A stretch of DNA of 64,000 nucleotides from a virus: positions 1 through 64,000 of IMG/VR virus record IMGVR_UViG_3300023179_000025. One strand, 5' to 3'. The first letter of the stretch is position 1. Each line of letters starts with the position of its first letter. Made by a program: the position numbers and the translations under genes. Under the pieces are notes generated by a model. The model saw nothing but the letters and a program-made list of their open reading frames with translations, was not told the DNA's origin and searched no databases. Shown here one piece after another: positions 1 to 64,000 of this stretch.

Positions 1-120
1 AGATACAGATGATGATCGAGCTGATGATGAAGTTGTTGAAAGTAATGATGCAATAATAGAAGATACAGATGATGATCGAGCTGATGATGAAGTTGTTGAA
101 AGTAATGATGCAATAATAGA
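1..120 (+). repeat. 60-bp perfect tandem repeat, two copies plus a diverged third
   Basis: Bases 1-60 and 61-120 are identical, and 121-168 is a partly matching third unit. The unit is in frame (20 codons) and encodes an acidic segment with three consecutive Asp and several Glu residues. Because the window starts inside the array, the copy number is unknown. Length variation between related phages is likely. Confidence 0.95.
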
Positions 121-1039
121 AGATACAAATAATGATCAAAATGATGAAGATAATGAAGTTGTAGAAAATGGTCCAAATTCACCATATGCTAAAAGTAACA
201 CCAGAGGTATAACTGGTCAGGTTTCAAATGTAAGACAACAATCAATAATACAGCAACAAACTGAATTTTCAAGTACAGGTGATTGGAGAGTAAGATTAAA
301 ATTAGCTCCAGGGGCAAATTATTTGTATGCTGCTGAAAACGTAGAGGACCGAGGAATTTTAGCTCCTTTAGCTGAAACCGACGGCGTAATTTTTCCATAT
401 ACCCCACAAATAAGTGTGGTGTATACTGCAAATTATGAACCTACTTCTATTACTCATAGTAATTATAAAATTGCACAATATCAATCAAGTAGTGTTGACT
501 CTATACAAATAAATTGTGATTTTACTGCACAAGATACTAAAGAGGCTAGTTATTTATTGGCTGTTATACATTTTTTTAGATCAGTTACAAAAATGTTTTA
601 TGGTCAAGACGAAAATCCTAAACCTGGAACTCCTCCGCCTTTATGTTATTTGGTTGGAATGGGATCCTTTCAATTTGATATGCATCCATTAGTCATTACA
701 TCATTTCAATATAATTTACCTGATGATGTTGATTACATACGGTCTACCTCTATTTTAACAAGTGCCGCAGCAGCAACCAATTCACCAAATTCAACAGGAG
801 CTTCAAATTTAAGTGCAATGGGAATACAGCCCGGAGGTTTAGCAACAAATGTTACATTTTCAACACCTCCTACAGGACAGTCAGGAGAACCAACATATGT
901 ACCTACCAAAATGAAAATACAAATAAGTTGTATGCCTATTGTCAGTAGGGCAGATATTAGTAATGTGTTTAGTTTAAGAAATTATGGTTCTGGAAAACTT
1001 TTACAGGGTAGCAAACGGGCAAGCGGGGGGATTTGGTAA
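2..1039 (+). CDS. Tail/baseplate structural protein, 5' end outside the window
   Basis: The reading frame is open from base 2 to the TAA at 1037-1039 with no start needed inside the window, so the N-terminus lies upstream; 345 codons are visible. The first 40 residues are two identical acidic 20-residue repeats rich in Asp and Glu, then a diverged third copy, then a Gln/Asn-rich linker. From about residue 94 a globular domain begins (GDWRVRLKLAPGANYLY), with the segments YTANYEPTSITHSNYK and VIHFFRSVTKMFYGQD. I recognise this domain type from structural proteins of T4-like marine phages, where it sits next to gp53-like baseplate genes. A tail-tube-cap or baseplate role fits the position but is inferred. 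A TTG at 323 is in frame, but using it would cut the conserved domain, so I reject it as the start. Confidence 0.8.
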   Translation, partial: DTDDDRADDEVVESNDAIIEDTDDDRADDEVVESNDAIIEDTNNDQNDEDNEVVENGPNSPYAKSNTRGITGQVSNVRQQSIIQQQTEFSSTGDWRVRLKLAPGANYLYAAENVEDRGILAPLAETDGVIFPYTPQISVVYTANYEPTSITHSNYKIAQYQSSSVDSIQINCDFTAQDTKEASYLLAVIHFFRSVTKMFYGQDENPKPGTPPPLCYLVGMGSFQFDMHPLVITSFQYNLPDDVDYIRSTSILTSAAAATNSPNSTGASNLSAMGIQPGGLATNVTFSTPPTGQSGEPTYVPTKMKIQISCMPIVSRADISNVFSLRNYGSGKLLQGSKRASGGIW

Positions 1040-1356
1040 TGTCAAACCAAAATACAATTTATCCATCAACAAGTCCATATTACAATACAAATATAGTTGA
1101 TGCAAAATACTTAGATGTTTTAATTAATAGGTCTATACCAAGACTTAGTAGCGATGTACAAATAACATTAATTAAAACATACGAATATAGGCCTGATTTA
1201 TTAGCCTATGATTTATACAATGATAGTAGATTATGGTGGGTTTTTGCTGCCAGAAATCCAAACAAATTGGGGCAAGATCCAATTTTTAATTTTGTAACAG
1301 GAATTAACATTTATGTCCCTAAGTTGGACACCTTAAAACAAGTTTTAGGTATATAA
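1039..1356 (+). CDS. 53: Baseplate wedge protein, gp53-like
   Basis: This 105-aa protein carries the hallmark stretch RPDLLAYDLYNDSRLWWVFA followed by RNPN and a C-terminal GINIYVP segment. This is the LysM-like fold of T4 gp53, which joins the outer baseplate wedge to the hub. It is shorter than T4 gp53 (196 aa), as is common in marine relatives. ATG at 1039 overlaps the previous stop in a TAATG junction and follows a run of six G at 1025-1030. A TTG two codons upstream is also open but less likely. The next gene starts in another TAATG overlap, so the three genes are probably translationally coupled. Confidence 0.85.
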   Translation: MSNQNTIYPSTSPYYNTNIVDAKYLDVLINRSIPRLSSDVQITLIKTYEYRPDLLAYDLYNDSRLWWVFAARNPNKLGQDPIFNFVTGINIYVPKLDTLKQVLGI

Positions 1357-3563
1357 TGGCAAATGAATTAGAAGGGTCAGATGATGATTTAACAGGTTTG
1401 ACCCAAACAAACCAAGATAATCAAACTACGACTACTAATGGTCAGCAAACACCCGGAAGACGATTATATAATCCGTTAAGCACATTCGCTAGTTATACAT
1501 ATAATATTTCTCTTTATATGATAACTCCTGAAGCATATGATGCATTTATACAATCTGGAAGGAGAAACATATACGCCTTGTCTGATGCGTCCACAGATAC
1601 TACCTCAGCAGGTGACACATCAGGAGTATATTTAATTGCACAAAGCGGTGGAATTAACAACACAGTGAATACTAGAGCTCCTGGTTTTCAATTTGATTAC
1701 TACATTGATAATTTAAAAATAATTTCCCATATTTGTGCTAAAGCATCTGGAGGAGCTGCAAATACAAGTGCAATTACTTTTAATGTTTATGAACCATATG
1801 GTTTTAGTTTTGTTTCAAATTTAAAAAGAGCCCAAGACAGTTTACAAGCCTATATGGATCAAACTGGAAGGTCACAAAAAAATTTAGCCAATCCTACACG
1901 ACAATTTTTTATACTAGGGATAAGATTTACTGGATATGATGTAAATGGTGAAATTTTAGTAGGAGAGAAAGGAAAATTTTTAGATCCTACTGCAACTGAT
2001 AATGGTTTATTTGAAACTTTTTATGATGTAGCAATAACCGAAATTAAATTTAAGTTAACTGGTAAATTAGTTACTTATAATGTAAAAACTCAAACATTAC
2101 CTAGTAAAGAAGCTTTTGGCACTAAAAGAGGTTTAGTAGATTTGGGAGCAACCATTGAAGCAGGTTCAGTTTATGATGCCTTACTTGGGAATAAAGGGTT
2201 AATTAAAAAATTGAATGATGAACAGCAAAGATTACTGGATGCAGGAAGTATAGGAAAAAAAGACACATATAATATTCAATTTCTTTCAGATATGGAAGAA
2301 CGTGCCAAAGCTGCACAGATAGTTAGCCCAAGTGATTTAGACAAATATAAATGGGGGTCATCAGGGGCTTTAAAAACAATTGAGTCAAACGATGCTACAG
2401 CAAATAAGGCACCACCAAATAATAATGTAAGAAATGTAGTCATTCAAGGTGCCACTCCAATAATGCAAGCAATAAATCAAATTTTTTCTCAAAGTAGTTA
2501 TTTGGAGGACGCTCTCAAAGTTGTTTATACTACTAGTTTACAACCTAATCCAAGTAAAAAAACAGAAAACGAAATTAAGTCTGATAGCAAAGCTTCGGTT
2601 AGTTGGTATAATATTAGTGCACAAGTTAGTAAAGCACAATGGGATGATAAAAGATCAGATTTTGCACTAGAAATCGTATATATGATTGCTCCGTATGATA
2701 CTCCTGTCATACAAAATGCATATAGTAATCCAGGTGTAAAATATTATGGACCACATAAAAGGTATGAATATTGGTATACGGGAAAAAATTCAGAAATATT
2801 AAGTTATGAGCAATCTTTAGACACAGCTTATTATAATGTTGCATTAGTGCCTAGTAGTGCAGGAAGTGAAGCTAAAGGTGGTCCTGCTGCAATACCTTTA
2901 AAAGCAAATCAAAGAACTCCTATGCCTAGAACAGGTAGAACAGATGTTGGAGCTGAAGCACAAAACTCATACTTAACTAGCTTATATGATCCTAAATCTT
3001 TTGCTACAGCTAAAATAAACATTTTAGGTGATCCAGATTATTTAATACAGGATGCAGAGGATATTGGGGGAGTCGGAAGTGTTTATAATAAATTTTATGG
3101 AAATAATGGATATACAATTAAAGCAAATGGGGGTCAAGTTTTTATTGAGATAAATTTTAAAGAAGCTATTGACTATTATCATGACACAGGAACATTAGAT
3201 ATAAATGATAGTATTTTATTTTGGGCTTATCCACAAAGTATTAGTAAATTAGTAAAAGGTATAAGTTACCAAGTTGTAACAGTTGAAAGTAATTTTTCAA
3301 GTGGAAAGTTCAGTCAAATATTGACCTGCAATATTAATACTTTTGGAGATGTAACGGGTGAAGAAGGTACAGGTAGAGAATCAAATACTGGTTCTAATGC
3401 AAGTCAAACTGATACTACATCTTCTACAGGCTTAAGGTCTGATGATCCTACAGTAACTAATTCTAACATTGTAGCAGGAAGTCCCAATGCTTCAAACACA
3501 AATCTTCAACAAACTGATAGTAAGGGAGTAGCAAATGACGATGCAGGAACAACAAATGATTAA
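1356..3563 (+). CDS. Virion structural protein, possible baseplate hub component
   Basis: A 735-aa protein with a hydrophilic N-terminus (Asp, Thr, Gln-rich, residues 1-40) and a low-complexity Thr/Ser/Asn tail (residues 665-735). In between are beta-rich segments such as FDYYIDNLKIISHI and FNVYEPYGFSF (residues about 108-150), which I associate with structural proteins of T4-like marine phages. It lies between the gp53-like gene and the gp5-like spike gene, the slot where a gp27-like hub protein would be expected. The hub role rests on position and not on a motif I can verify. It starts in a TAATG overlap and is followed by AAGGA (3562-3566) in front of the next gene. Confidence 0.6.
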   Translation: MANELEGSDDDLTGLTQTNQDNQTTTTNGQQTPGRRLYNPLSTFASYTYNISLYMITPEAYDAFIQSGRRNIYALSDASTDTTSAGDTSGVYLIAQSGGINNTVNTRAPGFQFDYYIDNLKIISHICAKASGGAANTSAITFNVYEPYGFSFVSNLKRAQDSLQAYMDQTGRSQKNLANPTRQFFILGIRFTGYDVNGEILVGEKGKFLDPTATDNGLFETFYDVAITEIKFKLTGKLVTYNVKTQTLPSKEAFGTKRGLVDLGATIEAGSVYDALLGNKGLIKKLNDEQQRLLDAGSIGKKDTYNIQFLSDMEERAKAAQIVSPSDLDKYKWGSSGALKTIESNDATANKAPPNNNVRNVVIQGATPIMQAINQIFSQSSYLEDALKVVYTTSLQPNPSKKTENEIKSDSKASVSWYNISAQVSKAQWDDKRSDFALEIVYMIAPYDTPVIQNAYSNPGVKYYGPHKRYEYWYTGKNSEILSYEQSLDTAYYNVALVPSSAGSEAKGGPAAIPLKANQRTPMPRTGRTDVGAEAQNSYLTSLYDPKSFATAKINILGDPDYLIQDAEDIGGVGSVYNKFYGNNGYTIKANGGQVFIEINFKEAIDYYHDTGTLDINDSILFWAYPQSISKLVKGISYQVVTVESNFSSGKFSQILTCNINTFGDVTGEEGTGRESNTGSNASQTDTTSSTGLRSDDPTVTNSNIVAGSPNASNTNLQQTDSKGVANDDAGTTND

Positions 3564-3572
3564 GGATGATTA

Positions 3573-6500
3573 ATGGCTGAGGATGTTTTTAAACCTGCTG
3601 GAGTTTTAAAGGCAGCTAAGCCAGATGCAGGTGGTGCAGCGGTACGTAACGTTCCGTTATTTGGTATAGTTAAAGATAATATTGATCCTAATAGATCAGG
3701 TAGAATTTTCGTATATATTTCTGATAATAGTGGAAAAGATCCTGACAGTAGAGATAGTTGGACTCCTGTAAGTTATTTGAGTCCCTTTTTTGGGAGAACT
3801 ACACCCAGTGCTCCTGATACAGGATATGGAAAATTTGTAGAAAATCCAACTTCCTATGGTTTTTGGAATAGCCCACCTGATATAGGAACAACAGTAATTT
3901 GTTTTTTTGTAAATGGTGATATGAATTATGGTTTCTATATAGGATCTATACCTGACCCAGAGACTTTACAAATGGTTCCTGCTATAGGTGCAACAGAAAA
4001 TATTGTTGCAAATGAAAGTGAAGCTTCAGGTTACGGGGGCGCAACACGATTACCAGTAAGTAATATTAATGTAAACAATGCTGGTATTGCCGATAGTCCG
4101 TTATATTTAGATGAAGCCAAACCTGTACATAGCTATAGTTCTGCAATATATACAAAGCAAGGATTAATAAGGGATCCTATTCGTGGACCAATTAGTTCTA
4201 GTGCTAATCGTGAAAGTCCAAGCAGAGTTGGTTGGGGAATCTTAACTCCGGGCAGACCTATTTATACAGGCGGATATACAGATGAAACAGTTTCCGAAGC
4301 AATAACCTCAAAAAGTAATAGTATAGGTTTAAAAGTCATTTCTCGCAGAGGTGGACATAGTATTGTTTTAGATGATGGAGATACCATTGGGCGTGATCAA
4401 TTAGTAAGAATAAGGTCTTCCTCAGGCCATCAAATATTAATGAGTGACGATGGGCAAACTCTACTAGTAATTCATGCCAATGGACTATCTTATATTGAAT
4501 TAGGGAAAGAGGGTACAGTTGATGTTTATGCAACCAATAGTATTAATTTAAGAACACAAGGAGATTTAAATTTACATGCCGATAGAAATATTAATATAAA
4601 TGCTAAAAAAGACCTTAAAATTAAAGCTGAAAATATAAAAATAGAATCTGAAAAAAATACGGATCAGAGAGTAGGAGAAAAGTTTCAACTTTATGCTTTA
4701 AATAATTACACAGTAAAATCTGATGCTAGTATAAGTCTAAATTCACAAAGTGACATAAGTGTTGCAAGTAGTGCAGTAGCATATGTAAACGGAAGTAAAG
4801 TTAATCTTAATACAGGTTCTACCCCTGTTAATCCACAAACTGTAGAAATTATTCCAGTTATATCACACATTGATACAGCTTATGATTCAGTAACAGGGTT
4901 CACAGCAGCACCTGGTAAATTATTAAGTGTAACCAGTAGAGCCCCGGCACATATGCCATGGGCTAATGCTGGTCAAGGAGTAGATGTTGAGGTTGATTTA
5001 TCGGAGTCGGCTAATAGTCCACAGGCTCCTATTGATAATGTAGCAAACGTAAATGATGCGTCTAATTCTGTAACACCAATAACTATTACACCTACCCAAG
5101 CAGCAACTATTCCTAGTGTACAACCTATTAGTGCAAGTTTAGATGTAAATAGTTCAGGAGCTTTATTAGCTGCCAGTGCTGCAACTGCTGCTGAAATTAT
5201 GCCGAAATCCTCTCCACTTGAGGGATATGGGATTATTACAAGTAATAATGCTAAAATTCCTGTTATAGGATCTTTTGCACAAACTCCTGATAATATTCAA
5301 CAAGGAGGTTATACAAAACCTGGATCAGCAGCATTACTTAACAGTTTAGCAGAACGAGGCTATCAAGTGCCACGTATTTTTACAGAAAACATGTTTACAG
5401 GTAAACCAGGGGGAGAAAATTTTAATCGATTTGTTACAAATACGTCAGCACAGGCATCTAATCAAATTAATAATTTTCAAAGGACACAAAGTTTGCTAAC
5501 AAAAACAGGTTTAATATCAGGAAAAGAATCCGCTTCACAAATAGGTGGAATATTGTTAGCAGGAAGTAATTTTGGAATAAAATCAACTGTAAATCTTTTT
5601 CAAGGCGTTGGTTCCAAATCTGCTAGTGCAATAAAGGGTAGTTTAAACTCAAATAACCCTGTGTTACGGGCTATAAGCACAGGCAATAATGCACTAAAAA
5701 TTGTAAATACAGTAGGTTCATTCGGAGGCCTATCAAAAAGTATTGATGCATTGCAAAAAGCAGGTAGTGGTATTTCATCTATATATAAAGACAAAGGAAT
5801 TGTAGCAAGTGCGTTTGGAGCTGTAAGCGGTACATTTAAAGCCTTAACGCCAGGAGTACCTCAAAATTTACGAAAAATTAGTGAACTTAATAAATCTTTT
5901 GGAGCAGTGGCAGGTCAAGCTGGAACAAAGACAAATTTGAACAATTTAGTAAACGCATCAAAAAGTGCAATAGGCGGTATCGGAGCACAGGCGTCAGCAC
6001 TAGCAAGTGGTATTTTAAATATGCCAGGAGGTATGGCAGGGATGACAAATATAATAAATAAGTTACCAGGAGCTAGTTCAATTAATGTTCCTGGAGTTGA
6101 TAAATTAACAGGTACCATAACAAGTGCACTTAATAGTGCATTTACAGGAAAAGGTACTCCTAATATTCCTAAAGGATTAAATGGATTAGTTTCGGCAGCA
6201 AGCACTAATTTAGGCGCAGGAGACATGGCACAGCTACTTACAAGTATAACGGGTCTGACAGGTGGAGGTAATCAAAAAATTCGACCACCTAATTTAGGAT
6301 TCAATACTGTCAATGTATCAGGTTTAAACAATCAAGTAAATAATTTATTAGGGGATCCTAGGATTCCTAGTCCAAATAATATAGGCCAAATACAACCTTC
6401 TACAGTGTCTTCATTTCAAAATACTCAATCAGAATTAGAAAAAAATAGACAGGATATTGCAAAATTGAACGAATTTAGCAAAAAAATTTCTAAGGCTAGA

Positions 6501-6632
6501 CAAGAATATGAAACCTTAAAGGCTACATTACCTGCTGGAGATCCTGAAATACAAGCAGCTAAAGAAGCTTGGTTCAAAATAGTTGACGATCCAGAACGTA
6601 AGGCTATTTTAGCTAGAATAGACAAACTATAA
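3573..6632 (+). CDS. 5: Baseplate spike/hub protein, gp5-like (OB fold and beta-helix, no lysozyme)
   Basis: In this 1019-aa protein, residues about 25-135 form a gp5/VgrG-type OB fold: LFGIVKDNIDPNRSGRIFVY, then GTTVICFFVNGDMNYGFYIG. Residues about 255-415 are a spike-like beta-helix with GGHSIVLDDGD, QILMSDDGQTLLVIHANG and a ladder of short repeats (INLRTQGDLNLHADRNININ). The central part is Ala/Ser/Gly-rich and the last 70 residues are a charged coiled coil. No lysozyme domain (present in T4 gp5, 575 aa) is visible, so peptidoglycan cleavage must lie elsewhere. The protein probably forms the trimeric membrane-piercing needle. A strong AAGGA precedes the ATG. It is followed directly by the gp25-like gene. 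Confidence 0.85.
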   Translation: MAEDVFKPAGVLKAAKPDAGGAAVRNVPLFGIVKDNIDPNRSGRIFVYISDNSGKDPDSRDSWTPVSYLSPFFGRTTPSAPDTGYGKFVENPTSYGFWNSPPDIGTTVICFFVNGDMNYGFYIGSIPDPETLQMVPAIGATENIVANESEASGYGGATRLPVSNINVNNAGIADSPLYLDEAKPVHSYSSAIYTKQGLIRDPIRGPISSSANRESPSRVGWGILTPGRPIYTGGYTDETVSEAITSKSNSIGLKVISRRGGHSIVLDDGDTIGRDQLVRIRSSSGHQILMSDDGQTLLVIHANGLSYIELGKEGTVDVYATNSINLRTQGDLNLHADRNININAKKDLKIKAENIKIESEKNTDQRVGEKFQLYALNNYTVKSDASISLNSQSDISVASSAVAYVNGSKVNLNTGSTPVNPQTVEIIPVISHIDTAYDSVTGFTAAPGKLLSVTSRAPAHMPWANAGQGVDVEVDLSESANSPQAPIDNVANVNDASNSVTPITITPTQAATIPSVQPISASLDVNSSGALLAASAATAAEIMPKSSPLEGYGIITSNNAKIPVIGSFAQTPDNIQQGGYTKPGSAALLNSLAERGYQVPRIFTENMFTGKPGGENFNRFVTNTSAQASNQINNFQRTQSLLTKTGLISGKESASQIGGILLAGSNFGIKSTVNLFQGVGSKSASAIKGSLNSNNPVLRAISTGNNALKIVNTVGSFGGLSKSIDALQKAGSGISSIYKDKGIVASAFGAVSGTFKALTPGVPQNLRKISELNKSFGAVAGQAGTKTNLNNLVNASKSAIGGIGAQASALASGILNMPGGMAGMTNIINKLPGASSINVPGVDKLTGTITSALNSAFTGKGTPNIPKGLNGLVSAASTNLGAGDMAQLLTSITGLTGGGNQKIRPPNLGFNTVNVSGLNNQVNNLLGDPRIPSPNNIGQIQPSTVSSFQNTQSELEKNRQDIAKLNEFSKKISKARQEYETLKATLPAGDPEIQAAKEAWFKIVDDPERKAILARIDKL

Positions 6633-6635
6633 ATA
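6628..6635 (+). promoter_or_regulatory. T4-type late promoter box TATAAATA, near-leaderless position
   Basis: A perfect TATAAATA overlaps the stop codon of the spike gene and ends four bases before the ATG at 6640. With the usual spacing of the T4 late box, transcription would begin at about the first base of the start codon. No Shine-Dalgarno sequence is present for this gene. The functional claim is inference. Confidence 0.45.
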
Positions 6636-6639
6636 CATT

Positions 6640-7092
6640 ATGCCAAATTATATAGGATTCAGCACAATCAATTCCAATAAGCCAAAAACCACTAATAGAC
6701 CTCCAGGTGAGGCAGGAGGTTTCGGAAGTGTTTTACAACCTATTGTATATGGGAAAAAATTTAGAATGCTTGATCAACAATTGGTTATTCAAGATTTAAT
6801 AAATGCTTTTAATATAAAAAAAGGTACTAAAGTTGGACAGCCAGAATATGGCACAACACTTTGGAATTTTCTATTTGAACCAAATACTGCTGACATTCAA
6901 TTTGCTATACAAAACGAAGTTCGTAGAGTTTGTAGCCTTGACCCTAGAATCATATTAAATTCTGTAACTTCATATCCTAAAGAAAATGGAATATTAATTG
7001 AAGTACAGCTGGCTGTAAATCCTTTTAAACAAGAAGAATTATTAAGCGTATTTTTTGATGCAACTTCTAATAATGCAAGTATTGTATCCTAA
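6640..7092 (+). CDS. 25: Baseplate wedge protein, gp25-like
   Basis: A 150-aa member of the gp25/GpW baseplate family. The core KVGQPEYGTTLWNFLFEP holds the conserved glycine, tyrosine and the Glu-Pro of the EPR-type motif, and it is followed by EVRR and DPRIILNSV. The length is close to T4 gp25 (132 aa) with a short glycine-rich N-terminal extension. gp25-like proteins tie wedge to sheath and help trigger contraction. The gene has no visible ribosome-binding site, and the late box TATAAATA ends four bases upstream, so it may be read from a leaderless late message as well as from the upstream genes. Confidence 0.93.
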   Translation: MPNYIGFSTINSNKPKTTNRPPGEAGGFGSVLQPIVYGKKFRMLDQQLVIQDLINAFNIKKGTKVGQPEYGTTLWNFLFEPNTADIQFAIQNEVRRVCSLDPRIILNSVTSYPKENGILIEVQLAVNPFKQEELLSVFFDATSNNASIVS

Positions 7093-7112
7093 ATATTATA
7101 CTATTATTATTT

Positions 7113-7120
7113 GATAAATA
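7113..7120 (+). promoter_or_regulatory. Late-promoter-like box GATAAATA upstream of gp6
   Basis: One base away from the T4 late consensus TATAAATA, in the 44-bp gap before the gp6-like gene, followed by AAAGAG (7125-7130) as ribosome-binding site. The same arrangement, box then ribosome-binding site, recurs at 33076, 35299 and 43254. Confidence 0.45.
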
Positions 7121-7136
7121 ATTAAAAGAGATATTT

Positions 7137-10100
7137 ATGGCTAATTCTAGAACATCGAACATAGTTGGGGTAAACGATTGGAAGGCAATTTATCAAACTT
7201 TTCGTGAGGCTGATTTTAGAAGTTATGATTACGAGACTTTACGCAAAAGTTTTATTGACTATTTAAGAGTTTATTATCCTGAAACTTTTAATGATTTTAC
7301 CGAAAGTAGTGAATTTATTGCATTATTAGATGTTATGGCCTTTATGGGGCAAGGACTTGCTTTTAGAAATGATTTAAATAGCCGTGAAAATTTTATTGAT
7401 ACTGCTGAAAGAAGAGATAGTGTTGTAAAATTAGCTAATTTAGTTAGTTACACTCCTAAAAGAAACATAGCAGGGCAGGGATATTTAAAGATTACCAGCA
7501 TTAGAACAACTGAAAATGTTTTAGATATAAATAACTTTAATCTTTCAAATATTCCTATTTTATGGAATGATCCAGCTAATCCTAATTGGCAAAATCAATT
7601 TAATGCAATAATTAATGCAACGTTAATAAATTCACAAAGAGTTGGTAATCCTGGAAACACTGCTGAAATAATAGGTGTTGATACAGAGGAATACACAATT
7701 TCAATACCTAATACTGCACTTCCTATTATACCATTTACTTCTACAATCGACGGTATTACAATGAACTTTGAATTGGTAAGTGTGTCAAGTATTGACACAG
7801 ATTATATTTATGAATTGCCCCCTGCCCCTTTTGGAAGATTTAATATATTATATAGAAATGATAATTTAGGTTTTGCAAGTCCTAATTCAGGTTTTTTTAT
7901 TTATTTTAAACAAGGTACACTAACATCTTTAGATTTTAGTTTACAACAACAAATTGCAAATCAAACAATTGATATTGATATACAAGGTATTAATAACACA
8001 GATACGTGGTTGTTTCAACTTAATAATAATAACGGCGGACGAACCTTGTGGGAAAAGGTTGATAATGTTTACGCTGATGCATACTTACAGACTGAAACTT
8101 CTAGACGTAGAGTATTTTCTGTAACTTCTAGATTTAATGATCAAGTAACTTATGTATTTGGTGACGGTGTTTTTTCAGCTATTCCTGTAGGTAATTTTAG
8201 AGCCTATGTAAGAGCAGGTAATGCTCTAACTTACACTATAGAACCTAGTGAAATGCAAGGTATCAGTGTAAGTTTTGCCTATATTAGTAGAATAGGAAAG
8301 GTAGAAACATTATCATTTACTTTAGCTTTACAAACTAGTGTGAGTACTGCCCAAGTAAGAGAACCCATAGAACAAATTAAACAACGTGCACCAACTAGAT
8401 ATTATACTCAAAATAGAATGGTTAATGGCGAAGATTATAATAATTTTCCATATACTTTATATAGTTCTATTATAAAAAGTAAAGCTATTAATAGATCAAG
8501 TGTAGGAGTAAGCAAAAATTTAGACCTATTAGACCCAACAGGCAAATATTCAAGTATAACTAGCTATGGCAGTGATGGTGCTTTATATCAACTAACAGAT
8601 GAAAGTTTTTTAACAACAGTTATCAATAATACAAACGATATAAGAAATTTTTTAACAATTTTAACTACAGCTTTAGGAACTATACCTCCAAATCAATATT
8701 ATGTAGCAAATTATCCAAGATATGATGTTAACCAAAGCACTGGCGATGATACCACATATTGGCAAACTAGTACAGTCAACACATCAAGTGAAACTGGATT
8801 TTTTTACAAATTTGTAAACTTAAACAAGACGCCTGTTCCTACTGGCACCTTTTCAGCAACAAGTATGAAATATGTTATTGAAGGGTCAATGATAAAATTT
8901 TTAGCTCCAATTGGTTTTTATTTTGATAATGACAATCGTCTAGTAGCAGGGTTGCCAGGACCAACAAATAAAACTTATTTTTGGACTACTGTTTTACAGG
9001 TTGTGGGTGATGGTTTTAATAGCGGGGATGGGCAATTTGCTAACGGTCTAGGACCTGTTACAGTAAGTGGGTATGTACCTTCAGGAGCTATTATAACCAC
9101 TGTAATTCCTCCCTTTTCAAATAGATTTAACACAATCGTAATTGATGAAATTCAAAGAAGGATGGAATTAAATCAAAACTTTACTTTAACATATAACAAT
9201 TCATTACAAACAAATCAGAATCCATGGTCTATAGAATTAGAAACTGAACCTGATTACTTCATTCTTTTTACAAACACAGGAGTAAATCGTTATATTGTTC
9301 AATATAAATCATTAAATTATTATTTTGGTAGTGTATCTGACACTAGGTTTGCATTTAGCCAAGACGAATTAGTTTACGATCCATTTACAGGAAAAACGAT
9401 ACAAGATAATATAACTATTTTAAAAATAAATAATCAACCTAATTCATCTTATCCTTATGGATATGATATAAAAGTTAATATAATAGGACAAAATATTGCT
9501 AGTGATGGATATGTTAATGATTATGAAATTAAAGTAGCTTCAACTGATATAAATAATAGGAACCTAATTCTAAACCCTGATTTTTTTTATGAAATAACTG
9601 GTTACCAAATAAACAGTTCTAATGTTGGTAAATATGTTTTTTTTGAATTAATAGAAAATCCCATTACACTATCATTTTTACAAATTATACCTACCTCAAC
9701 CGTAAATTATCAATATCAAAATTTATCACAAATTGAAATTGTAAAGTATGATTACCCATTAGGTCAATTGTTTTTTGCTTATGTAGAAAATAAATTTTAC
9801 AAATCCTTTCAAGATAATACAAAAATAACTCCATTTTTTGTAATGAGGGAACAACCACAATATTCAGTTAGATTTGGTAGACAAGGTTTAAATTTTCAGT
9901 ATAAACATAATAGTAATAATACAACTAGAATTGATCCTGCTACTACTAATATAATAGATTTGTATATAGTAACACAATCATATTATACAGCTTATAGTAA
10001 TTACATACAAGATACAACTAATACTATTCCTAAACCAGAAGTTCCTAGTATCACTGAATTATCCACGACATATAGTGAACTAAATAATTATAAAATGCTT

Positions 10101-10502
10101 AGTGATAATATAGTTTTAAATAGTGTCGTTTTTAAACCTTTGTTTGGCCCAAAAGCTGATTCTGCACTTCAGGCTACTATAAAGGTAATTAAGGCATCAT
10201 TTACTAATGCAAGTGACAGTGAGATTAAAAGTGCAGTGCTTACAGCTATGAATAATTATTTTAATATTAATAATTGGAATTTCGGAGATACTTTTTATTT
10301 TGATCAACTAAGTGCATACTTACATGCAACGATTGGTGAATTTATAAGTTCAGCAGTTTTAGTTTCTAATAATCCAAGTTTACGGTTTGGAGACTTGTAT
10401 GAAATAAGGTCTATGCCTTATGAGATTTTTGTTAATGCTGCAACAACAAGCGACATACAAGTGATAGCTGCATTGACTCAATCACAACTTCAAATAAGAT
10501 AA
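7137..10502 (+). CDS. 6: Baseplate wedge protein, gp6-like (Baseplate J)
   Basis: A 1121-aa protein whose N-terminus is the classical gp6/GpJ start: FRSYDYETLRKSFIDYLRVY, FNDFTESSEFIALLDVMAFM, then NDLNSRENFIDTAERRDSV. Gp6-type proteins dimerise to form the inner ring of the baseplate and link neighbouring wedges. The protein is much longer than T4 gp6 (660 aa), with extra beta-rich inserts in the middle. The C-terminal part (residues about 995-1121) again resembles the family (GDTFYFDQLSAYLHATIGEF). A late-box-like GATAAATA and AAAGAG precede it. The giant structural gene begins two bases after its stop, suggesting one transcription unit. Confidence 0.93.
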   Translation: MANSRTSNIVGVNDWKAIYQTFREADFRSYDYETLRKSFIDYLRVYYPETFNDFTESSEFIALLDVMAFMGQGLAFRNDLNSRENFIDTAERRDSVVKLANLVSYTPKRNIAGQGYLKITSIRTTENVLDINNFNLSNIPILWNDPANPNWQNQFNAIINATLINSQRVGNPGNTAEIIGVDTEEYTISIPNTALPIIPFTSTIDGITMNFELVSVSSIDTDYIYELPPAPFGRFNILYRNDNLGFASPNSGFFIYFKQGTLTSLDFSLQQQIANQTIDIDIQGINNTDTWLFQLNNNNGGRTLWEKVDNVYADAYLQTETSRRRVFSVTSRFNDQVTYVFGDGVFSAIPVGNFRAYVRAGNALTYTIEPSEMQGISVSFAYISRIGKVETLSFTLALQTSVSTAQVREPIEQIKQRAPTRYYTQNRMVNGEDYNNFPYTLYSSIIKSKAINRSSVGVSKNLDLLDPTGKYSSITSYGSDGALYQLTDESFLTTVINNTNDIRNFLTILTTALGTIPPNQYYVANYPRYDVNQSTGDDTTYWQTSTVNTSSETGFFYKFVNLNKTPVPTGTFSATSMKYVIEGSMIKFLAPIGFYFDNDNRLVAGLPGPTNKTYFWTTVLQVVGDGFNSGDGQFANGLGPVTVSGYVPSGAIITTVIPPFSNRFNTIVIDEIQRRMELNQNFTLTYNNSLQTNQNPWSIELETEPDYFILFTNTGVNRYIVQYKSLNYYFGSVSDTRFAFSQDELVYDPFTGKTIQDNITILKINNQPNSSYPYGYDIKVNIIGQNIASDGYVNDYEIKVASTDINNRNLILNPDFFYEITGYQINSSNVGKYVFFELIENPITLSFLQIIPTSTVNYQYQNLSQIEIVKYDYPLGQLFFAYVENKFYKSFQDNTKITPFFVMREQPQYSVRFGRQGLNFQYKHNSNNTTRIDPATTNIIDLYIVTQSYYTAYSNYIQDTTNTIPKPEVPSITELSTTYSELNNYKMLSDNIVLNSVVFKPLFGPKADSALQATIKVIKASFTNASDSEIKSAVLTAMNNYFNINNWNFGDTFYFDQLSAYLHATIGEFISSAVLVSNNPSLRFGDLYEIRSMPYEIFVNAATTSDIQVIAALTQSQLQIR

Positions 10503-10503
10503 T

Positions 10504-13500
10504 ATGACTAGAATACGCACATTAGAATTTCTACCAGAAATATTTCAAACACCAACTAATGCACAATTTTTAAATGCAACATTGGATCAACTTGTAAATC
10601 CACCTGTCACTCAACCTGTACAGGGTTATGTAGGTAGTAAACTAGGTTATGGTATCAATCCTAAAGATTATTATGTTATAGAACCTACCAAAGAAAGAAC
10701 AGATTATCAATTAGATCCTGCATTAATTTTTACAAAAAATAATAATGTTACAGCAAATGATTTTATAACCTATCCAGGAATAATTGATGCTTTGGAGTTA
10801 GAAAATAGTATAGTAAATAATAATTCAGAATTATTCGAAAGTCAAATTTATTCCTTTGACAGCTTTACAGATTATGATAAGCTAATAAATTATAATGAAT
10901 ATTATTGGTTACCAAATGGGCCCCCTGCAGTTGAGGTAAGTTCCGACACAATTTTTAAAACAGCAGAATTTATTGTTGAAGATGAATCAAGTTATTATAA
11001 TATAAAAGAGGGTAATAAAGAATTTAAGAATCCAACTTTAACATTATTACGACAAGGTAAATACCGATTTATAGTAAATCAGGATTCTAATTTTTGGATA
11101 CAAACCCAGCCTGGATTATCAAGTATATCATCCCTTCCGCCATACTATAATATACGAGATGTTTTTGGTGTTGAAAATAATGGTGCAGATCAAGGAGTAG
11201 TTACCTTTAATGTACCAGAAAAAACACAACAAGATAATTTTTTATTTCCTGGATTAAACAATGTAGATGTTGTAAGTTCTATGCCATTTTCAAATATTAA
11301 TGGAAAAGCATTATCTACGTTTAATAATATTGATGGAGTAACATCTTTAAATGGCATGCGGGTTTTATTTTATAATACAGGAATTGAAGATGAGATTGGT
11401 TACGTGCAAAGTTTTTATGGTGAAACAGGATACGATACTAATTCCAATAGTTTAGTTAGTCCTGTAGTACTTTATGTATCATCAACCACAATTACTAATT
11501 TGGTTTTGGCAACAGGTTATGATACAACAAATCTAGTAATAGGTCAAACAGTTACTTTTGGAAGTACCTCACTAGGCGGAATCATTCCTAACAATATTTA
11601 CTACATTTCACAAATTATAAATTCTACAGAATTTAGAATAAGCGATACATTAGGAGGAATTCACTTAACTTTATTTTTTGATTCAGGGTATATGCCTGTA
11701 TACGCCAATCAAGGGTTATTTGAAGAAGGTTATTATTCAGAGGTCAATAGTAATTTTTATAGAATAGAATATGTAGGTGATGTTAATGATCCTATTATTA
11801 GGTTAGTTAATGATGGTGTAATACCAATTAATCAAAAAATTACTGCAAAATATGGTATTGAGTATATTGAAAGGAATTTTTTTAAAAACTTAGTTGGTGA
11901 AATAAATTTAATACCTTATTTAACTGCTCCACTTGATGTTTTATATTACCAAGACGGACAAAATCCTGATAAAGTAGGAATAATAAACTTAATTGATTCT
12001 AATTCAACAAATTCAATAAATGTTAATACTGATATTATAGGACAAAAAAATTATACATCAAAAAATGGGGTTGTGTTTACAAATGGACTAAAAATATTTT
12101 TTGATGGTGATGTAACTCCTGCAAATTATTTACAAGGCGAGTATTATGTTGAAGGAGTAGGAACTTCAATAAATTTAATACCTACTGTAAGCACAGTATG
12201 CCCTGAAATTTTTACACAAACCCAATTTTTACCATATGATGTGACCCCGTATGATTTTGGAAATTATGACACAAACTTATATGTTCCAATATATCCTGAT
12301 TATATTACAATTAATAGAAATGCAAATAATTTAAATGCTTGGTCAAGAAGTAATCGTTGGTTTCATTCACAAGTTATAAATGATACAGCAATATATAATA
12401 ATGATCCCTCTATTGTAACATTGTATGGCACTTATCAAAACAAAGCGAAAAGACCGATTATAGAATTTTTTCCAAATTTAAAATTATTTGAGACAGGAAC
12501 CTTAGAAACTAGTCCAGTCGATTTTATTGACTTTAGAACAACCGATGCATTTTTAGAAGTAGCAGGGCAAGAAACATATTATCCTGATGTTGCTGTATAT
12601 ACAAATAATACTGTAACTATTGCAGCTACGACTACAAATTCAACTACAATTACAGTGTTAAAACAAAATGTAATTGGAACATTTATAATTGGACAATATG
12701 TAGTAGATAGTTTAGGTGTATTACCAATTAACACAAACATTAAAAATATTAATCAAACAAATACATCCTTTATACTTACAGTAGGTTGGGAAGATCCTGA
12801 AGTCATTAATTTAACTACAAATGATAGTATAATTACTACAAAAATTCAACCAGATGGTTATAAATTATTTTCAGGTGCTCACATAATTTTTGCTAATGAT
12901 AATAATATTGAAGTTAGAAAAAAAGTTTATGAAGTTTCTTTTTCATCAATTAATTCAGGTCCATTATTAATTACTCTAACACCTGTACCAGATTTAATCT
13001 TAGATGCTGATTATAATATTATAGTATTGAAAGGTAATAATTATGAAGGAAAAAGTTTTTATTTTGATGGAGTTGATTGGCTTTTAGGTCAACAAAAAAC
13101 AAATATTAATCAAGCACCTTTATTTGACGTATTTGATCAAAACGGTATAAGCTTTAGTGATAACACAATATACCCAGGCACTTCATTTATTGGAAGTACA
13201 TTGTTTGCATATGGTATTGGTAGTGGAACTGATGATAGCATTTTAGGCTTTCCTTTACGTTATAGTTCAGTTGAAAATTTAGGCGATATTAGTTTTGATG
13301 TATCCTTTAATAAAGATACTTTTAATTATGTAGAATTAAGTTCTCCACAGACTAAAAAAATTAACACTGGATATGTACATAACTACTTTACGAGAACAGA
13401 ATATACTAGACAATTAGGTTGGCAAACTTCTATTTCTCCAAGTATACAATATCAAATTTTTGAATTTAATTATAATATTGGAGAAACAAAAAATGAATTT

Positions 13501-16500
13501 ATTTGTGATGTAGCACCTGCTAACGATAGCACTAATAAGTGGCCAAAAGTGCAGGTATTTATTAATAATGTTTGGCAAAATCCTACAACATATACCATTG
13601 CAACAACATTTTCTACAACCACAATAATTTTGGGTAAAGTGCCAACATTTGATACTGTAATAGAAATATATATTTACAGTAATCAAGTTAGTAAGAAAGC
13701 ATACTATACTATTCCTATTAATTTATCAAATAATCCATTTAATACAGATATCGAAACTGTACAAATGGGAGATTTAAGACTTCACTATGAAAGTATCTTT
13801 GTAAATACTCCTAATATAGAAGGTAAAGTATTTGGTAGTAATAATTATAGAGATTTAGGGAATTTAATACCATATGGTAATAAAATTATTCAAAATAGTG
13901 CTAGCCTTGTATTACCTAGTGTATTTTTAAGAAAACAAAACCAAAGTTTATTTAATAGTTTACAGTTTAATTGTCAACAATATTTAAATTATAAACAACT
14001 TATAGTTAATACCGTTGACAAGTTAGATATTGGACAAACATTTACACCTAGTATTGTTTTAGATGCAGCTATTGAAATAATTACAAAAGAAAAAAACAAT
14101 ACGCAATCATTTTTTTATAGTGATATGTTGCCTAGTAAAGCTTCATATATTACAAATTCATACATTTTTAAAAATGATTTAAATGTAACAATATATCCTT
14201 TAAGTAAAATTTACAATTTTGATACTGCTAATTATAATGGAGTTTTAGTATACTTATTAAGAGAAAAAAATAATTTATTATTAGAGACTTTATGTATAAA
14301 AGATATTGATTATACTATTAGTAAAACTGCACCTAGCCTAATTATCAATGTGCCTTTACTTGATAATGACATAATTGTTATTAAAGAATATAATCAAACT
14401 TATGGAAGTTTTGTTCCAAATACACCAACTAAGTTAGGTTTGTATCCTGCGTATTTACCAGAAGTTGTATATGATACAACTTATAATACACCAACTTGGT
14501 TTATAAAAGGACATGATGGTTCATACACAAAATTATACGGAGAATACAATACTGATTTAGAAATATTAATTGATTTTCGTGATCAAGCACTTTTTGAGTT
14601 TGAAAAAAGAATTTATAACAATTTAAAACTTGAAGGTTTTAGTATACCTATTTTACCAAATCAGGTCATTCCAGGTTATTTTAGACAAACCAATTTGTCA
14701 TTTGAAGAATTTAATGAAATATATTCTTTTAATTTTCTTAATTGGGTAGGACAAAATAGGTTAGATTATTCTACGCAATTTTACAATGTTAATAATAAAT
14801 TTAGTTATAATTATAGAGATCAAGAAAATAAACTAGATGACAAGCCTTTCTTACAAGGAAATTGGAGAGGGCTTTATCAATATTTTTATGATACCTCTGA
14901 GCCTAATTTAACTCCATGGCAAATGTTAGGCATACCAAATAAACCAAATTGGTGGGAAGAAAGATATGGGCCCGCACCATACACAAGTGATAACTTTATA
15001 CTTTGGAATGATTTGGCTCAAGGAATAAATTACAACAACGGTAATCCAGTTGTAATACCAGAAGCAATAAGACCACAATTATTTGAAATAATTCCTGTAG
15101 ACGGTAATGGAAATTTATTGAATCCTTTTGAAGTTATGCTTGCAGGATACGATATTAATACATTTCAAAAAAGTTGGATAGTAGGAGATACAGGTCCTGT
15201 AGAATTTAGTTACAAGCGAAGTAGTACATTTCCCTATGATTTAATTAAAATTTATGCTTTAACACAAACAGCTAATTTCTTTAATTTATTTGTTGACGTT
15301 GACAATTATAGATATAGTTCTGAATTTAATCAATATTTAGTAAACAATCAAAATCATCTTATTCCTAATCAGATACAAATTTATGGTAATGGTATAGCTA
15401 AAACTAGTTATTTAAACTGGATAGTTGATTATGAAAAACAGTTTGGGTTAAATGGCACAAACAATATTTTAACACTATTAAATAATTTAGATGTTAGATT
15501 AGTTTACAGGATGGCAGGATTTAGTGATAAAAAGTTTTTACAATTTTTTGTCGAAAAAGGTTCTCCAAATGATAATAATGCAAGTTTATTGATTCCTGAT
15601 GAAAGTTACGCTTTATTATTATATGACAACCAACCACAAAGTAGGATTATATATTCCAGTATAATTATACAGAAAATACCATTTGGATATGCAGTTTTTG
15701 GTAATAGCCAAGATAAAGCATATTTTATTATTTTAAATCCTTTAAACGATGGAAAGTATGAAAATATAACAGTAGAAAAATTGAGTGTAAAAGTTCCTTT
15801 AAATTACAGTAATACTGAATCGATTATACCTTATGGTACAATTTTTTATACTGTCCAACAATTAGCTGACTTTTGTAATGGATATGGTGCAAAATTAAAT
15901 CGTGATGGTTTAGTATTTGATTCTGTTGAAAATGGGCTTGAAATTAATTTTAGACAACTTATTGGAGAATTTTTATATTGGGCACAAACAGGATGGGAAG
16001 ATGGAAGTATAATTACATTAAATCCTACTGCTAAAGAATTAAAAATTAATAAAACAAATGAAATAGTACAACCTTTAACGGTACACAAAAATAATTTTGT
16101 TTTGAATCAAAATTTTTATCCTATCCCAGTAAATAATCTGTCAATAGTTCGAGAACAAACTATTTTTAGTGTAACAGCACTTAATAACGGAGATACAATA
16201 AGTTATGGCCAATTTAATTTAAGTAATTTTGAAAATGCAATTGTTTTTGATAACAATACTGTGTTTAATGATGTAATTTATGACCTAATCACTGGTTTAA
16301 GACAAAATAGAATTTACGTTCGGGGAGTAAAATCTGCGGAATGGAAGGGCACAGTGAATGCTTCTGGTTTCATTTTAAACCAAGACAATATTGAAGAATG
16401 GAATAAAGATTTAGGATATACAAAAGGTGTAATAGTTTTATATAAAAATAAATATTGGACAAGTATTCGTAAAATTGAACCTAGTGGAATATTTAACGAA

Positions 16501-19500
16501 AATGATTGGAAGGTTACAGAATACGACGAAATACAAAAAGGTTTATTACCAAATTCAAGTACTAGATCATATGAAAGTACCTTGTATTATGATATTAATA
16601 AAGTTAATTTAGAACAAGATGCTGACTTATTGAGTTTTAGTTTAATAGGATATAGACCAAGAGATTACTTAACATTGGTTGATTTATCAGATATCACTCA
16701 AATTAATGTTTATAAAAACTTTATAAAACAAAAAGGCACACAAAATTCCTTATTGGCATTTAAAGGAAGTAATTTGCCACAAGGAGGAATAGACTATGAT
16801 ACATACGAAAATTTTGCTATTAAAATTGGTGAATTCGGAGCCGTAACGAACAATAACTTTGTTGAATTTAAACTTAAACAAAATTTATTAACAGGCACAC
16901 CTAGTATAGTTAGTTTAACTAAAGGAGTTGCTACAGAAGGTTCACAACAGGAAGTTCCATTAACTTCATTATTTAATTATAATAGACCAATAACTGATCC
17001 TAATATATTGTTAACAATACCTAGCTCAAGTTTAAGTTATGTATTTCCAAATGCAGGTTATGTAAATTTTAATGATGTGAAAATGTCAAGTTATTTTTTT
17101 ACTAATCTGTCAACAGCAACAAATAGCGCAGGAAGTATAGTTCCTATAACAAATTTTTATGTAAGAAATTATGTATGGTTGGCCAATTTTCTTGAGAATT
17201 GGCAAATATATACTTGGAAATCAGTGGGACAAATTATAACTATTATTCCTAATATTAATAGCACATGTATTGTAAGATTTTTACAACCTCATAATTTATC
17301 TAGATTACAACCTATTAGTATAATAAACTTTGGACAAAATATTGACGGGTATTATTTAGTATTACAAGTTAATAATGATTATGAAATTATAATAAATTTA
17401 AATTTAATAACTGCTGTTCCTGAAGTAATAGGCCAAGGCATAGGATTAACATTTGTTTCACAACGTGTTGACACAACTAAAGATATAGAAAACCTTAATC
17501 TTATTGATGCAGAATTTATTAAAAATACAATTTGGGTAGACTCAGACAGTGATGGACAATGGGCAGTACTACAAAAATCAATAAATTATAAATATATTGA
17601 TACATTTACGATTCCAAATACTCATCGTTTGGGAACGAGTGTAGCCTATAATGACAAAGCAGGATATTTAATAGGAGACACTGAAAATATTATTCAAGCC
17701 AATAATATAGTTGTAGGAGAAACATATCAAATACAAACATTAGGTAATACAAATTTTACGACCTGTGGCGCTAGTTCTAATACATTAGGTACTATTTTTC
17801 TTGCAACAAGTATTCCAACTGGAAACGGAACTGTTATCCAAGGAAAAGTATATAGATACAAACAAAATAAGGTAACCCAAGAATATGAAGTAGTACAATC
17901 TTTATCTGGACCAAAATCTTTTGGGAAAACTATAAAATATACAGGACAAATGTATTATATATCAGATAATAATAGTACAAGACCTGCTGTATACATTTAT
18001 AACATTAATCCCAGTATTGTTAATACTAATTTAATACTTAATCAAGTTATATTAGCTCCGAATTCTCAAATAGTAAATTTTGGAGAAGATATAGCTATCA
18101 GTCAAGATCAAAATTGGTTGTATATAAGCGATATAAATAATGACCCTAATAATTACAGACAAAATGTTTATGTTTACTACAGACAAAATATTCAAATGTC
18201 TGCAGGATTTTTTGTAATAGGTGAAACTTATGTCATAACTGAAATAGGAACAACAAATTTTATATCCTTAGGTGCCATTGAAAATACAGTTGGAATTATT
18301 TTTGTAGCCACTGGTAGTGGTACAGGCACAGGAAAAGCCAATAAAATATCTTATAAATTATCTACTATAATTGACGGTACAAATTACGGAAATAATTTTG
18401 GTAAAAGTTTAGCAACAAATTATACTGGTGATAGAATACTTATAGGAGCTCCTGGTAAAGTTATTAATAATCTTGACAATGCAGGCCAGTCATTTTTATA
18501 TTATAGAACATATCAAAACATTGAAGTTTTAAATAAGTTCACTCAAGAATTTAATTTAGGGTGGAATACAGATAATTTATTAAAGACAGCAGTTAGTTTT
18601 GATGGAGTTAACAATTTCGTACTTTTAAATAATGTTAATGGAATAAGCATTAACGATCCTATAATTTTTAGTGGAGTAGGATTGACAGGTTCATTAGTAC
18701 AACAATATAAAACATATTATATTGGTAGTATTTTTGGTAATAATATTACCCTCAAAACGTCACGAAGTACCAATAATTTCTTATCAATTAATACCGTTTC
18801 AGGTCCGTTAAGTGTAATAGCCTCAGTTCAAACCTGTCCATTATTAGTAATGTTAAATGGAAACACTTTATATGATGATAGTTATGGTTGCATATTAAAC
18901 AAATTTTATTATACAGGGTCATTGAATCCTGGAGATATTATAAACATACAGGATAATCAATTTACTTTACTTAATACATTTACAGGAATCAATAATGAGC
19001 GAGTAGGTGCACACTTTGGTAATGCAGTAGGAATGAATAAGCTTGGAAGTGAATTGATGATCGGGAGTCCTTTTGAAATTGATAATAATAATTTAGAAGG
19101 AAAAGTTTATAGATACACCAATGGTGGAGCGAAGTATGGTATACTAGTAGGTAATACTATCTGTAACGTAAAAACACAAAGACAAATTTTTATAAATGGT
19201 TTTTTGGTACAAATTCCTGCAGGCAATGCTGATGTAGTATCCTATGCTATAACTCAAGCAGGAATACCAAATATCACAGCTAAAAGTATTGATGGTAGGT
19301 TAGTAATAAGTACAATTAATAACAATATGGCTGTACCAAATCAAAAATGTATAGTTTTTGTAACAAATCCAATTATTTTAAATGAATTAGGACTAAGTCT
19401 TTATAATTTTACTCAATTAATATCAGCACCACATAGTGAAGGGTCTACACAGTTTGGTTCAAATTTAAAATTTAATGAATTTGATAGTGTAGTAATAAGT

Positions 19501-22500
19501 GCACCAATAGGATCCAGATACGAAGCCACAACTTTTGATTTTACAGATGATTTAAATTTTGATAATGATACAATATTTGATAATAATGCAACACAATTTA
19601 TAGACAGTTATCCAAATGCAGGAGCTGTTTATATGTTTGATTATATAGCTACCTATAATGAATCAATTGATAATGTTGGAAAATTCATATATGCTCAAAG
19701 CGTTAATTCAATAGATCAAGTTTATGGATCTTTACCATATTATGGATACAGTTTAGACTTTAATGATTATAATGTAATAGTAGGTAGCCCAACTTTTAGT
19801 ACAGGTGGATTCACCATATATATTAATAATGAAAAGGTTAAAGATTGGATTCCATATCGTAAAAGTGCTCCTATAGTTAATACAGAAAAAATACAAAATG
19901 TACAAATATTTGATTCAGAAACAAATAATACTTTAGTAAATTTAGATTATTTTGATCCATTGCAAGGTACATTGTTGGGTGTTGTTAGAGAAAATATTGA
20001 TTATATAAGTAATGTAGATCCAGCCAAATATAATAGTCCAGAAAGTTTTCAATTAGGACTTCTATGGGGTAAAAATCAAGTAGGACAAATATGGTTTAAT
20101 ACAAATAATGTAAGATATGTTAATTACCATCAAAATGATAATGTTTACAATGGTAAGTATTGGGGAACTGTATTTCCAGGTAGTCAACCTGAAATGTATA
20201 CTTGGATTGAAAGCACTGTGCCACCTGATCAATATATTGGGCAGGGACAAATATTTGATCCTACACTTTACGTTGTCCAAGTAGTTATTAATAGCACAGG
20301 ATCATTAACACCAGTTTACTATTTTTGGGTAAGAAATACAGGTTTTATAGGTGTGAATGCAGGAAAAACTTTATCAGATACCACACTAGAAGAATACATT
20401 TTAAATCCAACCGCATCTGGTGTAAGTTATATAAGCACATTATTACCAAATAGTATTGGTTTATATAATGTTGAAAATTTTATTAATGGTAATAATAGTG
20501 TATTTCATATAGGATATTTAAGTGGTAATAATTTTGAACTTGCTCATAATGAATACACTTTAATAAGAAGCGATTTTGCTGACGATTTTTTACCAGGTGT
20601 TCCTAATTTGGGCACCAATGAATTACCTGACAGTTTATATGATAGATTTTTAGATAGTTTATCAGGAGTTGATGAAAATGGTTCGGTAGTCCCTAACCCT
20701 TTTTTACCTCTTGCAGTTCAATCAGGTGTTCAAGTAAGACCTAGACAAAGTTTTTTTTATAATCGTTTTACCGCCTTAAAAAATTACTTGACATATGCTA
20801 ATGTAATAATTAAACAATTTCCTATCGTAGAGACAAAACCATTTGCGTTTAGAGATTTCCTGCAATTAAAAAATAATTCAACTTCTGTTTTTACAGAAGG
20901 AGATCAATTTGATGTAAGTTTATATTGGGAATACATTAATTGGTGGGCGTTAGGGTATAGTGATAATACTAAAGCTGCATTTGAAGTGAAATATTATTCT
21001 GATCTTTCAACTTTAACTGTTGAACCTAATACAATAGTAAATGTAGGATATAATTTAGATGGAAACAGAGAAACTTACATATATGAAGGTAATAACAAAT
21101 GGACAAGAATTGGTTTACAAAATGGTACTATTCAATTTAAACCAACTCTTTGGAATTATAACATAGCAAAATTTGGATTTGGGGATAATTTTTATGATAC
21201 TACTAGGTATGATATTTATCCGAGTACAGAAACCAGACTTATAGTAAGAGCCCTTGTAGAAAGAATTTATACAAATGAATTATTAATTTTTAGAAATAAA
21301 AGTTTAATTTTGATTTTTAATTATATACAAACAGAAACTATTGAGTCACAGAACTTTTTGCCATGGTTAATGAAAACTTCATTGGTTGATGTTTCTCATA
21401 AAATACGTGAATTGTATCCATATGAAGTTTATCGTAGCGATAACCAAGAGTTTTTAGAAGGTTATTTGAATGAAGTAAAACCATATCATGTGGTAATTAA
21501 AGATTATTTGTTAAAATACACAGGAGAAGAAATATTTGAGGGTGACTTAAGTGATTTTGATTTACCTGCAAAATATAACAAAACAGTTGAGAAATTTATA
21601 AGTCCTGAATTAGTTCTCGACATTCCTAACAATGAATATGAATTTCTGCCAACCAATCCAATTTGGCAAGAAAATAGCTATTCTCAATGGTTCAAAAATC
21701 GTGGACTAAGTTTATCAGGAATTGATAACTACAGTTTAACAACTCTAGCAGCATTTGTAAATATATCCAGTACAGTTATTTTTCTTGACAATGTAGCAGG
21801 ACTTCCAGTAACTGGTTATATTTTAATAGATAGAGAATATATAGGTTATAGTTATGTTGATAGAGCATTAAATTTTATTGGTAATTTACAACGTGGTTTA
21901 TATGGTACAGAAATAGTTGATCACATACCAGGCGAAACAGTAATCATAGATTTACCAGGAGTGGTCGTTTTAGATTCAGGTAGAGGATACATTTCAGCAC
22001 CTAAAATTACTGCTTACATCGATCCTTTATTATATCCACAACCTATAACTCAGGCTGTTTTAATACCTATTATGAGCTTAGACAAAGTTATAGGTGTTGA
22101 TATAATTGATCCTGGTTTAGGATATTTAACACAACCTGAAATAATTATAGAACCATCTAACGTTACCATATTTTCAAGTGAAAATATTGATACAGAATTT
22201 AGTACTATAACAATATATGCACCTACTTTAATTACAGGAGATCTAGTACAATTTATAGTAGAAGGAAATAGTAGCCCAATCAAAGGACTTAAAAATAAAA
22301 ATTGGTATTATATAAATGTTTTAGAAATTGATCCAAACTATATATTTGGTTTATACTATAGTTATTCAGACGCAATAAATGATGATAATCGTGTAAAAAT
22401 ATTAAGTACAGGCAATGGTACATATAGTCTAAATTTAGGAGCACAAGCCTATTCTATAACCACTGCTCAACCAAAACGTGAGGAAATTACAACATTAAGG

Positions 22501-25500
22501 TATGATAGAACAACTTATAGACCACAGGTTACTGACTGGATAGCAGGCACGTATTATGGTGCATTTTTTGCCGGACTTTATAGTAACAGTGAAAAAATTT
22601 CAAGTTCAAGTACTAAATTACAAAGTGTATTACCTTCTATCAGTAATATTTTAGCAAGTGCACGTGGTGTGGTTTTTGAAATTGATAACGTTGTTAATGA
22701 TCAAGTAATAACCTATAGTAGTTTTGTGCGTTTTGCGAGTCAAACAGTCGCAGCTAGCAATTGTATTAGACTAATTCCACAGGATGGAAATAATGATCCT
22801 TTAGTAACTAATCCAAACTCAGCAAGTGGATTAACTTTAGGATTTTATTCTACTATGCCAATTAAGTTCTCAGGAGATGTTGGACCTATTATAGTACAAA
22901 ATCAAGTTTATTATGTAAAAGACATAATTAATAATTATGACTTTTCAATATCCACTACACCTAATGGTCCTACTTTACTTTTAAGTAATTACACCGTATC
23001 GGAAGTTTGCAGTTGTTTTGTAGGAGAGGTTACAAATACAGCTTTGATTACTGTAAACTATCCTGATATATTAAATGTAACAAAAATTACATCAGGTATT
23101 AATAAAATAACAGTTCCTTTAAATAGCACAGGTACAGGTGGTACAACAAATATGTATATTAACGTACCTGTAGAATTTGTTGGTAGTATGTTTGGTGGAT
23201 TAGTTAGTAATTTTATCTATTATGTTACAACCATTATTGACGAAGAAAATTTTACTATTTCTAAAAATACAGATCCTATTAGAACAACTGTTACAAATAC
23301 TTCTAATAGTAATGTAATTACTGTTGAAACCACTAGTGGTTTTAATATAAATGATCCTGTAATTTTTAATGAGATGAAAGTAGCAATAGGTAATCTTAGC
23401 GTAGGGCAAACTTATAAAATTTTACAATTAAATGGAACAGATTTTACAACTCTCGGGGCTTCGGAAAATATTATTGGATTAGAATTTATTGCAACTAGTA
23501 ATGGTATAATAAACGCAGGTCTTACCACAATAGGATTAATTTATTATATTACCTCTTTAGGTAATACTGATTGGAATAGTTTAGCGAATACCACTGGATT
23601 AGTCTATGCAGTTGGTGATGAGATTTTAGTGCATGATCCTTCTTTAGTAACAGGATCGACTGGTACATGTGTACAAGGATCAGGAGTTGTAACAACAAAG
23701 TACTTTGGAAATATTTATTCAGGAAGACTATACTTTGTTAGAGAAATTATAAATCCAACATCCTTTACAATTTCAAGTGAAATAAATGGATTAGAGTACG
23801 TTTTAACCAGTCAAATTGGTACTGCACTTGTTACAAACCAAAGTGATGTAGTACCACTTATTGATAGTGTTGGTAATTGTACATGTAACCTATCTTTGCC
23901 AGTAAGTCCTGGCCAAGTAAATGGACAAATATTTAATTTTTATAACACCAGTAAGAATTTTATAAGTCCTAAATTAGGACCAAACGAAAACTTAATAGTA
24001 AAAACGATTCCTGCATCTTTAGGCAATGGTACTATGTCAGGAGAAAATAAATTTCCTATCGTAACAACTGCTACTGGTTTAGGTAATTTTTACGTAAATA
24101 TGCCTATTGAGGTCAGTGTAGACCAAGGTGAAGCAACATTTTCAGGTTCAATAAATTTTGGATATTTAACAGTGTCAGCGTTGCCTGCTCCTATTGGCAA
24201 TATTAACTTAGGTGGTTTAATAACTGGAAACGGTATAGTCGTTTCTGATAATGTCAGAATCGTTGGACAAACAGACGGAGTTCCAGGAGGACCGGGCGAA
24301 TATTTGCTTAATCAAGCTATCAGTGGTCCTAGTGGTACTTACAACATAGAACCTAATTTAAACACCTCAACCACTTACTATGTTATAAACTACACAGGTA
24401 GATTAAACCCAAGCACAAATATAATTGAACCTAAGTTAACAGCTACATGTTCCGCTACAGTGGCAACTGTTAATTATATAATTTGTGATACTACGTCACA
24501 ATTATATGAAGGAATGCCAATTGTATTTTCATTGTTTAGTTTAGGAGGTTTGTTGCTTGATACAGAATATTATGTAAAAAATATTATTTCATCAATTGAA
24601 TTTACTATTAGTAATATTAAAAATGGCCCAATAGTAGAATTGAATACAGAGTTTGGAACTATGATTTGCACAGGTCAGGATTGGATACAACTATCAACTT
24701 CAATAAACGGAGATTCTTTAATTTTATCCAACTCAGTTGACGAAACAATTGCAACACAAACTCCACAAGGTGCCCAACCAGATTTTGACATAAGTTATAT
24801 TTTAGGAGGTTATAGAGCAATCATTACAGCCCAGGGATCAGGTTATGCTATAAACAATACTATTACTATAGAAGGTGTTGATTTAGAAGCAGTAAGTCCT
24901 AAAAATAATTTAACTTTGACAGTTAATGGAATAGATAGTTTAGGTCAAATTACAGATGTTATTTGTTCAGGTACAGTTCCTGGTTTAGAATTAAGTTATT
25001 TTTGTAAAGTATATTCTGGTAATCAATTTTACGTATATAATAATCCTTTACTAACAGTACCAGTTAGTGGAATAGATTTTCCGTATGTTGGTATTACAAA
25101 AACAACTGCGGTATCATTAAAGCAAACATCTACTGTTATTTCTCCATCAGTTCCTGTTGTCACTGTTTCTAGTACCTCAGGCTTTGAGCAAGGTGATTCT
25201 GTTAATTTTACAGGAAATATTATAAAGGCACAGGCAGAATTTACAGGTTCTATAGCTGGTTCAACTTTAACAGTAAGTTCAGTAACAGCTGGTGAAATTT
25301 TAATAGGAATGGAACTAAATGGCAGTGATGGAAACGGAAATATTGTTATTCCAGGCACATATATACAAAGTGGTAGTGGTATAACTTATACATTAAGCAT
25401 TAGTCAAACTCTTGTAGCTGCAAATTTCCAAGCAAGCAAACATACAATTAGCAATAATTTAACGTACTATATTTTAGAAATTGATAGTGTTAATAATGAA

Positions 25501-28500
25501 ATTTCTATAAGCACAGAACCATCAGGACAAGCTGTTGAAGTGGGTGAGGGTACAGGGTCAATGACAATGGCTAAGTTAGGTAGTACAATATTTTTACCTG
25601 AACCATTTTATTTTAATCAAAGTATTGTAAAATTTAACAACCGTGTTTATAGTTGTGTAGTTAGTAATAATGATCAAGAATTTATTTTAGGCAAATGGGA
25701 AGAAATAAGATCAGATAGTTATAGACTCAATGCGCTTGATAGAGTGACAGGGTATTATCAACCTACAAGTGATATGCCAGGTAATGATGTTACACAAATA
25801 TTCGAGGGTGTAACTTATCCAAATAGTACATATTTTGGTAATCCATTTGCTCCTGCACAACAGTATCCTATAGATACAATTTTGCAAGACGTTCCATTTT
25901 ATCCTACCCAAGTTAATATTACATCAATTCTATACAATGATGCAATCTATTTTGGATCAGCAAATGTTACAGATAGCTATTCAGGAGTAATTCTAAGTGA
26001 CAATGGTAATGACTGGGAAATTTATAAAATTTCTGATGTTGGTATTAACACAACTGATATTATATTTGGTGACAATGTTTATGTAATGACTTCAAGAAAT
26101 CAGGCTACTCCTATTTTTAGAAGTAATGATGGTATTTCTTGGACTACAAATGGATATTATGTACCATATGGTTCAGGTCCATATGATACTAATCCGTATG
26201 ATTTAACAGCAATTTATATAGCAGCACTTTCTTTAAATTCAGTAGCATTTGGAAACGGGGTTTTTGTAGCAGTAGGGCAAGAAATAGTAACTAGCAAAGA
26301 TACATATATATGGCAATCAACTTATAAATTTCCAACCGTCGGCTGGAATAATGCTACCTTAGTAAATGAATTATATGGGGTAACCTACGTTACTAATAAT
26401 AATTTTACAGGTTTTGTAGCAGTTGGTAAAGGTCAAACTTATGATTATTCTTCAGGATTTTCTGAAATAATTGATGTAGGAATAATTTTAACAAGTATTG
26501 ACGGCACGAACTGGAACCAAGTTGTAAATTTAAGTAATAAAGGATTATATGGTGTAAGTTCTGATGGTACTAAAATTGTAGCTGTTGGTGAAGATGGAAT
26601 CATATATTATAGTTTGAATGGAACTGTTTGGTTCGGAATCACACAAACACAAGTATTAAGCACTATTTCAATAGACAATGTTATAAATGTAGATAGTACT
26701 ATTGGATTGAATATTGATGATGCAATTAGATTTAACAACAGCTTTTCCAGTGTTATAGCTAATACAACCTATTATATTAGCTCGATTGTAAGTAATACTC
26801 AAGTTAAAATTAAGACCGGAATACTAGATCCTGTACTTACTTTAACTGTTGGTTCTATACCATCTAACACTTACTTAGAAAAGTATCCATTAACAAATAC
26901 ATTAAATGACATAATATTTGCAAATAACTTTTTCTTAGCGGTTGGAGACGGCGGAATTATAAGAAGCTCACTTGATGGTTTTACTTGGACTGATGAAACC
27001 TCAGGTACAACAGAAAATTTAAATGGTATCACATATAAAGTAGTTGCTTCGGGCTTATATTTAGAATTAGATGGTTTGCCTGCTAATTCTTATATGACTA
27101 CAGAAAATGACTTAACAATGACCACAGAAACAACAGGTGCCGGATTACCTAATCAAGTATTGTTTGTTGTAGTAGGTGATAATAACACAATCATAGAAAG
27201 TATTGATAATGGCATTACATGGAAATCAATTTCATTGTTTAGAGTGCCTGCAACATTATATGATGTACAAGGTGAATCATTTGATTCAGGATATAGTCCT
27301 GAAGAACTGGTTTCAGGTGTAGTTAAAGATAATTTAACTATGGTTATTACAACCAAACCAGGAAGCAATTGGCCTGCTTATGAATATGCCAATGTTGGAT
27401 ACAACGTAGTGAGTATAGAATTAACGCCTATTAATGCATTCCAATTTGTTTATTCTTTTAGAGATACAGTTCAATACCCAGCACAAATATCTTTGTTCAT
27501 TATTGATAGAGATACAGGGTTGTGCACAGGTTTGTTACCATCACAATATACTATAAATTGGATAAGTGAAACAGTTACATTAGCAACTCCACTACCATTC
27601 TTTCCTATTCCCAGCAAGTTACGTATTGATGTATATGAAGTTGGTAACGGCAATCAACTAATCAGATCAAGCACAAAAACTGATCCTATTTTATTAAATA
27701 GTGTAACAGGTTGGCAAGAAATATTTTTAAATTGTAATTATAGTGCTGATATCTTTAATGGTAGTGGTGTTCTAAGACCAGATGAAGTTGTTACCGATGT
27801 GATAGCAACACGTACTCAAAGCAGTAATGATTCAATTTTTGTAAGTGATGCTAGTAAATTTATTATTAATGGTGTAATTTATTTTCAAGGGACAACATTT
27901 GGTAATATTTTAGAAGATACACCATATTATGTTAAAAGTATCAGTTTGCTTACAAATAGTATAACAATTAGCGATAATTATAGTATTGCTACAGGAGTAG
28001 CAGGTGCTATCTTTAATTTATCAAATGCCACCGGGTCAATGGGAGTAATTATAGCAAGTGGTTCTAGCTCTGTATGGACAGATCCTATTATTCTACATAA
28101 TGGAGTTAAACTTGCTTTAGGAGTTGTTGGTAATATTTTTAGAACCAAATCATCAAATAATGCAATAACAACAAATAGTACAGCAGGCTTAATTGAAAAT
28201 AGTCCAATTAAATTTGCAAACTATAGTTTTGGAGTAATTGTACCCCAACAAACTTATTATATTAAAAATATATTGGATAGTAACGAATTTACGATTAGCT
28301 CAACAGTTATAAATGGGATAGCTGGTCCAGTACTTCCACTAACTGATGAATCGGGTACAGGTACATTTATCACAAGTGATTTTGCATTTACACAAGTACC
28401 TAATGGTGCAGGTACTAATTTAGTATTTTCACGTAATGATTATGATAAGACATATGATTACATTACATATACAGTTTTTGGTGAAAGCGAACCAATTCAG

Positions 28501-31500
28501 TATGGATATACTATTCCTGAATTTCAAGGTTTTACTGCAATTGCAGGACAAAGTATTTATAACCTAGACAATTTTGTAGGTGGTTTAAACCCTAATAATG
28601 CTGTAGTAGAAATTAACGGGGTAAGACAATTAAACAACATTTATATTATAAGTGGTAATAATCAAAACATTACATTTTTAAATCCACCAAATAACGGAGA
28701 TATTATAACAATTACTAGTTATAGTAATACAGATAGACAATATTTAAACACACAGTTTGGTATCACAGGCAGTCCATTGATAGAATTTAACGGTGTAACA
28801 GTTGCAGATACTTATAATGATACTTACATATTTGATGAAACACAAAACGCACAACAGCTTGTAAATCTGAAACAATATCAAATAGCATATGTTAATGACA
28901 ATGAATGGCCAGTCGCAGGTGACTCTACTGATTTTAGTTTACTTGGAGCCACAACAGTAAATGTAGGAAGTTTGGTAATAGGTACAACTTATGTAATTCA
29001 ATCGTTAGGACTTACAGGCATAACTGATTTTACATTATTAGGTGCACAAACAAATACATATGGATTAAGTTTTACTGCTACAGCAACAGGTTTAATTACA
29101 GTGGGTAATTTTACACCTTCTTTATCATATAAAATAGTAAGTCCAGGTACAACTAATTTTACATTGTTAGGTGCAGTAGATAATAATATAGGAACTGAAT
29201 TTATAGCTATTGGCACAGGTGTATATGCAGCAGGGCAAATTATAGGTGGAGAAACCTATACTATAGCTACGCAAGGATCCACTGACTTTACACTTATCGG
29301 TGCAGCCAATAATAACGTTGGTACAACCTTTATTGCGACAGGTTCAGGTACAGGTACAGGCACTGCAATACAAGGCAATGGCACTGCCACTCAAGGTACT
29401 GGTTTTACTTGGGAGAAACTTTTTGTTGCCAATGGAGTTCCTAGTGCAGAGACAGGTAGTGTAGTATTAAATGGTAACGGTTTTGATAGTCAATTGGTTG
29501 AAATGGGATATTTAGTATATAACCAAGTTTATACCATTATTGATATTGGAACAACAACTAATGCTCAATGGAATGCCATAGCAGGAACTAGTGATATTTC
29601 TTCTAGTAGCCTAATTGTAGGTACTTATTATGAAATATCTGTTTTGGGACTAACTAATTGGAATTTTATTAGTGATCCAGCCTCTAGGTCTTGGGGTATG
29701 GGGTCTCCTAGTGTGGGAGATACTTTTCAAGCCATTGGTAATTCAGGAGGAGGTGGATTCGTTACAATTTATTACCAAGTTGGATATGAATTTACATGTG
29801 TAAATGATGGATATAACTATGGAACTGGATTAGTTTACGGAGCAGGTCTATTTGATGGCGAAATAAATAATTTAGTGTGTGACGCTAATACTTCAACAAG
29901 CATTTTAACCATAAATGATCCTATTTTATTTAAAGAACCTGTAATAGGTGGAGTACTCCCTGAAATAACATATTTTGTCACACAAATTTTAAACAGTAAA
30001 ATATTCCAAATATCTGAAAGTGTGGGAGGTTCTACGTTCATTGTTAGTAATGATACAGGTGCTATGAATTCCATAATAAACACAATACAAGTTAATAATA
30101 TTACTGGAATTAATAATACGTTAACTCCTGTTTTAGGTACTAGTTATGCAAATGCAACTATTAATACAAGTGTTACTATGAATAGTTCTAGTATTTCAGG
30201 AACAGTTTTAACAGTAGGAACAGTGACAGGTACTATTCAACTTGGCATGGAGCTTACAGGTACAGGAGTTCAATCAGGTACTATAATTATATCAAATGTT
30301 AGCGGAAGTGGTTCAGGGTCAGTGTGGACAGTAAATAACAATCAAACTGTATTTTCTACAACCATAACAGGTACTCAGAATTGTATAGAATTAGACGATA
30401 CAATAGGATTTATTACAGGTCAAACAGTTGAATTTAAATCTCCTTATATTGATGTAGGAACACTTGAAGTAACAAAAGAGTACTATATTTTTTCATTAGG
30501 TACTACAACAAATAATCAATGGAATACTATTGCAGGCACAACAGGGGTAATTTATGAAGTTGGTATGACATTTACCTGTTCTGATCCTGGAATAGGATTC
30601 GGTACAGGAATAGTTTTACTTGCGAATTTTGGTGGACTAAATTGTTTAGGACAAGTTTATTTTGTTTATTATAAAACTCCAACAAAATTGGTTGTTGCTG
30701 ATGAAAATAATAATATAATACCATTATCAAATTCTACCTTTTCTCCATTAATAAAAGTTGTAACAGGAGGAGTACCATCTATAAGAATTACAACTTTATT
30801 ACCTCATAACTTTTTAACTAACCAATATGTAAGAATTGATGGGGTAGAGGGTGCAATTCAATTAAATAATAATACATACTTTGTACATGTTATAAGTGAA
30901 AAAGTATTTGATATATATTTTACACCATATAATTTTGCAGCCACAGCAGTTAATAATTACGTGGAGGCAGTCTCCACTTATATAGGAGGAGGTTTCGTTT
31001 GGTTAGATACTTTATTTACCATATCTGATACAGCAACTTATTCTACTTCAAATATAAACAAAAGAATTTACGTTAAATCCACCGATAATTTTATAATAGG
31101 AACTCCTGTATATTTTAGTCAACCAGGTAACTTAATAGGTGATTTGATTATAGGTAATTTAGAAATGGGAAGAGAATATTATATTAGAGAAATTTTTGAC
31201 ATTGAAGTGGGAGTTCCACCTAGTGCTTTAATTTTAGGAGCTACCTATAAAATTACGGAGTTGGGGAATGCAAATTGGAATTTCATTAACGGTACATCTG
31301 GTGTACAATATAAAATTGGATCAATAATTTCTGTTAAAAACACTGTTTCAACTGGGACAGGGTTAGCAGATAGTGTACCGTCTTTCACTGTAAATGTAGA
31401 AAGAAATGGATCATTATTTTCTGTATCCACAGACTATTTTACCACATTTGTAACTCAATGGGAACAAACAAATGTTGATAGATTATGGGTAACAATAAAT

Positions 31501-32274
31501 GGATTACGAGTACCTTCTAGTTCTTTAAGAATTAATGCTAATAATAATTTAAGTATTTTATATCCTATTAATGCAGGAGACGAAGTTACAATAGGAAGTA
31601 TGGTTCCAAATGCTACTCCTAACGAAGAAATTTACATTCTTAATGTAAATCAAACAAATGAACCTAGCGTATATAGAAACAATCGTTATAGAAAAACATA
31701 TGTAACTCAAACATTATACCCTATGATTGATGTTCTTTTTGTTGATGATGTTACAAGAGTATCGAAAGTTTATGTAGAAAATACAGTTGCTCCTACTCCT
31801 ACAAATAATATTTACACGATTGGCTTAATTGCTGAAAAAACAATTATTGCTAGTGTCACTGTTTATAATAATACAAAATCATTATTATTAGACCAAGATG
31901 TATATTCAGTTCAAATTGTAGATTCTAGTCCAATGTTAGAAATATTAGACGGAAGTTATATTGATGTAGGGGATAATTTGACAATTACTACTTTAGAGGG
32001 TAGAACAATATTAGTGAATGGAGAAATTATACAGTTTTCAGGTATTGATTTTGCAAACAATGCACTTCTTGGATTGTCCAGAGCATCATTTGGCACAGGA
32101 GAAAGAGTTATAATTCCTAAATATAGTGTAGTTTATGGTTTATTATCCCAGGACAAACTTTCTGATAATCAATATAATTTAACTTGGAACTCATATACAT
32201 TTAATACTGTGGAAGGAGATCCATTACAAATTAGTACAACTGATCCAGCTTTATTCCTTGAAAGTACTTCTTAA
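10504..32274 (+). CDS. Giant virion structural protein, 7256 aa, modular beta-rich
   Basis: A single uninterrupted frame of 7256 codons, one third of the window. The N-terminus (RTLEFLPEIFQTPTNAQFL) is of a type found in large structural proteins encoded after gp6 in T4-like marine phages, so the first part probably docks on the baseplate. Residues about 2470-3120 contain FG-GAP-like repeats (FGKTIKYTG, FGKSLATNYTGDRILIGAPG, FGNAVGMNKLGSELMIGSP), suggesting a beta-propeller. Residues about 5160-5580 carry six Asp-box-like S-x-D/N-G-x-x-W motifs, suggesting a second propeller. At least ten copies of a 35-45-residue V-G-x-T-Y module and many D-P-I-x-F / Y-Y-V-x-x-I modules fill residues 2400-6950. 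There are no catalytic motifs I recognise. It could be a long fibre or a large baseplate appendage contacting the host. No frameshift or internal stop is visible. Confidence 0.85.
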   Translation: MTRIRTLEFLPEIFQTPTNAQFLNATLDQLVNPPVTQPVQGYVGSKLGYGINPKDYYVIEPTKERTDYQLDPALIFTKNNNVTANDFITYPGIIDALELENSIVNNNSELFESQIYSFDSFTDYDKLINYNEYYWLPNGPPAVEVSSDTIFKTAEFIVEDESSYYNIKEGNKEFKNPTLTLLRQGKYRFIVNQDSNFWIQTQPGLSSISSLPPYYNIRDVFGVENNGADQGVVTFNVPEKTQQDNFLFPGLNNVDVVSSMPFSNINGKALSTFNNIDGVTSLNGMRVLFYNTGIEDEIGYVQSFYGETGYDTNSNSLVSPVVLYVSSTTITNLVLATGYDTTNLVIGQTVTFGSTSLGGIIPNNIYYISQIINSTEFRISDTLGGIHLTLFFDSGYMPVYANQGLFEEGYYSEVNSNFYRIEYVGDVNDPIIRLVNDGVIPINQKITAKYGIEYIERNFFKNLVGEINLIPYLTAPLDVLYYQDGQNPDKVGIINLIDSNSTNSINVNTDIIGQKNYTSKNGVVFTNGLKIFFDGDVTPANYLQGEYYVEGVGTSINLIPTVSTVCPEIFTQTQFLPYDVTPYDFGNYDTNLYVPIYPDYITINRNANNLNAWSRSNRWFHSQVINDTAIYNNDPSIVTLYGTYQNKAKRPIIEFFPNLKLFETGTLETSPVDFIDFRTTDAFLEVAGQETYYPDVAVYTNNTVTIAATTTNSTTITVLKQNVIGTFIIGQYVVDSLGVLPINTNIKNINQTNTSFILTVGWEDPEVINLTTNDSIITTKIQPDGYKLFSGAHIIFANDNNIEVRKKVYEVSFSSINSGPLLITLTPVPDLILDADYNIIVLKGNNYEGKSFYFDGVDWLLGQQKTNINQAPLFDVFDQNGISFSDNTIYPGTSFIGSTLFAYGIGSGTDDSILGFPLRYSSVENLGDISFDVSFNKDTFNYVELSSPQTKKINTGYVHNYFTRTEYTRQLGWQTSISPSIQYQIFEFNYNIGETKNEFICDVAPANDSTNKWPKVQVFINNVWQNPTTYTIATTFSTTTIILGKVPTFDTVIEIYIYSNQVSKKAYYTIPINLSNNPFNTDIETVQMGDLRLHYESIFVNTPNIEGKVFGSNNYRDLGNLIPYGNKIIQNSASLVLPSVFLRKQNQSLFNSLQFNCQQYLNYKQLIVNTVDKLDIGQTFTPSIVLDAAIEIITKEKNNTQSFFYSDMLPSKASYITNSYIFKNDLNVTIYPLSKIYNFDTANYNGVLVYLLREKNNLLLETLCIKDIDYTISKTAPSLIINVPLLDNDIIVIKEYNQTYGSFVPNTPTKLGLYPAYLPEVVYDTTYNTPTWFIKGHDGSYTKLYGEYNTDLEILIDFRDQALFEFEKRIYNNLKLEGFSIPILPNQVIPGYFRQTNLSFEEFNEIYSFNFLNWVGQNRLDYSTQFYNVNNKFSYNYRDQENKLDDKPFLQGNWRGLYQYFYDTSEPNLTPWQMLGIPNKPNWWEERYGPAPYTSDNFILWNDLAQGINYNNGNPVVIPEAIRPQLFEIIPVDGNGNLLNPFEVMLAGYDINTFQKSWIVGDTGPVEFSYKRSSTFPYDLIKIYALTQTANFFNLFVDVDNYRYSSEFNQYLVNNQNHLIPNQIQIYGNGIAKTSYLNWIVDYEKQFGLNGTNNILTLLNNLDVRLVYRMAGFSDKKFLQFFVEKGSPNDNNASLLIPDESYALLLYDNQPQSRIIYSSIIIQKIPFGYAVFGNSQDKAYFIILNPLNDGKYENITVEKLSVKVPLNYSNTESIIPYGTIFYTVQQLADFCNGYGAKLNRDGLVFDSVENGLEINFRQLIGEFLYWAQTGWEDGSIITLNPTAKELKINKTNEIVQPLTVHKNNFVLNQNFYPIPVNNLSIVREQTIFSVTALNNGDTISYGQFNLSNFENAIVFDNNTVFNDVIYDLITGLRQNRIYVRGVKSAEWKGTVNASGFILNQDNIEEWNKDLGYTKGVIVLYKNKYWTSIRKIEPSGIFNENDWKVTEYDEIQKGLLPNSSTRSYESTLYYDINKVNLEQDADLLSFSLIGYRPRDYLTLVDLSDITQINVYKNFIKQKGTQNSLLAFKGSNLPQGGIDYDTYENFAIKIGEFGAVTNNNFVEFKLKQNLLTGTPSIVSLTKGVATEGSQQEVPLTSLFNYNRPITDPNILLTIPSSSLSYVFPNAGYVNFNDVKMSSYFFTNLSTATNSAGSIVPITNFYVRNYVWLANFLENWQIYTWKSVGQIITIIPNINSTCIVRFLQPHNLSRLQPISIINFGQNIDGYYLVLQVNNDYEIIINLNLITAVPEVIGQGIGLTFVSQRVDTTKDIENLNLIDAEFIKNTIWVDSDSDGQWAVLQKSINYKYIDTFTIPNTHRLGTSVAYNDKAGYLIGDTENIIQANNIVVGETYQIQTLGNTNFTTCGASSNTLGTIFLATSIPTGNGTVIQGKVYRYKQNKVTQEYEVVQSLSGPKSFGKTIKYTGQMYYISDNNSTRPAVYIYNINPSIVNTNLILNQVILAPNSQIVNFGEDIAISQDQNWLYISDINNDPNNYRQNVYVYYRQNIQMSAGFFVIGETYVITEIGTTNFISLGAIENTVGIIFVATGSGTGTGKANKISYKLSTIIDGTNYGNNFGKSLATNYTGDRILIGAPGKVINNLDNAGQSFLYYRTYQNIEVLNKFTQEFNLGWNTDNLLKTAVSFDGVNNFVLLNNVNGISINDPIIFSGVGLTGSLVQQYKTYYIGSIFGNNITLKTSRSTNNFLSINTVSGPLSVIASVQTCPLLVMLNGNTLYDDSYGCILNKFYYTGSLNPGDIINIQDNQFTLLNTFTGINNERVGAHFGNAVGMNKLGSELMIGSPFEIDNNNLEGKVYRYTNGGAKYGILVGNTICNVKTQRQIFINGFLVQIPAGNADVVSYAITQAGIPNITAKSIDGRLVISTINNNMAVPNQKCIVFVTNPIILNELGLSLYNFTQLISAPHSEGSTQFGSNLKFNEFDSVVISAPIGSRYEATTFDFTDDLNFDNDTIFDNNATQFIDSYPNAGAVYMFDYIATYNESIDNVGKFIYAQSVNSIDQVYGSLPYYGYSLDFNDYNVIVGSPTFSTGGFTIYINNEKVKDWIPYRKSAPIVNTEKIQNVQIFDSETNNTLVNLDYFDPLQGTLLGVVRENIDYISNVDPAKYNSPESFQLGLLWGKNQVGQIWFNTNNVRYVNYHQNDNVYNGKYWGTVFPGSQPEMYTWIESTVPPDQYIGQGQIFDPTLYVVQVVINSTGSLTPVYYFWVRNTGFIGVNAGKTLSDTTLEEYILNPTASGVSYISTLLPNSIGLYNVENFINGNNSVFHIGYLSGNNFELAHNEYTLIRSDFADDFLPGVPNLGTNELPDSLYDRFLDSLSGVDENGSVVPNPFLPLAVQSGVQVRPRQSFFYNRFTALKNYLTYANVIIKQFPIVETKPFAFRDFLQLKNNSTSVFTEGDQFDVSLYWEYINWWALGYSDNTKAAFEVKYYSDLSTLTVEPNTIVNVGYNLDGNRETYIYEGNNKWTRIGLQNGTIQFKPTLWNYNIAKFGFGDNFYDTTRYDIYPSTETRLIVRALVERIYTNELLIFRNKSLILIFNYIQTETIESQNFLPWLMKTSLVDVSHKIRELYPYEVYRSDNQEFLEGYLNEVKPYHVVIKDYLLKYTGEEIFEGDLSDFDLPAKYNKTVEKFISPELVLDIPNNEYEFLPTNPIWQENSYSQWFKNRGLSLSGIDNYSLTTLAAFVNISSTVIFLDNVAGLPVTGYILIDREYIGYSYVDRALNFIGNLQRGLYGTEIVDHIPGETVIIDLPGVVVLDSGRGYISAPKITAYIDPLLYPQPITQAVLIPIMSLDKVIGVDIIDPGLGYLTQPEIIIEPSNVTIFSSENIDTEFSTITIYAPTLITGDLVQFIVEGNSSPIKGLKNKNWYYINVLEIDPNYIFGLYYSYSDAINDDNRVKILSTGNGTYSLNLGAQAYSITTAQPKREEITTLRYDRTTYRPQVTDWIAGTYYGAFFAGLYSNSEKISSSSTKLQSVLPSISNILASARGVVFEIDNVVNDQVITYSSFVRFASQTVAASNCIRLIPQDGNNDPLVTNPNSASGLTLGFYSTMPIKFSGDVGPIIVQNQVYYVKDIINNYDFSISTTPNGPTLLLSNYTVSEVCSCFVGEVTNTALITVNYPDILNVTKITSGINKITVPLNSTGTGGTTNMYINVPVEFVGSMFGGLVSNFIYYVTTIIDEENFTISKNTDPIRTTVTNTSNSNVITVETTSGFNINDPVIFNEMKVAIGNLSVGQTYKILQLNGTDFTTLGASENIIGLEFIATSNGIINAGLTTIGLIYYITSLGNTDWNSLANTTGLVYAVGDEILVHDPSLVTGSTGTCVQGSGVVTTKYFGNIYSGRLYFVREIINPTSFTISSEINGLEYVLTSQIGTALVTNQSDVVPLIDSVGNCTCNLSLPVSPGQVNGQIFNFYNTSKNFISPKLGPNENLIVKTIPASLGNGTMSGENKFPIVTTATGLGNFYVNMPIEVSVDQGEATFSGSINFGYLTVSALPAPIGNINLGGLITGNGIVVSDNVRIVGQTDGVPGGPGEYLLNQAISGPSGTYNIEPNLNTSTTYYVINYTGRLNPSTNIIEPKLTATCSATVATVNYIICDTTSQLYEGMPIVFSLFSLGGLLLDTEYYVKNIISSIEFTISNIKNGPIVELNTEFGTMICTGQDWIQLSTSINGDSLILSNSVDETIATQTPQGAQPDFDISYILGGYRAIITAQGSGYAINNTITIEGVDLEAVSPKNNLTLTVNGIDSLGQITDVICSGTVPGLELSYFCKVYSGNQFYVYNNPLLTVPVSGIDFPYVGITKTTAVSLKQTSTVISPSVPVVTVSSTSGFEQGDSVNFTGNIIKAQAEFTGSIAGSTLTVSSVTAGEILIGMELNGSDGNGNIVIPGTYIQSGSGITYTLSISQTLVAANFQASKHTISNNLTYYILEIDSVNNEISISTEPSGQAVEVGEGTGSMTMAKLGSTIFLPEPFYFNQSIVKFNNRVYSCVVSNNDQEFILGKWEEIRSDSYRLNALDRVTGYYQPTSDMPGNDVTQIFEGVTYPNSTYFGNPFAPAQQYPIDTILQDVPFYPTQVNITSILYNDAIYFGSANVTDSYSGVILSDNGNDWEIYKISDVGINTTDIIFGDNVYVMTSRNQATPIFRSNDGISWTTNGYYVPYGSGPYDTNPYDLTAIYIAALSLNSVAFGNGVFVAVGQEIVTSKDTYIWQSTYKFPTVGWNNATLVNELYGVTYVTNNNFTGFVAVGKGQTYDYSSGFSEIIDVGIILTSIDGTNWNQVVNLSNKGLYGVSSDGTKIVAVGEDGIIYYSLNGTVWFGITQTQVLSTISIDNVINVDSTIGLNIDDAIRFNNSFSSVIANTTYYISSIVSNTQVKIKTGILDPVLTLTVGSIPSNTYLEKYPLTNTLNDIIFANNFFLAVGDGGIIRSSLDGFTWTDETSGTTENLNGITYKVVASGLYLELDGLPANSYMTTENDLTMTTETTGAGLPNQVLFVVVGDNNTIIESIDNGITWKSISLFRVPATLYDVQGESFDSGYSPEELVSGVVKDNLTMVITTKPGSNWPAYEYANVGYNVVSIELTPINAFQFVYSFRDTVQYPAQISLFIIDRDTGLCTGLLPSQYTINWISETVTLATPLPFFPIPSKLRIDVYEVGNGNQLIRSSTKTDPILLNSVTGWQEIFLNCNYSADIFNGSGVLRPDEVVTDVIATRTQSSNDSIFVSDASKFIINGVIYFQGTTFGNILEDTPYYVKSISLLTNSITISDNYSIATGVAGAIFNLSNATGSMGVIIASGSSSVWTDPIILHNGVKLALGVVGNIFRTKSSNNAITTNSTAGLIENSPIKFANYSFGVIVPQQTYYIKNILDSNEFTISSTVINGIAGPVLPLTDESGTGTFITSDFAFTQVPNGAGTNLVFSRNDYDKTYDYITYTVFGESEPIQYGYTIPEFQGFTAIAGQSIYNLDNFVGGLNPNNAVVEINGVRQLNNIYIISGNNQNITFLNPPNNGDIITITSYSNTDRQYLNTQFGITGSPLIEFNGVTVADTYNDTYIFDETQNAQQLVNLKQYQIAYVNDNEWPVAGDSTDFSLLGATTVNVGSLVIGTTYVIQSLGLTGITDFTLLGAQTNTYGLSFTATATGLITVGNFTPSLSYKIVSPGTTNFTLLGAVDNNIGTEFIAIGTGVYAAGQIIGGETYTIATQGSTDFTLIGAANNNVGTTFIATGSGTGTGTAIQGNGTATQGTGFTWEKLFVANGVPSAETGSVVLNGNGFDSQLVEMGYLVYNQVYTIIDIGTTTNAQWNAIAGTSDISSSSLIVGTYYEISVLGLTNWNFISDPASRSWGMGSPSVGDTFQAIGNSGGGGFVTIYYQVGYEFTCVNDGYNYGTGLVYGAGLFDGEINNLVCDANTSTSILTINDPILFKEPVIGGVLPEITYFVTQILNSKIFQISESVGGSTFIVSNDTGAMNSIINTIQVNNITGINNTLTPVLGTSYANATINTSVTMNSSSISGTVLTVGTVTGTIQLGMELTGTGVQSGTIIISNVSGSGSGSVWTVNNNQTVFSTTITGTQNCIELDDTIGFITGQTVEFKSPYIDVGTLEVTKEYYIFSLGTTTNNQWNTIAGTTGVIYEVGMTFTCSDPGIGFGTGIVLLANFGGLNCLGQVYFVYYKTPTKLVVADENNNIIPLSNSTFSPLIKVVTGGVPSIRITTLLPHNFLTNQYVRIDGVEGAIQLNNNTYFVHVISEKVFDIYFTPYNFAATAVNNYVEAVSTYIGGGFVWLDTLFTISDTATYSTSNINKRIYVKSTDNFIIGTPVYFSQPGNLIGDLIIGNLEMGREYYIREIFDIEVGVPPSALILGATYKITELGNANWNFINGTSGVQYKIGSIISVKNTVSTGTGLADSVPSFTVNVERNGSLFSVSTDYFTTFVTQWEQTNVDRLWVTINGLRVPSSSLRINANNNLSILYPINAGDEVTIGSMVPNATPNEEIYILNVNQTNEPSVYRNNRYRKTYVTQTLYPMIDVLFVDDVTRVSKVYVENTVAPTPTNNIYTIGLIAEKTIIASVTVYNNTKSLLLDQDVYSVQIVDSSPMLEILDGSYIDVGDNLTITTLEGRTILVNGEIIQFSGIDFANNALLGLSRASFGTGERVIIPKYSVVYGLLSQDKLSDNQYNLTWNSYTFNTVEGDPLQISTTDPALFLESTS
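17701..31375 (+). repeat. Dispersed protein-coding repeats (VGxTYxI..TNFTxLGA and related) in the giant gene
   Basis: Ten copies of one module are visible in the translation, starting near 17701, 18205, 23390, 23517, 28960, 29101, 29240, 29515, 30470 and 31225. One subtype reads GxTYxIxxxGTTNFTxLGA, then G-x-x-F-x-A-T-G and a Gly/Thr tail. The other has W-N-x-I-x-G and Y-x-V-G. Copies at 28960-29400 stand in direct tandem. They look like small beta domains copied by recombination. Confidence 0.75.
25984..27240 (+). other. Asp-box propeller-like segment within the giant protein
   Basis: Six motifs of the form S-x-D/N-G-x-x-W recur at roughly regular intervals: SDNGNDW, SNDGISW, SIDGTNW, SLNGTVW, SLDGFTW and SIDNGITW. 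They alternate with hydrophobic strands such as GVFVAVGQ and FLAVGDGGIIRSS. This is the pattern of Asp-box/BNR or YCF48-like beta-propellers, which in phage tail proteins often bind glycans. No sialidase active-site arginine triad was identified, so I infer binding and not hydrolysis. Confidence 0.55.
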
Positions 32275-32290
32275 AGTAGGAAAATAATAA

Positions 32291-32455
32291 ATGATAAATA
32301 AAAATATGAATAATTATAACCAAAACAAAAAGGTAAAATCTATTAAAAAAAATGTTAGACCAAATGAAGTAAGTGGATTTTACTTTTCCTCGACGTTAAA
32401 AATTTTTGATCCTAATACCAAAGAGGTTTTAGTTCAAAAAAGAGGTGATATTTAA
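32291..32455 (+). CDS. Small protein, 54 aa, sharing a motif with the downstream structural gene
   Basis: ATG at 32291 opens 54 codons ending in a TAATG overlap with the next gene. The N-terminal half is Lys/Asn-rich and the C-terminal half contains TLKIFDPNTKEVLVQKRGD. The next protein begins LKIDGFVKIHDPNTKQIFVDKKN, so the two share the K-I-x-D-P-N-T-K-x-x-x-V-x-K core and look like duplicates. An inner ATG at 32306 (MNNYNQNKK) lies exactly where a late box at 32293-32300 would start a leaderless message and may be the true start. Function unknown; a structural or attachment role is suggested only by position. Confidence 0.65.
   Translation: MINKNMNNYNQNKKVKSIKKNVRPNEVSGFYFSSTLKIFDPNTKEVLVQKRGDI
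32293..32300 (+). promoter_or_regulatory. Late-promoter-like box GATAAATA
   Basis: One mismatch to TATAAATA. The expected start point falls at the inner ATG at 32306 of the small gene. It overlaps the first codons if the ATG at 32291 is used, so only one of the two readings can be right. Confidence 0.3.
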
Positions 32456-33075
32456 TGTCAAGTCTAAATTTATCTTTAAAAATTGATGGATTTGTAAAAA
32501 TACATGATCCTAATACTAAACAAATATTTGTTGATAAAAAAAATGCTATTAATTATGAAAATATAAGTGTAGCAATGGCTGATACATTAAGTGGAAGAAA
32601 TTACGGTGAGATATTTGAAATGGCTTTTGGAAACGGTGGAGCCAGTGTTTCCGAAACAGGAATAATAACATATCTTCCTCCAAATGTAACTGGTCAAAAC
32701 GCTGCGTTATATAATCAAACCTATCAAAAAATTGTAGATGACCAAAGTGTTTTAAATACTGATCCTACTAGAAATAAAATGACAGTATTACATACTGTTG
32801 GAAAATATTATACGGATATATTAGTACAATGTTTATTAGATTACGGTGAGCCTCCAGGACAGGCTGCTTTTGATAACAGTACTCAAACAGATTCTAATTT
32901 TGTATTTGACGAATTAGGTTTATTGGCAAATTATGGTACGGATAGTAATGGGGAAATAATTACAAGACTCTTAACTCATGTAATATTTCACCCCGTACAA
33001 AAATCATTAAATCGTCAAATTCAAATTGATTACACTTTAAGAATACAAAGTTTAACTAATTTGGTAACTATTTAA
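32455..33075 (+). CDS. Conserved virion structural protein, 206 aa
   Basis: A 206-aa protein starting in a TAATG overlap. It opens with the D-P-N-T-K motif shared with the 54-aa protein upstream and contains MADTLSGRNYGEIFEMAFGN, FVFDELGLLANYG and a beta-rich C-terminus (LLTHVIFHPVQKSLNRQIQI). I recognise it as a conserved protein encoded between the large structural gene and the fibre genes of T4-like marine phages. It has no known enzymatic motif. A baseplate or fibre-attachment role is likely but unproven. Confidence 0.7.
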   Translation: MSSLNLSLKIDGFVKIHDPNTKQIFVDKKNAINYENISVAMADTLSGRNYGEIFEMAFGNGGASVSETGIITYLPPNVTGQNAALYNQTYQKIVDDQSVLNTDPTRNKMTVLHTVGKYYTDILVQCLLDYGEPPGQAAFDNSTQTDSNFVFDELGLLANYGTDSNGEIITRLLTHVIFHPVQKSLNRQIQIDYTLRIQSLTNLVTI

Positions 33076-33083
33076 GATAAATA
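33076..33083 (+). promoter_or_regulatory. Late-promoter-like box GATAAATA before the tail-fibre gene
   Basis: One mismatch to TATAAATA, directly after the stop codon of the 206-aa gene. It is followed by GGAGAG (33091-33096) as ribosome-binding site for the gene at 33106. Confidence 0.45.
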
Positions 33084-33105
33084 AAATAACGGAGAGTAAT
33101 AAGAA

Positions 33106-34320
33106 ATGGCTTATACAATAGTTAAAAGTAACGGTACTGTATTAACGACAATTGCAGATGGCACTATAAATACAACAAGTACATCGTTAGGACTTCCAGG
33201 TAGAAATTATGCAGGGTATGGACAAACTCTAGACACAAACTTTGTTCATATATTAGAAAATTTTGCAGATACATCTCCTCCTAGTAATCCTCTTGAAGGG
33301 CAATTATGGTACAATACTAATACAGGAATTTTATATGTTTGTCCAAACGATGGGGAAACAAATGCTGCAAATTGGCTAGCTTTAACAGCTACGGCAACTG
33401 GTGGAACAACTACCTTTGGCCAAATAGATGTAACTGGAAATGTTACAGCAAATAATCTTTCTATTGTTAATTGGGCAAACGCTGCCAATGCAGCTTTTGA
33501 TAATTTAACTGTTACAAATAATGCCAATATAGCAAATGCTAATTTACAAGGTGTAACTACTGTTGCAAGTCTTAATACAACTTTAATTACAACGGGAAGT
33601 ACTACCACACCAGGCACTATGATTGGTACATGGACTGTAAATGGTGCAGTTTCAGGAAATGCGTTGGTATTAAATGGAAACCTATATATCGCAAACGCAG
33701 GTTCTGGGTATTACGGAATTAAAACAGACAATTACATGTATGCTAATGGTACACCTATTTCATTTGCAGGAACATATAATGACGCTAATGTAGAGGCATT
33801 GTTGCAAACTTATAATGGTCCAATATTGGCAAACACTATAACTGTAACAAATATAACAACAGGAGCTAACACTACTCCAGGTAATATAACAGGTAATTGG
33901 ATATTAACAAGTGGATCAAGATTACAAGCAACATATGCTGACTTAGCTGAACGGTTTGAATCGGATACTTCTTACGATCCTGGTACAGTTGTAGAATTAG
34001 GAGGTTCAAAAGAAATAACAGCAGTTAAATTTGATTTAAGCGAAGATATATTTGGTGTAATTAGTAGTACTGCTGCATATTTATTAAATGCAAGTGCTGG
34101 AAACGATAATACTCACCCTGCTGTAGCAGTAAGTGGTAGAGTGCCTGTAAAGGTCACTGGAAAAATTAAAAAGGGTGATAGATTGGTAAGTGCAGGTAAC
34201 GGTATAGCCAGAGCAGCAAAAGACAATGAAGCTACAGCATTTAATACAATAGGACGATCATTAAGTTCTAAGGAAACTTTGGATATGGGTTTTATTGAGG
34301 CAATAGTAAGTATAAGGTAA
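33106..34320 (+). CDS. Tail-fibre-like protein with a C-terminal maturation-type domain
   Basis: A 404-aa protein. The N-terminus (residues 1-95) holds GRNYAGYGQTLDTNFVHILENFADTSPP and GQLWYNTNTG, the usual start of fibre proteins in this phage group. The middle is a Asn/Thr/Ala-rich repetitive beta shaft. The C-terminus (from about residue 275) reads YADLAERFESDTSYDPGTVV, then GVISSTAAYLLNA and VSGRVPVKVTGKIKKGDRLV. This resembles peptidase-G2-type intramolecular chaperone domains that trim themselves off phage fibres; I cannot confirm the catalytic residues. A GGAGAG ribosome-binding site and a late-type box precede it. Confidence 0.75.
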   Translation: MAYTIVKSNGTVLTTIADGTINTTSTSLGLPGRNYAGYGQTLDTNFVHILENFADTSPPSNPLEGQLWYNTNTGILYVCPNDGETNAANWLALTATATGGTTTFGQIDVTGNVTANNLSIVNWANAANAAFDNLTVTNNANIANANLQGVTTVASLNTTLITTGSTTTPGTMIGTWTVNGAVSGNALVLNGNLYIANAGSGYYGIKTDNYMYANGTPISFAGTYNDANVEALLQTYNGPILANTITVTNITTGANTTPGNITGNWILTSGSRLQATYADLAERFESDTSYDPGTVVELGGSKEITAVKFDLSEDIFGVISSTAAYLLNASAGNDNTHPAVAVSGRVPVKVTGKIKKGDRLVSAGNGIARAAKDNEATAFNTIGRSLSSKETLDMGFIEAIVSIR

Positions 34321-34325
34321 AAAAT

Positions 34326-35276
34326 ATGTCATATGCACAATTTAATTTAATTGAAGCTTCAGATTTTAATGGTTTAGTAGGAAATTCTGTAACTACAACA
34401 TCAGGAGAACTTAATACTGTTTGGTCTACAGGAGGATCAGCCGCTGGATATGGTCAAACAGCAGTACCTAAGGTAGGACAGGGTAATAGTGTTGTTTTTA
34501 ATGATTGGGCAAATTTAGTAAATAGCACCTCAAATTCTGCTTTACATCAAGGAACAACAATAACTAGTGTTACGGTGCCTACACAGGGAGTAACTGTAAC
34601 ATATGTTAGTGCAATACAAACAAATTTAACGACAATTTATAATGGCAGACGAAATGCAGCAGCACAAGGATCAACTACTTCAAATACAGTAACCAGGGGT
34701 ACTTCATGGCAGAATGAAATAACCTTTACTAATATAGTAAGTTTTGCGAACGGGGATGCAGCACGTTATTTTTTTAATGCAGGTGGACAGATTGCTATGA
34801 CTGTAAGTCACCCAGGATCAACAGGAATTGACTTATTATTTAATAATTTAGCAAGTAACGTCGGAACAATTGTATTAAGTAGTATTTCAACAGGTACTGT
34901 TAGTATAGCATCCACCAACTATGCTGGTGTTACAAAAATTGGTGGTGGAGGAGCTACACCAACTATTGATGCTACTAAAGGTTATTATGGACTTACTACC
35001 AGTAACAGCAATATATTTACACAATTAGCTACCACAGGTTCTAGTAGTTACTTAAATTCATATATAAGGATGATTGCTAAAACGAATGGTACACAGGGTG
35101 GGAATGCTGACAATGGAAATGTAATCACAATTTATACACTTTGGGATGAGGTTCCTAATGGATTAACAGTTTCTTCTGGATCAATTACAACTTTGACAAT
35201 TCGTCCTCCTAGTACTGCACGTATTGCAAATACATGGGGAGTAATTACTTTAGCAGGGTCAGTTACTGGATCATAA
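34326..35276 (+). CDS. Virion structural/tail-fibre-associated protein, 316 aa
   Basis: A Thr/Ser/Asn/Gly-rich protein of 316 aa beginning MSYAQFNLIEASDFNGLVG. It contains the recognisable phage structural segments FNDWANLVNSTSNSALHQG and ARYFFNAGGQIAMTVSHPGS, the latter typical of small beta-sandwich head or fibre proteins found beside fibre genes in T4-like marine phages. It starts five bases after the upstream fibre gene, and the codon use matches the other late genes. No catalytic motif is visible. Possible roles are a fibre subunit or an adhesin. Confidence 0.7.
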   Translation: MSYAQFNLIEASDFNGLVGNSVTTTSGELNTVWSTGGSAAGYGQTAVPKVGQGNSVVFNDWANLVNSTSNSALHQGTTITSVTVPTQGVTVTYVSAIQTNLTTIYNGRRNAAAQGSTTSNTVTRGTSWQNEITFTNIVSFANGDAARYFFNAGGQIAMTVSHPGSTGIDLLFNNLASNVGTIVLSSISTGTVSIASTNYAGVTKIGGGGATPTIDATKGYYGLTTSNSNIFTQLATTGSSSYLNSYIRMIAKTNGTQGGNADNGNVITIYTLWDEVPNGLTVSSGSITTLTIRPPSTARIANTWGVITLAGSVTGS

Positions 35277-35298
35277 AAAAAATCTCATTAATATTTTA

Positions 35299-35306
35299 TA
35301 TAAATA
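35299..35306 (+). promoter_or_regulatory. T4-type late promoter box TATAAATA
   Basis: A perfect late consensus in the 48-bp gap before the gene at 35325, inside an 8-bp AT-only inverted repeat (35289-35296 with 35302-35309). CAGGAG follows at 35311-35316. It probably starts the transcript that reads into the enzyme island. Confidence 0.6.
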
Positions 35307-35324
35307 TTAGCAGGAGATTAATAT

Positions 35325-35633
35325 ATGAACACAGAGCAATTATTAAAAGATTCTAAAGCAAGATTTAGTCATAATTCTGCAAAATTTGCACTTAGTGAAA
35401 AATATGCAAATAAATTAATTATAGTTGAACAACATGGATTATGGAAGATTACTCCTGAAATTATTGCATATCTTAATTCTTTAGGTAATACAGAAGAAAC
35501 AATTATATTGGACGAATATAAAGATCCTAAAAAGGTTAAAGTTACTAATTTAAGAAAAAAATTTACAGAAGTTTATAATGAAGTTATGCAAGAATGGTAT
35601 AATGAATGGTCTATGTTAGAAGGTAAAAAATGA
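35325..35633 (+). CDS. Conserved small phage protein next to fibre genes, 102 aa
   Basis: A 102-aa, charged, mostly helical protein with the N-terminal motif ARFSHNSAKFALSEKY followed by GLWKITPEIIAYLNSLG and a Lys/Glu-rich helical C-terminus. I have seen this family next to tail-fibre genes in marine myoviruses but know no function; a chaperone or assembly factor is a guess. It has a good ribosome-binding site (CAGGAG, spacing 8) and follows a perfect late box, making it the first gene of the next transcript. Its stop overlaps the start of the first transferase gene (ATGA). Confidence 0.65.
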   Translation: MNTEQLLKDSKARFSHNSAKFALSEKYANKLIIVEQHGLWKITPEIIAYLNSLGNTEETIILDEYKDPKKVKVTNLRKKFTEVYNEVMQEWYNEWSMLEGKK

Positions 35634-36433
35634 AAGGAGTCGTGATTTTTTGCCATAATAACGGTAGTTTTGATTATTTAGCAATGGCAAAGTTTTGTGC
35701 TAAACGTGTAAATAAATTTTTAAGTTTACCTGTAACATTAATTACAGATAAAGAAACATTTAAAAAAAGCAAAACATATTTGTTTGATAAAGTTTTATTT
35801 GTTGAACCAAATAAAAATAACTTTAAAGAAAATACAATTTGGATAAACAAGGATAGATTTAAAGTTTTTGAATTAACTCCATATGATGAAACAATATTAT
35901 TGGATAGTGATTACATCGTAAATTCAACAAAATTATTAAAAACTTTTGATATTTGTAAAGACATTTGTGTGCATAATAGTGCCTCATATATAATGCAACC
36001 TAAATTGGAACAAGAATTAGTAAGTCCATATATGGATGTAACAGCTTGGGCCACTGTAATTACTTTTCAAAAAACTAAAAAGGCTAAACAGGTATTTGAA
36101 GTAATGGAAATGATTCAAAAAAATTATAATCATTACGCTAATTTACATAATTTTATAGCAGGAACATTTAGGAATGATTATGCATTAACATTGGCACTAA
36201 GAATAGTTGATGGACATTTACCTAATATAGCAAATTACATTCCTTGGAACTTACTACACGTAGGTAGAAACACAGTAGTTTATAACTTAAATGATGATAT
36301 TAACAATAATGAGTTTTTGTTTATGTTTGACAACTGGCGTAATAATAAAATAAAAAAAGAATATATTACACTTAAGAATTTAGATTTTCATTTAATGAAT
36401 AAAAACAATTTAAGTGAGCTTATAAATGAATAA
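35630..36433 (+). CDS. Glycosyltransferase-like protein with DxD motif
   Basis: A 267-aa protein with a Rossmann-like N-terminus (MKGVVIFCHNNGSFDYLAMA) and FELTPYDETILLDSDYIV, where Asp92-Ser-Asp94 is a classic DxD metal/nucleotide-sugar motif of GT-A fold enzymes (GT8-like). The C-terminal half has NFIAGTFRNDYALTLALRI, similar in position to acceptor-site segments of that fold. There is no signal peptide or membrane segment. The sugar donor cannot be told from sequence. It overlaps its upstream neighbour by ATGA and its downstream neighbour by eight bases, so it is translated as part of the island operon. Confidence 0.65.
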   Translation: MKGVVIFCHNNGSFDYLAMAKFCAKRVNKFLSLPVTLITDKETFKKSKTYLFDKVLFVEPNKNNFKENTIWINKDRFKVFELTPYDETILLDSDYIVNSTKLLKTFDICKDICVHNSASYIMQPKLEQELVSPYMDVTAWATVITFQKTKKAKQVFEVMEMIQKNYNHYANLHNFIAGTFRNDYALTLALRIVDGHLPNIANYIPWNLLHVGRNTVVYNLNDDINNNEFLFMFDNWRNNKIKKEYITLKNLDFHLMNKNNLSELINE

Positions 36434-37226
36434 TGGGTTTATAGTTTTAGCACAAAATACCGATAAAGTAGATTATGTAACTTGCGCCGAAGCATTGGCA
36501 ATATCTATTAAACGAGTTATGCCAGATGCTAAAATAAGTCTTATATCAAATAATAATACCAATTATAAACATTGGGACAAAGTAATACCATTACCATATG
36601 GCGATTTGGTACCAAATAGCAAGTGGAAATTACAAAATGATTGGCAAGTGTATGAAGCAAGTCCATATGATTACACTATCAAACTTGAAGCGGACATGTT
36701 TGTGCCAAGATCGCTAGAACACTGGTGGGATATTTTGAAAAATCACGACTTAGTAATTTCTACAACTATAAGAAATTTTAAGCAGGAAATTTCTAATGTA
36801 AAAGTATATAGAAAATTTATAACAGATAACAATTTGCCTGACACATATAATGGATTAACTTATTTTAAAAAATCTACGTTAGCAAATGAATTTTTTAAAA
36901 CTGTAGAAAACATATTCAAAGAATGGGAAAAATACAAAAAAATTTTAAAATGTAATATAAATGAAGAACCAACCACTGATTTTGTATATAGTATTGCGTC
37001 ACATATATTAGGCAAAGAAAAAACTACTTTACCTTCATTTAATGATTTTAGTATGGTTCACATGAAACCGTTTATAAATGAATTTGGGATACAAAATTGG
37101 ACAAAAATATTTACTTATGAACTTTTACCTCATGTTTTTAGAATAACCACGTATCCACAACTTTATCCCTTCCATTATATAGAAAAATCTTTTGCAAAGG
37201 AAATAATTGATGCCTACGGAAAATAA
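36426..37226 (+). CDS. Glycosyltransferase-like protein, second copy
   Basis: A 266-aa protein organised like the previous one: an N-terminal strand (GFIVLAQNTDKVDYVTCAEA), then EASPYDYTIKLEADMFVP, where Glu88-Ala-Asp90 occupies the DxD position. The C-terminal half contains FNDFSMVHMKPFINEFG, with a histidine where GT8-like enzymes bind metal. Sequence identity to the first copy is low, so this is an old duplication or independent acquisition. Substrate unknown. It overlaps both neighbours. No ribosome-binding site is evident, in keeping with coupled translation. Confidence 0.65.
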   Translation: MNNGFIVLAQNTDKVDYVTCAEALAISIKRVMPDAKISLISNNNTNYKHWDKVIPLPYGDLVPNSKWKLQNDWQVYEASPYDYTIKLEADMFVPRSLEHWWDILKNHDLVISTTIRNFKQEISNVKVYRKFITDNNLPDTYNGLTYFKKSTLANEFFKTVENIFKEWEKYKKILKCNINEEPTTDFVYSIASHILGKEKTTLPSFNDFSMVHMKPFINEFGIQNWTKIFTYELLPHVFRITTYPQLYPFHYIEKSFAKEIIDAYGK

Positions 37227-37545
37227 AGATTTTATTGTTATATATGAAGCACCTGTTATTGAAAAACCTGAATTTAGATTATATTATGATGAAAAAGGTA
37301 ATGTCTTATCATACACTACTGATAAACTTGAAGGTAATTATATTGTCATAGATGCTGCAACTTTTGCTGAAGGGCGACCTGATGTAATTGTATTAGACAA
37401 TAAAATAACTAAAAAAAGTTTGACAACAATTTCTTCTAAGTATGTTCCTAGTGATAATCCTGAAGTTATTTGCCATAAGGATGATATATCAATAATAACT
37501 AATAAAAAAGGAAAAGGTTGGGTAATAAAGTTTTATGAATTATGA
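37210..37545 (+). CDS. Conserved phage protein of unknown function, 111 aa
   Basis: A 111-aa protein; ATG at 37210 is chosen over a TTG one codon upstream. It contains FRLYYDEKGNVLSYTTDKLE and NYIVIDAATFAEGRPDVIVL, a motif pair I associate with small conserved proteins beside sugar-modifying genes in marine phages. The predicted structure is mainly beta. No catalytic residues stand out. It overlaps the upstream transferase by 17 bases and the downstream gene by 11, so it is embedded in the same coupled operon. Function unknown. Confidence 0.6.
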   Translation: MPTENKDFIVIYEAPVIEKPEFRLYYDEKGNVLSYTTDKLEGNYIVIDAATFAEGRPDVIVLDNKITKKSLTTISSKYVPSDNPEVICHKDDISIITNKKGKGWVIKFYEL

Positions 37546-38497
37546 TAACATTATTGATGTTGCTGATTTAGACTGTATATATCTTAGTTACGACGAACCG
37601 CAAAAAGAAGAATTTTGGCTCAAAATAAAAAATATAGTACCATGGGCTAAAAGGGTGGATGGCGTAAAAGGAAGTGACGCTGCACACAAAGCAGCAGGCG
37701 AAAAAAGTGATACAGAAAGATTTATATTAGTCGATGGTGATAATATGCCAGATGAATCTTTTTTTAATATTCAACTTGATTTTACAGATAAAGATTTAAT
37801 TTACCATAAAGCACAATTTCGTTGGAAGGCAATTAACAGTATAAATGGTTTATGTTATGGTAATGGCGGAATGAGTTCATGGACTAAAAGTTATGTAAAA
37901 AATATGAAAACACATGAAAATCAAACTGAGGGTGACTTAACACGAGTAGTTGATTTTTGTATGGACAGTAGTGATAACATATATTGGGCAATGTGGGATT
38001 GTTATTCTGTTACATATCCAAATTATACACCTTTTCAAGCATGGCGTGCAGGTTTTCGTGAAGGCGTTAAAATGAGTCTTTACAGAGGCGAAAAACCTAA
38101 TGTACAAGATTTTAAAAACAATGTATCATCACGTAATCTTAATAATCTTACTGTTTGGCATAATGTTGGTGCAGATGTTGAAAATGGTTATTGGGCTATA
38201 TATGGTGCACGATTAGGTACTTATATGACTTTATTATCCAATTGGGACCCTAAAAATGTACAGTGGTTCGATAATTACATAGATATGTGGGAAGAATACA
38301 AGAATCTAGATGCAAATGAGTTAAATAATTCAATTGAGAATATAGGTAACATATTGTATGACAAGTTAGATTTGCCTATGTGTATTCTATCACCTTCACA
38401 AAGTAAATTCTTTAAAAGACATTTAAATTCTAATAGGTATAATCGTGGACCTTTAATAAGAGAAATGGATGTTATTCGCCAAATTGAAGGCTGGTAA
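37535..38497 (+). CDS. Transferase-like protein homologous to the C-terminus of the 1942-aa repeat protein
   Basis: A 320-aa protein. Residues 60-75 read ERFILVDGDNMPDESFF, a DxD-like Asp67-Gly-Asp69. Further on come NSINGLCYGNGGMSSWTK, YTPFQAWRAGFREGVKM and a long helical C-terminus. The same order (VDG-x-N, NPVNGLFYGHQAMIAWNK, YSTWRTAFREVIKL) is found at the end of the 1942-aa protein at 51728, so the two share a domain. By its N-terminal strand and DxD-like motif I class it as a putative GT-A-like enzyme; the family is otherwise uncharacterised. It ends in a TAATG overlap with the first radical SAM gene. Confidence 0.6.
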   Translation: MNYDNIIDVADLDCIYLSYDEPQKEEFWLKIKNIVPWAKRVDGVKGSDAAHKAAGEKSDTERFILVDGDNMPDESFFNIQLDFTDKDLIYHKAQFRWKAINSINGLCYGNGGMSSWTKSYVKNMKTHENQTEGDLTRVVDFCMDSSDNIYWAMWDCYSVTYPNYTPFQAWRAGFREGVKMSLYRGEKPNVQDFKNNVSSRNLNNLTVWHNVGADVENGYWAIYGARLGTYMTLLSNWDPKNVQWFDNYIDMWEEYKNLDANELNNSIENIGNILYDKLDLPMCILSPSQSKFFKRHLNSNRYNRGPLIREMDVIRQIEGW

Positions 38498-39882
38498 TGA
38501 TTAATGAAGTAAGTACAATAAAAACCATAATACCTATTACAAACGAAATAAGTCAAACATTTTGTTACGCTAAATGGTATCATACAACAATTTACTTACA
38601 TATGGGAGAAACCCATAGTTGTTATCATCCTGCTCCCCATAAAGTTCCTTTGCAAGAATTAGAAAATAATCCAAGTGCGTTACACAATACAATTCATAAA
38701 AAAAAAGAACGTGCATTAATGCTTGTCGGTGAAAAACCTTCAGGTTGTCAATATTGTTGGAATGTCGAGTCTTTAGGTTCTGATTATGTTAGTGATAGGC
38801 ATATTAGAAATGCAAGTTTACATAGAAATAACTTTTACAACGAAATTACGAGCCAACCTTGGGATCAAAATATTACCCCAGATTATATAGAAGTGAGTTT
38901 TAGTAATGAATGTAATTTTAAATGTGGTTATTGCCATCCTAAACATTCAAGTAGTTATTACAATGAAATAAAATCATATGGGCCTTACTTAGATGTTTCT
39001 AATCATGCAAATAATATCAATTTATTTAAAATTCATAAGGAAGAGGATAACCCATATATTGAGGCATGGTGGAAATGGTGGCCTGAACTTAGCAAAAAAC
39101 TTAATATTTTACGAATTACAGGTGGTGAACCTCTTTTACATAAAAGCACATGGAGATTATTTGAACATTTAAATAAAGAGCCTAAACCAAATTTAGAATT
39201 AAATTTAAATAGTAACTTTGGAGCTAAAAATCAATTTATTTTAAAATTATCGGAAAACGTTAATAATCTTTTAAATAATAACAAAATAAAATCATTTAAA
39301 ATTTTTTCTAGTATGGAAACTTGGGGCGATAGGGCTGAATATATACGTACTGGTTTAGATATTAATTTATGGGAAAAGAATTTAGATTCTTACCTACAAA
39401 TTACAAAAAATCCAATTACTTTTATGTGTACTTTTAATATTCTTACAGTAACTTCTTTTATATTATTTTTAGAAAAAATATTAGAATGGAGATATAAGTA
39501 TAAACACTTGTTTAATAACTATGAGGATAAAAAACAAAAAATTAAATTTGACACTCCATACCTAAAAGAACCATTACAATTTGATATGCTTATATTACCA
39601 AAAAAAGAATTTTTGCCTTATTTTGATAAAATATTAAAATTTATATCTGATCATAAAGATGATAGTGATTTTACAAAATTTAGTGAATTAGAATATGAAA
39701 GGTTTCGTAGGATTCGTGATTACTTTGCCACAAAAGAATACTCAATTGAAAAAATTGTAGAAGGAAGAAATGATTTTTACAATTGGTTTAATCAATATGA
39801 CGAACGAAGGAATTTGAATTTTAAAAAAACTTTTCCTGAAATGGTTAATTTTTTTGAAGAGTCTGGAAATCTTACTAAGTAA
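38497..39882 (+). CDS. Radical SAM enzyme (twitch-type), first paralogue
   Basis: A 461-aa protein. The radical SAM cluster motif Cys139-x3-Cys143-x2-Cys146 lies in SFSNECNFKCGYC, and LRITGGEPLL supplies the GGE motif that binds S-adenosylmethionine. A second set of cysteines precedes the barrel (Cys23, Cys42 in SCYHP, Cys84 and Cys87 in GCQYCW) and could hold an auxiliary iron-sulfur cluster, unusual in being N-terminal. Radical SAM enzymes of this kind modify peptides, sugars or nucleic acids through a 5'-deoxyadenosyl radical; the substrate here is unknown. A paralogue lies at 48632 and a 2OG-Fe(II) oxygenase follows immediately. It starts in a TAATG overlap. Confidence 0.85.
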   Translation: MINEVSTIKTIIPITNEISQTFCYAKWYHTTIYLHMGETHSCYHPAPHKVPLQELENNPSALHNTIHKKKERALMLVGEKPSGCQYCWNVESLGSDYVSDRHIRNASLHRNNFYNEITSQPWDQNITPDYIEVSFSNECNFKCGYCHPKHSSSYYNEIKSYGPYLDVSNHANNINLFKIHKEEDNPYIEAWWKWWPELSKKLNILRITGGEPLLHKSTWRLFEHLNKEPKPNLELNLNSNFGAKNQFILKLSENVNNLLNNNKIKSFKIFSSMETWGDRAEYIRTGLDINLWEKNLDSYLQITKNPITFMCTFNILTVTSFILFLEKILEWRYKYKHLFNNYEDKKQKIKFDTPYLKEPLQFDMLILPKKEFLPYFDKILKFISDHKDDSDFTKFSELEYERFRRIRDYFATKEYSIEKIVEGRNDFYNWFNQYDERRNLNFKKTFPEMVNFFEESGNLTK

Positions 39883-39886
39883 TAAA

Positions 39887-40624
39887 ATGAATAATTTAAC
39901 AGAAATATTTTCACAAAATGTGTTAATCGATGAAAATACAAAAATTCTAGATGATCCTGTACGACATTGTATAAAAAAGAATTTTTTACCATATGATGTA
40001 GCGATTGGGATGTATAATGAAATTAAACAAATTGATAATACTTTATTAAAACATTTCACCAGAAATGGTAGTAATATGTATGAACTTATAGGAAATTATA
40101 ATGTGATTCCAATCGCATTTAACCTAATAGGTTATCTAAATAGCGGAAGTTTTCTCAAATCACTAGAAGATGTTACAGGTATTAAAGGATTGATATCCGA
40201 TCCATATATTTTAGGTGCTGGATATAGTAAGATTTATAATGGAGATAGAATAAAAGTTCATACTGATTTTAATTGGAATGATAACTTAAAATTACATAGA
40301 GCATGTTCTTTAATTATTTACCTAAGCCCTGATTGGAAAGAAGAGTATGGTGGAGCGTTAGATTTTTACGACAAATTTGGTGAAAATATTGTATCAACTG
40401 TGCCATGTTTATTTAATACCTGTTTAATTTGGAACTATAATAAATTTGGATTTCATGGCTGTACACAACCAGTACAATGTCCAAGTGATAAATTTAGAGC
40501 AGCATTTAGATTATTTTACTATACCAGTAATAGCACTTTTAAAGAAGATGATCCTCCTCACAGAAGCCAATATTGGAAAGATAACAAAACAAATTTACCC
40601 TATGACATAAAAGGATATAAATGA
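39887..40624 (+). CDS. 2-oxoglutarate/Fe(II)-dependent oxygenase
   Basis: A 245-aa protein of the prolyl-hydroxylase-like 2OG-Fe(II) type. The iron ligands appear as His125-x-Asp127 (RIKVHTDFNW) and His190 (FGFHGC), with Arg204 (DKFRAAFRLF) placed to bind 2-oxoglutarate. GGALDFYD lies between them on the expected strand. Such phage enzymes hydroxylate or oxidise proteins, sugars or nucleobases. ATG at 39887 is preferred over a TTG 33 bases upstream that would overlap the radical SAM gene. It ends in an ATGA overlap with the next gene. With the radical SAM gene it forms an oxidative-modification pair. Confidence 0.85.
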   Translation: MNNLTEIFSQNVLIDENTKILDDPVRHCIKKNFLPYDVAIGMYNEIKQIDNTLLKHFTRNGSNMYELIGNYNVIPIAFNLIGYLNSGSFLKSLEDVTGIKGLISDPYILGAGYSKIYNGDRIKVHTDFNWNDNLKLHRACSLIIYLSPDWKEEYGGALDFYDKFGENIVSTVPCLFNTCLIWNYNKFGFHGCTQPVQCPSDKFRAAFRLFYYTSNSTFKEDDPPHRSQYWKDNKTNLPYDIKGYK

Positions 40625-41826
40625 AAATTTATACAAAAACAAACGCACACCATGGTTTTTTTGATAGGAAACATTTTTTTGATTTAAAAACATGTAAACA
40701 AGAAAATAATTGTATATATTGGTACGATCAACATGATTCTTCGGTTAGAGGAACACCTTTTCGTGATTTTTTAAATCATGAAAATTGGATTCATTGTTCT
40801 AAAGATCCTACAGCAAAAATTTTAATTTTTTATCCAGATGAGTATTATAATAGGCTTGATGTAGATGATTGGGCAAATACAATTAAAAAATATAATATAA
40901 ATCCAAATCAAATTTATATAGTTGCAATAGATGAAAATTTTAAGAATTGGACAATAAAAACTCTTGAATCATACCAAATAACTGGGGTTAACATTACATC
41001 TTATAATTATTTGCTTCAACGTGTTCAATACTCAGTAGATGCCTATAATATCAATTTAAATATTAATTTTACTAAAAAATTTAGTGCACTTAGTAGAAAT
41101 TACGGAATGTTATCAAAACCATATAGATTATTTTTATTTACAGAACTTTTTTGTAATAACTTACTGGATGATTTTTATTTTACATTCAATATTATAAATC
41201 CATATGGAGAAATTATAACCTATTCAAAAGATAAAATTAAAAATGATTTGGTAGTTGATTTTAATTATACTTTGACTCCCGCTTTACATAATTGGGTGGA
41301 CAATATGCCTTACCAACTTGAAATTGAAAATGTTTTAGATAAAATGTCTAATACCATTTATAAATATATTAATGAATCAGCAATTCATATTACCGTAGAG
41401 TCACACTTTGATCCTTTTTGGATGTTCAGAGGACATGCACACGAAAATATACAAGCATTTAGTCCTGCCTTTCCAACAGAAAAAACCTATAAACCAATTG
41501 CATTAAAAAAACCATTTATTATTTTTTCAACTCCTTATTTTTTACAAGAATTTAAAACTTTGGGATTTAAAACCTTTAGCCCTTATATTGACGAAGATTA
41601 TGATTTAATAGTAAATAACATTGATAGGACTAAGGCTATTGTTAAAGAAGTGCAAAGATTAAATTCTTTATCACAAAATGATTTTATTGCTTTATTAAGA
41701 AATTGTCAAGAAATTTGTGAACACAATTTTAACGTTTTTAAACAAATTTGTAGTAATAATATTTTTATAAATAATTTTGATTTTATAAATCATCTTAAAG
41801 ATAATGGTCAACAAATTCATTTTTAA
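40621..41826 (+). CDS. Glycosyltransferase-like protein with EKTYKPIA motif, paralogue A
   Basis: A 401-aa protein whose C-terminus carries FPTEKTYKPIALKKPFIIFS followed by LGFKTFSPYIDEDYD. Two further genes here (41804 and 44280) have the same C-terminal block, E-K-T-(F/Y)-K-x-I-A-x-x-(K/Q)-P-F-I-I. Its layout, a Glu-Lys followed by an Ala then a Pro, resembles the donor-site motif of GT-B enzymes such as fucosyltransferases and exostosin-like proteins. The N-terminal half is not conserved among the three and may select the acceptor. There is no membrane segment. Function inferred as transferase with moderate doubt; other database labels for such proteins are simply hypothetical. Confidence 0.55.
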   Translation: MKIYTKTNAHHGFFDRKHFFDLKTCKQENNCIYWYDQHDSSVRGTPFRDFLNHENWIHCSKDPTAKILIFYPDEYYNRLDVDDWANTIKKYNINPNQIYIVAIDENFKNWTIKTLESYQITGVNITSYNYLLQRVQYSVDAYNINLNINFTKKFSALSRNYGMLSKPYRLFLFTELFCNNLLDDFYFTFNIINPYGEIITYSKDKIKNDLVVDFNYTLTPALHNWVDNMPYQLEIENVLDKMSNTIYKYINESAIHITVESHFDPFWMFRGHAHENIQAFSPAFPTEKTYKPIALKKPFIIFSTPYFLQEFKTLGFKTFSPYIDEDYDLIVNNIDRTKAIVKEVQRLNSLSQNDFIALLRNCQEICEHNFNVFKQICSNNIFINNFDFINHLKDNGQQIHF

Positions 41827-43243
41827 TTATAAATTATTAAAAAAAAATCCTTATATATATAAAGCACCTTGTATTACATTGTTAGAAAATGAACTTGGTA
41901 AAAATTTTAATACAAATCACTTAATAAGTATTGGGGTCGGTACTAGACCCCAATTATGGTGTAACTTTAATAAAAATTTGTTTAAAAATTTAAGTACTAA
42001 ACAACTTAAAACATTACAGCAAAAAAAATCAATTTTTTTAATAGATCAATCTTTAGAAGGATACTCAACTAGTTGGTTATGGGATTGGTTTCATAAAACT
42101 TGCATTGATTTTAAAGTTAATCCTAATTGTGTAATTTATATTACAGGAGACTTAAATGCAGAACAAAACTATAAAAAATTTGTTTTTAATAATAATATAA
42201 AAGAGGAAATTAAAGTTATATCGTTTTCCTACTTTGAACCATCTTTATATCGAAACTCGCAAAACTTTTTTTTAAATAAACCATTTTGGGATAAAGAACA
42301 TTTCAAAAATTTTAAACCGGTTTATAAACATTTAATAAAAGATAATGTGAATCATTGGTTTATTAAAATTTCATCGTTTGAAAGAAAACTAAGGAATAAT
42401 AAAATTTTAAAATTGTTATATTCTCTTTTAGGTCAATTTGATTTTAGTGAAAGTTTTAGTTACCCACAATTTTTTAAAATTGAACCCATTACAGTAAATA
42501 AAAAACTTCTTAACTACACTACAAATTTACAATTTAAAATTAAAAATAAACCAAGAATTAAAATGTTTGATATTTTGCAGAAACGTCCAAGAAGTCATAG
42601 AATTATTTTTTTTTATAAACTTTGGAAAAATAATTTATTAGAAAATAATATTTGTTCAATGAATACATTTGTTTATAATCCTGTTGATAATAAAAATGAT
42701 TTTGATTTTATTTCTAAAAATGATGTTGAAAATATGAACAAATTATTACCGTTACTTCCTCCTGATCATCCAAATGGGTACGGGGCAGGTAATTTTATGT
42801 CGGAAAACGGCGCTGCTTATATAAATGATATGAACATTAATATTAAGTTGCAATCTTTTTGTTCGGTAATAAGTGAAGTTTTTTATTTTGAAAAAGATGA
42901 TTTTTTTATAAGCGAAAAAACTTTTAAATCAATTGCAAACTCTCAACCATTTATAATTTTGAGCACAAAAAATTTTTTAAAAGAATTACAAAGATTAGGT
43001 TATAAAACTTTTCATCCATTTATAGATGAAACTTATGATGACCTAAATGATAAGGATAGAATGAATGCTATAATAAGTGAAATAATTCGACTGAACAAAA
43101 TGTCTATTGAAGAAAGAATAAATTGGTTTAAGACTTTACAACCAATATTAGAACATAATTATAATCATTTTCAATTTAGATATAATTATACTCTAAATAA
43201 TCTCCATGAGAATATTAAAAAGGCAACAAAAAAATTTTTATAG
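41804..43243 (+). CDS. Glycosyltransferase-like protein with EKTFKSIA motif, paralogue B
   Basis: A 479-aa protein sharing the block FFISEKTFKSIANSQPFIIL and LGYKTFHPFIDETYDD with the two relatives. It is closest to paralogue C, with which it also shares DQSLEGYSTSWLWDWFHKTC / YITGDLNA (residues about 80-125) and FDILQKRPRSHR. The start at 41804 overlaps the previous gene by 23 bases. Its Asn/Lys/Phe content is extreme, reflecting the AT-rich DNA. It contains a GC-rich 8-bp perfect inverted repeat at 41931-41953 that stands out from its surroundings. Role inferred from paralogue context only. Confidence 0.55.
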   Translation: MVNKFIFNYKLLKKNPYIYKAPCITLLENELGKNFNTNHLISIGVGTRPQLWCNFNKNLFKNLSTKQLKTLQQKKSIFLIDQSLEGYSTSWLWDWFHKTCIDFKVNPNCVIYITGDLNAEQNYKKFVFNNNIKEEIKVISFSYFEPSLYRNSQNFFLNKPFWDKEHFKNFKPVYKHLIKDNVNHWFIKISSFERKLRNNKILKLLYSLLGQFDFSESFSYPQFFKIEPITVNKKLLNYTTNLQFKIKNKPRIKMFDILQKRPRSHRIIFFYKLWKNNLLENNICSMNTFVYNPVDNKNDFDFISKNDVENMNKLLPLLPPDHPNGYGAGNFMSENGAAYINDMNINIKLQSFCSVISEVFYFEKDDFFISEKTFKSIANSQPFIILSTKNFLKELQRLGYKTFHPFIDETYDDLNDKDRMNAIISEIIRLNKMSIEERINWFKTLQPILEHNYNHFQFRYNYTLNNLHENIKKATKKFL

Positions 43244-43253
43244 AATTCTTTCC

Positions 43254-43261
43254 TATAAATA
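43254..43261 (+). promoter_or_regulatory. T4-type late promoter box TATAAATA before the epimerase gene
   Basis: A perfect box preceded by C (CTATAAATA, as at 6627 and 57691) in the 35-bp gap after paralogue B, with AAAGGAG at 43267-43273. It marks the start of a second transcription unit inside the island. Confidence 0.6.
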
Positions 43262-43278
43262 AATTTAAAGGAGAAAAA

Positions 43279-44280
43279 TTGAAAATATTTATTACAGGTG
43301 TAGCAGGTTTTTTAGGTAGTCATGTAGCTGATAAGTTACTTGATTTGGGTCATACAGTACACGGCTGTGATAATTTGACAGGTGGCTATTTAGATAATGT
43401 AAGTAAAAATGTAAAGTTTTATAAAGGAGATTGTTGTAATCTAGATTTTATGGTAGCAGTAACAAAAGATATTGATATAATAGTACATACTGCTGCTACT
43501 CCGCATGAAGGATTAAGTATTTTTAGTCCATATTTTATTACTACAAATGTTTTTCAAGCAAGCGTAAGTACGATAAGCGCAGCCATTCAGAATAAAGTTA
43601 AAAAGTTTATATATTGTTCAAGCATGGCAAGATATGGATCACAAGAATATCCTTTTGTTGAAACTCAAACTCCGTCGCCCATAGATCCATACGGTATTGC
43701 CAAAGTAGCAGGTGAAGAAGTACTAAAAACGTTGGCTAGTTTAAATAAAATGGATTATATTATTGCTGTTCCACATAACATAGTTGGTCCAAGACAAAGA
43801 TATGATGATCCTTTCCGTAATGTCATGAGTATAATGATTAACAGATGTTTGCAAGGTAAACCTCCAATCATATATGGTGATGGTAGTCAAAAACGTTGTT
43901 TTAGTTATATAGGGGACAGTGTATTTTGTCTAGAGAAACTTATACTTGATAAAACGATTAAAAATGATATTTTTAATATTGGTCCAGATGAAGAATTTGT
44001 TTCAATTAAAGAACTTGCAGAGTTAGTTATTAAAGAATTAAAATTTGTAGGAGATCCTATTTATTTTCCAGATAGACCTAGAGAGGTCAAATATGCTACC
44101 TGTAGTGCAGAAAAAGCAAGAAAAGAATTGGGATATCGTACAAAAACATCACTTGTTGAATGTATACATGAAACTGCGGAATATATTAAAAAGCGTGGGG
44201 CTAAACCATTTGATTATACATATCCATTGGAATATATTAATGACAAAACTCCAAAAACATGGTCAGAAAGGTTAATGTAA
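43279..44280 (+). CDS. NAD-dependent nucleotide-sugar epimerase/dehydratase (extended SDR)
   Basis: A 333-aa extended short-chain dehydrogenase. The NAD-binding motif Gly7-x-x-Gly10-x-x-Gly13 is in ITGVAGFLGSH, and the catalytic pair Tyr138-x3-Lys142 is in DPYGIAK, with Ser114/115 as the expected third residue. GDGSQKRCFSYIGD matches the substrate loop of GalE/RfbB-like enzymes. It probably interconverts a nucleotide sugar to feed the transferases around it. The start is TTG at 43279: no in-frame ATG exists nearby, and a strong AAAGGAG lies five bases upstream. The best-recognised family member in the island, it supports a sugar pathway. Confidence 0.9.
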   Translation: MKIFITGVAGFLGSHVADKLLDLGHTVHGCDNLTGGYLDNVSKNVKFYKGDCCNLDFMVAVTKDIDIIVHTAATPHEGLSIFSPYFITTNVFQASVSTISAAIQNKVKKFIYCSSMARYGSQEYPFVETQTPSPIDPYGIAKVAGEEVLKTLASLNKMDYIIAVPHNIVGPRQRYDDPFRNVMSIMINRCLQGKPPIIYGDGSQKRCFSYIGDSVFCLEKLILDKTIKNDIFNIGPDEEFVSIKELAELVIKELKFVGDPIYFPDRPREVKYATCSAEKARKELGYRTKTSLVECIHETAEYIKKRGAKPFDYTYPLEYINDKTPKTWSERLM

Positions 44281-45674
44281 TGTTATTTGTTTTTGAAAAT
44301 ATAATAAAAGTAGAAGGTCAGGTAGATATAAATTTAAACCTAATAGGTTGTACTGATAAAAATAAATCAGGACATCCTAGATTCAATCCGTCACCTGTTG
44401 TATTTTCTTTACTTCATAAACAGAAAACAGGTCAACTTAAAAAAGTTCATAGAGAACCAATGATTGCATTGCAAACACCTCCTATAGGTCTTCCATATAT
44501 TATTCCAGTTGGTGTTGCACATAATCCTGATGATTGGTGTGGCCCGGATAAGTTTAAAAATGGTTTAAATGCAAATTATCCTGATAGGAAAAATCTTTTT
44601 GAATGGCTAAATGAAGACTACCTAAAAGATTTACAAAATGGTATGGCATATTTATTAATTGATCAAACTCATGAAGGATATCATCCTGATTGGCTATTTC
44701 AATGGTTTCATAACTCATGTGATTCATTCGGAATTCCTGTAAATAGAATTATATATCTTACAGGGGATATGAATGCTGTAAAAAATTATAAATATTGGGC
44801 AGATACTTTTGGATTAGATTCAAGATTAAATATTATTTCTTGGCCACATTTTGAAACAGTTATTTTTGATATTTGTTCAGGTTACCATGGATTTGATGAA
44901 AATATTAAATTTGCAAATGATCATGTATTACCGCCTGGCTTAAAAATTCGTAAAAAGTTTCCGCATTTAATTGATCAATTAAATTATAAAAAAGCAAATT
45001 ACGAAAAAATTAAAACATTTGATATTTTACAAAAAAGAACAAGAAAACATAGGGTACAATTTTATAAGGGTTTGTATGATGCTGATCTTATTAAAGACAA
45101 TATAGTTTCAATGAATACTTTTGACTATGATTCCGATATTTTTCTAAATAAGAATTCGTATTTAGAAATAATTAAAAATCTACCATTATTACCTTTTGAC
45201 AACCCTAAAAATTATGAAAAAGATGATTTTGAATCAAGTGATGGAGCAAACTATATATTATATTTAAATGATGAAACTATGTATAATTCATTTTGTACAG
45301 TAGTAAGTGAAGTATTTTATAATGATGAAGATCCATGCTTTATAAGCGAAAAAACATTTAAACCAATTGCATGTTCTCAGCCTTTTATAATTCTAGGTAA
45401 TTATTTATTTTTAGAAACTTTAAAAGAATTAGGTTATAAAACTTTTCATCCTATCATCAATGAAAAATATGATACTTATGATGACCCTATTAGATTAAGA
45501 GTTATAATATTAGAAATGAAAAGAATTCAAAAGTTAAGTCAAAAAGAAAAATTAGAATGGTATTTAAGTATGCAAGATATTTTACAACATAATTTTGAAA
45601 TTTTTAACAAAAGACAACGATGTGATAACGTGACACATCTAATTAATATGTTACTAAGTTGTACGGAATTTTAA
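44280..45674 (+). CDS. Glycosyltransferase-like protein with EKTFKPIA motif, paralogue C
   Basis: A 464-aa protein with CFISEKTFKPIACSQPFIIL and LGYKTFHPIINEKYD, paralogous to the genes at 40621 and 41804. It also shares DQTHEGYHPDWLFQWFHNSC, YLTGDMNA and FDILQKRTRKHR with paralogue B. I choose ATG 44280, which forms a TAATG overlap with the epimerase stop and has GAAAGG about seven bases upstream. An ATG at 44259 would give seven more residues. The epimerase directly upstream makes a nucleotide-sugar-using transferase the best guess, but no substrate can be named. Confidence 0.55.
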   Translation: MLFVFENIIKVEGQVDINLNLIGCTDKNKSGHPRFNPSPVVFSLLHKQKTGQLKKVHREPMIALQTPPIGLPYIIPVGVAHNPDDWCGPDKFKNGLNANYPDRKNLFEWLNEDYLKDLQNGMAYLLIDQTHEGYHPDWLFQWFHNSCDSFGIPVNRIIYLTGDMNAVKNYKYWADTFGLDSRLNIISWPHFETVIFDICSGYHGFDENIKFANDHVLPPGLKIRKKFPHLIDQLNYKKANYEKIKTFDILQKRTRKHRVQFYKGLYDADLIKDNIVSMNTFDYDSDIFLNKNSYLEIIKNLPLLPFDNPKNYEKDDFESSDGANYILYLNDETMYNSFCTVVSEVFYNDEDPCFISEKTFKPIACSQPFIILGNYLFLETLKELGYKTFHPIINEKYDTYDDPIRLRVIILEMKRIQKLSQKEKLEWYLSMQDILQHNFEIFNKRQRCDNVTHLINMLLSCTEF

Positions 45675-45675
45675 T

Positions 45676-46713
45676 ATGCGTGACATTCAAATACACAGAA
45701 TTAATAAAAAATTAGAAAATACCGATAAAGTAATCATAGCTTTGGGATGTAGTTTTGCTGAAGGACAAGGGGCAATATATGACTCGTTATATGATAACTA
45801 TAAGTGGCATTATCAAGGTATGGGTAAAGGTATGCTTGTTACTGTATCAGACAGCGAAAAAAAAGAAATTATGTATCAATATCCTGACAAAGTAACTGTA
45901 GATAAAGCCTCAGGAAAACTTGATTTTTCAATTATGGAAATAGAAAATAGTTTTTCACACGTATTAGCTGAAAAATACTTTGATAATGAATACGTGGCAA
46001 TAAACATGGGAATAAGAGGTACAGGAAATCGTGGACAAATAAAAGAATTATATTTTCGACCTGAAATCAATTGGCATAGAGTAAAAAAAATTATTGTTGT
46101 TTATTGTGTAAGTGGAATTGAACGATTTGATTTTGTAAATGATTTATGGGACACGCATTACCATTGGAAAGCAATGTGGCCAAAAAAGGAAATTGATGAA
46201 AATGACAGAAAACCTTTATGGGAAGGTTATGGGCAAACTGTATATAGTGAAAAGCAAGCTATAATTGAACAAATTGCTAACGTACAAGAACTTTTAACTT
46301 GGTGTAAACTGCACAATGCAAGTTTAATAATTACTCCAGGTTTTGAACAACGATATACAAAAGAGTATTTTAATGAAAATTTAAATACAATAGTTAATAG
46401 GAATTCTAGACAAGAAATAATTGAAAACTCATTTTTAAAAAATATTTTAGATGTTAAAAAAGTATCACATGATTACCTTTCACTATTATGGCCTTGGAAT
46501 AATATGTTTTATCCAGATGATAATGATACATTTATACGTTTATGTATGTCTCAAGAAAATGACGAGATAAAAAATAGTACAGATTGGTTTTGGCAATTTT
46601 TAGGTAATAGATCCCCTAAAGGATATATTACGGGATGCGCTCATCCAGGCGAAAAAGGTCATGATTTATTTGCAAAACATTTGTATTTTCATATTTTAAA
46701 AAATAACCTATAA
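45676..46713 (+). CDS. SGNH/GDSL-hydrolase-like protein, copy 1
   Basis: A 345-aa protein with IIALGCSFAEGQGA near the N-terminus (Ser in the position of the SGNH nucleophile, block I) and AHPGEKGHDLFAKHLY at the C-terminus, where a His preceded two residues earlier by a small residue matches block V only loosely (the usual Asp is missing). GIRGTGNRGQ could be the Gly/Asn oxyanion-hole segment. SGNH enzymes add or remove acetyl groups on glycans. Two related genes follow directly. One base separates it from its neighbours on each side. Assignment to the fold is moderate and activity unproven. Confidence 0.55.
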   Translation: MRDIQIHRINKKLENTDKVIIALGCSFAEGQGAIYDSLYDNYKWHYQGMGKGMLVTVSDSEKKEIMYQYPDKVTVDKASGKLDFSIMEIENSFSHVLAEKYFDNEYVAINMGIRGTGNRGQIKELYFRPEINWHRVKKIIVVYCVSGIERFDFVNDLWDTHYHWKAMWPKKEIDENDRKPLWEGYGQTVYSEKQAIIEQIANVQELLTWCKLHNASLIITPGFEQRYTKEYFNENLNTIVNRNSRQEIIENSFLKNILDVKKVSHDYLSLLWPWNNMFYPDDNDTFIRLCMSQENDEIKNSTDWFWQFLGNRSPKGYITGCAHPGEKGHDLFAKHLYFHILKNNL

Positions 46714-46714
46714 A

Positions 46715-47734
46715 ATGCACTATTCAAAAAAAATTTTAGATATTAATGAAAATTTGAAAAAAACTAAGAAATTATTTATTTCTTCAGGGTGTTCATATGT
46801 TGCAGGCAAGGCTGCATGGCCAAAATCTTTTATGGAAGAGTTTAGACCAAATTTTGACAATTATTATTATACTTGGGATCATTTAAGCAATAAACAAAAA
46901 GAATTAGCAATTAAAAAATTTCCAATTATAACAAATAATAATAATGTTTTTGAAACCATTAATTTAGAAGTTGATAATTCATTTACATCAATATTGCACA
47001 AAAATTACATTCCTAATTATACAATAGCTAATCTTGGAGAACAAGCAAAAGGATTATTTTCAAGTGTAATGAATTTATATGTTACACCAATTCAATTTGC
47101 ATTGGCAGATGAAATTATTTTATTTTTTTGTCCCACTGATTTACAACGATTTGATATCTTAAGCGATGAATATGCTTTTACAGACTCAAACGTTGCGGCA
47201 TGCAGATTATTTAACACATTTTGGCCTTTTGATAATGAAAAAAAAGATCCTATAGGACTTTTACAACTTGGGTATTCTCAGGCTGTACATAGTCTTAGAT
47301 TTGAAATCGTACATGCTATTATGTGTTTTAAATTGCTAATTAATTGGATAGAACAGTATAAGGCAAAATTAATTATATTTCCTGCTTTTAACAAGATTTA
47401 TAACAAAAATTATTTTTATGAAAATTTGGATATAACAATACTGCGTGATAAAACATTAAAACAAAAAGAAATAAAACATTTTACATTTAGAGATAGTTCA
47501 AATTTTTATATAGATAATTTTGTTCCATGGGATAATTTTACAACATTTGATGGTTTTAATACTTTTTTTGATTTAGCGTTTGGTCAAGAAAAAAACTATG
47601 ATCCAAATATTGAAATGCAAAGTTTGGTTGGACCAAATGGCGGAACATTAAATCAATTTATTATGAAATGTGGTCATCCAGGCGTTGAGGCACATGAATT
47701 ATTGGCAAAAAAAATTTATGAAAAATATTTTTAA
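46715..47734 (+). CDS. SGNH/GDSL-hydrolase-like protein, copy 2
   Basis: A 339-aa protein organised like its upstream neighbour: LFISSGCSYVAGKAAW at the N-terminus, IANLGEQAKGLFSSVMNLYV in the oxyanion-hole region and KCGHPGVEAHELLAKKIYEK at the C-terminus. The shared G-C-S and H-P-G blocks and the conserved spacing show tandem duplication followed by strong divergence. As in copy 1, the catalytic Asp before the His is replaced (Cys-Gly-His), so it may be inactive or use another residue. It overlaps the third copy by 17 bases. Confidence 0.55.
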   Translation: MHYSKKILDINENLKKTKKLFISSGCSYVAGKAAWPKSFMEEFRPNFDNYYYTWDHLSNKQKELAIKKFPIITNNNNVFETINLEVDNSFTSILHKNYIPNYTIANLGEQAKGLFSSVMNLYVTPIQFALADEIILFFCPTDLQRFDILSDEYAFTDSNVAACRLFNTFWPFDNEKKDPIGLLQLGYSQAVHSLRFEIVHAIMCFKLLINWIEQYKAKLIIFPAFNKIYNKNYFYENLDITILRDKTLKQKEIKHFTFRDSSNFYIDNFVPWDNFTTFDGFNTFFDLAFGQEKNYDPNIEMQSLVGPNGGTLNQFIMKCGHPGVEAHELLAKKIYEKYF

Positions 47735-48635
47735 TTATTTAAAAGAAAAATATACAATAAAAATTGATACTATTACTAAAAAAGAATCTTTTCATTTTAA
47801 AACATTTGATTCTTTGCCAATCAATTCAAATTTTTATGATTTTATAAATCATCCATTTTATAATTATCTTGATGACAATGTTCAATTAAAAAATTATTGT
47901 GGTAGTGATAATTATGAATTATTAAAAAAAAATATTATCCACCAACCATTGGAATGGAAATATGGTTTAAAAAAAATTACATATAGACTTAATAAAAGTG
48001 GATTCCGTACATATGAATTTAAAGACATTGATTGGAGAAATTGTATTGTTTTATTGGGTTGTAGTAATACGTTCGGAATAGGTGTTGATGAAGACGAAAC
48101 ATTATCGTATTTTTTAGAAAAATTAACAAATAAACAAGTAGTTAATTTAGGGATGGGGGGAATTTCAAATGATGTTATTATTGAAAAGTTAAACATTATT
48201 ATTAATAAATTTGAGATTCCTACTAACATTATTATTAATTGGACTTCACCTGACAGGTTTAGGTATTATTTAAAAAACAAATTCATAGATTGTGGTAATT
48301 GGATCACTGAGGAGAGTGAAAGAGAGTTGCAAAAAAATCAACTTTTTGGAAAAGAATTAGAAACAGTAAATTTAAATACACTTTATTATAATTTAAATGC
48401 CATAGAAACAAATATATATTTTAAAATGCGTAATTTAAGTAATATTTCTAAAGCACTTTCTAAAAATAATTTTAATTTAATTACATTTAGTTGCTTCCCT
48501 GACGCAGCATATTATAGTGAATCAGATTACTTTTTTCCAGATGACTCTAAGGTAAATAAGGCAAGAGATTTAATACACCCAGGCTCGGATTATAACCAAA
48601 TAGTAGCTGAGACAATTGTAGGTAAATTAAAATGA
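47718..48635 (+). CDS. SGNH/GDSL-hydrolase-like protein, copy 3, with complete-looking motif set
   Basis: A 305-aa protein (ATG at 47718; a longer reading from GTG at 47670 would overlap the upstream gene by 65 bases). It has IVLLGCSNTFGIGVDEDETL (block I Ser), VVNLGMGGISNDVI (block II Gly and Asn) and ARDLIHPGSDYN, where Asp-x-x-His-Pro fits block V of SGNH hydrolases. Of the three copies this one has the most complete catalytic set and is the best candidate for an active esterase or acyltransferase. Asn/Ile/Lys-rich composition is typical of the island. It ends in an ATGA overlap with the second radical SAM gene. Confidence 0.65.
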   Translation: MKNIFNYLKEKYTIKIDTITKKESFHFKTFDSLPINSNFYDFINHPFYNYLDDNVQLKNYCGSDNYELLKKNIIHQPLEWKYGLKKITYRLNKSGFRTYEFKDIDWRNCIVLLGCSNTFGIGVDEDETLSYFLEKLTNKQVVNLGMGGISNDVIIEKLNIIINKFEIPTNIIINWTSPDRFRYYLKNKFIDCGNWITEESERELQKNQLFGKELETVNLNTLYYNLNAIETNIYFKMRNLSNISKALSKNNFNLITFSCFPDAAYYSESDYFFPDDSKVNKARDLIHPGSDYNQIVAETIVGKLK

Positions 48636-50146
48636 GTTTTTACAATCAAAATGCAGACCTTGCCGAAAAACAACTTAAATTTATTAGTAAAACTATGTGT
48701 TATGCTAAATGGGCGCAAGTTAGCATTCATTTAACAAATGGTATGACACAAAGTTGTTACCATCCACCTTTACATAAAATTGACACAAAAGAAATAAAAA
48801 ATAATCCAAGTGCACTTCATAATACAAAACAAAAGAAACAAGAAAGAAAATTAATGCTTCAAGGAGAAAGACCTGAAGGGTGTAATTATTGTTGGAAAAT
48901 AGAAGATAGCGGTGCAAGAAGCGATAGAATTTATAGATCAGGTGAATATTGGGCTCAAAATGCACGTATCGATATCATTGAAAATTTAGATACAGGTGAC
49001 ATAGATCCAAGATATGTAGAAGTAAATTTTAATCAGGCTTGTAATTTTAAGTGTATGTATTGTAGTCCTCATTTGAGCACAGCATGGGAAGATGAAATTA
49101 AAAAATATGGACCCTATTTATTAACTCATAATGAAAATACTAAAAAACATAATGATTTACATTCTTTAAAAAAACTTGGTCTTATGCCGTTAAAAATCAA
49201 ACAGAACGAAAATCCTTATGTAGATGCTTTTTGGCAATGGTGGCCTAAACTTTACAACAGTTTGGAAGTTTTTAGGCTGACAGGAGGCGAACCATTAATG
49301 GATATTAATACATATAAAATTTTAGATTATATTTATAATCATCCAAATGCTTGGTTAGAGTTAAGCGTTACTAGTAATTTTTGTCCGCCTAAACAGGAAT
49401 TAATGGAAAAATTTATTGAAAAAGTAAAAAAATTAGAAGAAATACAAATTTGGAATGATCCTAATAGGTTTAATTCGGGCTCGGGTAATAATTGGTATGT
49501 TAATATGGCTTTAAAACATTTTAGTTTATTTATAAGCCTTGACAGTGTAGGAAAACAGGCAGAGTATATTCGTTATGGCTTAGATTTTAATCTAATGACC
49601 GAAAACATATATCAATTTTTAAACAATACTAAAAACACAAATTTAACCTTTATTAATACATTTAATGCTTTAAGTGTTATAAAAATTAAAGAATTTCTAG
49701 AATATATTCTAGACTTACGTTCAATTTATAGTAAAGACAATCAAGGAGTTCAGTATATACCAATAAGCGATCCATATACAAAACATCCTGATTACGTTAT
49801 AAACCCAAGGCAAAGAATATGGTTCGATTTACCTATTTTACGAAATCCAATTTGGCAAAGTTTTCTTATTTTACCGAAAAAATATGATACATACATTGTT
49901 GATGCGATTAATTTTATGGAAAAGCATAAGGATACTGATAATTTTGTTGGTTTTTATGATTTTGAAATAGATAAACTAAAAAGAAATTTAACTATTTTAA
50001 AAGAAAATCGTTTTGTTGATAATGATGCTAAAAATCATAGAAAAAACTTTATTGAATTTTTTAAACAGTATGATGCAAAAAAAAATATTTCTTTTAGTAA
50101 AGCTTTTCCTGAATTTGAAAACTTTAAGGAAGAATTATGTTTATAA
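48632..50146 (+). CDS. Radical SAM enzyme (twitch-type), second paralogue
   Basis: A 504-aa paralogue of the gene at 38497. The cluster motif is Cys137-x3-Cys141-x2-Cys144 in NFNQACNFKCMYC; FRLTGGEPLMD gives the GGE motif. The N-terminal cysteines are kept in the same places (Cys23, Cys42 in SCYHP, Cys84 and Cys87 in GCNYCW), as are NPSALHNTKQKK and NPYVDAFWQWWP. The paralogues therefore share mechanism and differ in the C-terminal substrate-facing part. It is followed, with overlap, by a 32-codon basic peptide gene and then the carbamoyltransferase. Confidence 0.85.
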   Translation: MSFYNQNADLAEKQLKFISKTMCYAKWAQVSIHLTNGMTQSCYHPPLHKIDTKEIKNNPSALHNTKQKKQERKLMLQGERPEGCNYCWKIEDSGARSDRIYRSGEYWAQNARIDIIENLDTGDIDPRYVEVNFNQACNFKCMYCSPHLSTAWEDEIKKYGPYLLTHNENTKKHNDLHSLKKLGLMPLKIKQNENPYVDAFWQWWPKLYNSLEVFRLTGGEPLMDINTYKILDYIYNHPNAWLELSVTSNFCPPKQELMEKFIEKVKKLEEIQIWNDPNRFNSGSGNNWYVNMALKHFSLFISLDSVGKQAEYIRYGLDFNLMTENIYQFLNNTKNTNLTFINTFNALSVIKIKEFLEYILDLRSIYSKDNQGVQYIPISDPYTKHPDYVINPRQRIWFDLPILRNPIWQSFLILPKKYDTYIVDAINFMEKHKDTDNFVGFYDFEIDKLKRNLTILKENRFVDNDAKNHRKNFIEFFKQYDAKKNISFSKAFPEFENFKEELCL

Positions 50147-50235
50147 TTAAATTTATTAAAAAGATTATAAAAGAATACAAATATAGAAAAAGAATTAAAG
50201 AATTACGAAAACGTGATCCTTTTATATATAAATAA
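50137..50235 (+). CDS. Small basic amphipathic peptide, 32 aa
   Basis: ATG at 50137 opens 32 codons inside the end of the radical SAM gene (10-base overlap), with AAGGA at 50126-50130. The peptide begins MFIIKFIKKIIKEYKYRKR and ends KRDPFIYK. It is strongly cationic and would form an amphipathic helix. The ribosome-binding site, spacing and gap-filling position support it as a real gene. Function unknown. Its place directly behind a radical SAM gene makes it a conceivable peptide substrate, but there is no leader/core structure I can point to. Confidence 0.6.
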   Translation: MFIIKFIKKIIKEYKYRKRIKELRKRDPFIYK

Positions 50236-50237
50236 TT

Positions 50238-51719
50238 ATGCAATATATAGGAATTTCAAGTCATTTTCATGACGCTGCAATAACTCTTTTGTCCAATAAT
50301 GGGGATATATTATTTGCAGGACATAGTGAAAGATATAGTAAAACTAAACATGATTCACTATTAAATATTGATTTAATTAATGATCTGTTATACTATGACA
50401 ACAAATATGATAAGTTTTCAATTCATTATTATGAAAGACCTTTTATAACACAATTAAGACAAATTAGAGCAGGTCAAAAACTTGATTTTGTTACAACTAA
50501 AAGTCGTATAGGCAAACCAATTTTACAAATGTTAGGCAATCCTGATATAAAAAATTATAATCACCATTTAAGTCATGCAGCCGCGGGTTTTCAAACCAGT
50601 CTATTTGATAATGCTACAGTTGTTATAATAGATGCAATTGGAGAATTCGATACAATATCAATTTATGATGCTTATTATAATGATAAAGGATATGCAAAGT
50701 ATAAAAAACTATATAGTCAAAAATATCCTAATAGCATTGGATTATTTTATAGTGCAATGACTAAAAGAGTTGGATTGAAACCTTTAGATGAGGAATATAT
50801 TTTAATGGGCATGTCAGCTTATGGGATAGATAAACATAGTGGGGAAATGTTAAAATTCTTTAATGATATAAAAAATATTGAAATGAATACTAATTTGCAT
50901 ATAGGGGTAGATGATAATTTTTTATTTGGTGCTGATTTAATGGATATTGCATGTAGTACTCAAGTGGTTGTTGAGCAGTTGATTGAAATAGTTATGAGTA
51001 AAGCAAAATTACTAGGACGAAGTAATAATCTAGTTTATGGAGGAGGCGTGGCTTTAAATTGTTTAGCAAACAGGAAATTAGGAAATTTTTTTGATAAAAT
51101 TTGGATAATGCCGAATCCTGGTGATGCAGGGAGTAGTCTAGGTGCTGCTGCATTAGGATATGGAAAAAGATTAAAATGGGAAAATGCATTTTTAGGATAT
51201 GATATTAAAGGTGTGTATCCAATAGATAATATTCTTAAAGAACTAAACAGTAATAAAATAGTAGGTGTTGCCAATGGGCGTGCAGAATTTGGACCAAGAG
51301 CCTTAGGTAATCGAAGTTTATTAGCTGATCCACGCGGTAATTTAATTAAGGATAAAGTTAACGAGATTAAGCGTAGACAAAAATTTAGACCATTTGCTCC
51401 TGTGATACTTGAGGAATATGTAGATGAGTATTTTGTAATGCCAAAAGGATTTAGTATCAGTCCATATATGCAAGTAGTTGCAAAATGTAAACAACCTGAA
51501 TTATTACCAGCTATTATACATCATGATGGTACGAGTAGGGTACAAACAGTAGGTAAGGACAATACGGGAATAAGAAAACTTTTAGAAAAATGGTATGATT
51601 TAACAAAATGTCCTTTGTTATTAAATACATCACTAAACATACGCGGTGAACCTATGGTTAATGATAAAAAGGATGCAGTTAGATTTGAAAATCTGTACGG
51701 AGTTAAAGTTTTTTCATAA
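50238..51719 (+). CDS. Carbamoyltransferase, NodU/TobZ/CmcH family
   Basis: A 493-aa carbamoyltransferase. The N-terminal Kae1-like half has SHFHDAAITLL, NHHLSHAAAGF (metal-binding His pair) and IIDAIGEFDT; LMGMSAYG and VYGGGVALNCLANRKL follow. The C-terminal half has GRAEFGPRALGNRSLLADPR and RQKFRPFAPVILEEY, signatures of the family. These enzymes move a carbamoyl group from carbamoyl phosphate through a carbamoyl-adenylate to a hydroxyl of a sugar or antibiotic. Here the acceptor is probably a sugar built by the neighbouring genes. The length is slightly short of the bacterial norm (about 550-600 aa). No ribosome-binding site is obvious. Confidence 0.92.
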   Translation: MQYIGISSHFHDAAITLLSNNGDILFAGHSERYSKTKHDSLLNIDLINDLLYYDNKYDKFSIHYYERPFITQLRQIRAGQKLDFVTTKSRIGKPILQMLGNPDIKNYNHHLSHAAAGFQTSLFDNATVVIIDAIGEFDTISIYDAYYNDKGYAKYKKLYSQKYPNSIGLFYSAMTKRVGLKPLDEEYILMGMSAYGIDKHSGEMLKFFNDIKNIEMNTNLHIGVDDNFLFGADLMDIACSTQVVVEQLIEIVMSKAKLLGRSNNLVYGGGVALNCLANRKLGNFFDKIWIMPNPGDAGSSLGAAALGYGKRLKWENAFLGYDIKGVYPIDNILKELNSNKIVGVANGRAEFGPRALGNRSLLADPRGNLIKDKVNEIKRRQKFRPFAPVILEEYVDEYFVMPKGFSISPYMQVVAKCKQPELLPAIIHHDGTSRVQTVGKDNTGIRKLLEKWYDLTKCPLLLNTSLNIRGEPMVNDKKDAVRFENLYGVKVFS

Positions 51720-51727
51720 GTAGACTT

Positions 51728-54700
51728 ATGATTAGAGATGTTTTTTATTATGGCAAGAAGCCTAACATTCATCCAAGAGAAAGATTTGCTAAAAACCTTG
51801 AAGAAGCAAGAGAGTTATCAAATACAGAGCATTTTTGGATAATAAATGAATTTTGTGATTATAAAAATTTTGATTGGGATTTCGATTACGAATTTTTACC
51901 AGACGAGGATGTATGGGCGCAGGATCATATAAATATATGGCCAAGTTTATATCAAAAAGATAGTGGAACATGGTTAGTTCCAAATAATAATAGTTTAGTG
52001 AGAATTTACAGAAATGATGTACAACCTGTAGATAGAAAAATAATTAAAGATAATTGGATTATTTATTCACAAATAGACAGTAAAAAATTTGATTTAAAAT
52101 GGCATCCTGATCCACTTGATCCGCCCTTTATTTATGTATGGGGGAATAAATTTATACCAGCAGAACTGCAACCTACAATAGAATATTATACACCTAGTGC
52201 TGTTGAACGAAAATACATGGGTGAAGTTGAGGTATTACCACAAATGGAACGTTGGGTAATGGTTCAAGATATAACTGAGGATTTTGATTTAACTTGGAGA
52301 CCTGATCCAAGAGAACCTCCGTACATTTACGTTTGGGGAAACAAATATATACCTGGAGAGTTACAATCTACAATTGAATATCATACTCCTAATGCAATCA
52401 ATAAAAAATATATGGGTAATGCACCTGTTTTACCTGATAAAAATTGGAAAATTATACAGGAAATTGATAAAACTAAATTTGATTTATCTTGGAGACCTGA
52501 TCCACGTGAACCTCCATACATTTATACTTGGGGAAATAAGTTTATTCCTGCTGAAATAATGCCTACAATTCAATACTTATGTCCAAACGCTACTGAACAT
52601 AAGTACATGCAAGAACCATTAGAGGTATTACCTGAATATGAAAAATGGGTAGAAGTACAGGCTATCGATAAAACTAAATTTGATTTATCTTGGAGACCTG
52701 ATCCACGTGAACCTCCATATATTTACGTTTGGGGAAACAAATATATACCTGGTGAATTATTACCTACATTGCAATATAATTGTATAGGAGCAAAAGAATA
52801 CAAATATATGGGTGATGTTGAGGTTATTCCAGAACACGAAAAATGGGTAGAAGTACAGGCTATCGACAAAACAAAATTTGATTTATCTTGGAGACCTGAT
52901 CCACGTGAACCTCCATACATTTATACTTGGGGAAATAAATATATACCTGGTGAATTAATGCCAACTTTAGAATATAGATGTATTGGAGCAACAGAACGCA
53001 AATATATGGGTGATGTTGAGGTTATTCCAGAACACGAAAAATGGGTCGAAATTCAACTAATTGATAAGACAACATTTGACATGACATGGAGACCTGATCC
53101 AAGAGAACCTCCATATATTTACGTTTGGGGGAATAAGTTTATTCCTGCAGAATTAATGTCAACTTTAGAATATAGATGTATTGGAGCAAAAGAATACAAA
53201 TATATGGGTGATGTTGAGGTTATTCCAGAACACGATAAATGGGTCGAAGTGCAGTTAATTGATAAGACAAAATTTGACATGACATGGAGACCTGATCCAA
53301 GAGAACCTCCATATATTTACGTTTGGGGGAATAAGTTTATTCCTGCAGAATTAATGCCAACTTTAGAATATAGATGTATTGGAGCCACTGAGCGAAAATA
53401 TATGGGAAATATTGATGTATTGCCTGAGTTTAATAGATGGGTCGAAGTTCAAACTATTGATAAGACTAAATTTGATATGACATGGAGACCTGATCCAAGA
53501 GAACCACCTTATATCTATGTATGGGGAAACAAATATATACCAGGCGAATTAAAATCAACAATTGAATACCATACCCCTAATAGTACTGAACGTAAGTATA
53601 TGGGAGATGTTGATGTTTTACCAGAAACAGAACGTTGGAATATTGTTCAAAAACCTAAGGATTTTGATTTAACATGGAGACCTGACCCAAAAGAACCACC
53701 ATACATTTATGTATGGGGCAATAAATATATACCTGGGGAGATACAATCTACAATAGAATATCATACACCTGACGCTCAAGAAATAAAATATATGGGTGAC
53801 ATAGAAGTTGTACCATATTATGAACATTGGAATATTGTGCAAGAAGTCGGTGATGATTTTGATCTTTGTTGGAGACCTGATCCAAGAGAACCACCATACA
53901 TTTATGTATGGGGGAACAACTATATACCTGGCGAGGTTAAAGCTACAATTGAATATCATACACCTAATAGTATTGAACGCAAGTATATGGGTATTGCCAG
54001 TGTTAAACCTGACAAAAATTGGAAAATTACACAGGATATTGATATTGAAAAATTTGATTTATGTTGGAGACCTGATCCTAGGGAGCCTGCATACATTTAT
54101 ACTTGGGGTAATAAGTATGTAAGTGCTGAACTAGTACCAACCATTGAATATTATACTCCTAACGCCACTGAACGTAAGTATATGGGTGAAGTAGACGTTA
54201 TTCCTGAATTTGATCGTTGGGTAGAAGTACAACCAATTGACAAATCAACATTTGATATGACATGGAGACCTGATCCAAGAGAACCACCATACATTTATGT
54301 ATGGGGTAATAAACATATTCCCGCCGAACTAAAACCCACGCTAGAATATTATACTCCAAACGCAACAGATAGAAAATATATGGGTAATGTTGAAGTTTTA
54401 CCAATAAACGAAAATTGGAAAATTACCCAAGAAGCTATAAACTTTGATTACACATGGAGACCGGACCCAAGAGAACCTGATTATATCTATGTATGGGGTA
54501 ACAAGTATATACCTGGCGAGTTAAAACCTACAATTGAATACATTTGTCCTAACGCTATTGAAAAAAAGTATATGGGGAATGTTGAAGTAGCCTCTGAATG
54601 GGACAAATATAGAATACTGATCCCTGTTGATAAGAATAGTTTTGATTTTAGTTGGAGACCTGATCCAAGAGAGCCTCCCTATATTTACGTTTGGGGCAAT

Positions 54701-57556
54701 CAAACTAATAGTGCCACTATAGAACCTACGATAGAATATCATTGCACAGGTGCTGTTGAACGCAAATACATGGTTGACAGAGTAGCTACAACGTTACCAG
54801 ATATTGAAAAATTTAAAATTTTAATTTCAGTAAAAGATTTTGATTTTAGTTGGAGACCAGATCCTCATAGTCCTCCTTATATCTACGTGTTTGGTAACCA
54901 ATGGCATGATGCAATGACTGAACCTACAGTAGAATATCATGTACCTGGTGCGAAAGAAAAAAAATATATAACAGATATTATAGCGAAGGTAAGTCCTACA
55001 CAGGAAAATTGGAAAACACTTATCCCTGTTGTAGATTTTGATTATAGCTGGAGGCCTAACCCACACAGTACTCCATACATTTATGTATTTGGAAATCAAT
55101 GGAATCCTATTGAATTAGAGCATACAGTTGAATACCATACACCTGGGGCAAAAGACTACAAATATATAACAGATATTGTAGCAAATCTTAAACCAACTAA
55201 CACTGAAAAACATTGGAAAAGGTTGTTACCTGTTGAAAGTTTTGATTATAGTTGGAAACCTGATCCAAGAGAACCTGCATTAATATATGTATTTGGAAAT
55301 AAATGGAATGATTCTAAGACTGAGCCTACTATTGAATATCATTGTGAAGGTGCTACAGAACGAAAATACTTAGATTTTCCTGTAGCTAAACCCACAGTTG
55401 AATTTAAATATTGGTCCATATCAAATAATTACGATCTAGAATCATTTGATTTTAGTTGGAGACCTAATCCGCATAGTCCACCACAAATTTATCAATGGGA
55501 AAATAATGGTCCAAGATATAATGTACCAGGTGCTACAGACGTTGTATTAATGAAAAGAATTGATACTGACTATGCACCGAAAATTAATAAATATTTTATT
55601 AAAACTAACCTTACCGATTTGATTAGTGAACATCCAAATGAAGTATTTTGGGCTTTAAATCCTGATCTAAATTATGATAAGTTTGACTTTACATGGAAGC
55701 CTAATAAAGAAAATTTTACACACATAAATGTTTTTGGTAATGAATATAGTAAAAATACCCACACATATTATATAAACGGGCCAATGTATAACTTGGGATA
55801 TAGGCAATATAATTATATAAATAATCAAAAATTTAGTGGGGATACAAACCTTTCAATGTTTTTTATTGATAGGGGTAATGATTATAGTCAAAAAAGATTC
55901 GATGCACTTAAAACAAAGTACCCACAATTACAAAAAACAAGATTTCTAAATTCTTGGGTAGATACTATTAATCGTTGCACTCAAAAATCTTATACAAAGT
56001 TCCTTTGGGTTTTAAGTAGCGAATTAGATTATAGTGAATTTGAGTTTGACTTTTATCCTAGTCCATGGCAAGAAAAAATGGTACATGTGTTTGGTACACA
56101 ATGGAGTCATTGGGGTAATACATACCTAATAAACAAGGAAACATTTGCAAATGATACTAAGTATATAAAAATTATTGAACATTTGTCATGTTTAAATTTT
56201 GTCAAAACTAAACGTGCAAAAGCTGTGGACATTATTTATGATATTGTCTATATTGACCACAAAAATACAAAAGTGGATAGTAATAAATTTAAATATGTGA
56301 TTGAGTATGAGGATAATTATTATAAAACTTTTAAAAAATTAATTGATGTTTTACCTAAAAAGAAAGAGCATTATATTTGGATAATAAGTTCAATCTGTGA
56401 TTATACAAACTTTAATTTTACTTACATTTGTGACCCATTTGCTAAAGAACAATTACACGTTTTTCCAAGCGATAAACAAAAATATGGTGACACATTTTTT
56501 GTAGACGTTAATAATTTACGTGAACAAATTGAAAATATTGAAAAACTTAAAAATTTTACAAAAATAAATTTTAATAATCATCAAACAGTAAAAAGATTAG
56601 ATTGTCCTAAATTTGTAATAGAGGATGATACTTTTGTAAATTCAATTAATGTTGAATTTAATTTTCCCTATGCAAATTTTGTAACGGTAGATAATTGTAC
56701 ATTAAATGTTGTGGACGATGATCCAATCAATTTGTGGGAAGAAGAAACAAAAAATATTATAGTGCAAAGTACAGGTAATACAAATATTATTATACCCAAA
56801 GAAGTAAAGAAATATGTAAAAAAAGAATTGTATGATTATCCTTATATCACTAAACGTGATAAATTACAATCAAGTTTTCCATTAGATATTGTTTTTTTAA
56901 GTAATGGTGAAAAAAATGCTGATGCAAACTATGAACATCTATTATCTGTAATAAAAAATAAACCAAATAGAGTAATAAGAGTTGATGGTATTAATGGTAG
57001 AAAAAATGCAAATTACGCAGTTGCAGATATTAGTAATACTCCTTGGATGTTTGTAGTATTTGCAAAGTTAAAAGTAAAAGAAAACTTTGATTGGGATTGG
57101 CAACCTGATAGAATGCAATTACCAAAACATTATATTTTTTATGCTAGGAATCCTGTTAATGGTTTGTTTTACGGACACCAAGCAATGATAGCATGGAATA
57201 AAAATATAGTTTTACAAACACAAGGAGTAGACTTAGATTTTACAATGGAAGGTAACCATGAAGTTGTTAAGATAGATAGCGGAACACCTTATTATAATAC
57301 AGATGAATATAGCACATGGAGGACTGCTTTTAGAGAGGTTATAAAATTGAAGTATTACAACAATAAAGAAAGTCAGCATCGTTTAAAAGTATGGTCAAGT
57401 ATAGCAGAAGGTGATTTTGCCCAATTTAGTTTACAAGGAGCAAAACATGCTATAGATTACTTTAATGCGGTTGATGGTAATATTGATAAATTAAAATTAA
57501 GTTACGAATGGGCTTGGTGTAAAGAATATTTTCTTAAAAAGTATGATAGAATTTAA
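51728..57556 (+). CDS. Large repeat protein, 1942 aa, with C-terminal transferase-like domain
   Basis: The protein consists of about 18 good and several decayed copies of a 65-residue unit, W-R-P-D-P-R-E-P-P-Y-I-Y-V-W-G-N-K, then an E-Y segment, K-Y-M-G and a linker with W-V-E-V-Q (residues about 120-1275). Copies 3-7 are nearly identical at the DNA level; later ones drift (VFGNQW), then decay (FDFYPSPW, FTYICDPF) up to about residue 1610. The last 250 residues (from LDIVFLSNGEKNADANYEHL) match the 320-aa protein at 37535. There is no signal peptide or membrane segment. Trp- and Pro-rich regular repeats suggest a solenoid or beads-on-a-string scaffold. Function unknown; secretion, virion display or a multi-site scaffold for the enzymes are possibilities. 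Confidence 0.8.
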   Translation: MIRDVFYYGKKPNIHPRERFAKNLEEARELSNTEHFWIINEFCDYKNFDWDFDYEFLPDEDVWAQDHINIWPSLYQKDSGTWLVPNNNSLVRIYRNDVQPVDRKIIKDNWIIYSQIDSKKFDLKWHPDPLDPPFIYVWGNKFIPAELQPTIEYYTPSAVERKYMGEVEVLPQMERWVMVQDITEDFDLTWRPDPREPPYIYVWGNKYIPGELQSTIEYHTPNAINKKYMGNAPVLPDKNWKIIQEIDKTKFDLSWRPDPREPPYIYTWGNKFIPAEIMPTIQYLCPNATEHKYMQEPLEVLPEYEKWVEVQAIDKTKFDLSWRPDPREPPYIYVWGNKYIPGELLPTLQYNCIGAKEYKYMGDVEVIPEHEKWVEVQAIDKTKFDLSWRPDPREPPYIYTWGNKYIPGELMPTLEYRCIGATERKYMGDVEVIPEHEKWVEIQLIDKTTFDMTWRPDPREPPYIYVWGNKFIPAELMSTLEYRCIGAKEYKYMGDVEVIPEHDKWVEVQLIDKTKFDMTWRPDPREPPYIYVWGNKFIPAELMPTLEYRCIGATERKYMGNIDVLPEFNRWVEVQTIDKTKFDMTWRPDPREPPYIYVWGNKYIPGELKSTIEYHTPNSTERKYMGDVDVLPETERWNIVQKPKDFDLTWRPDPKEPPYIYVWGNKYIPGEIQSTIEYHTPDAQEIKYMGDIEVVPYYEHWNIVQEVGDDFDLCWRPDPREPPYIYVWGNNYIPGEVKATIEYHTPNSIERKYMGIASVKPDKNWKITQDIDIEKFDLCWRPDPREPAYIYTWGNKYVSAELVPTIEYYTPNATERKYMGEVDVIPEFDRWVEVQPIDKSTFDMTWRPDPREPPYIYVWGNKHIPAELKPTLEYYTPNATDRKYMGNVEVLPINENWKITQEAINFDYTWRPDPREPDYIYVWGNKYIPGELKPTIEYICPNAIEKKYMGNVEVASEWDKYRILIPVDKNSFDFSWRPDPREPPYIYVWGNQTNSATIEPTIEYHCTGAVERKYMVDRVATTLPDIEKFKILISVKDFDFSWRPDPHSPPYIYVFGNQWHDAMTEPTVEYHVPGAKEKKYITDIIAKVSPTQENWKTLIPVVDFDYSWRPNPHSTPYIYVFGNQWNPIELEHTVEYHTPGAKDYKYITDIVANLKPTNTEKHWKRLLPVESFDYSWKPDPREPALIYVFGNKWNDSKTEPTIEYHCEGATERKYLDFPVAKPTVEFKYWSISNNYDLESFDFSWRPNPHSPPQIYQWENNGPRYNVPGATDVVLMKRIDTDYAPKINKYFIKTNLTDLISEHPNEVFWALNPDLNYDKFDFTWKPNKENFTHINVFGNEYSKNTHTYYINGPMYNLGYRQYNYINNQKFSGDTNLSMFFIDRGNDYSQKRFDALKTKYPQLQKTRFLNSWVDTINRCTQKSYTKFLWVLSSELDYSEFEFDFYPSPWQEKMVHVFGTQWSHWGNTYLINKETFANDTKYIKIIEHLSCLNFVKTKRAKAVDIIYDIVYIDHKNTKVDSNKFKYVIEYEDNYYKTFKKLIDVLPKKKEHYIWIISSICDYTNFNFTYICDPFAKEQLHVFPSDKQKYGDTFFVDVNNLREQIENIEKLKNFTKINFNNHQTVKRLDCPKFVIEDDTFVNSINVEFNFPYANFVTVDNCTLNVVDDDPINLWEEETKNIIVQSTGNTNIIIPKEVKKYVKKELYDYPYITKRDKLQSSFPLDIVFLSNGEKNADANYEHLLSVIKNKPNRVIRVDGINGRKNANYAVADISNTPWMFVVFAKLKVKENFDWDWQPDRMQLPKHYIFYARNPVNGLFYGHQAMIAWNKNIVLQTQGVDLDFTMEGNHEVVKIDSGTPYYNTDEYSTWRTAFREVIKLKYYNNKESQHRLKVWSSIAEGDFAQFSLQGAKHAIDYFNAVDGNIDKLKLSYEWAWCKEYFLKKYDRI
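52088..55560 (+). repeat. About 18 tandem ~195-bp coding repeats
   Basis: Each unit encodes about 65 residues starting F-D-x-x-W-R-P-D-P. Units between about 52640 and 53420 share long identical DNA stretches, for example around the sequences encoding VIPEHEKWVE, while outer units differ at many bases. This gradient indicates recent expansion from the middle by unequal recombination, and it is a place where short-read assembly could collapse or expand copies. Confidence 0.9.
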
Positions 57557-57561
57557 AAAAT

Positions 57562-57696
57562 ATGTTATTACTTTTTTCATCTCATTTAAATCATTCTATT
57601 TTACAAAATTTATCACAGGAAGAAAGATTTGTAGTTGCTTTTAATTTTTTTATGAAGGGAAATATAGGTACTAATGAATGGATGTTAAAACTATAA
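57562..57696 (+). pseudogene. C-terminal remnant of a 2OG-Fe(II) oxygenase
   Basis: A 44-codon frame reads LLLFSSHLNHSILQN and then LSQEERFVVAFNFFMKGNIG. This matches the C-terminal end of phage 2OG-Fe(II) oxygenases (TIGR02466-like), where F-P-S-x-L-x-H carries the distal iron-binding His and the E-R-x-x-x-x-F-N segment the 2-oxoglutarate-binding Arg. Everything upstream, including the His-x-Asp motif, is missing: the frame begins six bases after the repeat-protein stop. I read it as a broken gene end. It has no ribosome-binding site and its stop overlaps the late box at 57692. Confidence 0.5.
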
Positions 57697-57699
57697 ATA
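57692..57699 (+). promoter_or_regulatory. T4-type late promoter box TATAAATA before the tmRNA
   Basis: A perfect CTATAAATA. The expected start point, about 57705, falls at the 5' end of the tmRNA acceptor piece, giving an acceptor piece of about 70 nucleotides. This makes phage late control of the tmRNA likely. Confidence 0.6.
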
Positions 57700-57704
57700 A
57701 AGAA

Positions 57705-57774
57705 TAAAGAATTGTTGTATGAAGTTGAAGGAAAAGTGCTGCGGACGCGGGTTCGACTCCCGCCTGGTCCACCA
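57705..57774 (+). ncRNA. ssrA: tmRNA acceptor piece (3' tRNA-like half)
   Basis: Bases 57742-57774 closely match the 3' end of E. coli tmRNA: CGGAC, then the T stem-loop GCGGG-TTCGACT-CCCGC (57747-57763), then acceptor strand CTGGTCC, discriminator A and encoded CCA (57772-57774). U at 57768 pairs with G at 58003 to form the G3-U70 pair that alanyl-tRNA synthetase requires. The 5' limit is estimated from the late box and is approximate. On its own this segment cannot be a tRNA, since no D or anticodon arm precedes it. Confidence 0.92.
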
Positions 57775-57813
57775 TAAGGAAATATCCATAAGGAAATATC
57801 CATAAGGAAATAT
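57772..57813 (+). repeat. Three tandem copies of CCATAAGGAAATAT
   Basis: Three perfect 14-bp units run from the tmRNA CCA to the ATG of the small gene at 57814. Each contains AAGGA; the last one is correctly placed as a ribosome-binding site (seven bases before ATG). The first unit begins with the tmRNA CCA end itself, and each later unit recreates a CCA. Confidence 0.95.
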
Positions 57814-57999
57814 ATGAGAGTTACAAACACAGAATCAATTCAACTTACACCTAAAGATGGTAAATGGTATGCTATGCCAAATGACCAATACATTAGATGG
57901 AATTTTGATGAGAGAATTTGGGATTATATGATCACAAAAGAAGGGGACACAAAGCCTAGATTTTGGGATCAATTACCGGATGGTACGGTTTCCTTATGA
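57814..57999 (+). CDS. 61-aa protein encoded inside the tmRNA intervening segment
   Basis: ATG at 57814 follows AAGGA by seven bases; 61 codons end with TGA at 57997-57999, one base before the first base of the tmRNA coding piece. The protein is polar with several Trp residues (GKWYAMPNDQYIRWNFDERI, then PRFWDQLPDG) and resembles small conserved phage proteins rather than random translation. If pre-tmRNA is cut at the CCA and at 58001, this message is exactly the released spacer. Alternatively it is translated from the uncut precursor. Function unknown. Confidence 0.6.
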   Translation: MRVTNTESIQLTPKDGKWYAMPNDQYIRWNFDERIWDYMITKEGDTKPRFWDQLPDGTVSL

Positions 58000-58000
58000 T

Positions 58001-58195
58001 GGGCCAGACATGGTTTCGACGGGGTAAAGAGTACGGATATGGACAACACGGTAGGCGAAGACCGCAAATCTAGCAAAGCAAATAGACGCAAATGACGACT
58101 ATTTTTATCAGGATCTCAAGCTAGCCGCTTGAGCCTGACGGGGTAGGAAAGACCTTGTAACCAAACAAACCTAGGCTCTACGGAGCCTATTTTAC
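58001..58195 (+). ncRNA. ssrA: tmRNA coding piece, tag ANDDYFYQDLKLAA
   Basis: It begins GGGCCAGACATGGTTTCGAC followed by GGGG, the conserved 5' tRNA-like part of tmRNA. AAATAGACGCAAATGACGAC precedes and opens the reading frame exactly as in E. coli (TAG-x-C-GCA). The resume codon GCA is at 58088. The tag ANDDYFYQDLKLAA ends with TGA at 58130-58132, inside hairpin CTCAAG-CTAGCCG-CTTGAG (58115-58133), the usual P5 position. The tag ends in Leu-Ala-Ala, the ClpXP-recognised ending. The piece closes with a hairpin and T run at 58172-58193. Confidence 0.93.
58172..58193 (+). terminator. Hairpin with T run closing the tmRNA coding piece
   Basis: TAGGCTC (58172-58178), loop TACG, GAGCCTA (58183-58189), then TTTT. 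It fits an intrinsic terminator or the last helix of the coding piece protecting its 3' end. Confidence 0.65.
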
Positions 58196-58205
58196 CCAAT
58201 ATCTA

Positions 58206-58233
58206 TAGACATTGCGTAAAAAAGTGTTATAGT
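58206..58233 (+). promoter_or_regulatory. Sigma70-like promoter of the porin gene
   Basis: TAGACA (58206-58211), 16-bp spacer, TATAGT (58228-58233). The predicted start near 58240 leaves a leader of about 90 bases. TAAGGA at 58317-58322 is the ribosome-binding site of the porin. Confidence 0.55.
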
Positions 58234-58328
58234 TTGCACTAATACTTTAATTAATTAGGTTAGATTATATGCACTAAATATTAATCTACACCTGATTTTT
58301 ATCAGGTATTATTTTATAAGGAACTAGA

Positions 58329-59342
58329 ATGAAAAAACTTTTATTAGCGTCACTTATTGCAGGTGCTACATCAGTTGCAGTTGCACAAACAACTGTATAT
58401 GGTTTGGCTGATGCATATTATGGACATCAAACAAATGCAAAAAATAGCAATCAAGTAAATGCTGGTGGTATGACAACTAGTTACATTGGTATCAGTGCAT
58501 CTGAAAAAATTGGCGATCTACAAGCTAGAGCAGTATTAGAGACATTTTTGCGTCCTGATACCGCACAACAAGGTCGTTTTAATAATGATACTTTTTATGC
58601 AAGAAACGCATATGTTGCACTATCATCTAAAGCAGGTGAAGTACAACTTGGTCGTGTAACTACACCATACTTTATCTCAACAATTGCATTTAATGCATTA
58701 GGTGATAGCTTTGTATTCAGTCCAACAGTAACATCAAGGGTTGGAGTTAATAACTTTAATCTTGGTGGTGGTGGAAGTGATACAGGATGGAATAACTCAG
58801 TTTTAGTAAAAACTAGTATGGCTGGTTTAGCACTTACAGGTGTCTATAGTGCAGGAGTTACTGATGATAGCAACGCAAAATTATCAGGTAAAAGCGTTGG
58901 CGCCATGTACTTTCAAGGTCCAATTGGTTTAACTGCAACTTGGCAAGACGTAGAGCAAGGCGCAGGTAAAGCAAGTATGTCATCAACAATCGTTGGTGCA
59001 AGTTATGATCTTAAAGTAGCAAAGGTGTTTGCTCAACATGAGACTGTTAAAAACAGCGATAATGTAACAAAAGAAGATAGAGGTTATACAGTAGGCGCAA
59101 CAATGCCAATGGGTAAAAATACTCTAATGGCAAGCTATGCAAAGAAAGACCATGATTTCACAAATGGTAGAACTGCTGAAACAGCAAGCTGGGCAGTAGG
59201 TGTAAGCCATGCACTAAGCAAGCGTACTGATTTATATGCTGCTGTACGTGATACAAATTATACTAATGACGGTTTAAATAGAACAAATGCAAACTTCGTC
59301 GATACCCGTGTAACAGGTGTAGGCGTACGTCATCGTTTTTAA
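58329..59342 (+). CDS. Outer-membrane trimeric porin (betaproteobacterial type)
   Basis: A 337-aa precursor. Residues 1-20 are a signal peptide (MKKLLLASLIAGATSVAVAQ, cut after Ala-x-Ala/Gln). The mature protein opens TTVYGLADAYYGH and contains GEVQLGRVTTPYF, near the constriction loop region, and ends VTGVGVRHRF with the C-terminal Phe read by the BAM complex. This layout is that of general porins of Burkholderiales and relatives (Porin_4). The gene is complete, with its own promoter, ribosome-binding site and terminator, a typical moron. Likely roles are replacing or masking the phage receptor against superinfection, or changing nutrient uptake of infected cells. A virion role is unlikely given the signal peptide. 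Confidence 0.93.
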   Translation: MKKLLLASLIAGATSVAVAQTTVYGLADAYYGHQTNAKNSNQVNAGGMTTSYIGISASEKIGDLQARAVLETFLRPDTAQQGRFNNDTFYARNAYVALSSKAGEVQLGRVTTPYFISTIAFNALGDSFVFSPTVTSRVGVNNFNLGGGGSDTGWNNSVLVKTSMAGLALTGVYSAGVTDDSNAKLSGKSVGAMYFQGPIGLTATWQDVEQGAGKASMSSTIVGASYDLKVAKVFAQHETVKNSDNVTKEDRGYTVGATMPMGKNTLMASYAKKDHDFTNGRTAETASWAVGVSHALSKRTDLYAAVRDTNYTNDGLNRTNANFVDTRVTGVGVRHRF

Positions 59343-59364
59343 TATATACTTTAGTTGTATAAAC

Positions 59365-59390
59365 AAAGGCACATATTGTGCCTTTTTTAT
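59365..59390 (+). terminator. Intrinsic terminator after the porin
   Basis: AAAGGCACA (59365-59373), loop TAT, TGTGCCTTT (59377-59385) with a T run continuing to 59388. A 9-bp stem; the strongest terminator in the window. Confidence 0.9.
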
Positions 59391-59439
59391 TTTGTGCTAA
59401 ATAAAACTATGAATAAAACTCTTATAGCATTAATGTTTT

Positions 59440-59461
59440 TGCCCGAAAGGGCATTTTTTTT
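59440..59461 (+). terminator. Second intrinsic terminator, GAAA tetraloop
   Basis: TGCCC (59440-59444), GAAA tetraloop, GGGCA (59449-59453), then eight T (59454-59461). It lies 11 bases before the small gene at 59473, so it separates that gene from the porin transcript or acts as an attenuator for it. Confidence 0.75.
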
Positions 59462-59472
59462 GGAGAAATATT

Positions 59473-59577
59473 ATGTCATGGTTTAGACACTTTAGACCCA
59501 AGCACCCACCTTTCCCACCGTATAAGCAACCTGTTCCTATACCAAAAAATAAGGAGCCAGTGAAACCTAAATCATAA
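59473..59577 (+). CDS. Small proline-rich protein, 34 aa
   Basis: ATG at 59473 with GGAG at 59462-59465; 34 codons. The product, MSWFRHFRPKHPPFPPYKQ followed by a Lys/Pro tail, has about one third proline and is basic, with no transmembrane segment. The ribosome-binding site directly follows the T run of a terminator, so translation depends on read-through or on a promoter I cannot see. Its stop overlaps a late-type box. Function unknown; it could be a protein-binding peptide or a coincidental frame. Confidence 0.45.
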   Translation: MSWFRHFRPKHPPFPPYKQPVPIPKNKEPVKPKS

Positions 59578-59580
59578 ATA
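59573..59580 (+). promoter_or_regulatory. Late-promoter-like box CATAAATA, near-leaderless position
   Basis: One mismatch to TATAAATA; ends four bases before the ATG at 59585, the same geometry as at 6628-6640 (both read ATAAATAC-W-T-W-ATG). No ribosome-binding site is visible for the downstream gene. Confidence 0.4.
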
Positions 59581-59584
59581 CTTA

Positions 59585-61681
59585 ATGGACATTAAAGAAC
59601 TACACTCATTTAGATTAAGTGACGCAGTAAAATTTCAGGATAAACTTAACCCAAAATTATTCTTGGGAAACCGTTTAGATCCTGCTGTAAAAAATCAATT
59701 AATTACAATTGCTAAAGATTTTCTTACAGAATTAGGGATAGGTGATGTAAAAGTTAAAGATATAACAATATCAGGTAGCAATGCAGCATTTACTTATACA
59801 CCACATAGCGATTTAGACTTACACATAGTTGTTGATTATAATCAATTTTCCAATGATAGCGTTTACAAAGAATTGTTTAACGCTAAGAAAAATTTATACA
59901 ACGATAGTCATAACATTACAATACGTGGTATTCCAGTAGAAGTATATATGGAAGATAGCAATGAACCAGTCATTAGTGTTGGTGAATACAGTATACTAAA
60001 GGATAAATGGAATCAAATTCCAACTAAACGTAGAGCAAACTTTGATCAAACTGCCACTAAGGCGAAGTATGGTAAACTAAATGATTTTATACTAAGAGCA
60101 TTAAAAGAAAAAAGTAGCAAAAAGATAGCCAAAGCATTAAAAATAATTAAGCGTTACAGACAAGCAGGGTTAGATAAAGGTGGTGAGTTTAGTCCTGAAA
60201 ATTTAGCATACAAAGCTTTACGTAGTCAAAAAGCAATTGAAAAACTATATAAGTTGCGTGATGAATTACATAGTAAAGAATTAAGTATTGAAAACATGTA
60301 TCAGGAACAAAAGCTAAATCGATTCGATGAAGACATTCCAGTTCAAAAAGGACCAGCGCGGTTAAAAAGACAAAGTGAATTAGAAAAGACACAAGACGAA
60401 TTAGGATCAGGTTTTTTTGGTACAGTTTATGATGAACCAAAAAGTAAAACTGGTGTAGGCACTGCTAGAAAAGTTTCTACATTTGATAGAGATGAGATGA
60501 CTGCTGACGGGTATTATGCTTATATCAATAAGATTATTGATCTTAAAAATGAAACTAATAATCCATACTTACCACAAGTATATGATGCTAAAGTTGTAAA
60601 ACCAAAGTCAGTAGGAAGTGAGCCATACTTTGAATTAGAACTTGAAAAATTAAGTAAATGGGAAGATTTAAGTGGTAATCAATTACGAGCAATACTAGAA
60701 AAAATGCTTGATGAAAGTTTTGAAAATGAAAAGAAACTACAAGATGTTTTGAAATTTTTAGGGCATTCAGGTGCGTCAGATACGAGTGACGAATGGTTAA
60801 TGTATGTAATTTTATATTTTATTAGGCTTACAATTAAAAATCCAAACTTTAGTTTAATGGGTATGAAAATTCGTGACCCACAACTTCTTGAAGTCACTGA
60901 TATGTTAAGATATCTGTCTAAGTCAGGGTATGGTATGGACTTACATGATCAAAATATCATGGTAAGAAATAGTAAATATGGCCCACAATTAGTTATTACA
61001 GATCCTTTAAGCTTTGGTGAAACTAGTCAGATACGAAAATTTAAACAAGGCAATATGAAAATGGATGTAAGGGGTGTAACTATACCACCTAATTACATAA
61101 TTTATGACATACATGATAAAGATAGACCAGTATTGCGTGGCTATGGCAGTTACGAAGAAATCTACCAACAATTCATAGAATTAAAGAATAAAAAACCATA
61201 TAATGATTATGAAATAGCTCCAATGAATCAAAAAGCTTCGGATGAAATGGATGCGAAGCAAGCAAGTGTAAAAGCAAAGTATAAAGAAAAACCACCTGCA
61301 AATCCTAAATATCAGCTTAAACCAAAATATACTTATGCTGTTTATGATAAAGATAAAACAAGCAATATGCTAATTGGTTATGTTAATGCTAACCATGATT
61401 CTGAAGCATTGGGATTGGCAAGAAAAAAATTCCCCGATGTAAAAAATATTAATGTGTTGCCTGATTTACTTGGTGATCCAAATGATAAATTTGCTGGTAT
61501 GTTAGAAGAAGCATTGGGTGAAAGTGCCTCGGGATATATCCCAAGCAAAAAACAAGCTAATGACCCAAGATTTAAGACTGCCTTGACAGTAGACATAAAA
61601 CCCGATAGCATCCAAAAGAATGCCAAAGCTTTTGGGTTTAAAGTAAAAAGGTCTGGAATCCCACCCCTGCTAAGACCCTAA
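59585..61681 (+). CDS. Nucleotidyltransferase fused to a kinase-like domain
   Basis: A 698-aa protein. Residues about 20-130 form a Pol-beta-type nucleotidyltransferase: Gly64-Ser65, then Asp76-x-Asp78 in SGSNAAFTYTPHSDLDLHIV. Residues about 270-500 look like a protein-kinase-like fold: LGSGFFGTVYD is a glycine-rich loop, RKV supplies a lysine, MDLHDQNIMVR (Asp452, Asn457) resembles the catalytic loop of aminoglycoside-kinase-like enzymes, and VITDPL offers the second metal Asp. A Lys/Pro linker and a small domain follow. The C-terminus ASGYIPSKKQANDPRFKTAL to GIPPLLRP is a motif I associate with the ends of several unrelated phage proteins. Targets unknown; RNA or protein modification of the host is plausible. 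No ribosome-binding site. Confidence 0.7.
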   Translation: MDIKELHSFRLSDAVKFQDKLNPKLFLGNRLDPAVKNQLITIAKDFLTELGIGDVKVKDITISGSNAAFTYTPHSDLDLHIVVDYNQFSNDSVYKELFNAKKNLYNDSHNITIRGIPVEVYMEDSNEPVISVGEYSILKDKWNQIPTKRRANFDQTATKAKYGKLNDFILRALKEKSSKKIAKALKIIKRYRQAGLDKGGEFSPENLAYKALRSQKAIEKLYKLRDELHSKELSIENMYQEQKLNRFDEDIPVQKGPARLKRQSELEKTQDELGSGFFGTVYDEPKSKTGVGTARKVSTFDRDEMTADGYYAYINKIIDLKNETNNPYLPQVYDAKVVKPKSVGSEPYFELELEKLSKWEDLSGNQLRAILEKMLDESFENEKKLQDVLKFLGHSGASDTSDEWLMYVILYFIRLTIKNPNFSLMGMKIRDPQLLEVTDMLRYLSKSGYGMDLHDQNIMVRNSKYGPQLVITDPLSFGETSQIRKFKQGNMKMDVRGVTIPPNYIIYDIHDKDRPVLRGYGSYEEIYQQFIELKNKKPYNDYEIAPMNQKASDEMDAKQASVKAKYKEKPPANPKYQLKPKYTYAVYDKDKTSNMLIGYVNANHDSEALGLARKKFPDVKNINVLPDLLGDPNDKFAGMLEEALGESASGYIPSKKQANDPRFKTALTVDIKPDSIQKNAKAFGFKVKRSGIPPLLRP

Positions 61682-61689
61682 CCCAAAAC

Positions 61690-61718
61690 TTGACAATAAT
61701 TACCCGAAATGCTATACT
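61690..61718 (+). promoter_or_regulatory. Sigma70 promoter 1 of the right-end family
   Basis: TTGACA (61690-61695), exact 17-bp spacer, TATACT (61713-61718). The first ten bases, TTGACAATAA, are shared with three further promoters at 61834, 62652 and 62975. Confidence 0.85.
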
Positions 61719-61746
61719 ATGGGTATAGTAAATCAACGGGGTAAGT

Positions 61747-61830
61747 ATGCAAGATTTGAAAGACTTATTGTTAGGGATCGCAAGTTCTACTACTTTAGTA
61801 CTATTGGTAAGTGCTTTGAAAGCATTGTGA
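61747..61830 (+). CDS. Small membrane peptide, 27 aa
   Basis: ATG at 61747 lies about 22 bases behind the predicted start of promoter 1, with GGGGTAAG upstream as a weak ribosome-binding site; TGA at 61828-61830 ends it four bases before the next promoter. The peptide MQDLKDLLLGIASSTTLVLL continues as a short hydrophobic helix ending SALKAL, enough for one membrane span. Because it fills the space between two promoters exactly, it is more credible than the longer overlapping frame that starts at the transcription start. Phage peptides of this kind can act on host membranes; the role is unknown. Confidence 0.55.
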   Translation: MQDLKDLLLGIASSTTLVLLVSALKAL

Positions 61831-61833
61831 GAC

Positions 61834-61862
61834 TTGACAATAAATCAAATCGGCTTTATAAT
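61834..61862 (+). promoter_or_regulatory. Sigma70 promoter 2, consensus
   Basis: TTGACA (61834-61839), 17-bp spacer, TATAAT (61857-61862): both hexamers match the consensus fully. It drives the gene at 61894 and probably those to 62655. Confidence 0.92.
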
Positions 61863-61893
61863 ACTCACATACACTCAAAAAACAGGAGTTTTT

Positions 61894-62148
61894 ATGCGTA
61901 GGTCTCAAGTCATCAAGGGTCTTAATAATAGTCAAAAAGTACGTGTTATTGTCAATGGTGTAGGTTTCTATACTACGGTGCAGAGTGCGTTAGATATGTG
62001 TTTCACCCGACAGCGTAGTGCCGTAGAAATGGCTTTGACTACGATTGGTCTTAGTAAGATTGCAAAAAAGCCAATTACAGGCTTTGCAAGCAACTATGAC
62101 TTTGCAGGTACCTCACAACCTGTTGAAGTTCAAGTTGACCTAATCTAA
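61894..62148 (+). CDS. Small early protein, 84 aa
   Basis: ATG at 61894 with CAGGAG at 61883-61888, behind the consensus promoter 2. The 84-aa product is basic at the N-terminus (MRRSQVIKGLNNSQKVRVIV) and has a helical middle (SALDMCFTRQRSAVEMALTT). No family recognised. A longer reading from a TTG at 61834 would start inside the -35 box and is rejected. It is followed after 10 bases by another small gene with a strong AAGGAG, so both are probably on one early message. Early phage proteins of this size often bind host factors. Confidence 0.75.
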   Translation: MRRSQVIKGLNNSQKVRVIVNGVGFYTTVQSALDMCFTRQRSAVEMALTTIGLSKIAKKPITGFASNYDFAGTSQPVEVQVDLI

Positions 62149-62158
62149 GGAGTTGTAT

Positions 62159-62377
62159 ATGGGATATAAGGTACTTGCCGATAAGTCTCAAATGGATGAA
62201 ATGCGACAAAAGTATGGACCACGCAAAGGTTTAGAAGGTCCATTTAACTTTTCGGGTAGAGTGTTGTATTATGACAACAAAGAAGGGTTGTACTACGATC
62301 CTAAAACGGACTTTTATGTTGAGCAATCAGAAATGGATCTAATCCATAATGGTTTAGTCCAAAAACTAATCAAATAA
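62159..62377 (+). CDS. Small early protein, 72 aa
   Basis: ATG at 62159 follows AAGGAG (62147-62152) by six bases, which decides it against a TTG at 62153. The 72-aa product is polar and Tyr/Asp-rich (SGRVLYYDNKEGLYYDPKTD) and is predicted to be soluble and largely beta. No family recognised. It is part of the operon driven by promoter 2, with the next gene eight bases downstream. Confidence 0.7.
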   Translation: MGYKVLADKSQMDEMRQKYGPRKGLEGPFNFSGRVLYYDNKEGLYYDPKTDFYVEQSEMDLIHNGLVQKLIK

Positions 62378-62385
62378 GGAAACTT

Positions 62386-62655
62386 ATGGCATTTATTGTA
62401 CGTGACAATGAAATAGTCCCAATCGCTATTCCCTTGGGAAAACGTATAAAGATTGGGTCCAATTACACTGCGCCTTATGAAAATTATGTAGCCAATGACC
62501 AACTTTGGATACAGGACGTATTTACATTTAAGAATATTCCATGGTATGCCATACGTAATCGCTTTGAAAAATATTTGGTTGTTGGGGTTATCTATTGTGC
62601 AATCGTATTGATCCTATCAATGATAGGACGGTATTATTTGGGTGCTCCAAGTTGA
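62386..62655 (+). CDS. Small protein with one transmembrane helix, 89 aa
   Basis: ATG at 62386 with AAGGA at 62376-62380. Residues 1-60 are soluble and end in an aromatic/basic stretch (WYAIRNRFEKY). Residues 63-81 (YLVVGVIYCAIVLILSMIG) form a clear membrane helix with a positive flank on the N-terminal side, then a short tail. Probably an inner-membrane protein with its larger part in the cytoplasm. No family recognised; superinfection immunity or membrane remodelling are only guesses. It is the last gene before promoter 3. Confidence 0.7.
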   Translation: MAFIVRDNEIVPIAIPLGKRIKIGSNYTAPYENYVANDQLWIQDVFTFKNIPWYAIRNRFEKYLVVGVIYCAIVLILSMIGRYYLGAPS

Positions 62656-62680
62656 CAATAAATGGACTTGGTAGTATACT
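62652..62680 (+). promoter_or_regulatory. Sigma70 promoter 3 of the right-end family
   Basis: TTGACA (62652-62657), 17-bp spacer, TATACT (62675-62680). It starts two bases inside the end of the preceding gene. Confidence 0.85.
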
Positions 62681-62710
62681 ATATGTATGTTGAATAACAA
62701 GGAGTTGCAA

Positions 62711-62971
62711 ATGGAATACGTAGTTTATCACAAAGCAAGTACAAAGATTCTTAAAGTGTTCAATGCAAAGGCTTCAGCCAAGCGTAGTGCTACTTGTATG
62801 AATCGTAAAGCAGGTGATGTATACTACACTTTTGCTGATCGTGAAACCTACGAACGCCGTGTTGTAACCCGTAAAACTGTAAAAAATTTGTTGACTGGGC
62901 AGGATGTTGAAATTGATAGTAACACTCCACATTGTTGTGATCCTTCCAGCGAAACCTATTGGTCAATGTAG
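62711..62971 (+). CDS. Small early protein, 86 aa
   Basis: ATG at 62711 has AAGGAG (62699-62704) six bases upstream. An ATG at 62687 lies at the predicted transcription start of promoter 3 and is rejected. The product begins MEYVVYHKASTKILKVFNAK and is basic, with a Cys-Cys pair near the C-terminus (HCCDPSS) and two further regions rich in Arg/Thr. I recall similar short proteins in other large phages, without function. It stands alone between promoters 3 and 4. Confidence 0.75.
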   Translation: MEYVVYHKASTKILKVFNAKASAKRSATCMNRKAGDVYYTFADRETYERRVVTRKTVKNLLTGQDVEIDSNTPHCCDPSSETYWSM

Positions 62972-62974
62972 TGT

Positions 62975-63003
62975 TTGACAATAAATCACATATTTTGTAC
63001 AAT
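62975..63003 (+). promoter_or_regulatory. Sigma70 promoter 4 of the right-end family
   Basis: TTGACA (62975-62980), 17-bp spacer, TACAAT (62998-63003). It drives the AAA+ ATPase gene at 63036. Confidence 0.8.
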
Positions 63004-63035
63004 AGAATTTCTTAAATAATTCGATAGGAGTTTAT

Positions 63036-64000
63036 ATGACTAAAGTTTCTGATAACCACACTGTAACTAGTGTTCAAGCACGTAAGGCTTTGCTTAAGGC
63101 TTTTGATGCTAAACGCCCCATTTTCTTGTGGGGTCCTCCCGGTATCGGTAAATCTGAGGTAGTTGCAGAGGTTACTGAGGAACTTGGCGGTTTTATGATT
63201 GATTTGCGTATGGCGCAAATGGAGCCTACTGACATTCGAGGCATTCCGTTCTTCAATCGTGACCTTAACAAAATGGATTGGGCTCCACCGATTGATCTTC
63301 CCGATGAGGAGCTTGCAAGTCAATATCCACTGATTGTGTTGTTCCTTGATGAAATGAACAGTGCACCGCCCGCAGTACAGGCTGCAGGTTATCAACTTGT
63401 TTTAAATCGCCGTGTGGGCAAGTATGTGTTACCTGACAATGTTGTGATTGTTGCGGCAGGTAATCGTGATAGCGACAAGGGTGTTACTTATCGTATGCCA
63501 ATGCCCCTTGCTAATCGTTTCATTCACCTTGAAATGCGAGCCGACTTTGCAAGTTGGCAGAACTGGGCAGTAAACAAAGGCATTCATAAAGATGTGGTTG
63601 GTTACTTGTCATTCAGTAAACAGGACTTGTACGAGTTTGATAACAAAAGTTCTAGCCGTGCATTTGCTACTCCGCGTAGTTGGGTCTTTGTTTCAGATTT
63701 ACTCAATGATGAGGAAAGCGATTACGATACCCTGTACAACTTGGTAGCAGGTAGTGTCGGTGACGGATTGGCTGTAAAGTTTATGGCACACCGTAAGGTT
63801 GCAGGTAGCATGCCTGAACCAAGTGACATTCTTAGCGGTAAAGTTAAGGATCTCAAAGTTAAAGAAATTAGTGCTATGTATTCGCTAACCATCTCAATGT
63901 GTTACGAATTGCGTGATGCATTGGATAACAAGAAAGTGGATAACAAGAAATTCCACGATATGGCAAACAATTTCTTTACTTACATTATGGCTAACTTTGA
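63036..64000 (+). CDS. MoxR-type AAA+ ATPase, 3' end outside the window
   Basis: ATG at 63036 with GGAG at 63027-63030; 321 codons are open to the window edge. The Walker A motif GPPGIGKS is at residues 33-40, Walker B LIVLFLDEMN has Asp105-Glu106, and VIVAAGNRDSDKG is the sensor-1 region. PMPLANRFIHLEM and FATPRSWVFVSDLL are typical of MoxR/RavA-like ATPases, which act as chaperones, often with a von Willebrand A-domain partner encoded next to them. Its codon use (CGT, CTT, TTG) differs from the late genes. It is expressed from promoter 4. Targets unknown. Confidence 0.9.
   Translation, partial: MTKVSDNHTVTSVQARKALLKAFDAKRPIFLWGPPGIGKSEVVAEVTEELGGFMIDLRMAQMEPTDIRGIPFFNRDLNKMDWAPPIDLPDEELASQYPLIVLFLDEMNSAPPAVQAAGYQLVLNRRVGKYVLPDNVVIVAAGNRDSDKGVTYRMPMPLANRFIHLEMRADFASWQNWAVNKGIHKDVVGYLSFSKQDLYEFDNKSSSRAFATPRSWVFVSDLLNDEESDYDTLYNLVAGSVGDGLAVKFMAHRKVAGSMPEPSDILSGKVKDLKVKEISAMYSLTISMCYELRDALDNKKVDNKKFHDMANNFFTYIMANF

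Follow-up and report, generated by a model that had tools for sequence, protein, structure and literature searches.

A phage permuted tmRNA gene with a predicted small protein gene nested in its intervening segment

Introduction

It is commonly held that tmRNA precursors are non-coding except for the tag. Two-piece tmRNAs of phages were described in 2022 in the paper on phage Melnitz, in which 53 of 133 phage tmRNA structures are of the two-piece kind (PMC9004378), and a tmRNA survey of 2025 includes 79 phage sequences (PMC11915505). A pattern scan of IMG/VR carried out in the present work returned at least 62 distinct permuted tmRNAs. That phages can carry permuted tmRNAs is already known, and the novelty implied in a preliminary description of the locus discussed here is not supported.

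The locus lies in a stretch of 64,000 nucleotides (positions 1 to 64,000 of IMG/VR virus record IMGVR_UViG_3300023179_000025, which has 137,248 bases); this whole stretch is called the window below. The preliminary description left out a protein gene situated between the two tmRNA pieces, in the spacer (IVS) of the permuted gene, and it is this gene, together with similar genes in other phages, that is presented here.

Identity and parts of the permuted tmRNA

The locus encodes a permuted tmRNA, as had been proposed from the sequence. ARAGORN calls it at 57682-58223 with the tag peptide ANDDYFYQDLKLAA, and 57713-58132 fits the Rfam model tmRNA_permuted (RF04321) at 114.9 bits, the cut-off of that model being 47 (E=1.1e-21). 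Among the older subtype models beta_tmRNA (RF01850) is the top scorer for the window (57671-58194, E=3.8e-18 in a 1-kb search), and because its 61.9 bits stay under the gathering score of 84 the window tmRNA is not filed under the beta_tmRNA subtype. The order of the gene, with the 3' acceptor piece before the 5' piece, is given both by the sequence and by an automatic detector. That the locus stems from a prophage or from a host was considered and rejected, as the window is in a virus record and the tmRNA groups with phages. The parts are as follows.

57713-57774, plus strand: 3' (tRNA-like acceptor) piece with a P2 strand, the T arm, CTGGTCC and CCA; the RF04321 match starts at 57713
57775-58000, plus strand: IVS of 226 nt, predicted to lie outside the mature two-piece RNA, which holds the protein gene
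58001-58194, plus strand: 5' (mRNA-like) piece with GGGCCAG, the D-loop region, the resume codon, the tag frame and a downstream pseudoknot region (ARAGORN, RF04321, beta_tmRNA)
58088-58132, plus strand: reading frame of the tag ANDDYFYQDLKLAA with its stop, called by ARAGORN; the tag peptide is also present in other viral contigs
58172-58189, plus strand: 3'-terminal hairpin TAGGCTCTACGGAGCCTA, followed by TTTT, the last helix of the beta-type model

All structural elements named in the preliminary description were recovered at the coordinates it gave. The acceptor strand CTGGTCC (57764-57770) pairs at 7 of 7 positions with GGGCCAG (58001-58007), the stem contains the G3-U70 pair (G58003-U57768), and the acceptor strand is followed by A and then by an encoded CCA which ends at 57774. 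The T arm of the 3' piece is perfect (stem GCGGG/CCCGC, loop TTCGACT) and P2 is partial, TGTTG at 57713-57717 being paired with CAACA at 58044-58048 and mismatches occurring deeper in the helix. The tag frame, with its resume codon, runs from GCA at 58088 to TGA at 58130-58132 and ends in a proteolysis signal. The same tag peptide pattern was matched in 33 other viral contigs by a search pattern that itself demanded identical amino acids, and the copies of the tag vary synonymously.

The RNA ends at 57774 and 58001 are predicted ones, consistent with the model, and the mature RNA would be composed of two pieces without the IVS. The hairpin at 58172-58189 with its TTTT is a probable terminator, although a terminator scan picked it up for the minus strand alone.

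The intervening segment and ORF61

The IVS measures 226 nt here versus 3-42 nt in 16 bacterial relatives (one order sampled), and no IVS ORF of such kind was found in those 16 bacterial genes. It is because of this IVS that the RF04321 match, 420 bases long, exceeds the lengths seen in bacteria of the phylum of the controls (169-332 bases). The tag starts at position 407 within the gene, compared with 182-229 in a wider bacterial set of 43 loci. Three features are found in the IVS or at its borders.

57773-57813, plus strand: tandem repeat of three CATAAGGAAATAT(C) units; unit 1 is a strand of the closing helix (predicted pairing) and unit 3 the Shine-Dalgarno sequence of ORF61
57814-57999, plus strand: ORF61, 61 codons, MRVTNTESIQLTPKDGKWYAMPNDQYIRWNFDERIWDYMITKEGDTKPRFWDQLPDGTVSL, with the stop TGA at 57997-57999 (codon usage, shuffles)
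57989-57998, plus strand: TTTCCTTATG, predicted to be the closing helix's 3' strand; it gives the last codons of ORF61 (V-S-L-stop) and pairs with CATAAGGAAA at 57773-57782

The Shine-Dalgarno AAGGA (57804-57808) is placed 5 bases upstream of the ATG at 57814, and the TGA ends 1 base short of the 5' piece (58001). The window displays the pattern of an IVS-nested gene, that is a Shine-Dalgarno with an early ATG, an ORF which fills the IVS and a stop at the boundary of the 5' piece. The ATG is at IVS offset 39 owing to the tandem repeat at the IVS start, and due to the same repeat the strict detection rule applied to other phages (ATG offset 8-16) skips the window's own ORF61; the rule was left unwidened.

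With a codon-usage model trained on genes of this same phage, ORF61 obtains a log-odds of +20.8 bits in frame and negative values in the other five frames, compared with 22.2 +/- 7.8 for the phage's own genes and -42.6 off-frame. An ORF of this length appeared in 78 of 20,000 shuffled IVSs. No homologue of ORF61 above threshold was found in IMG/VR (back-translated patterns), by phage tblastn, in PHROGs, in Pfam or in the related records, and selection on ORF61 itself is for this reason not measurable; AlphaFold without an alignment gave a poor model (pLDDT 53), which was set aside. The prediction that ORF61 is coding is well supported by its codon usage and architecture.

Genome context

Two neighbouring features frame the tmRNA.

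57692-57699, plus strand: TATAAATA, a box resembling a T4-type late promoter, found by sequence scan about 20 nt upstream of the tmRNA precursor
58329-59342, plus strand: porin gene (Porin_4), immediately 3' of the tmRNA

The T4-type late context claimed earlier is plausible in view of the box at 57692. Over the window as a whole the octamer shows no enrichment (19 found versus 25 expected). Of its 15 plus-strand copies, five lie in intergenic sequence, which makes up 2.7% of the window, and the distance from these to the following start is 11-26 nt. The window also contains a single ORF of 7256 codons (10504-32274, about one sixth of the whole record), a gene for a NolO-type carbamoyltransferase (50238-51719, PHROG 1601) and, just upstream of the tmRNA, a gene at 51728-57556 for a protein of 1942 residues with repeats around WRPDPREPPYIYVWGNKYIPGEL.

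The porin has a signal-peptide-like N-terminus. Its relatives occur at 18 viral loci with 68-77% identity, most of the records tested have a permuted tmRNA, and the association of tmRNA and porin recurs in related phages. Since no porin relatives were found in genome_contigs, the host can be suggested only indirectly, by the beta-type tmRNA and Porin_4. No gene for SmpB (PF01668) was found in this record or in 14 related ones, records which may be fragments, with positive results in the controls, so host SmpB would be needed. The earlier suggestion that the phage brings its own ribosome rescue is in this way upheld for the tmRNA and not for its protein partner.

Nested genes in related and cultured phages

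Fourteen related records were picked by the porin of this phage group or, in two cases, by tmRNA or tag patterns, and in 13 of the 14 RF04321 has a match over its cut-off. The spacers of these tmRNAs are filled in different ways: an 83-codon ORF for a two-helix membrane protein in L461 and L462, a 33-codon membrane ORF in L456 and L458, an ORF beginning with MLKYTQ in L457, 24 nt in L451 and a structured sequence without ORF in L083 and L463. A syntenic sister of the window, L498, has the same upstream gene of 1942 residues (73% over the best stretch) and a nearly identical tag, ANDDYFYQEVKLAA, and its spacer codes for the unrelated MESVKKFIDKQLNKIDIDRQRELIIKQACE... protein. In a tree of the tmRNA core the window groups with L461, L457 and L163 (support 100/97) and phage tmRNAs are apart from bacterial ones, many branches of the tree being weak. 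As related tmRNAs carry differing spacer contents, it can be said that the RNA has been kept and the nested gene replaced.

For a wider view the IVS was extracted from each permuted tmRNA found by the detector among the loci; the detector requires an encoded CC and misses some genes. Phage IVSs are of two kinds, short or structured without an ORF, or filled by an ORF. Structured IVSs with no ORF are present in many phages, among them L083 and the isolates X1, DLP_6, SM1 and XacN1, which means that the tmRNA can do without a protein. In the ORF-filled kind the ATG is 9-14 nt into the IVS, behind AAGGA or AAAGA, and the stop precedes the 5' piece by either 1 nt or 9-13 nt. These ORFs make up about 20 unrelated families of 24-83 codons in dozens of phages, and roughly half of the families have a hydrophobic membrane-spanning stretch according to hydropathy. 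One of the ORFs, with 73 codons (L242), is a PGDYG protein (Pfam 27.8 bits versus a cut-off of 27) with tblastn relatives in 415 phage records, the matches listed being annotated as hypothetical proteins. When L242 and 11 other loci with IVS ORFs were re-checked by Rfam, all were full-length tmRNA_permuted with 86.9-138.6 bits.

The boundary stop is not universal, because the ORFs of Melnitz, L498, L163 and the CPSC family enter the 5' piece. In L007, L066, L081, L087, L163 and L498 the IVS ORF stays open across the boundary of the 5' piece; as the frame runs into the tmRNA body, these proteins would end in tmRNA-encoded residues. The computer-called IVS ORFs of L023, L035, L053 and L451 were not accepted as families, being readings into the tmRNA body. 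Unusually long or non-canonical viral tags are predicted by ARAGORN for L029, L043, L046, L049 and L067 (for example GNTFAKMATLGLTREASVVAA).

In Melnitz, a cultured phage growing on Methylophilales strain H5P1 (MZ577097), the annotated SsrA feature (45984-46436) encloses GGAGAAGTAT-ATG together with an ORF, MFKWLSKTRLVVITRDYFRERNRKADAKIPKYL..., which runs into the 5' piece. This ORF is identical in all four isolates and is without gene annotation; its codon signal is positive but weaker (7.7 bits versus 14.5 +/- 7.2 for own genes). No IVS ORF of this type was seen in the permuted tmRNAs of X1, DLP_6, SM1, XacN1, UF_RH6 and Mosig. The first five of these (L445, L446, L448, L449 and L450), cultured phages of Xanthomonas, Stenotrophomonas and Pseudomonas, have a permuted tmRNA without a tmRNA annotation in the features shown. 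Their Xanthomonas, Stenotrophomonas and Pseudomonas hosts have a one-piece tmRNA.

Proposed model and the closing helix

The explanation preferred here, and considered highly probable, is a permuted tmRNA gene with an IVS that now functions as a slot for a small protein gene, a common precursor serving both. A single precursor RNA would be transcribed, probably late in infection, with the acceptor piece first, then the Shine-Dalgarno with the complete small ORF, and then the tag-coding piece. Cuts after CCA (57774) and before GGG (58001) would yield the two-piece tmRNA, which together with host SmpB would rescue stalled ribosomes and attach the tag ANDDYFYQDLKLAA, while the precursor itself or the excised spacer would serve as mRNA for the 61-residue protein. 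Transcription from 57692, the sites of cleavage, translation, and a competition of folding with translation are predictions of this model.

The ends of most phage IVSs pair better with each other than with mismatched partners (means -13.6 versus -7.7 kcal/mol), and in most families the 5' strand of this closing helix includes the Shine-Dalgarno. The helix of the IVS ends would extend the acceptor stem. Because it contains the Shine-Dalgarno, a competition between precursor folding and ORF translation is expected: the precursor fold should block initiation, and a ribosome at the ORF stop should open the helix beside the RNase P site. In the families with a boundary stop, unrelated proteins end in VSL, SL, LL or FL since the 3' strand of the helix forms the last codons of the ORF. 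In the window, where the repeat unit occurs three times, closure of the helix and binding of the ribosome may be performed by separate copies; in a folding model the Shine-Dalgarno of copy 1 is unpaired at 0.00 and those of copies 2 and 3 at about 0.5. The arrangement suggests, without proving, that translation and tmRNA maturation are coupled.

A refinement of the slot model, compatible with it, is a translational switch, in which the helix would hide the Shine-Dalgarno, and terminating ribosomes would open the helix, set the rate of RNase P cleavage and so couple protein output with maturation. The location of the Shine-Dalgarno within the closing helix in most families points to such a switch, as do unrelated ORFs whose stop is 1 nt ahead of the 5' piece and whose last codons (VSL, LL, SL, FL) are set by the helix. 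Nevertheless, some families stop 9-13 nt earlier or continue into the 5' piece, and the helix, which bacterial IVSs also have, may be a mere ancestral leader-trailer pairing; the switch is put forward as a tentative proposal. Equally tentative is the broader view that phages have made the permuted tmRNA spacer an exchangeable gene slot with an RNA switch, by which protein synthesis and tmRNA maturation would control each other.

Chance frames, selection and decay

A rival reading takes the locus for a usual phage permuted tmRNA in which the spacer is long and the ORF is a chance frame derived from the A-rich closing helix. The helix does supply AAGGA near the start and TGA (TTATGA) near the end, many IVSs are without an ORF and ORF61 has no homologue. 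Against this, in a sample picked blind to the IVS a full-length ORF was present in 19 of 39 long IVSs versus 2.0 expected, and under the strict rule, with near-copies removed, in 12 of 41 versus 0.64 expected from full shuffles. When the IVS ends were fixed and only the interior was shuffled the expectation rose to 2.5, with a maximum of 7 in 500 shuffles, still below the 12 observed; all these shuffle tests depend on the detector.

Selection was estimated from ten disjoint pairs of IVS ORFs of several families, after removal of the start codon and of the final five codons with their helix sequence. The pooled pN/pS is 0.22 (p=4e-16; 65 synonymous and 56 nonsynonymous differences), and in the two remaining frames the ratio for these ten pairs is 1.18 and 3.50. 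In L085/L220, the best single pair, all 10 changes are synonymous. These comparisons show that phage IVS ORFs, taken as a class, behave as coding genes under purifying selection. Since the selection is confined to one frame, the codon usage of ORF61 fits the genes of this phage and one IVS ORF belongs to a known family (PGDYG), a chance frame is judged improbable. That the tmRNA is a decaying copy broken by an inserted phage gene, for which the imperfect P2 of the window and the beta_tmRNA score under its gathering score might be cited, is hardly credible, as the acceptor and the T arm, like the G-U pair and the tag frame, are intact, other contigs retain this tag, RF04321 exceeds its cut-off in all but one of the 14 related records, and tmRNAs with an ORF reach scores (up to 138.6 bits) as high as those without one.

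Significance and comparison with known systems

If tmRNA precursors are also mRNAs, annotated "SsrA" features hide genes, Melnitz being one case. If the model is true, tmRNA maturation gains a possible link to translation, and permutation may benefit the phage as a protected site for small genes. The slot also gives a list of uncharacterised small phage proteins.

No published report of protein genes in permuted tmRNA spacers was found in a search that covered mainly freely available papers, and the accessible part of the tmRNA survey reports no protein gene in a permuted IVS (PMC11915505). Protein genes nested in the IVS of phage tmRNAs appear to be previously unreported. Methylophilales phage Melnitz resembles the window in being a T4-like phage with a permuted tmRNA and an ORF with Shine-Dalgarno and ATG in the IVS (MFKWLSK...). 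In its paper (PMC9004378) and GenBank record SsrA alone is described, and no ORF; its tmRNA was placed with alphaproteobacteria by its authors (PMC9004378), whereas the window fits best, among the older subtype models, with beta_tmRNA. The betaproteobacterial permuted tmRNA (RF01850/RF04321) has the gene order, acceptor pairing, IVS closing helix and tag position in common with the window, but its IVS has 3-42 nt and no ORF. Additional IVS sequence, in the form of a tRNA gene or a repeat, is known from permuted tmRNAs as single reported cases (PMC11915505). The same survey describes group I intron tmRNA genes, which are similar in that a protein gene is found inside a segment removed from the tmRNA precursor, there a self-splicing intron in the T loop with a homing endonuclease (PMC11915505). 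In the phage case, in contrast, the protein genes occupy the IVS of a permuted gene and encode many small proteins that are unrelated to one another.
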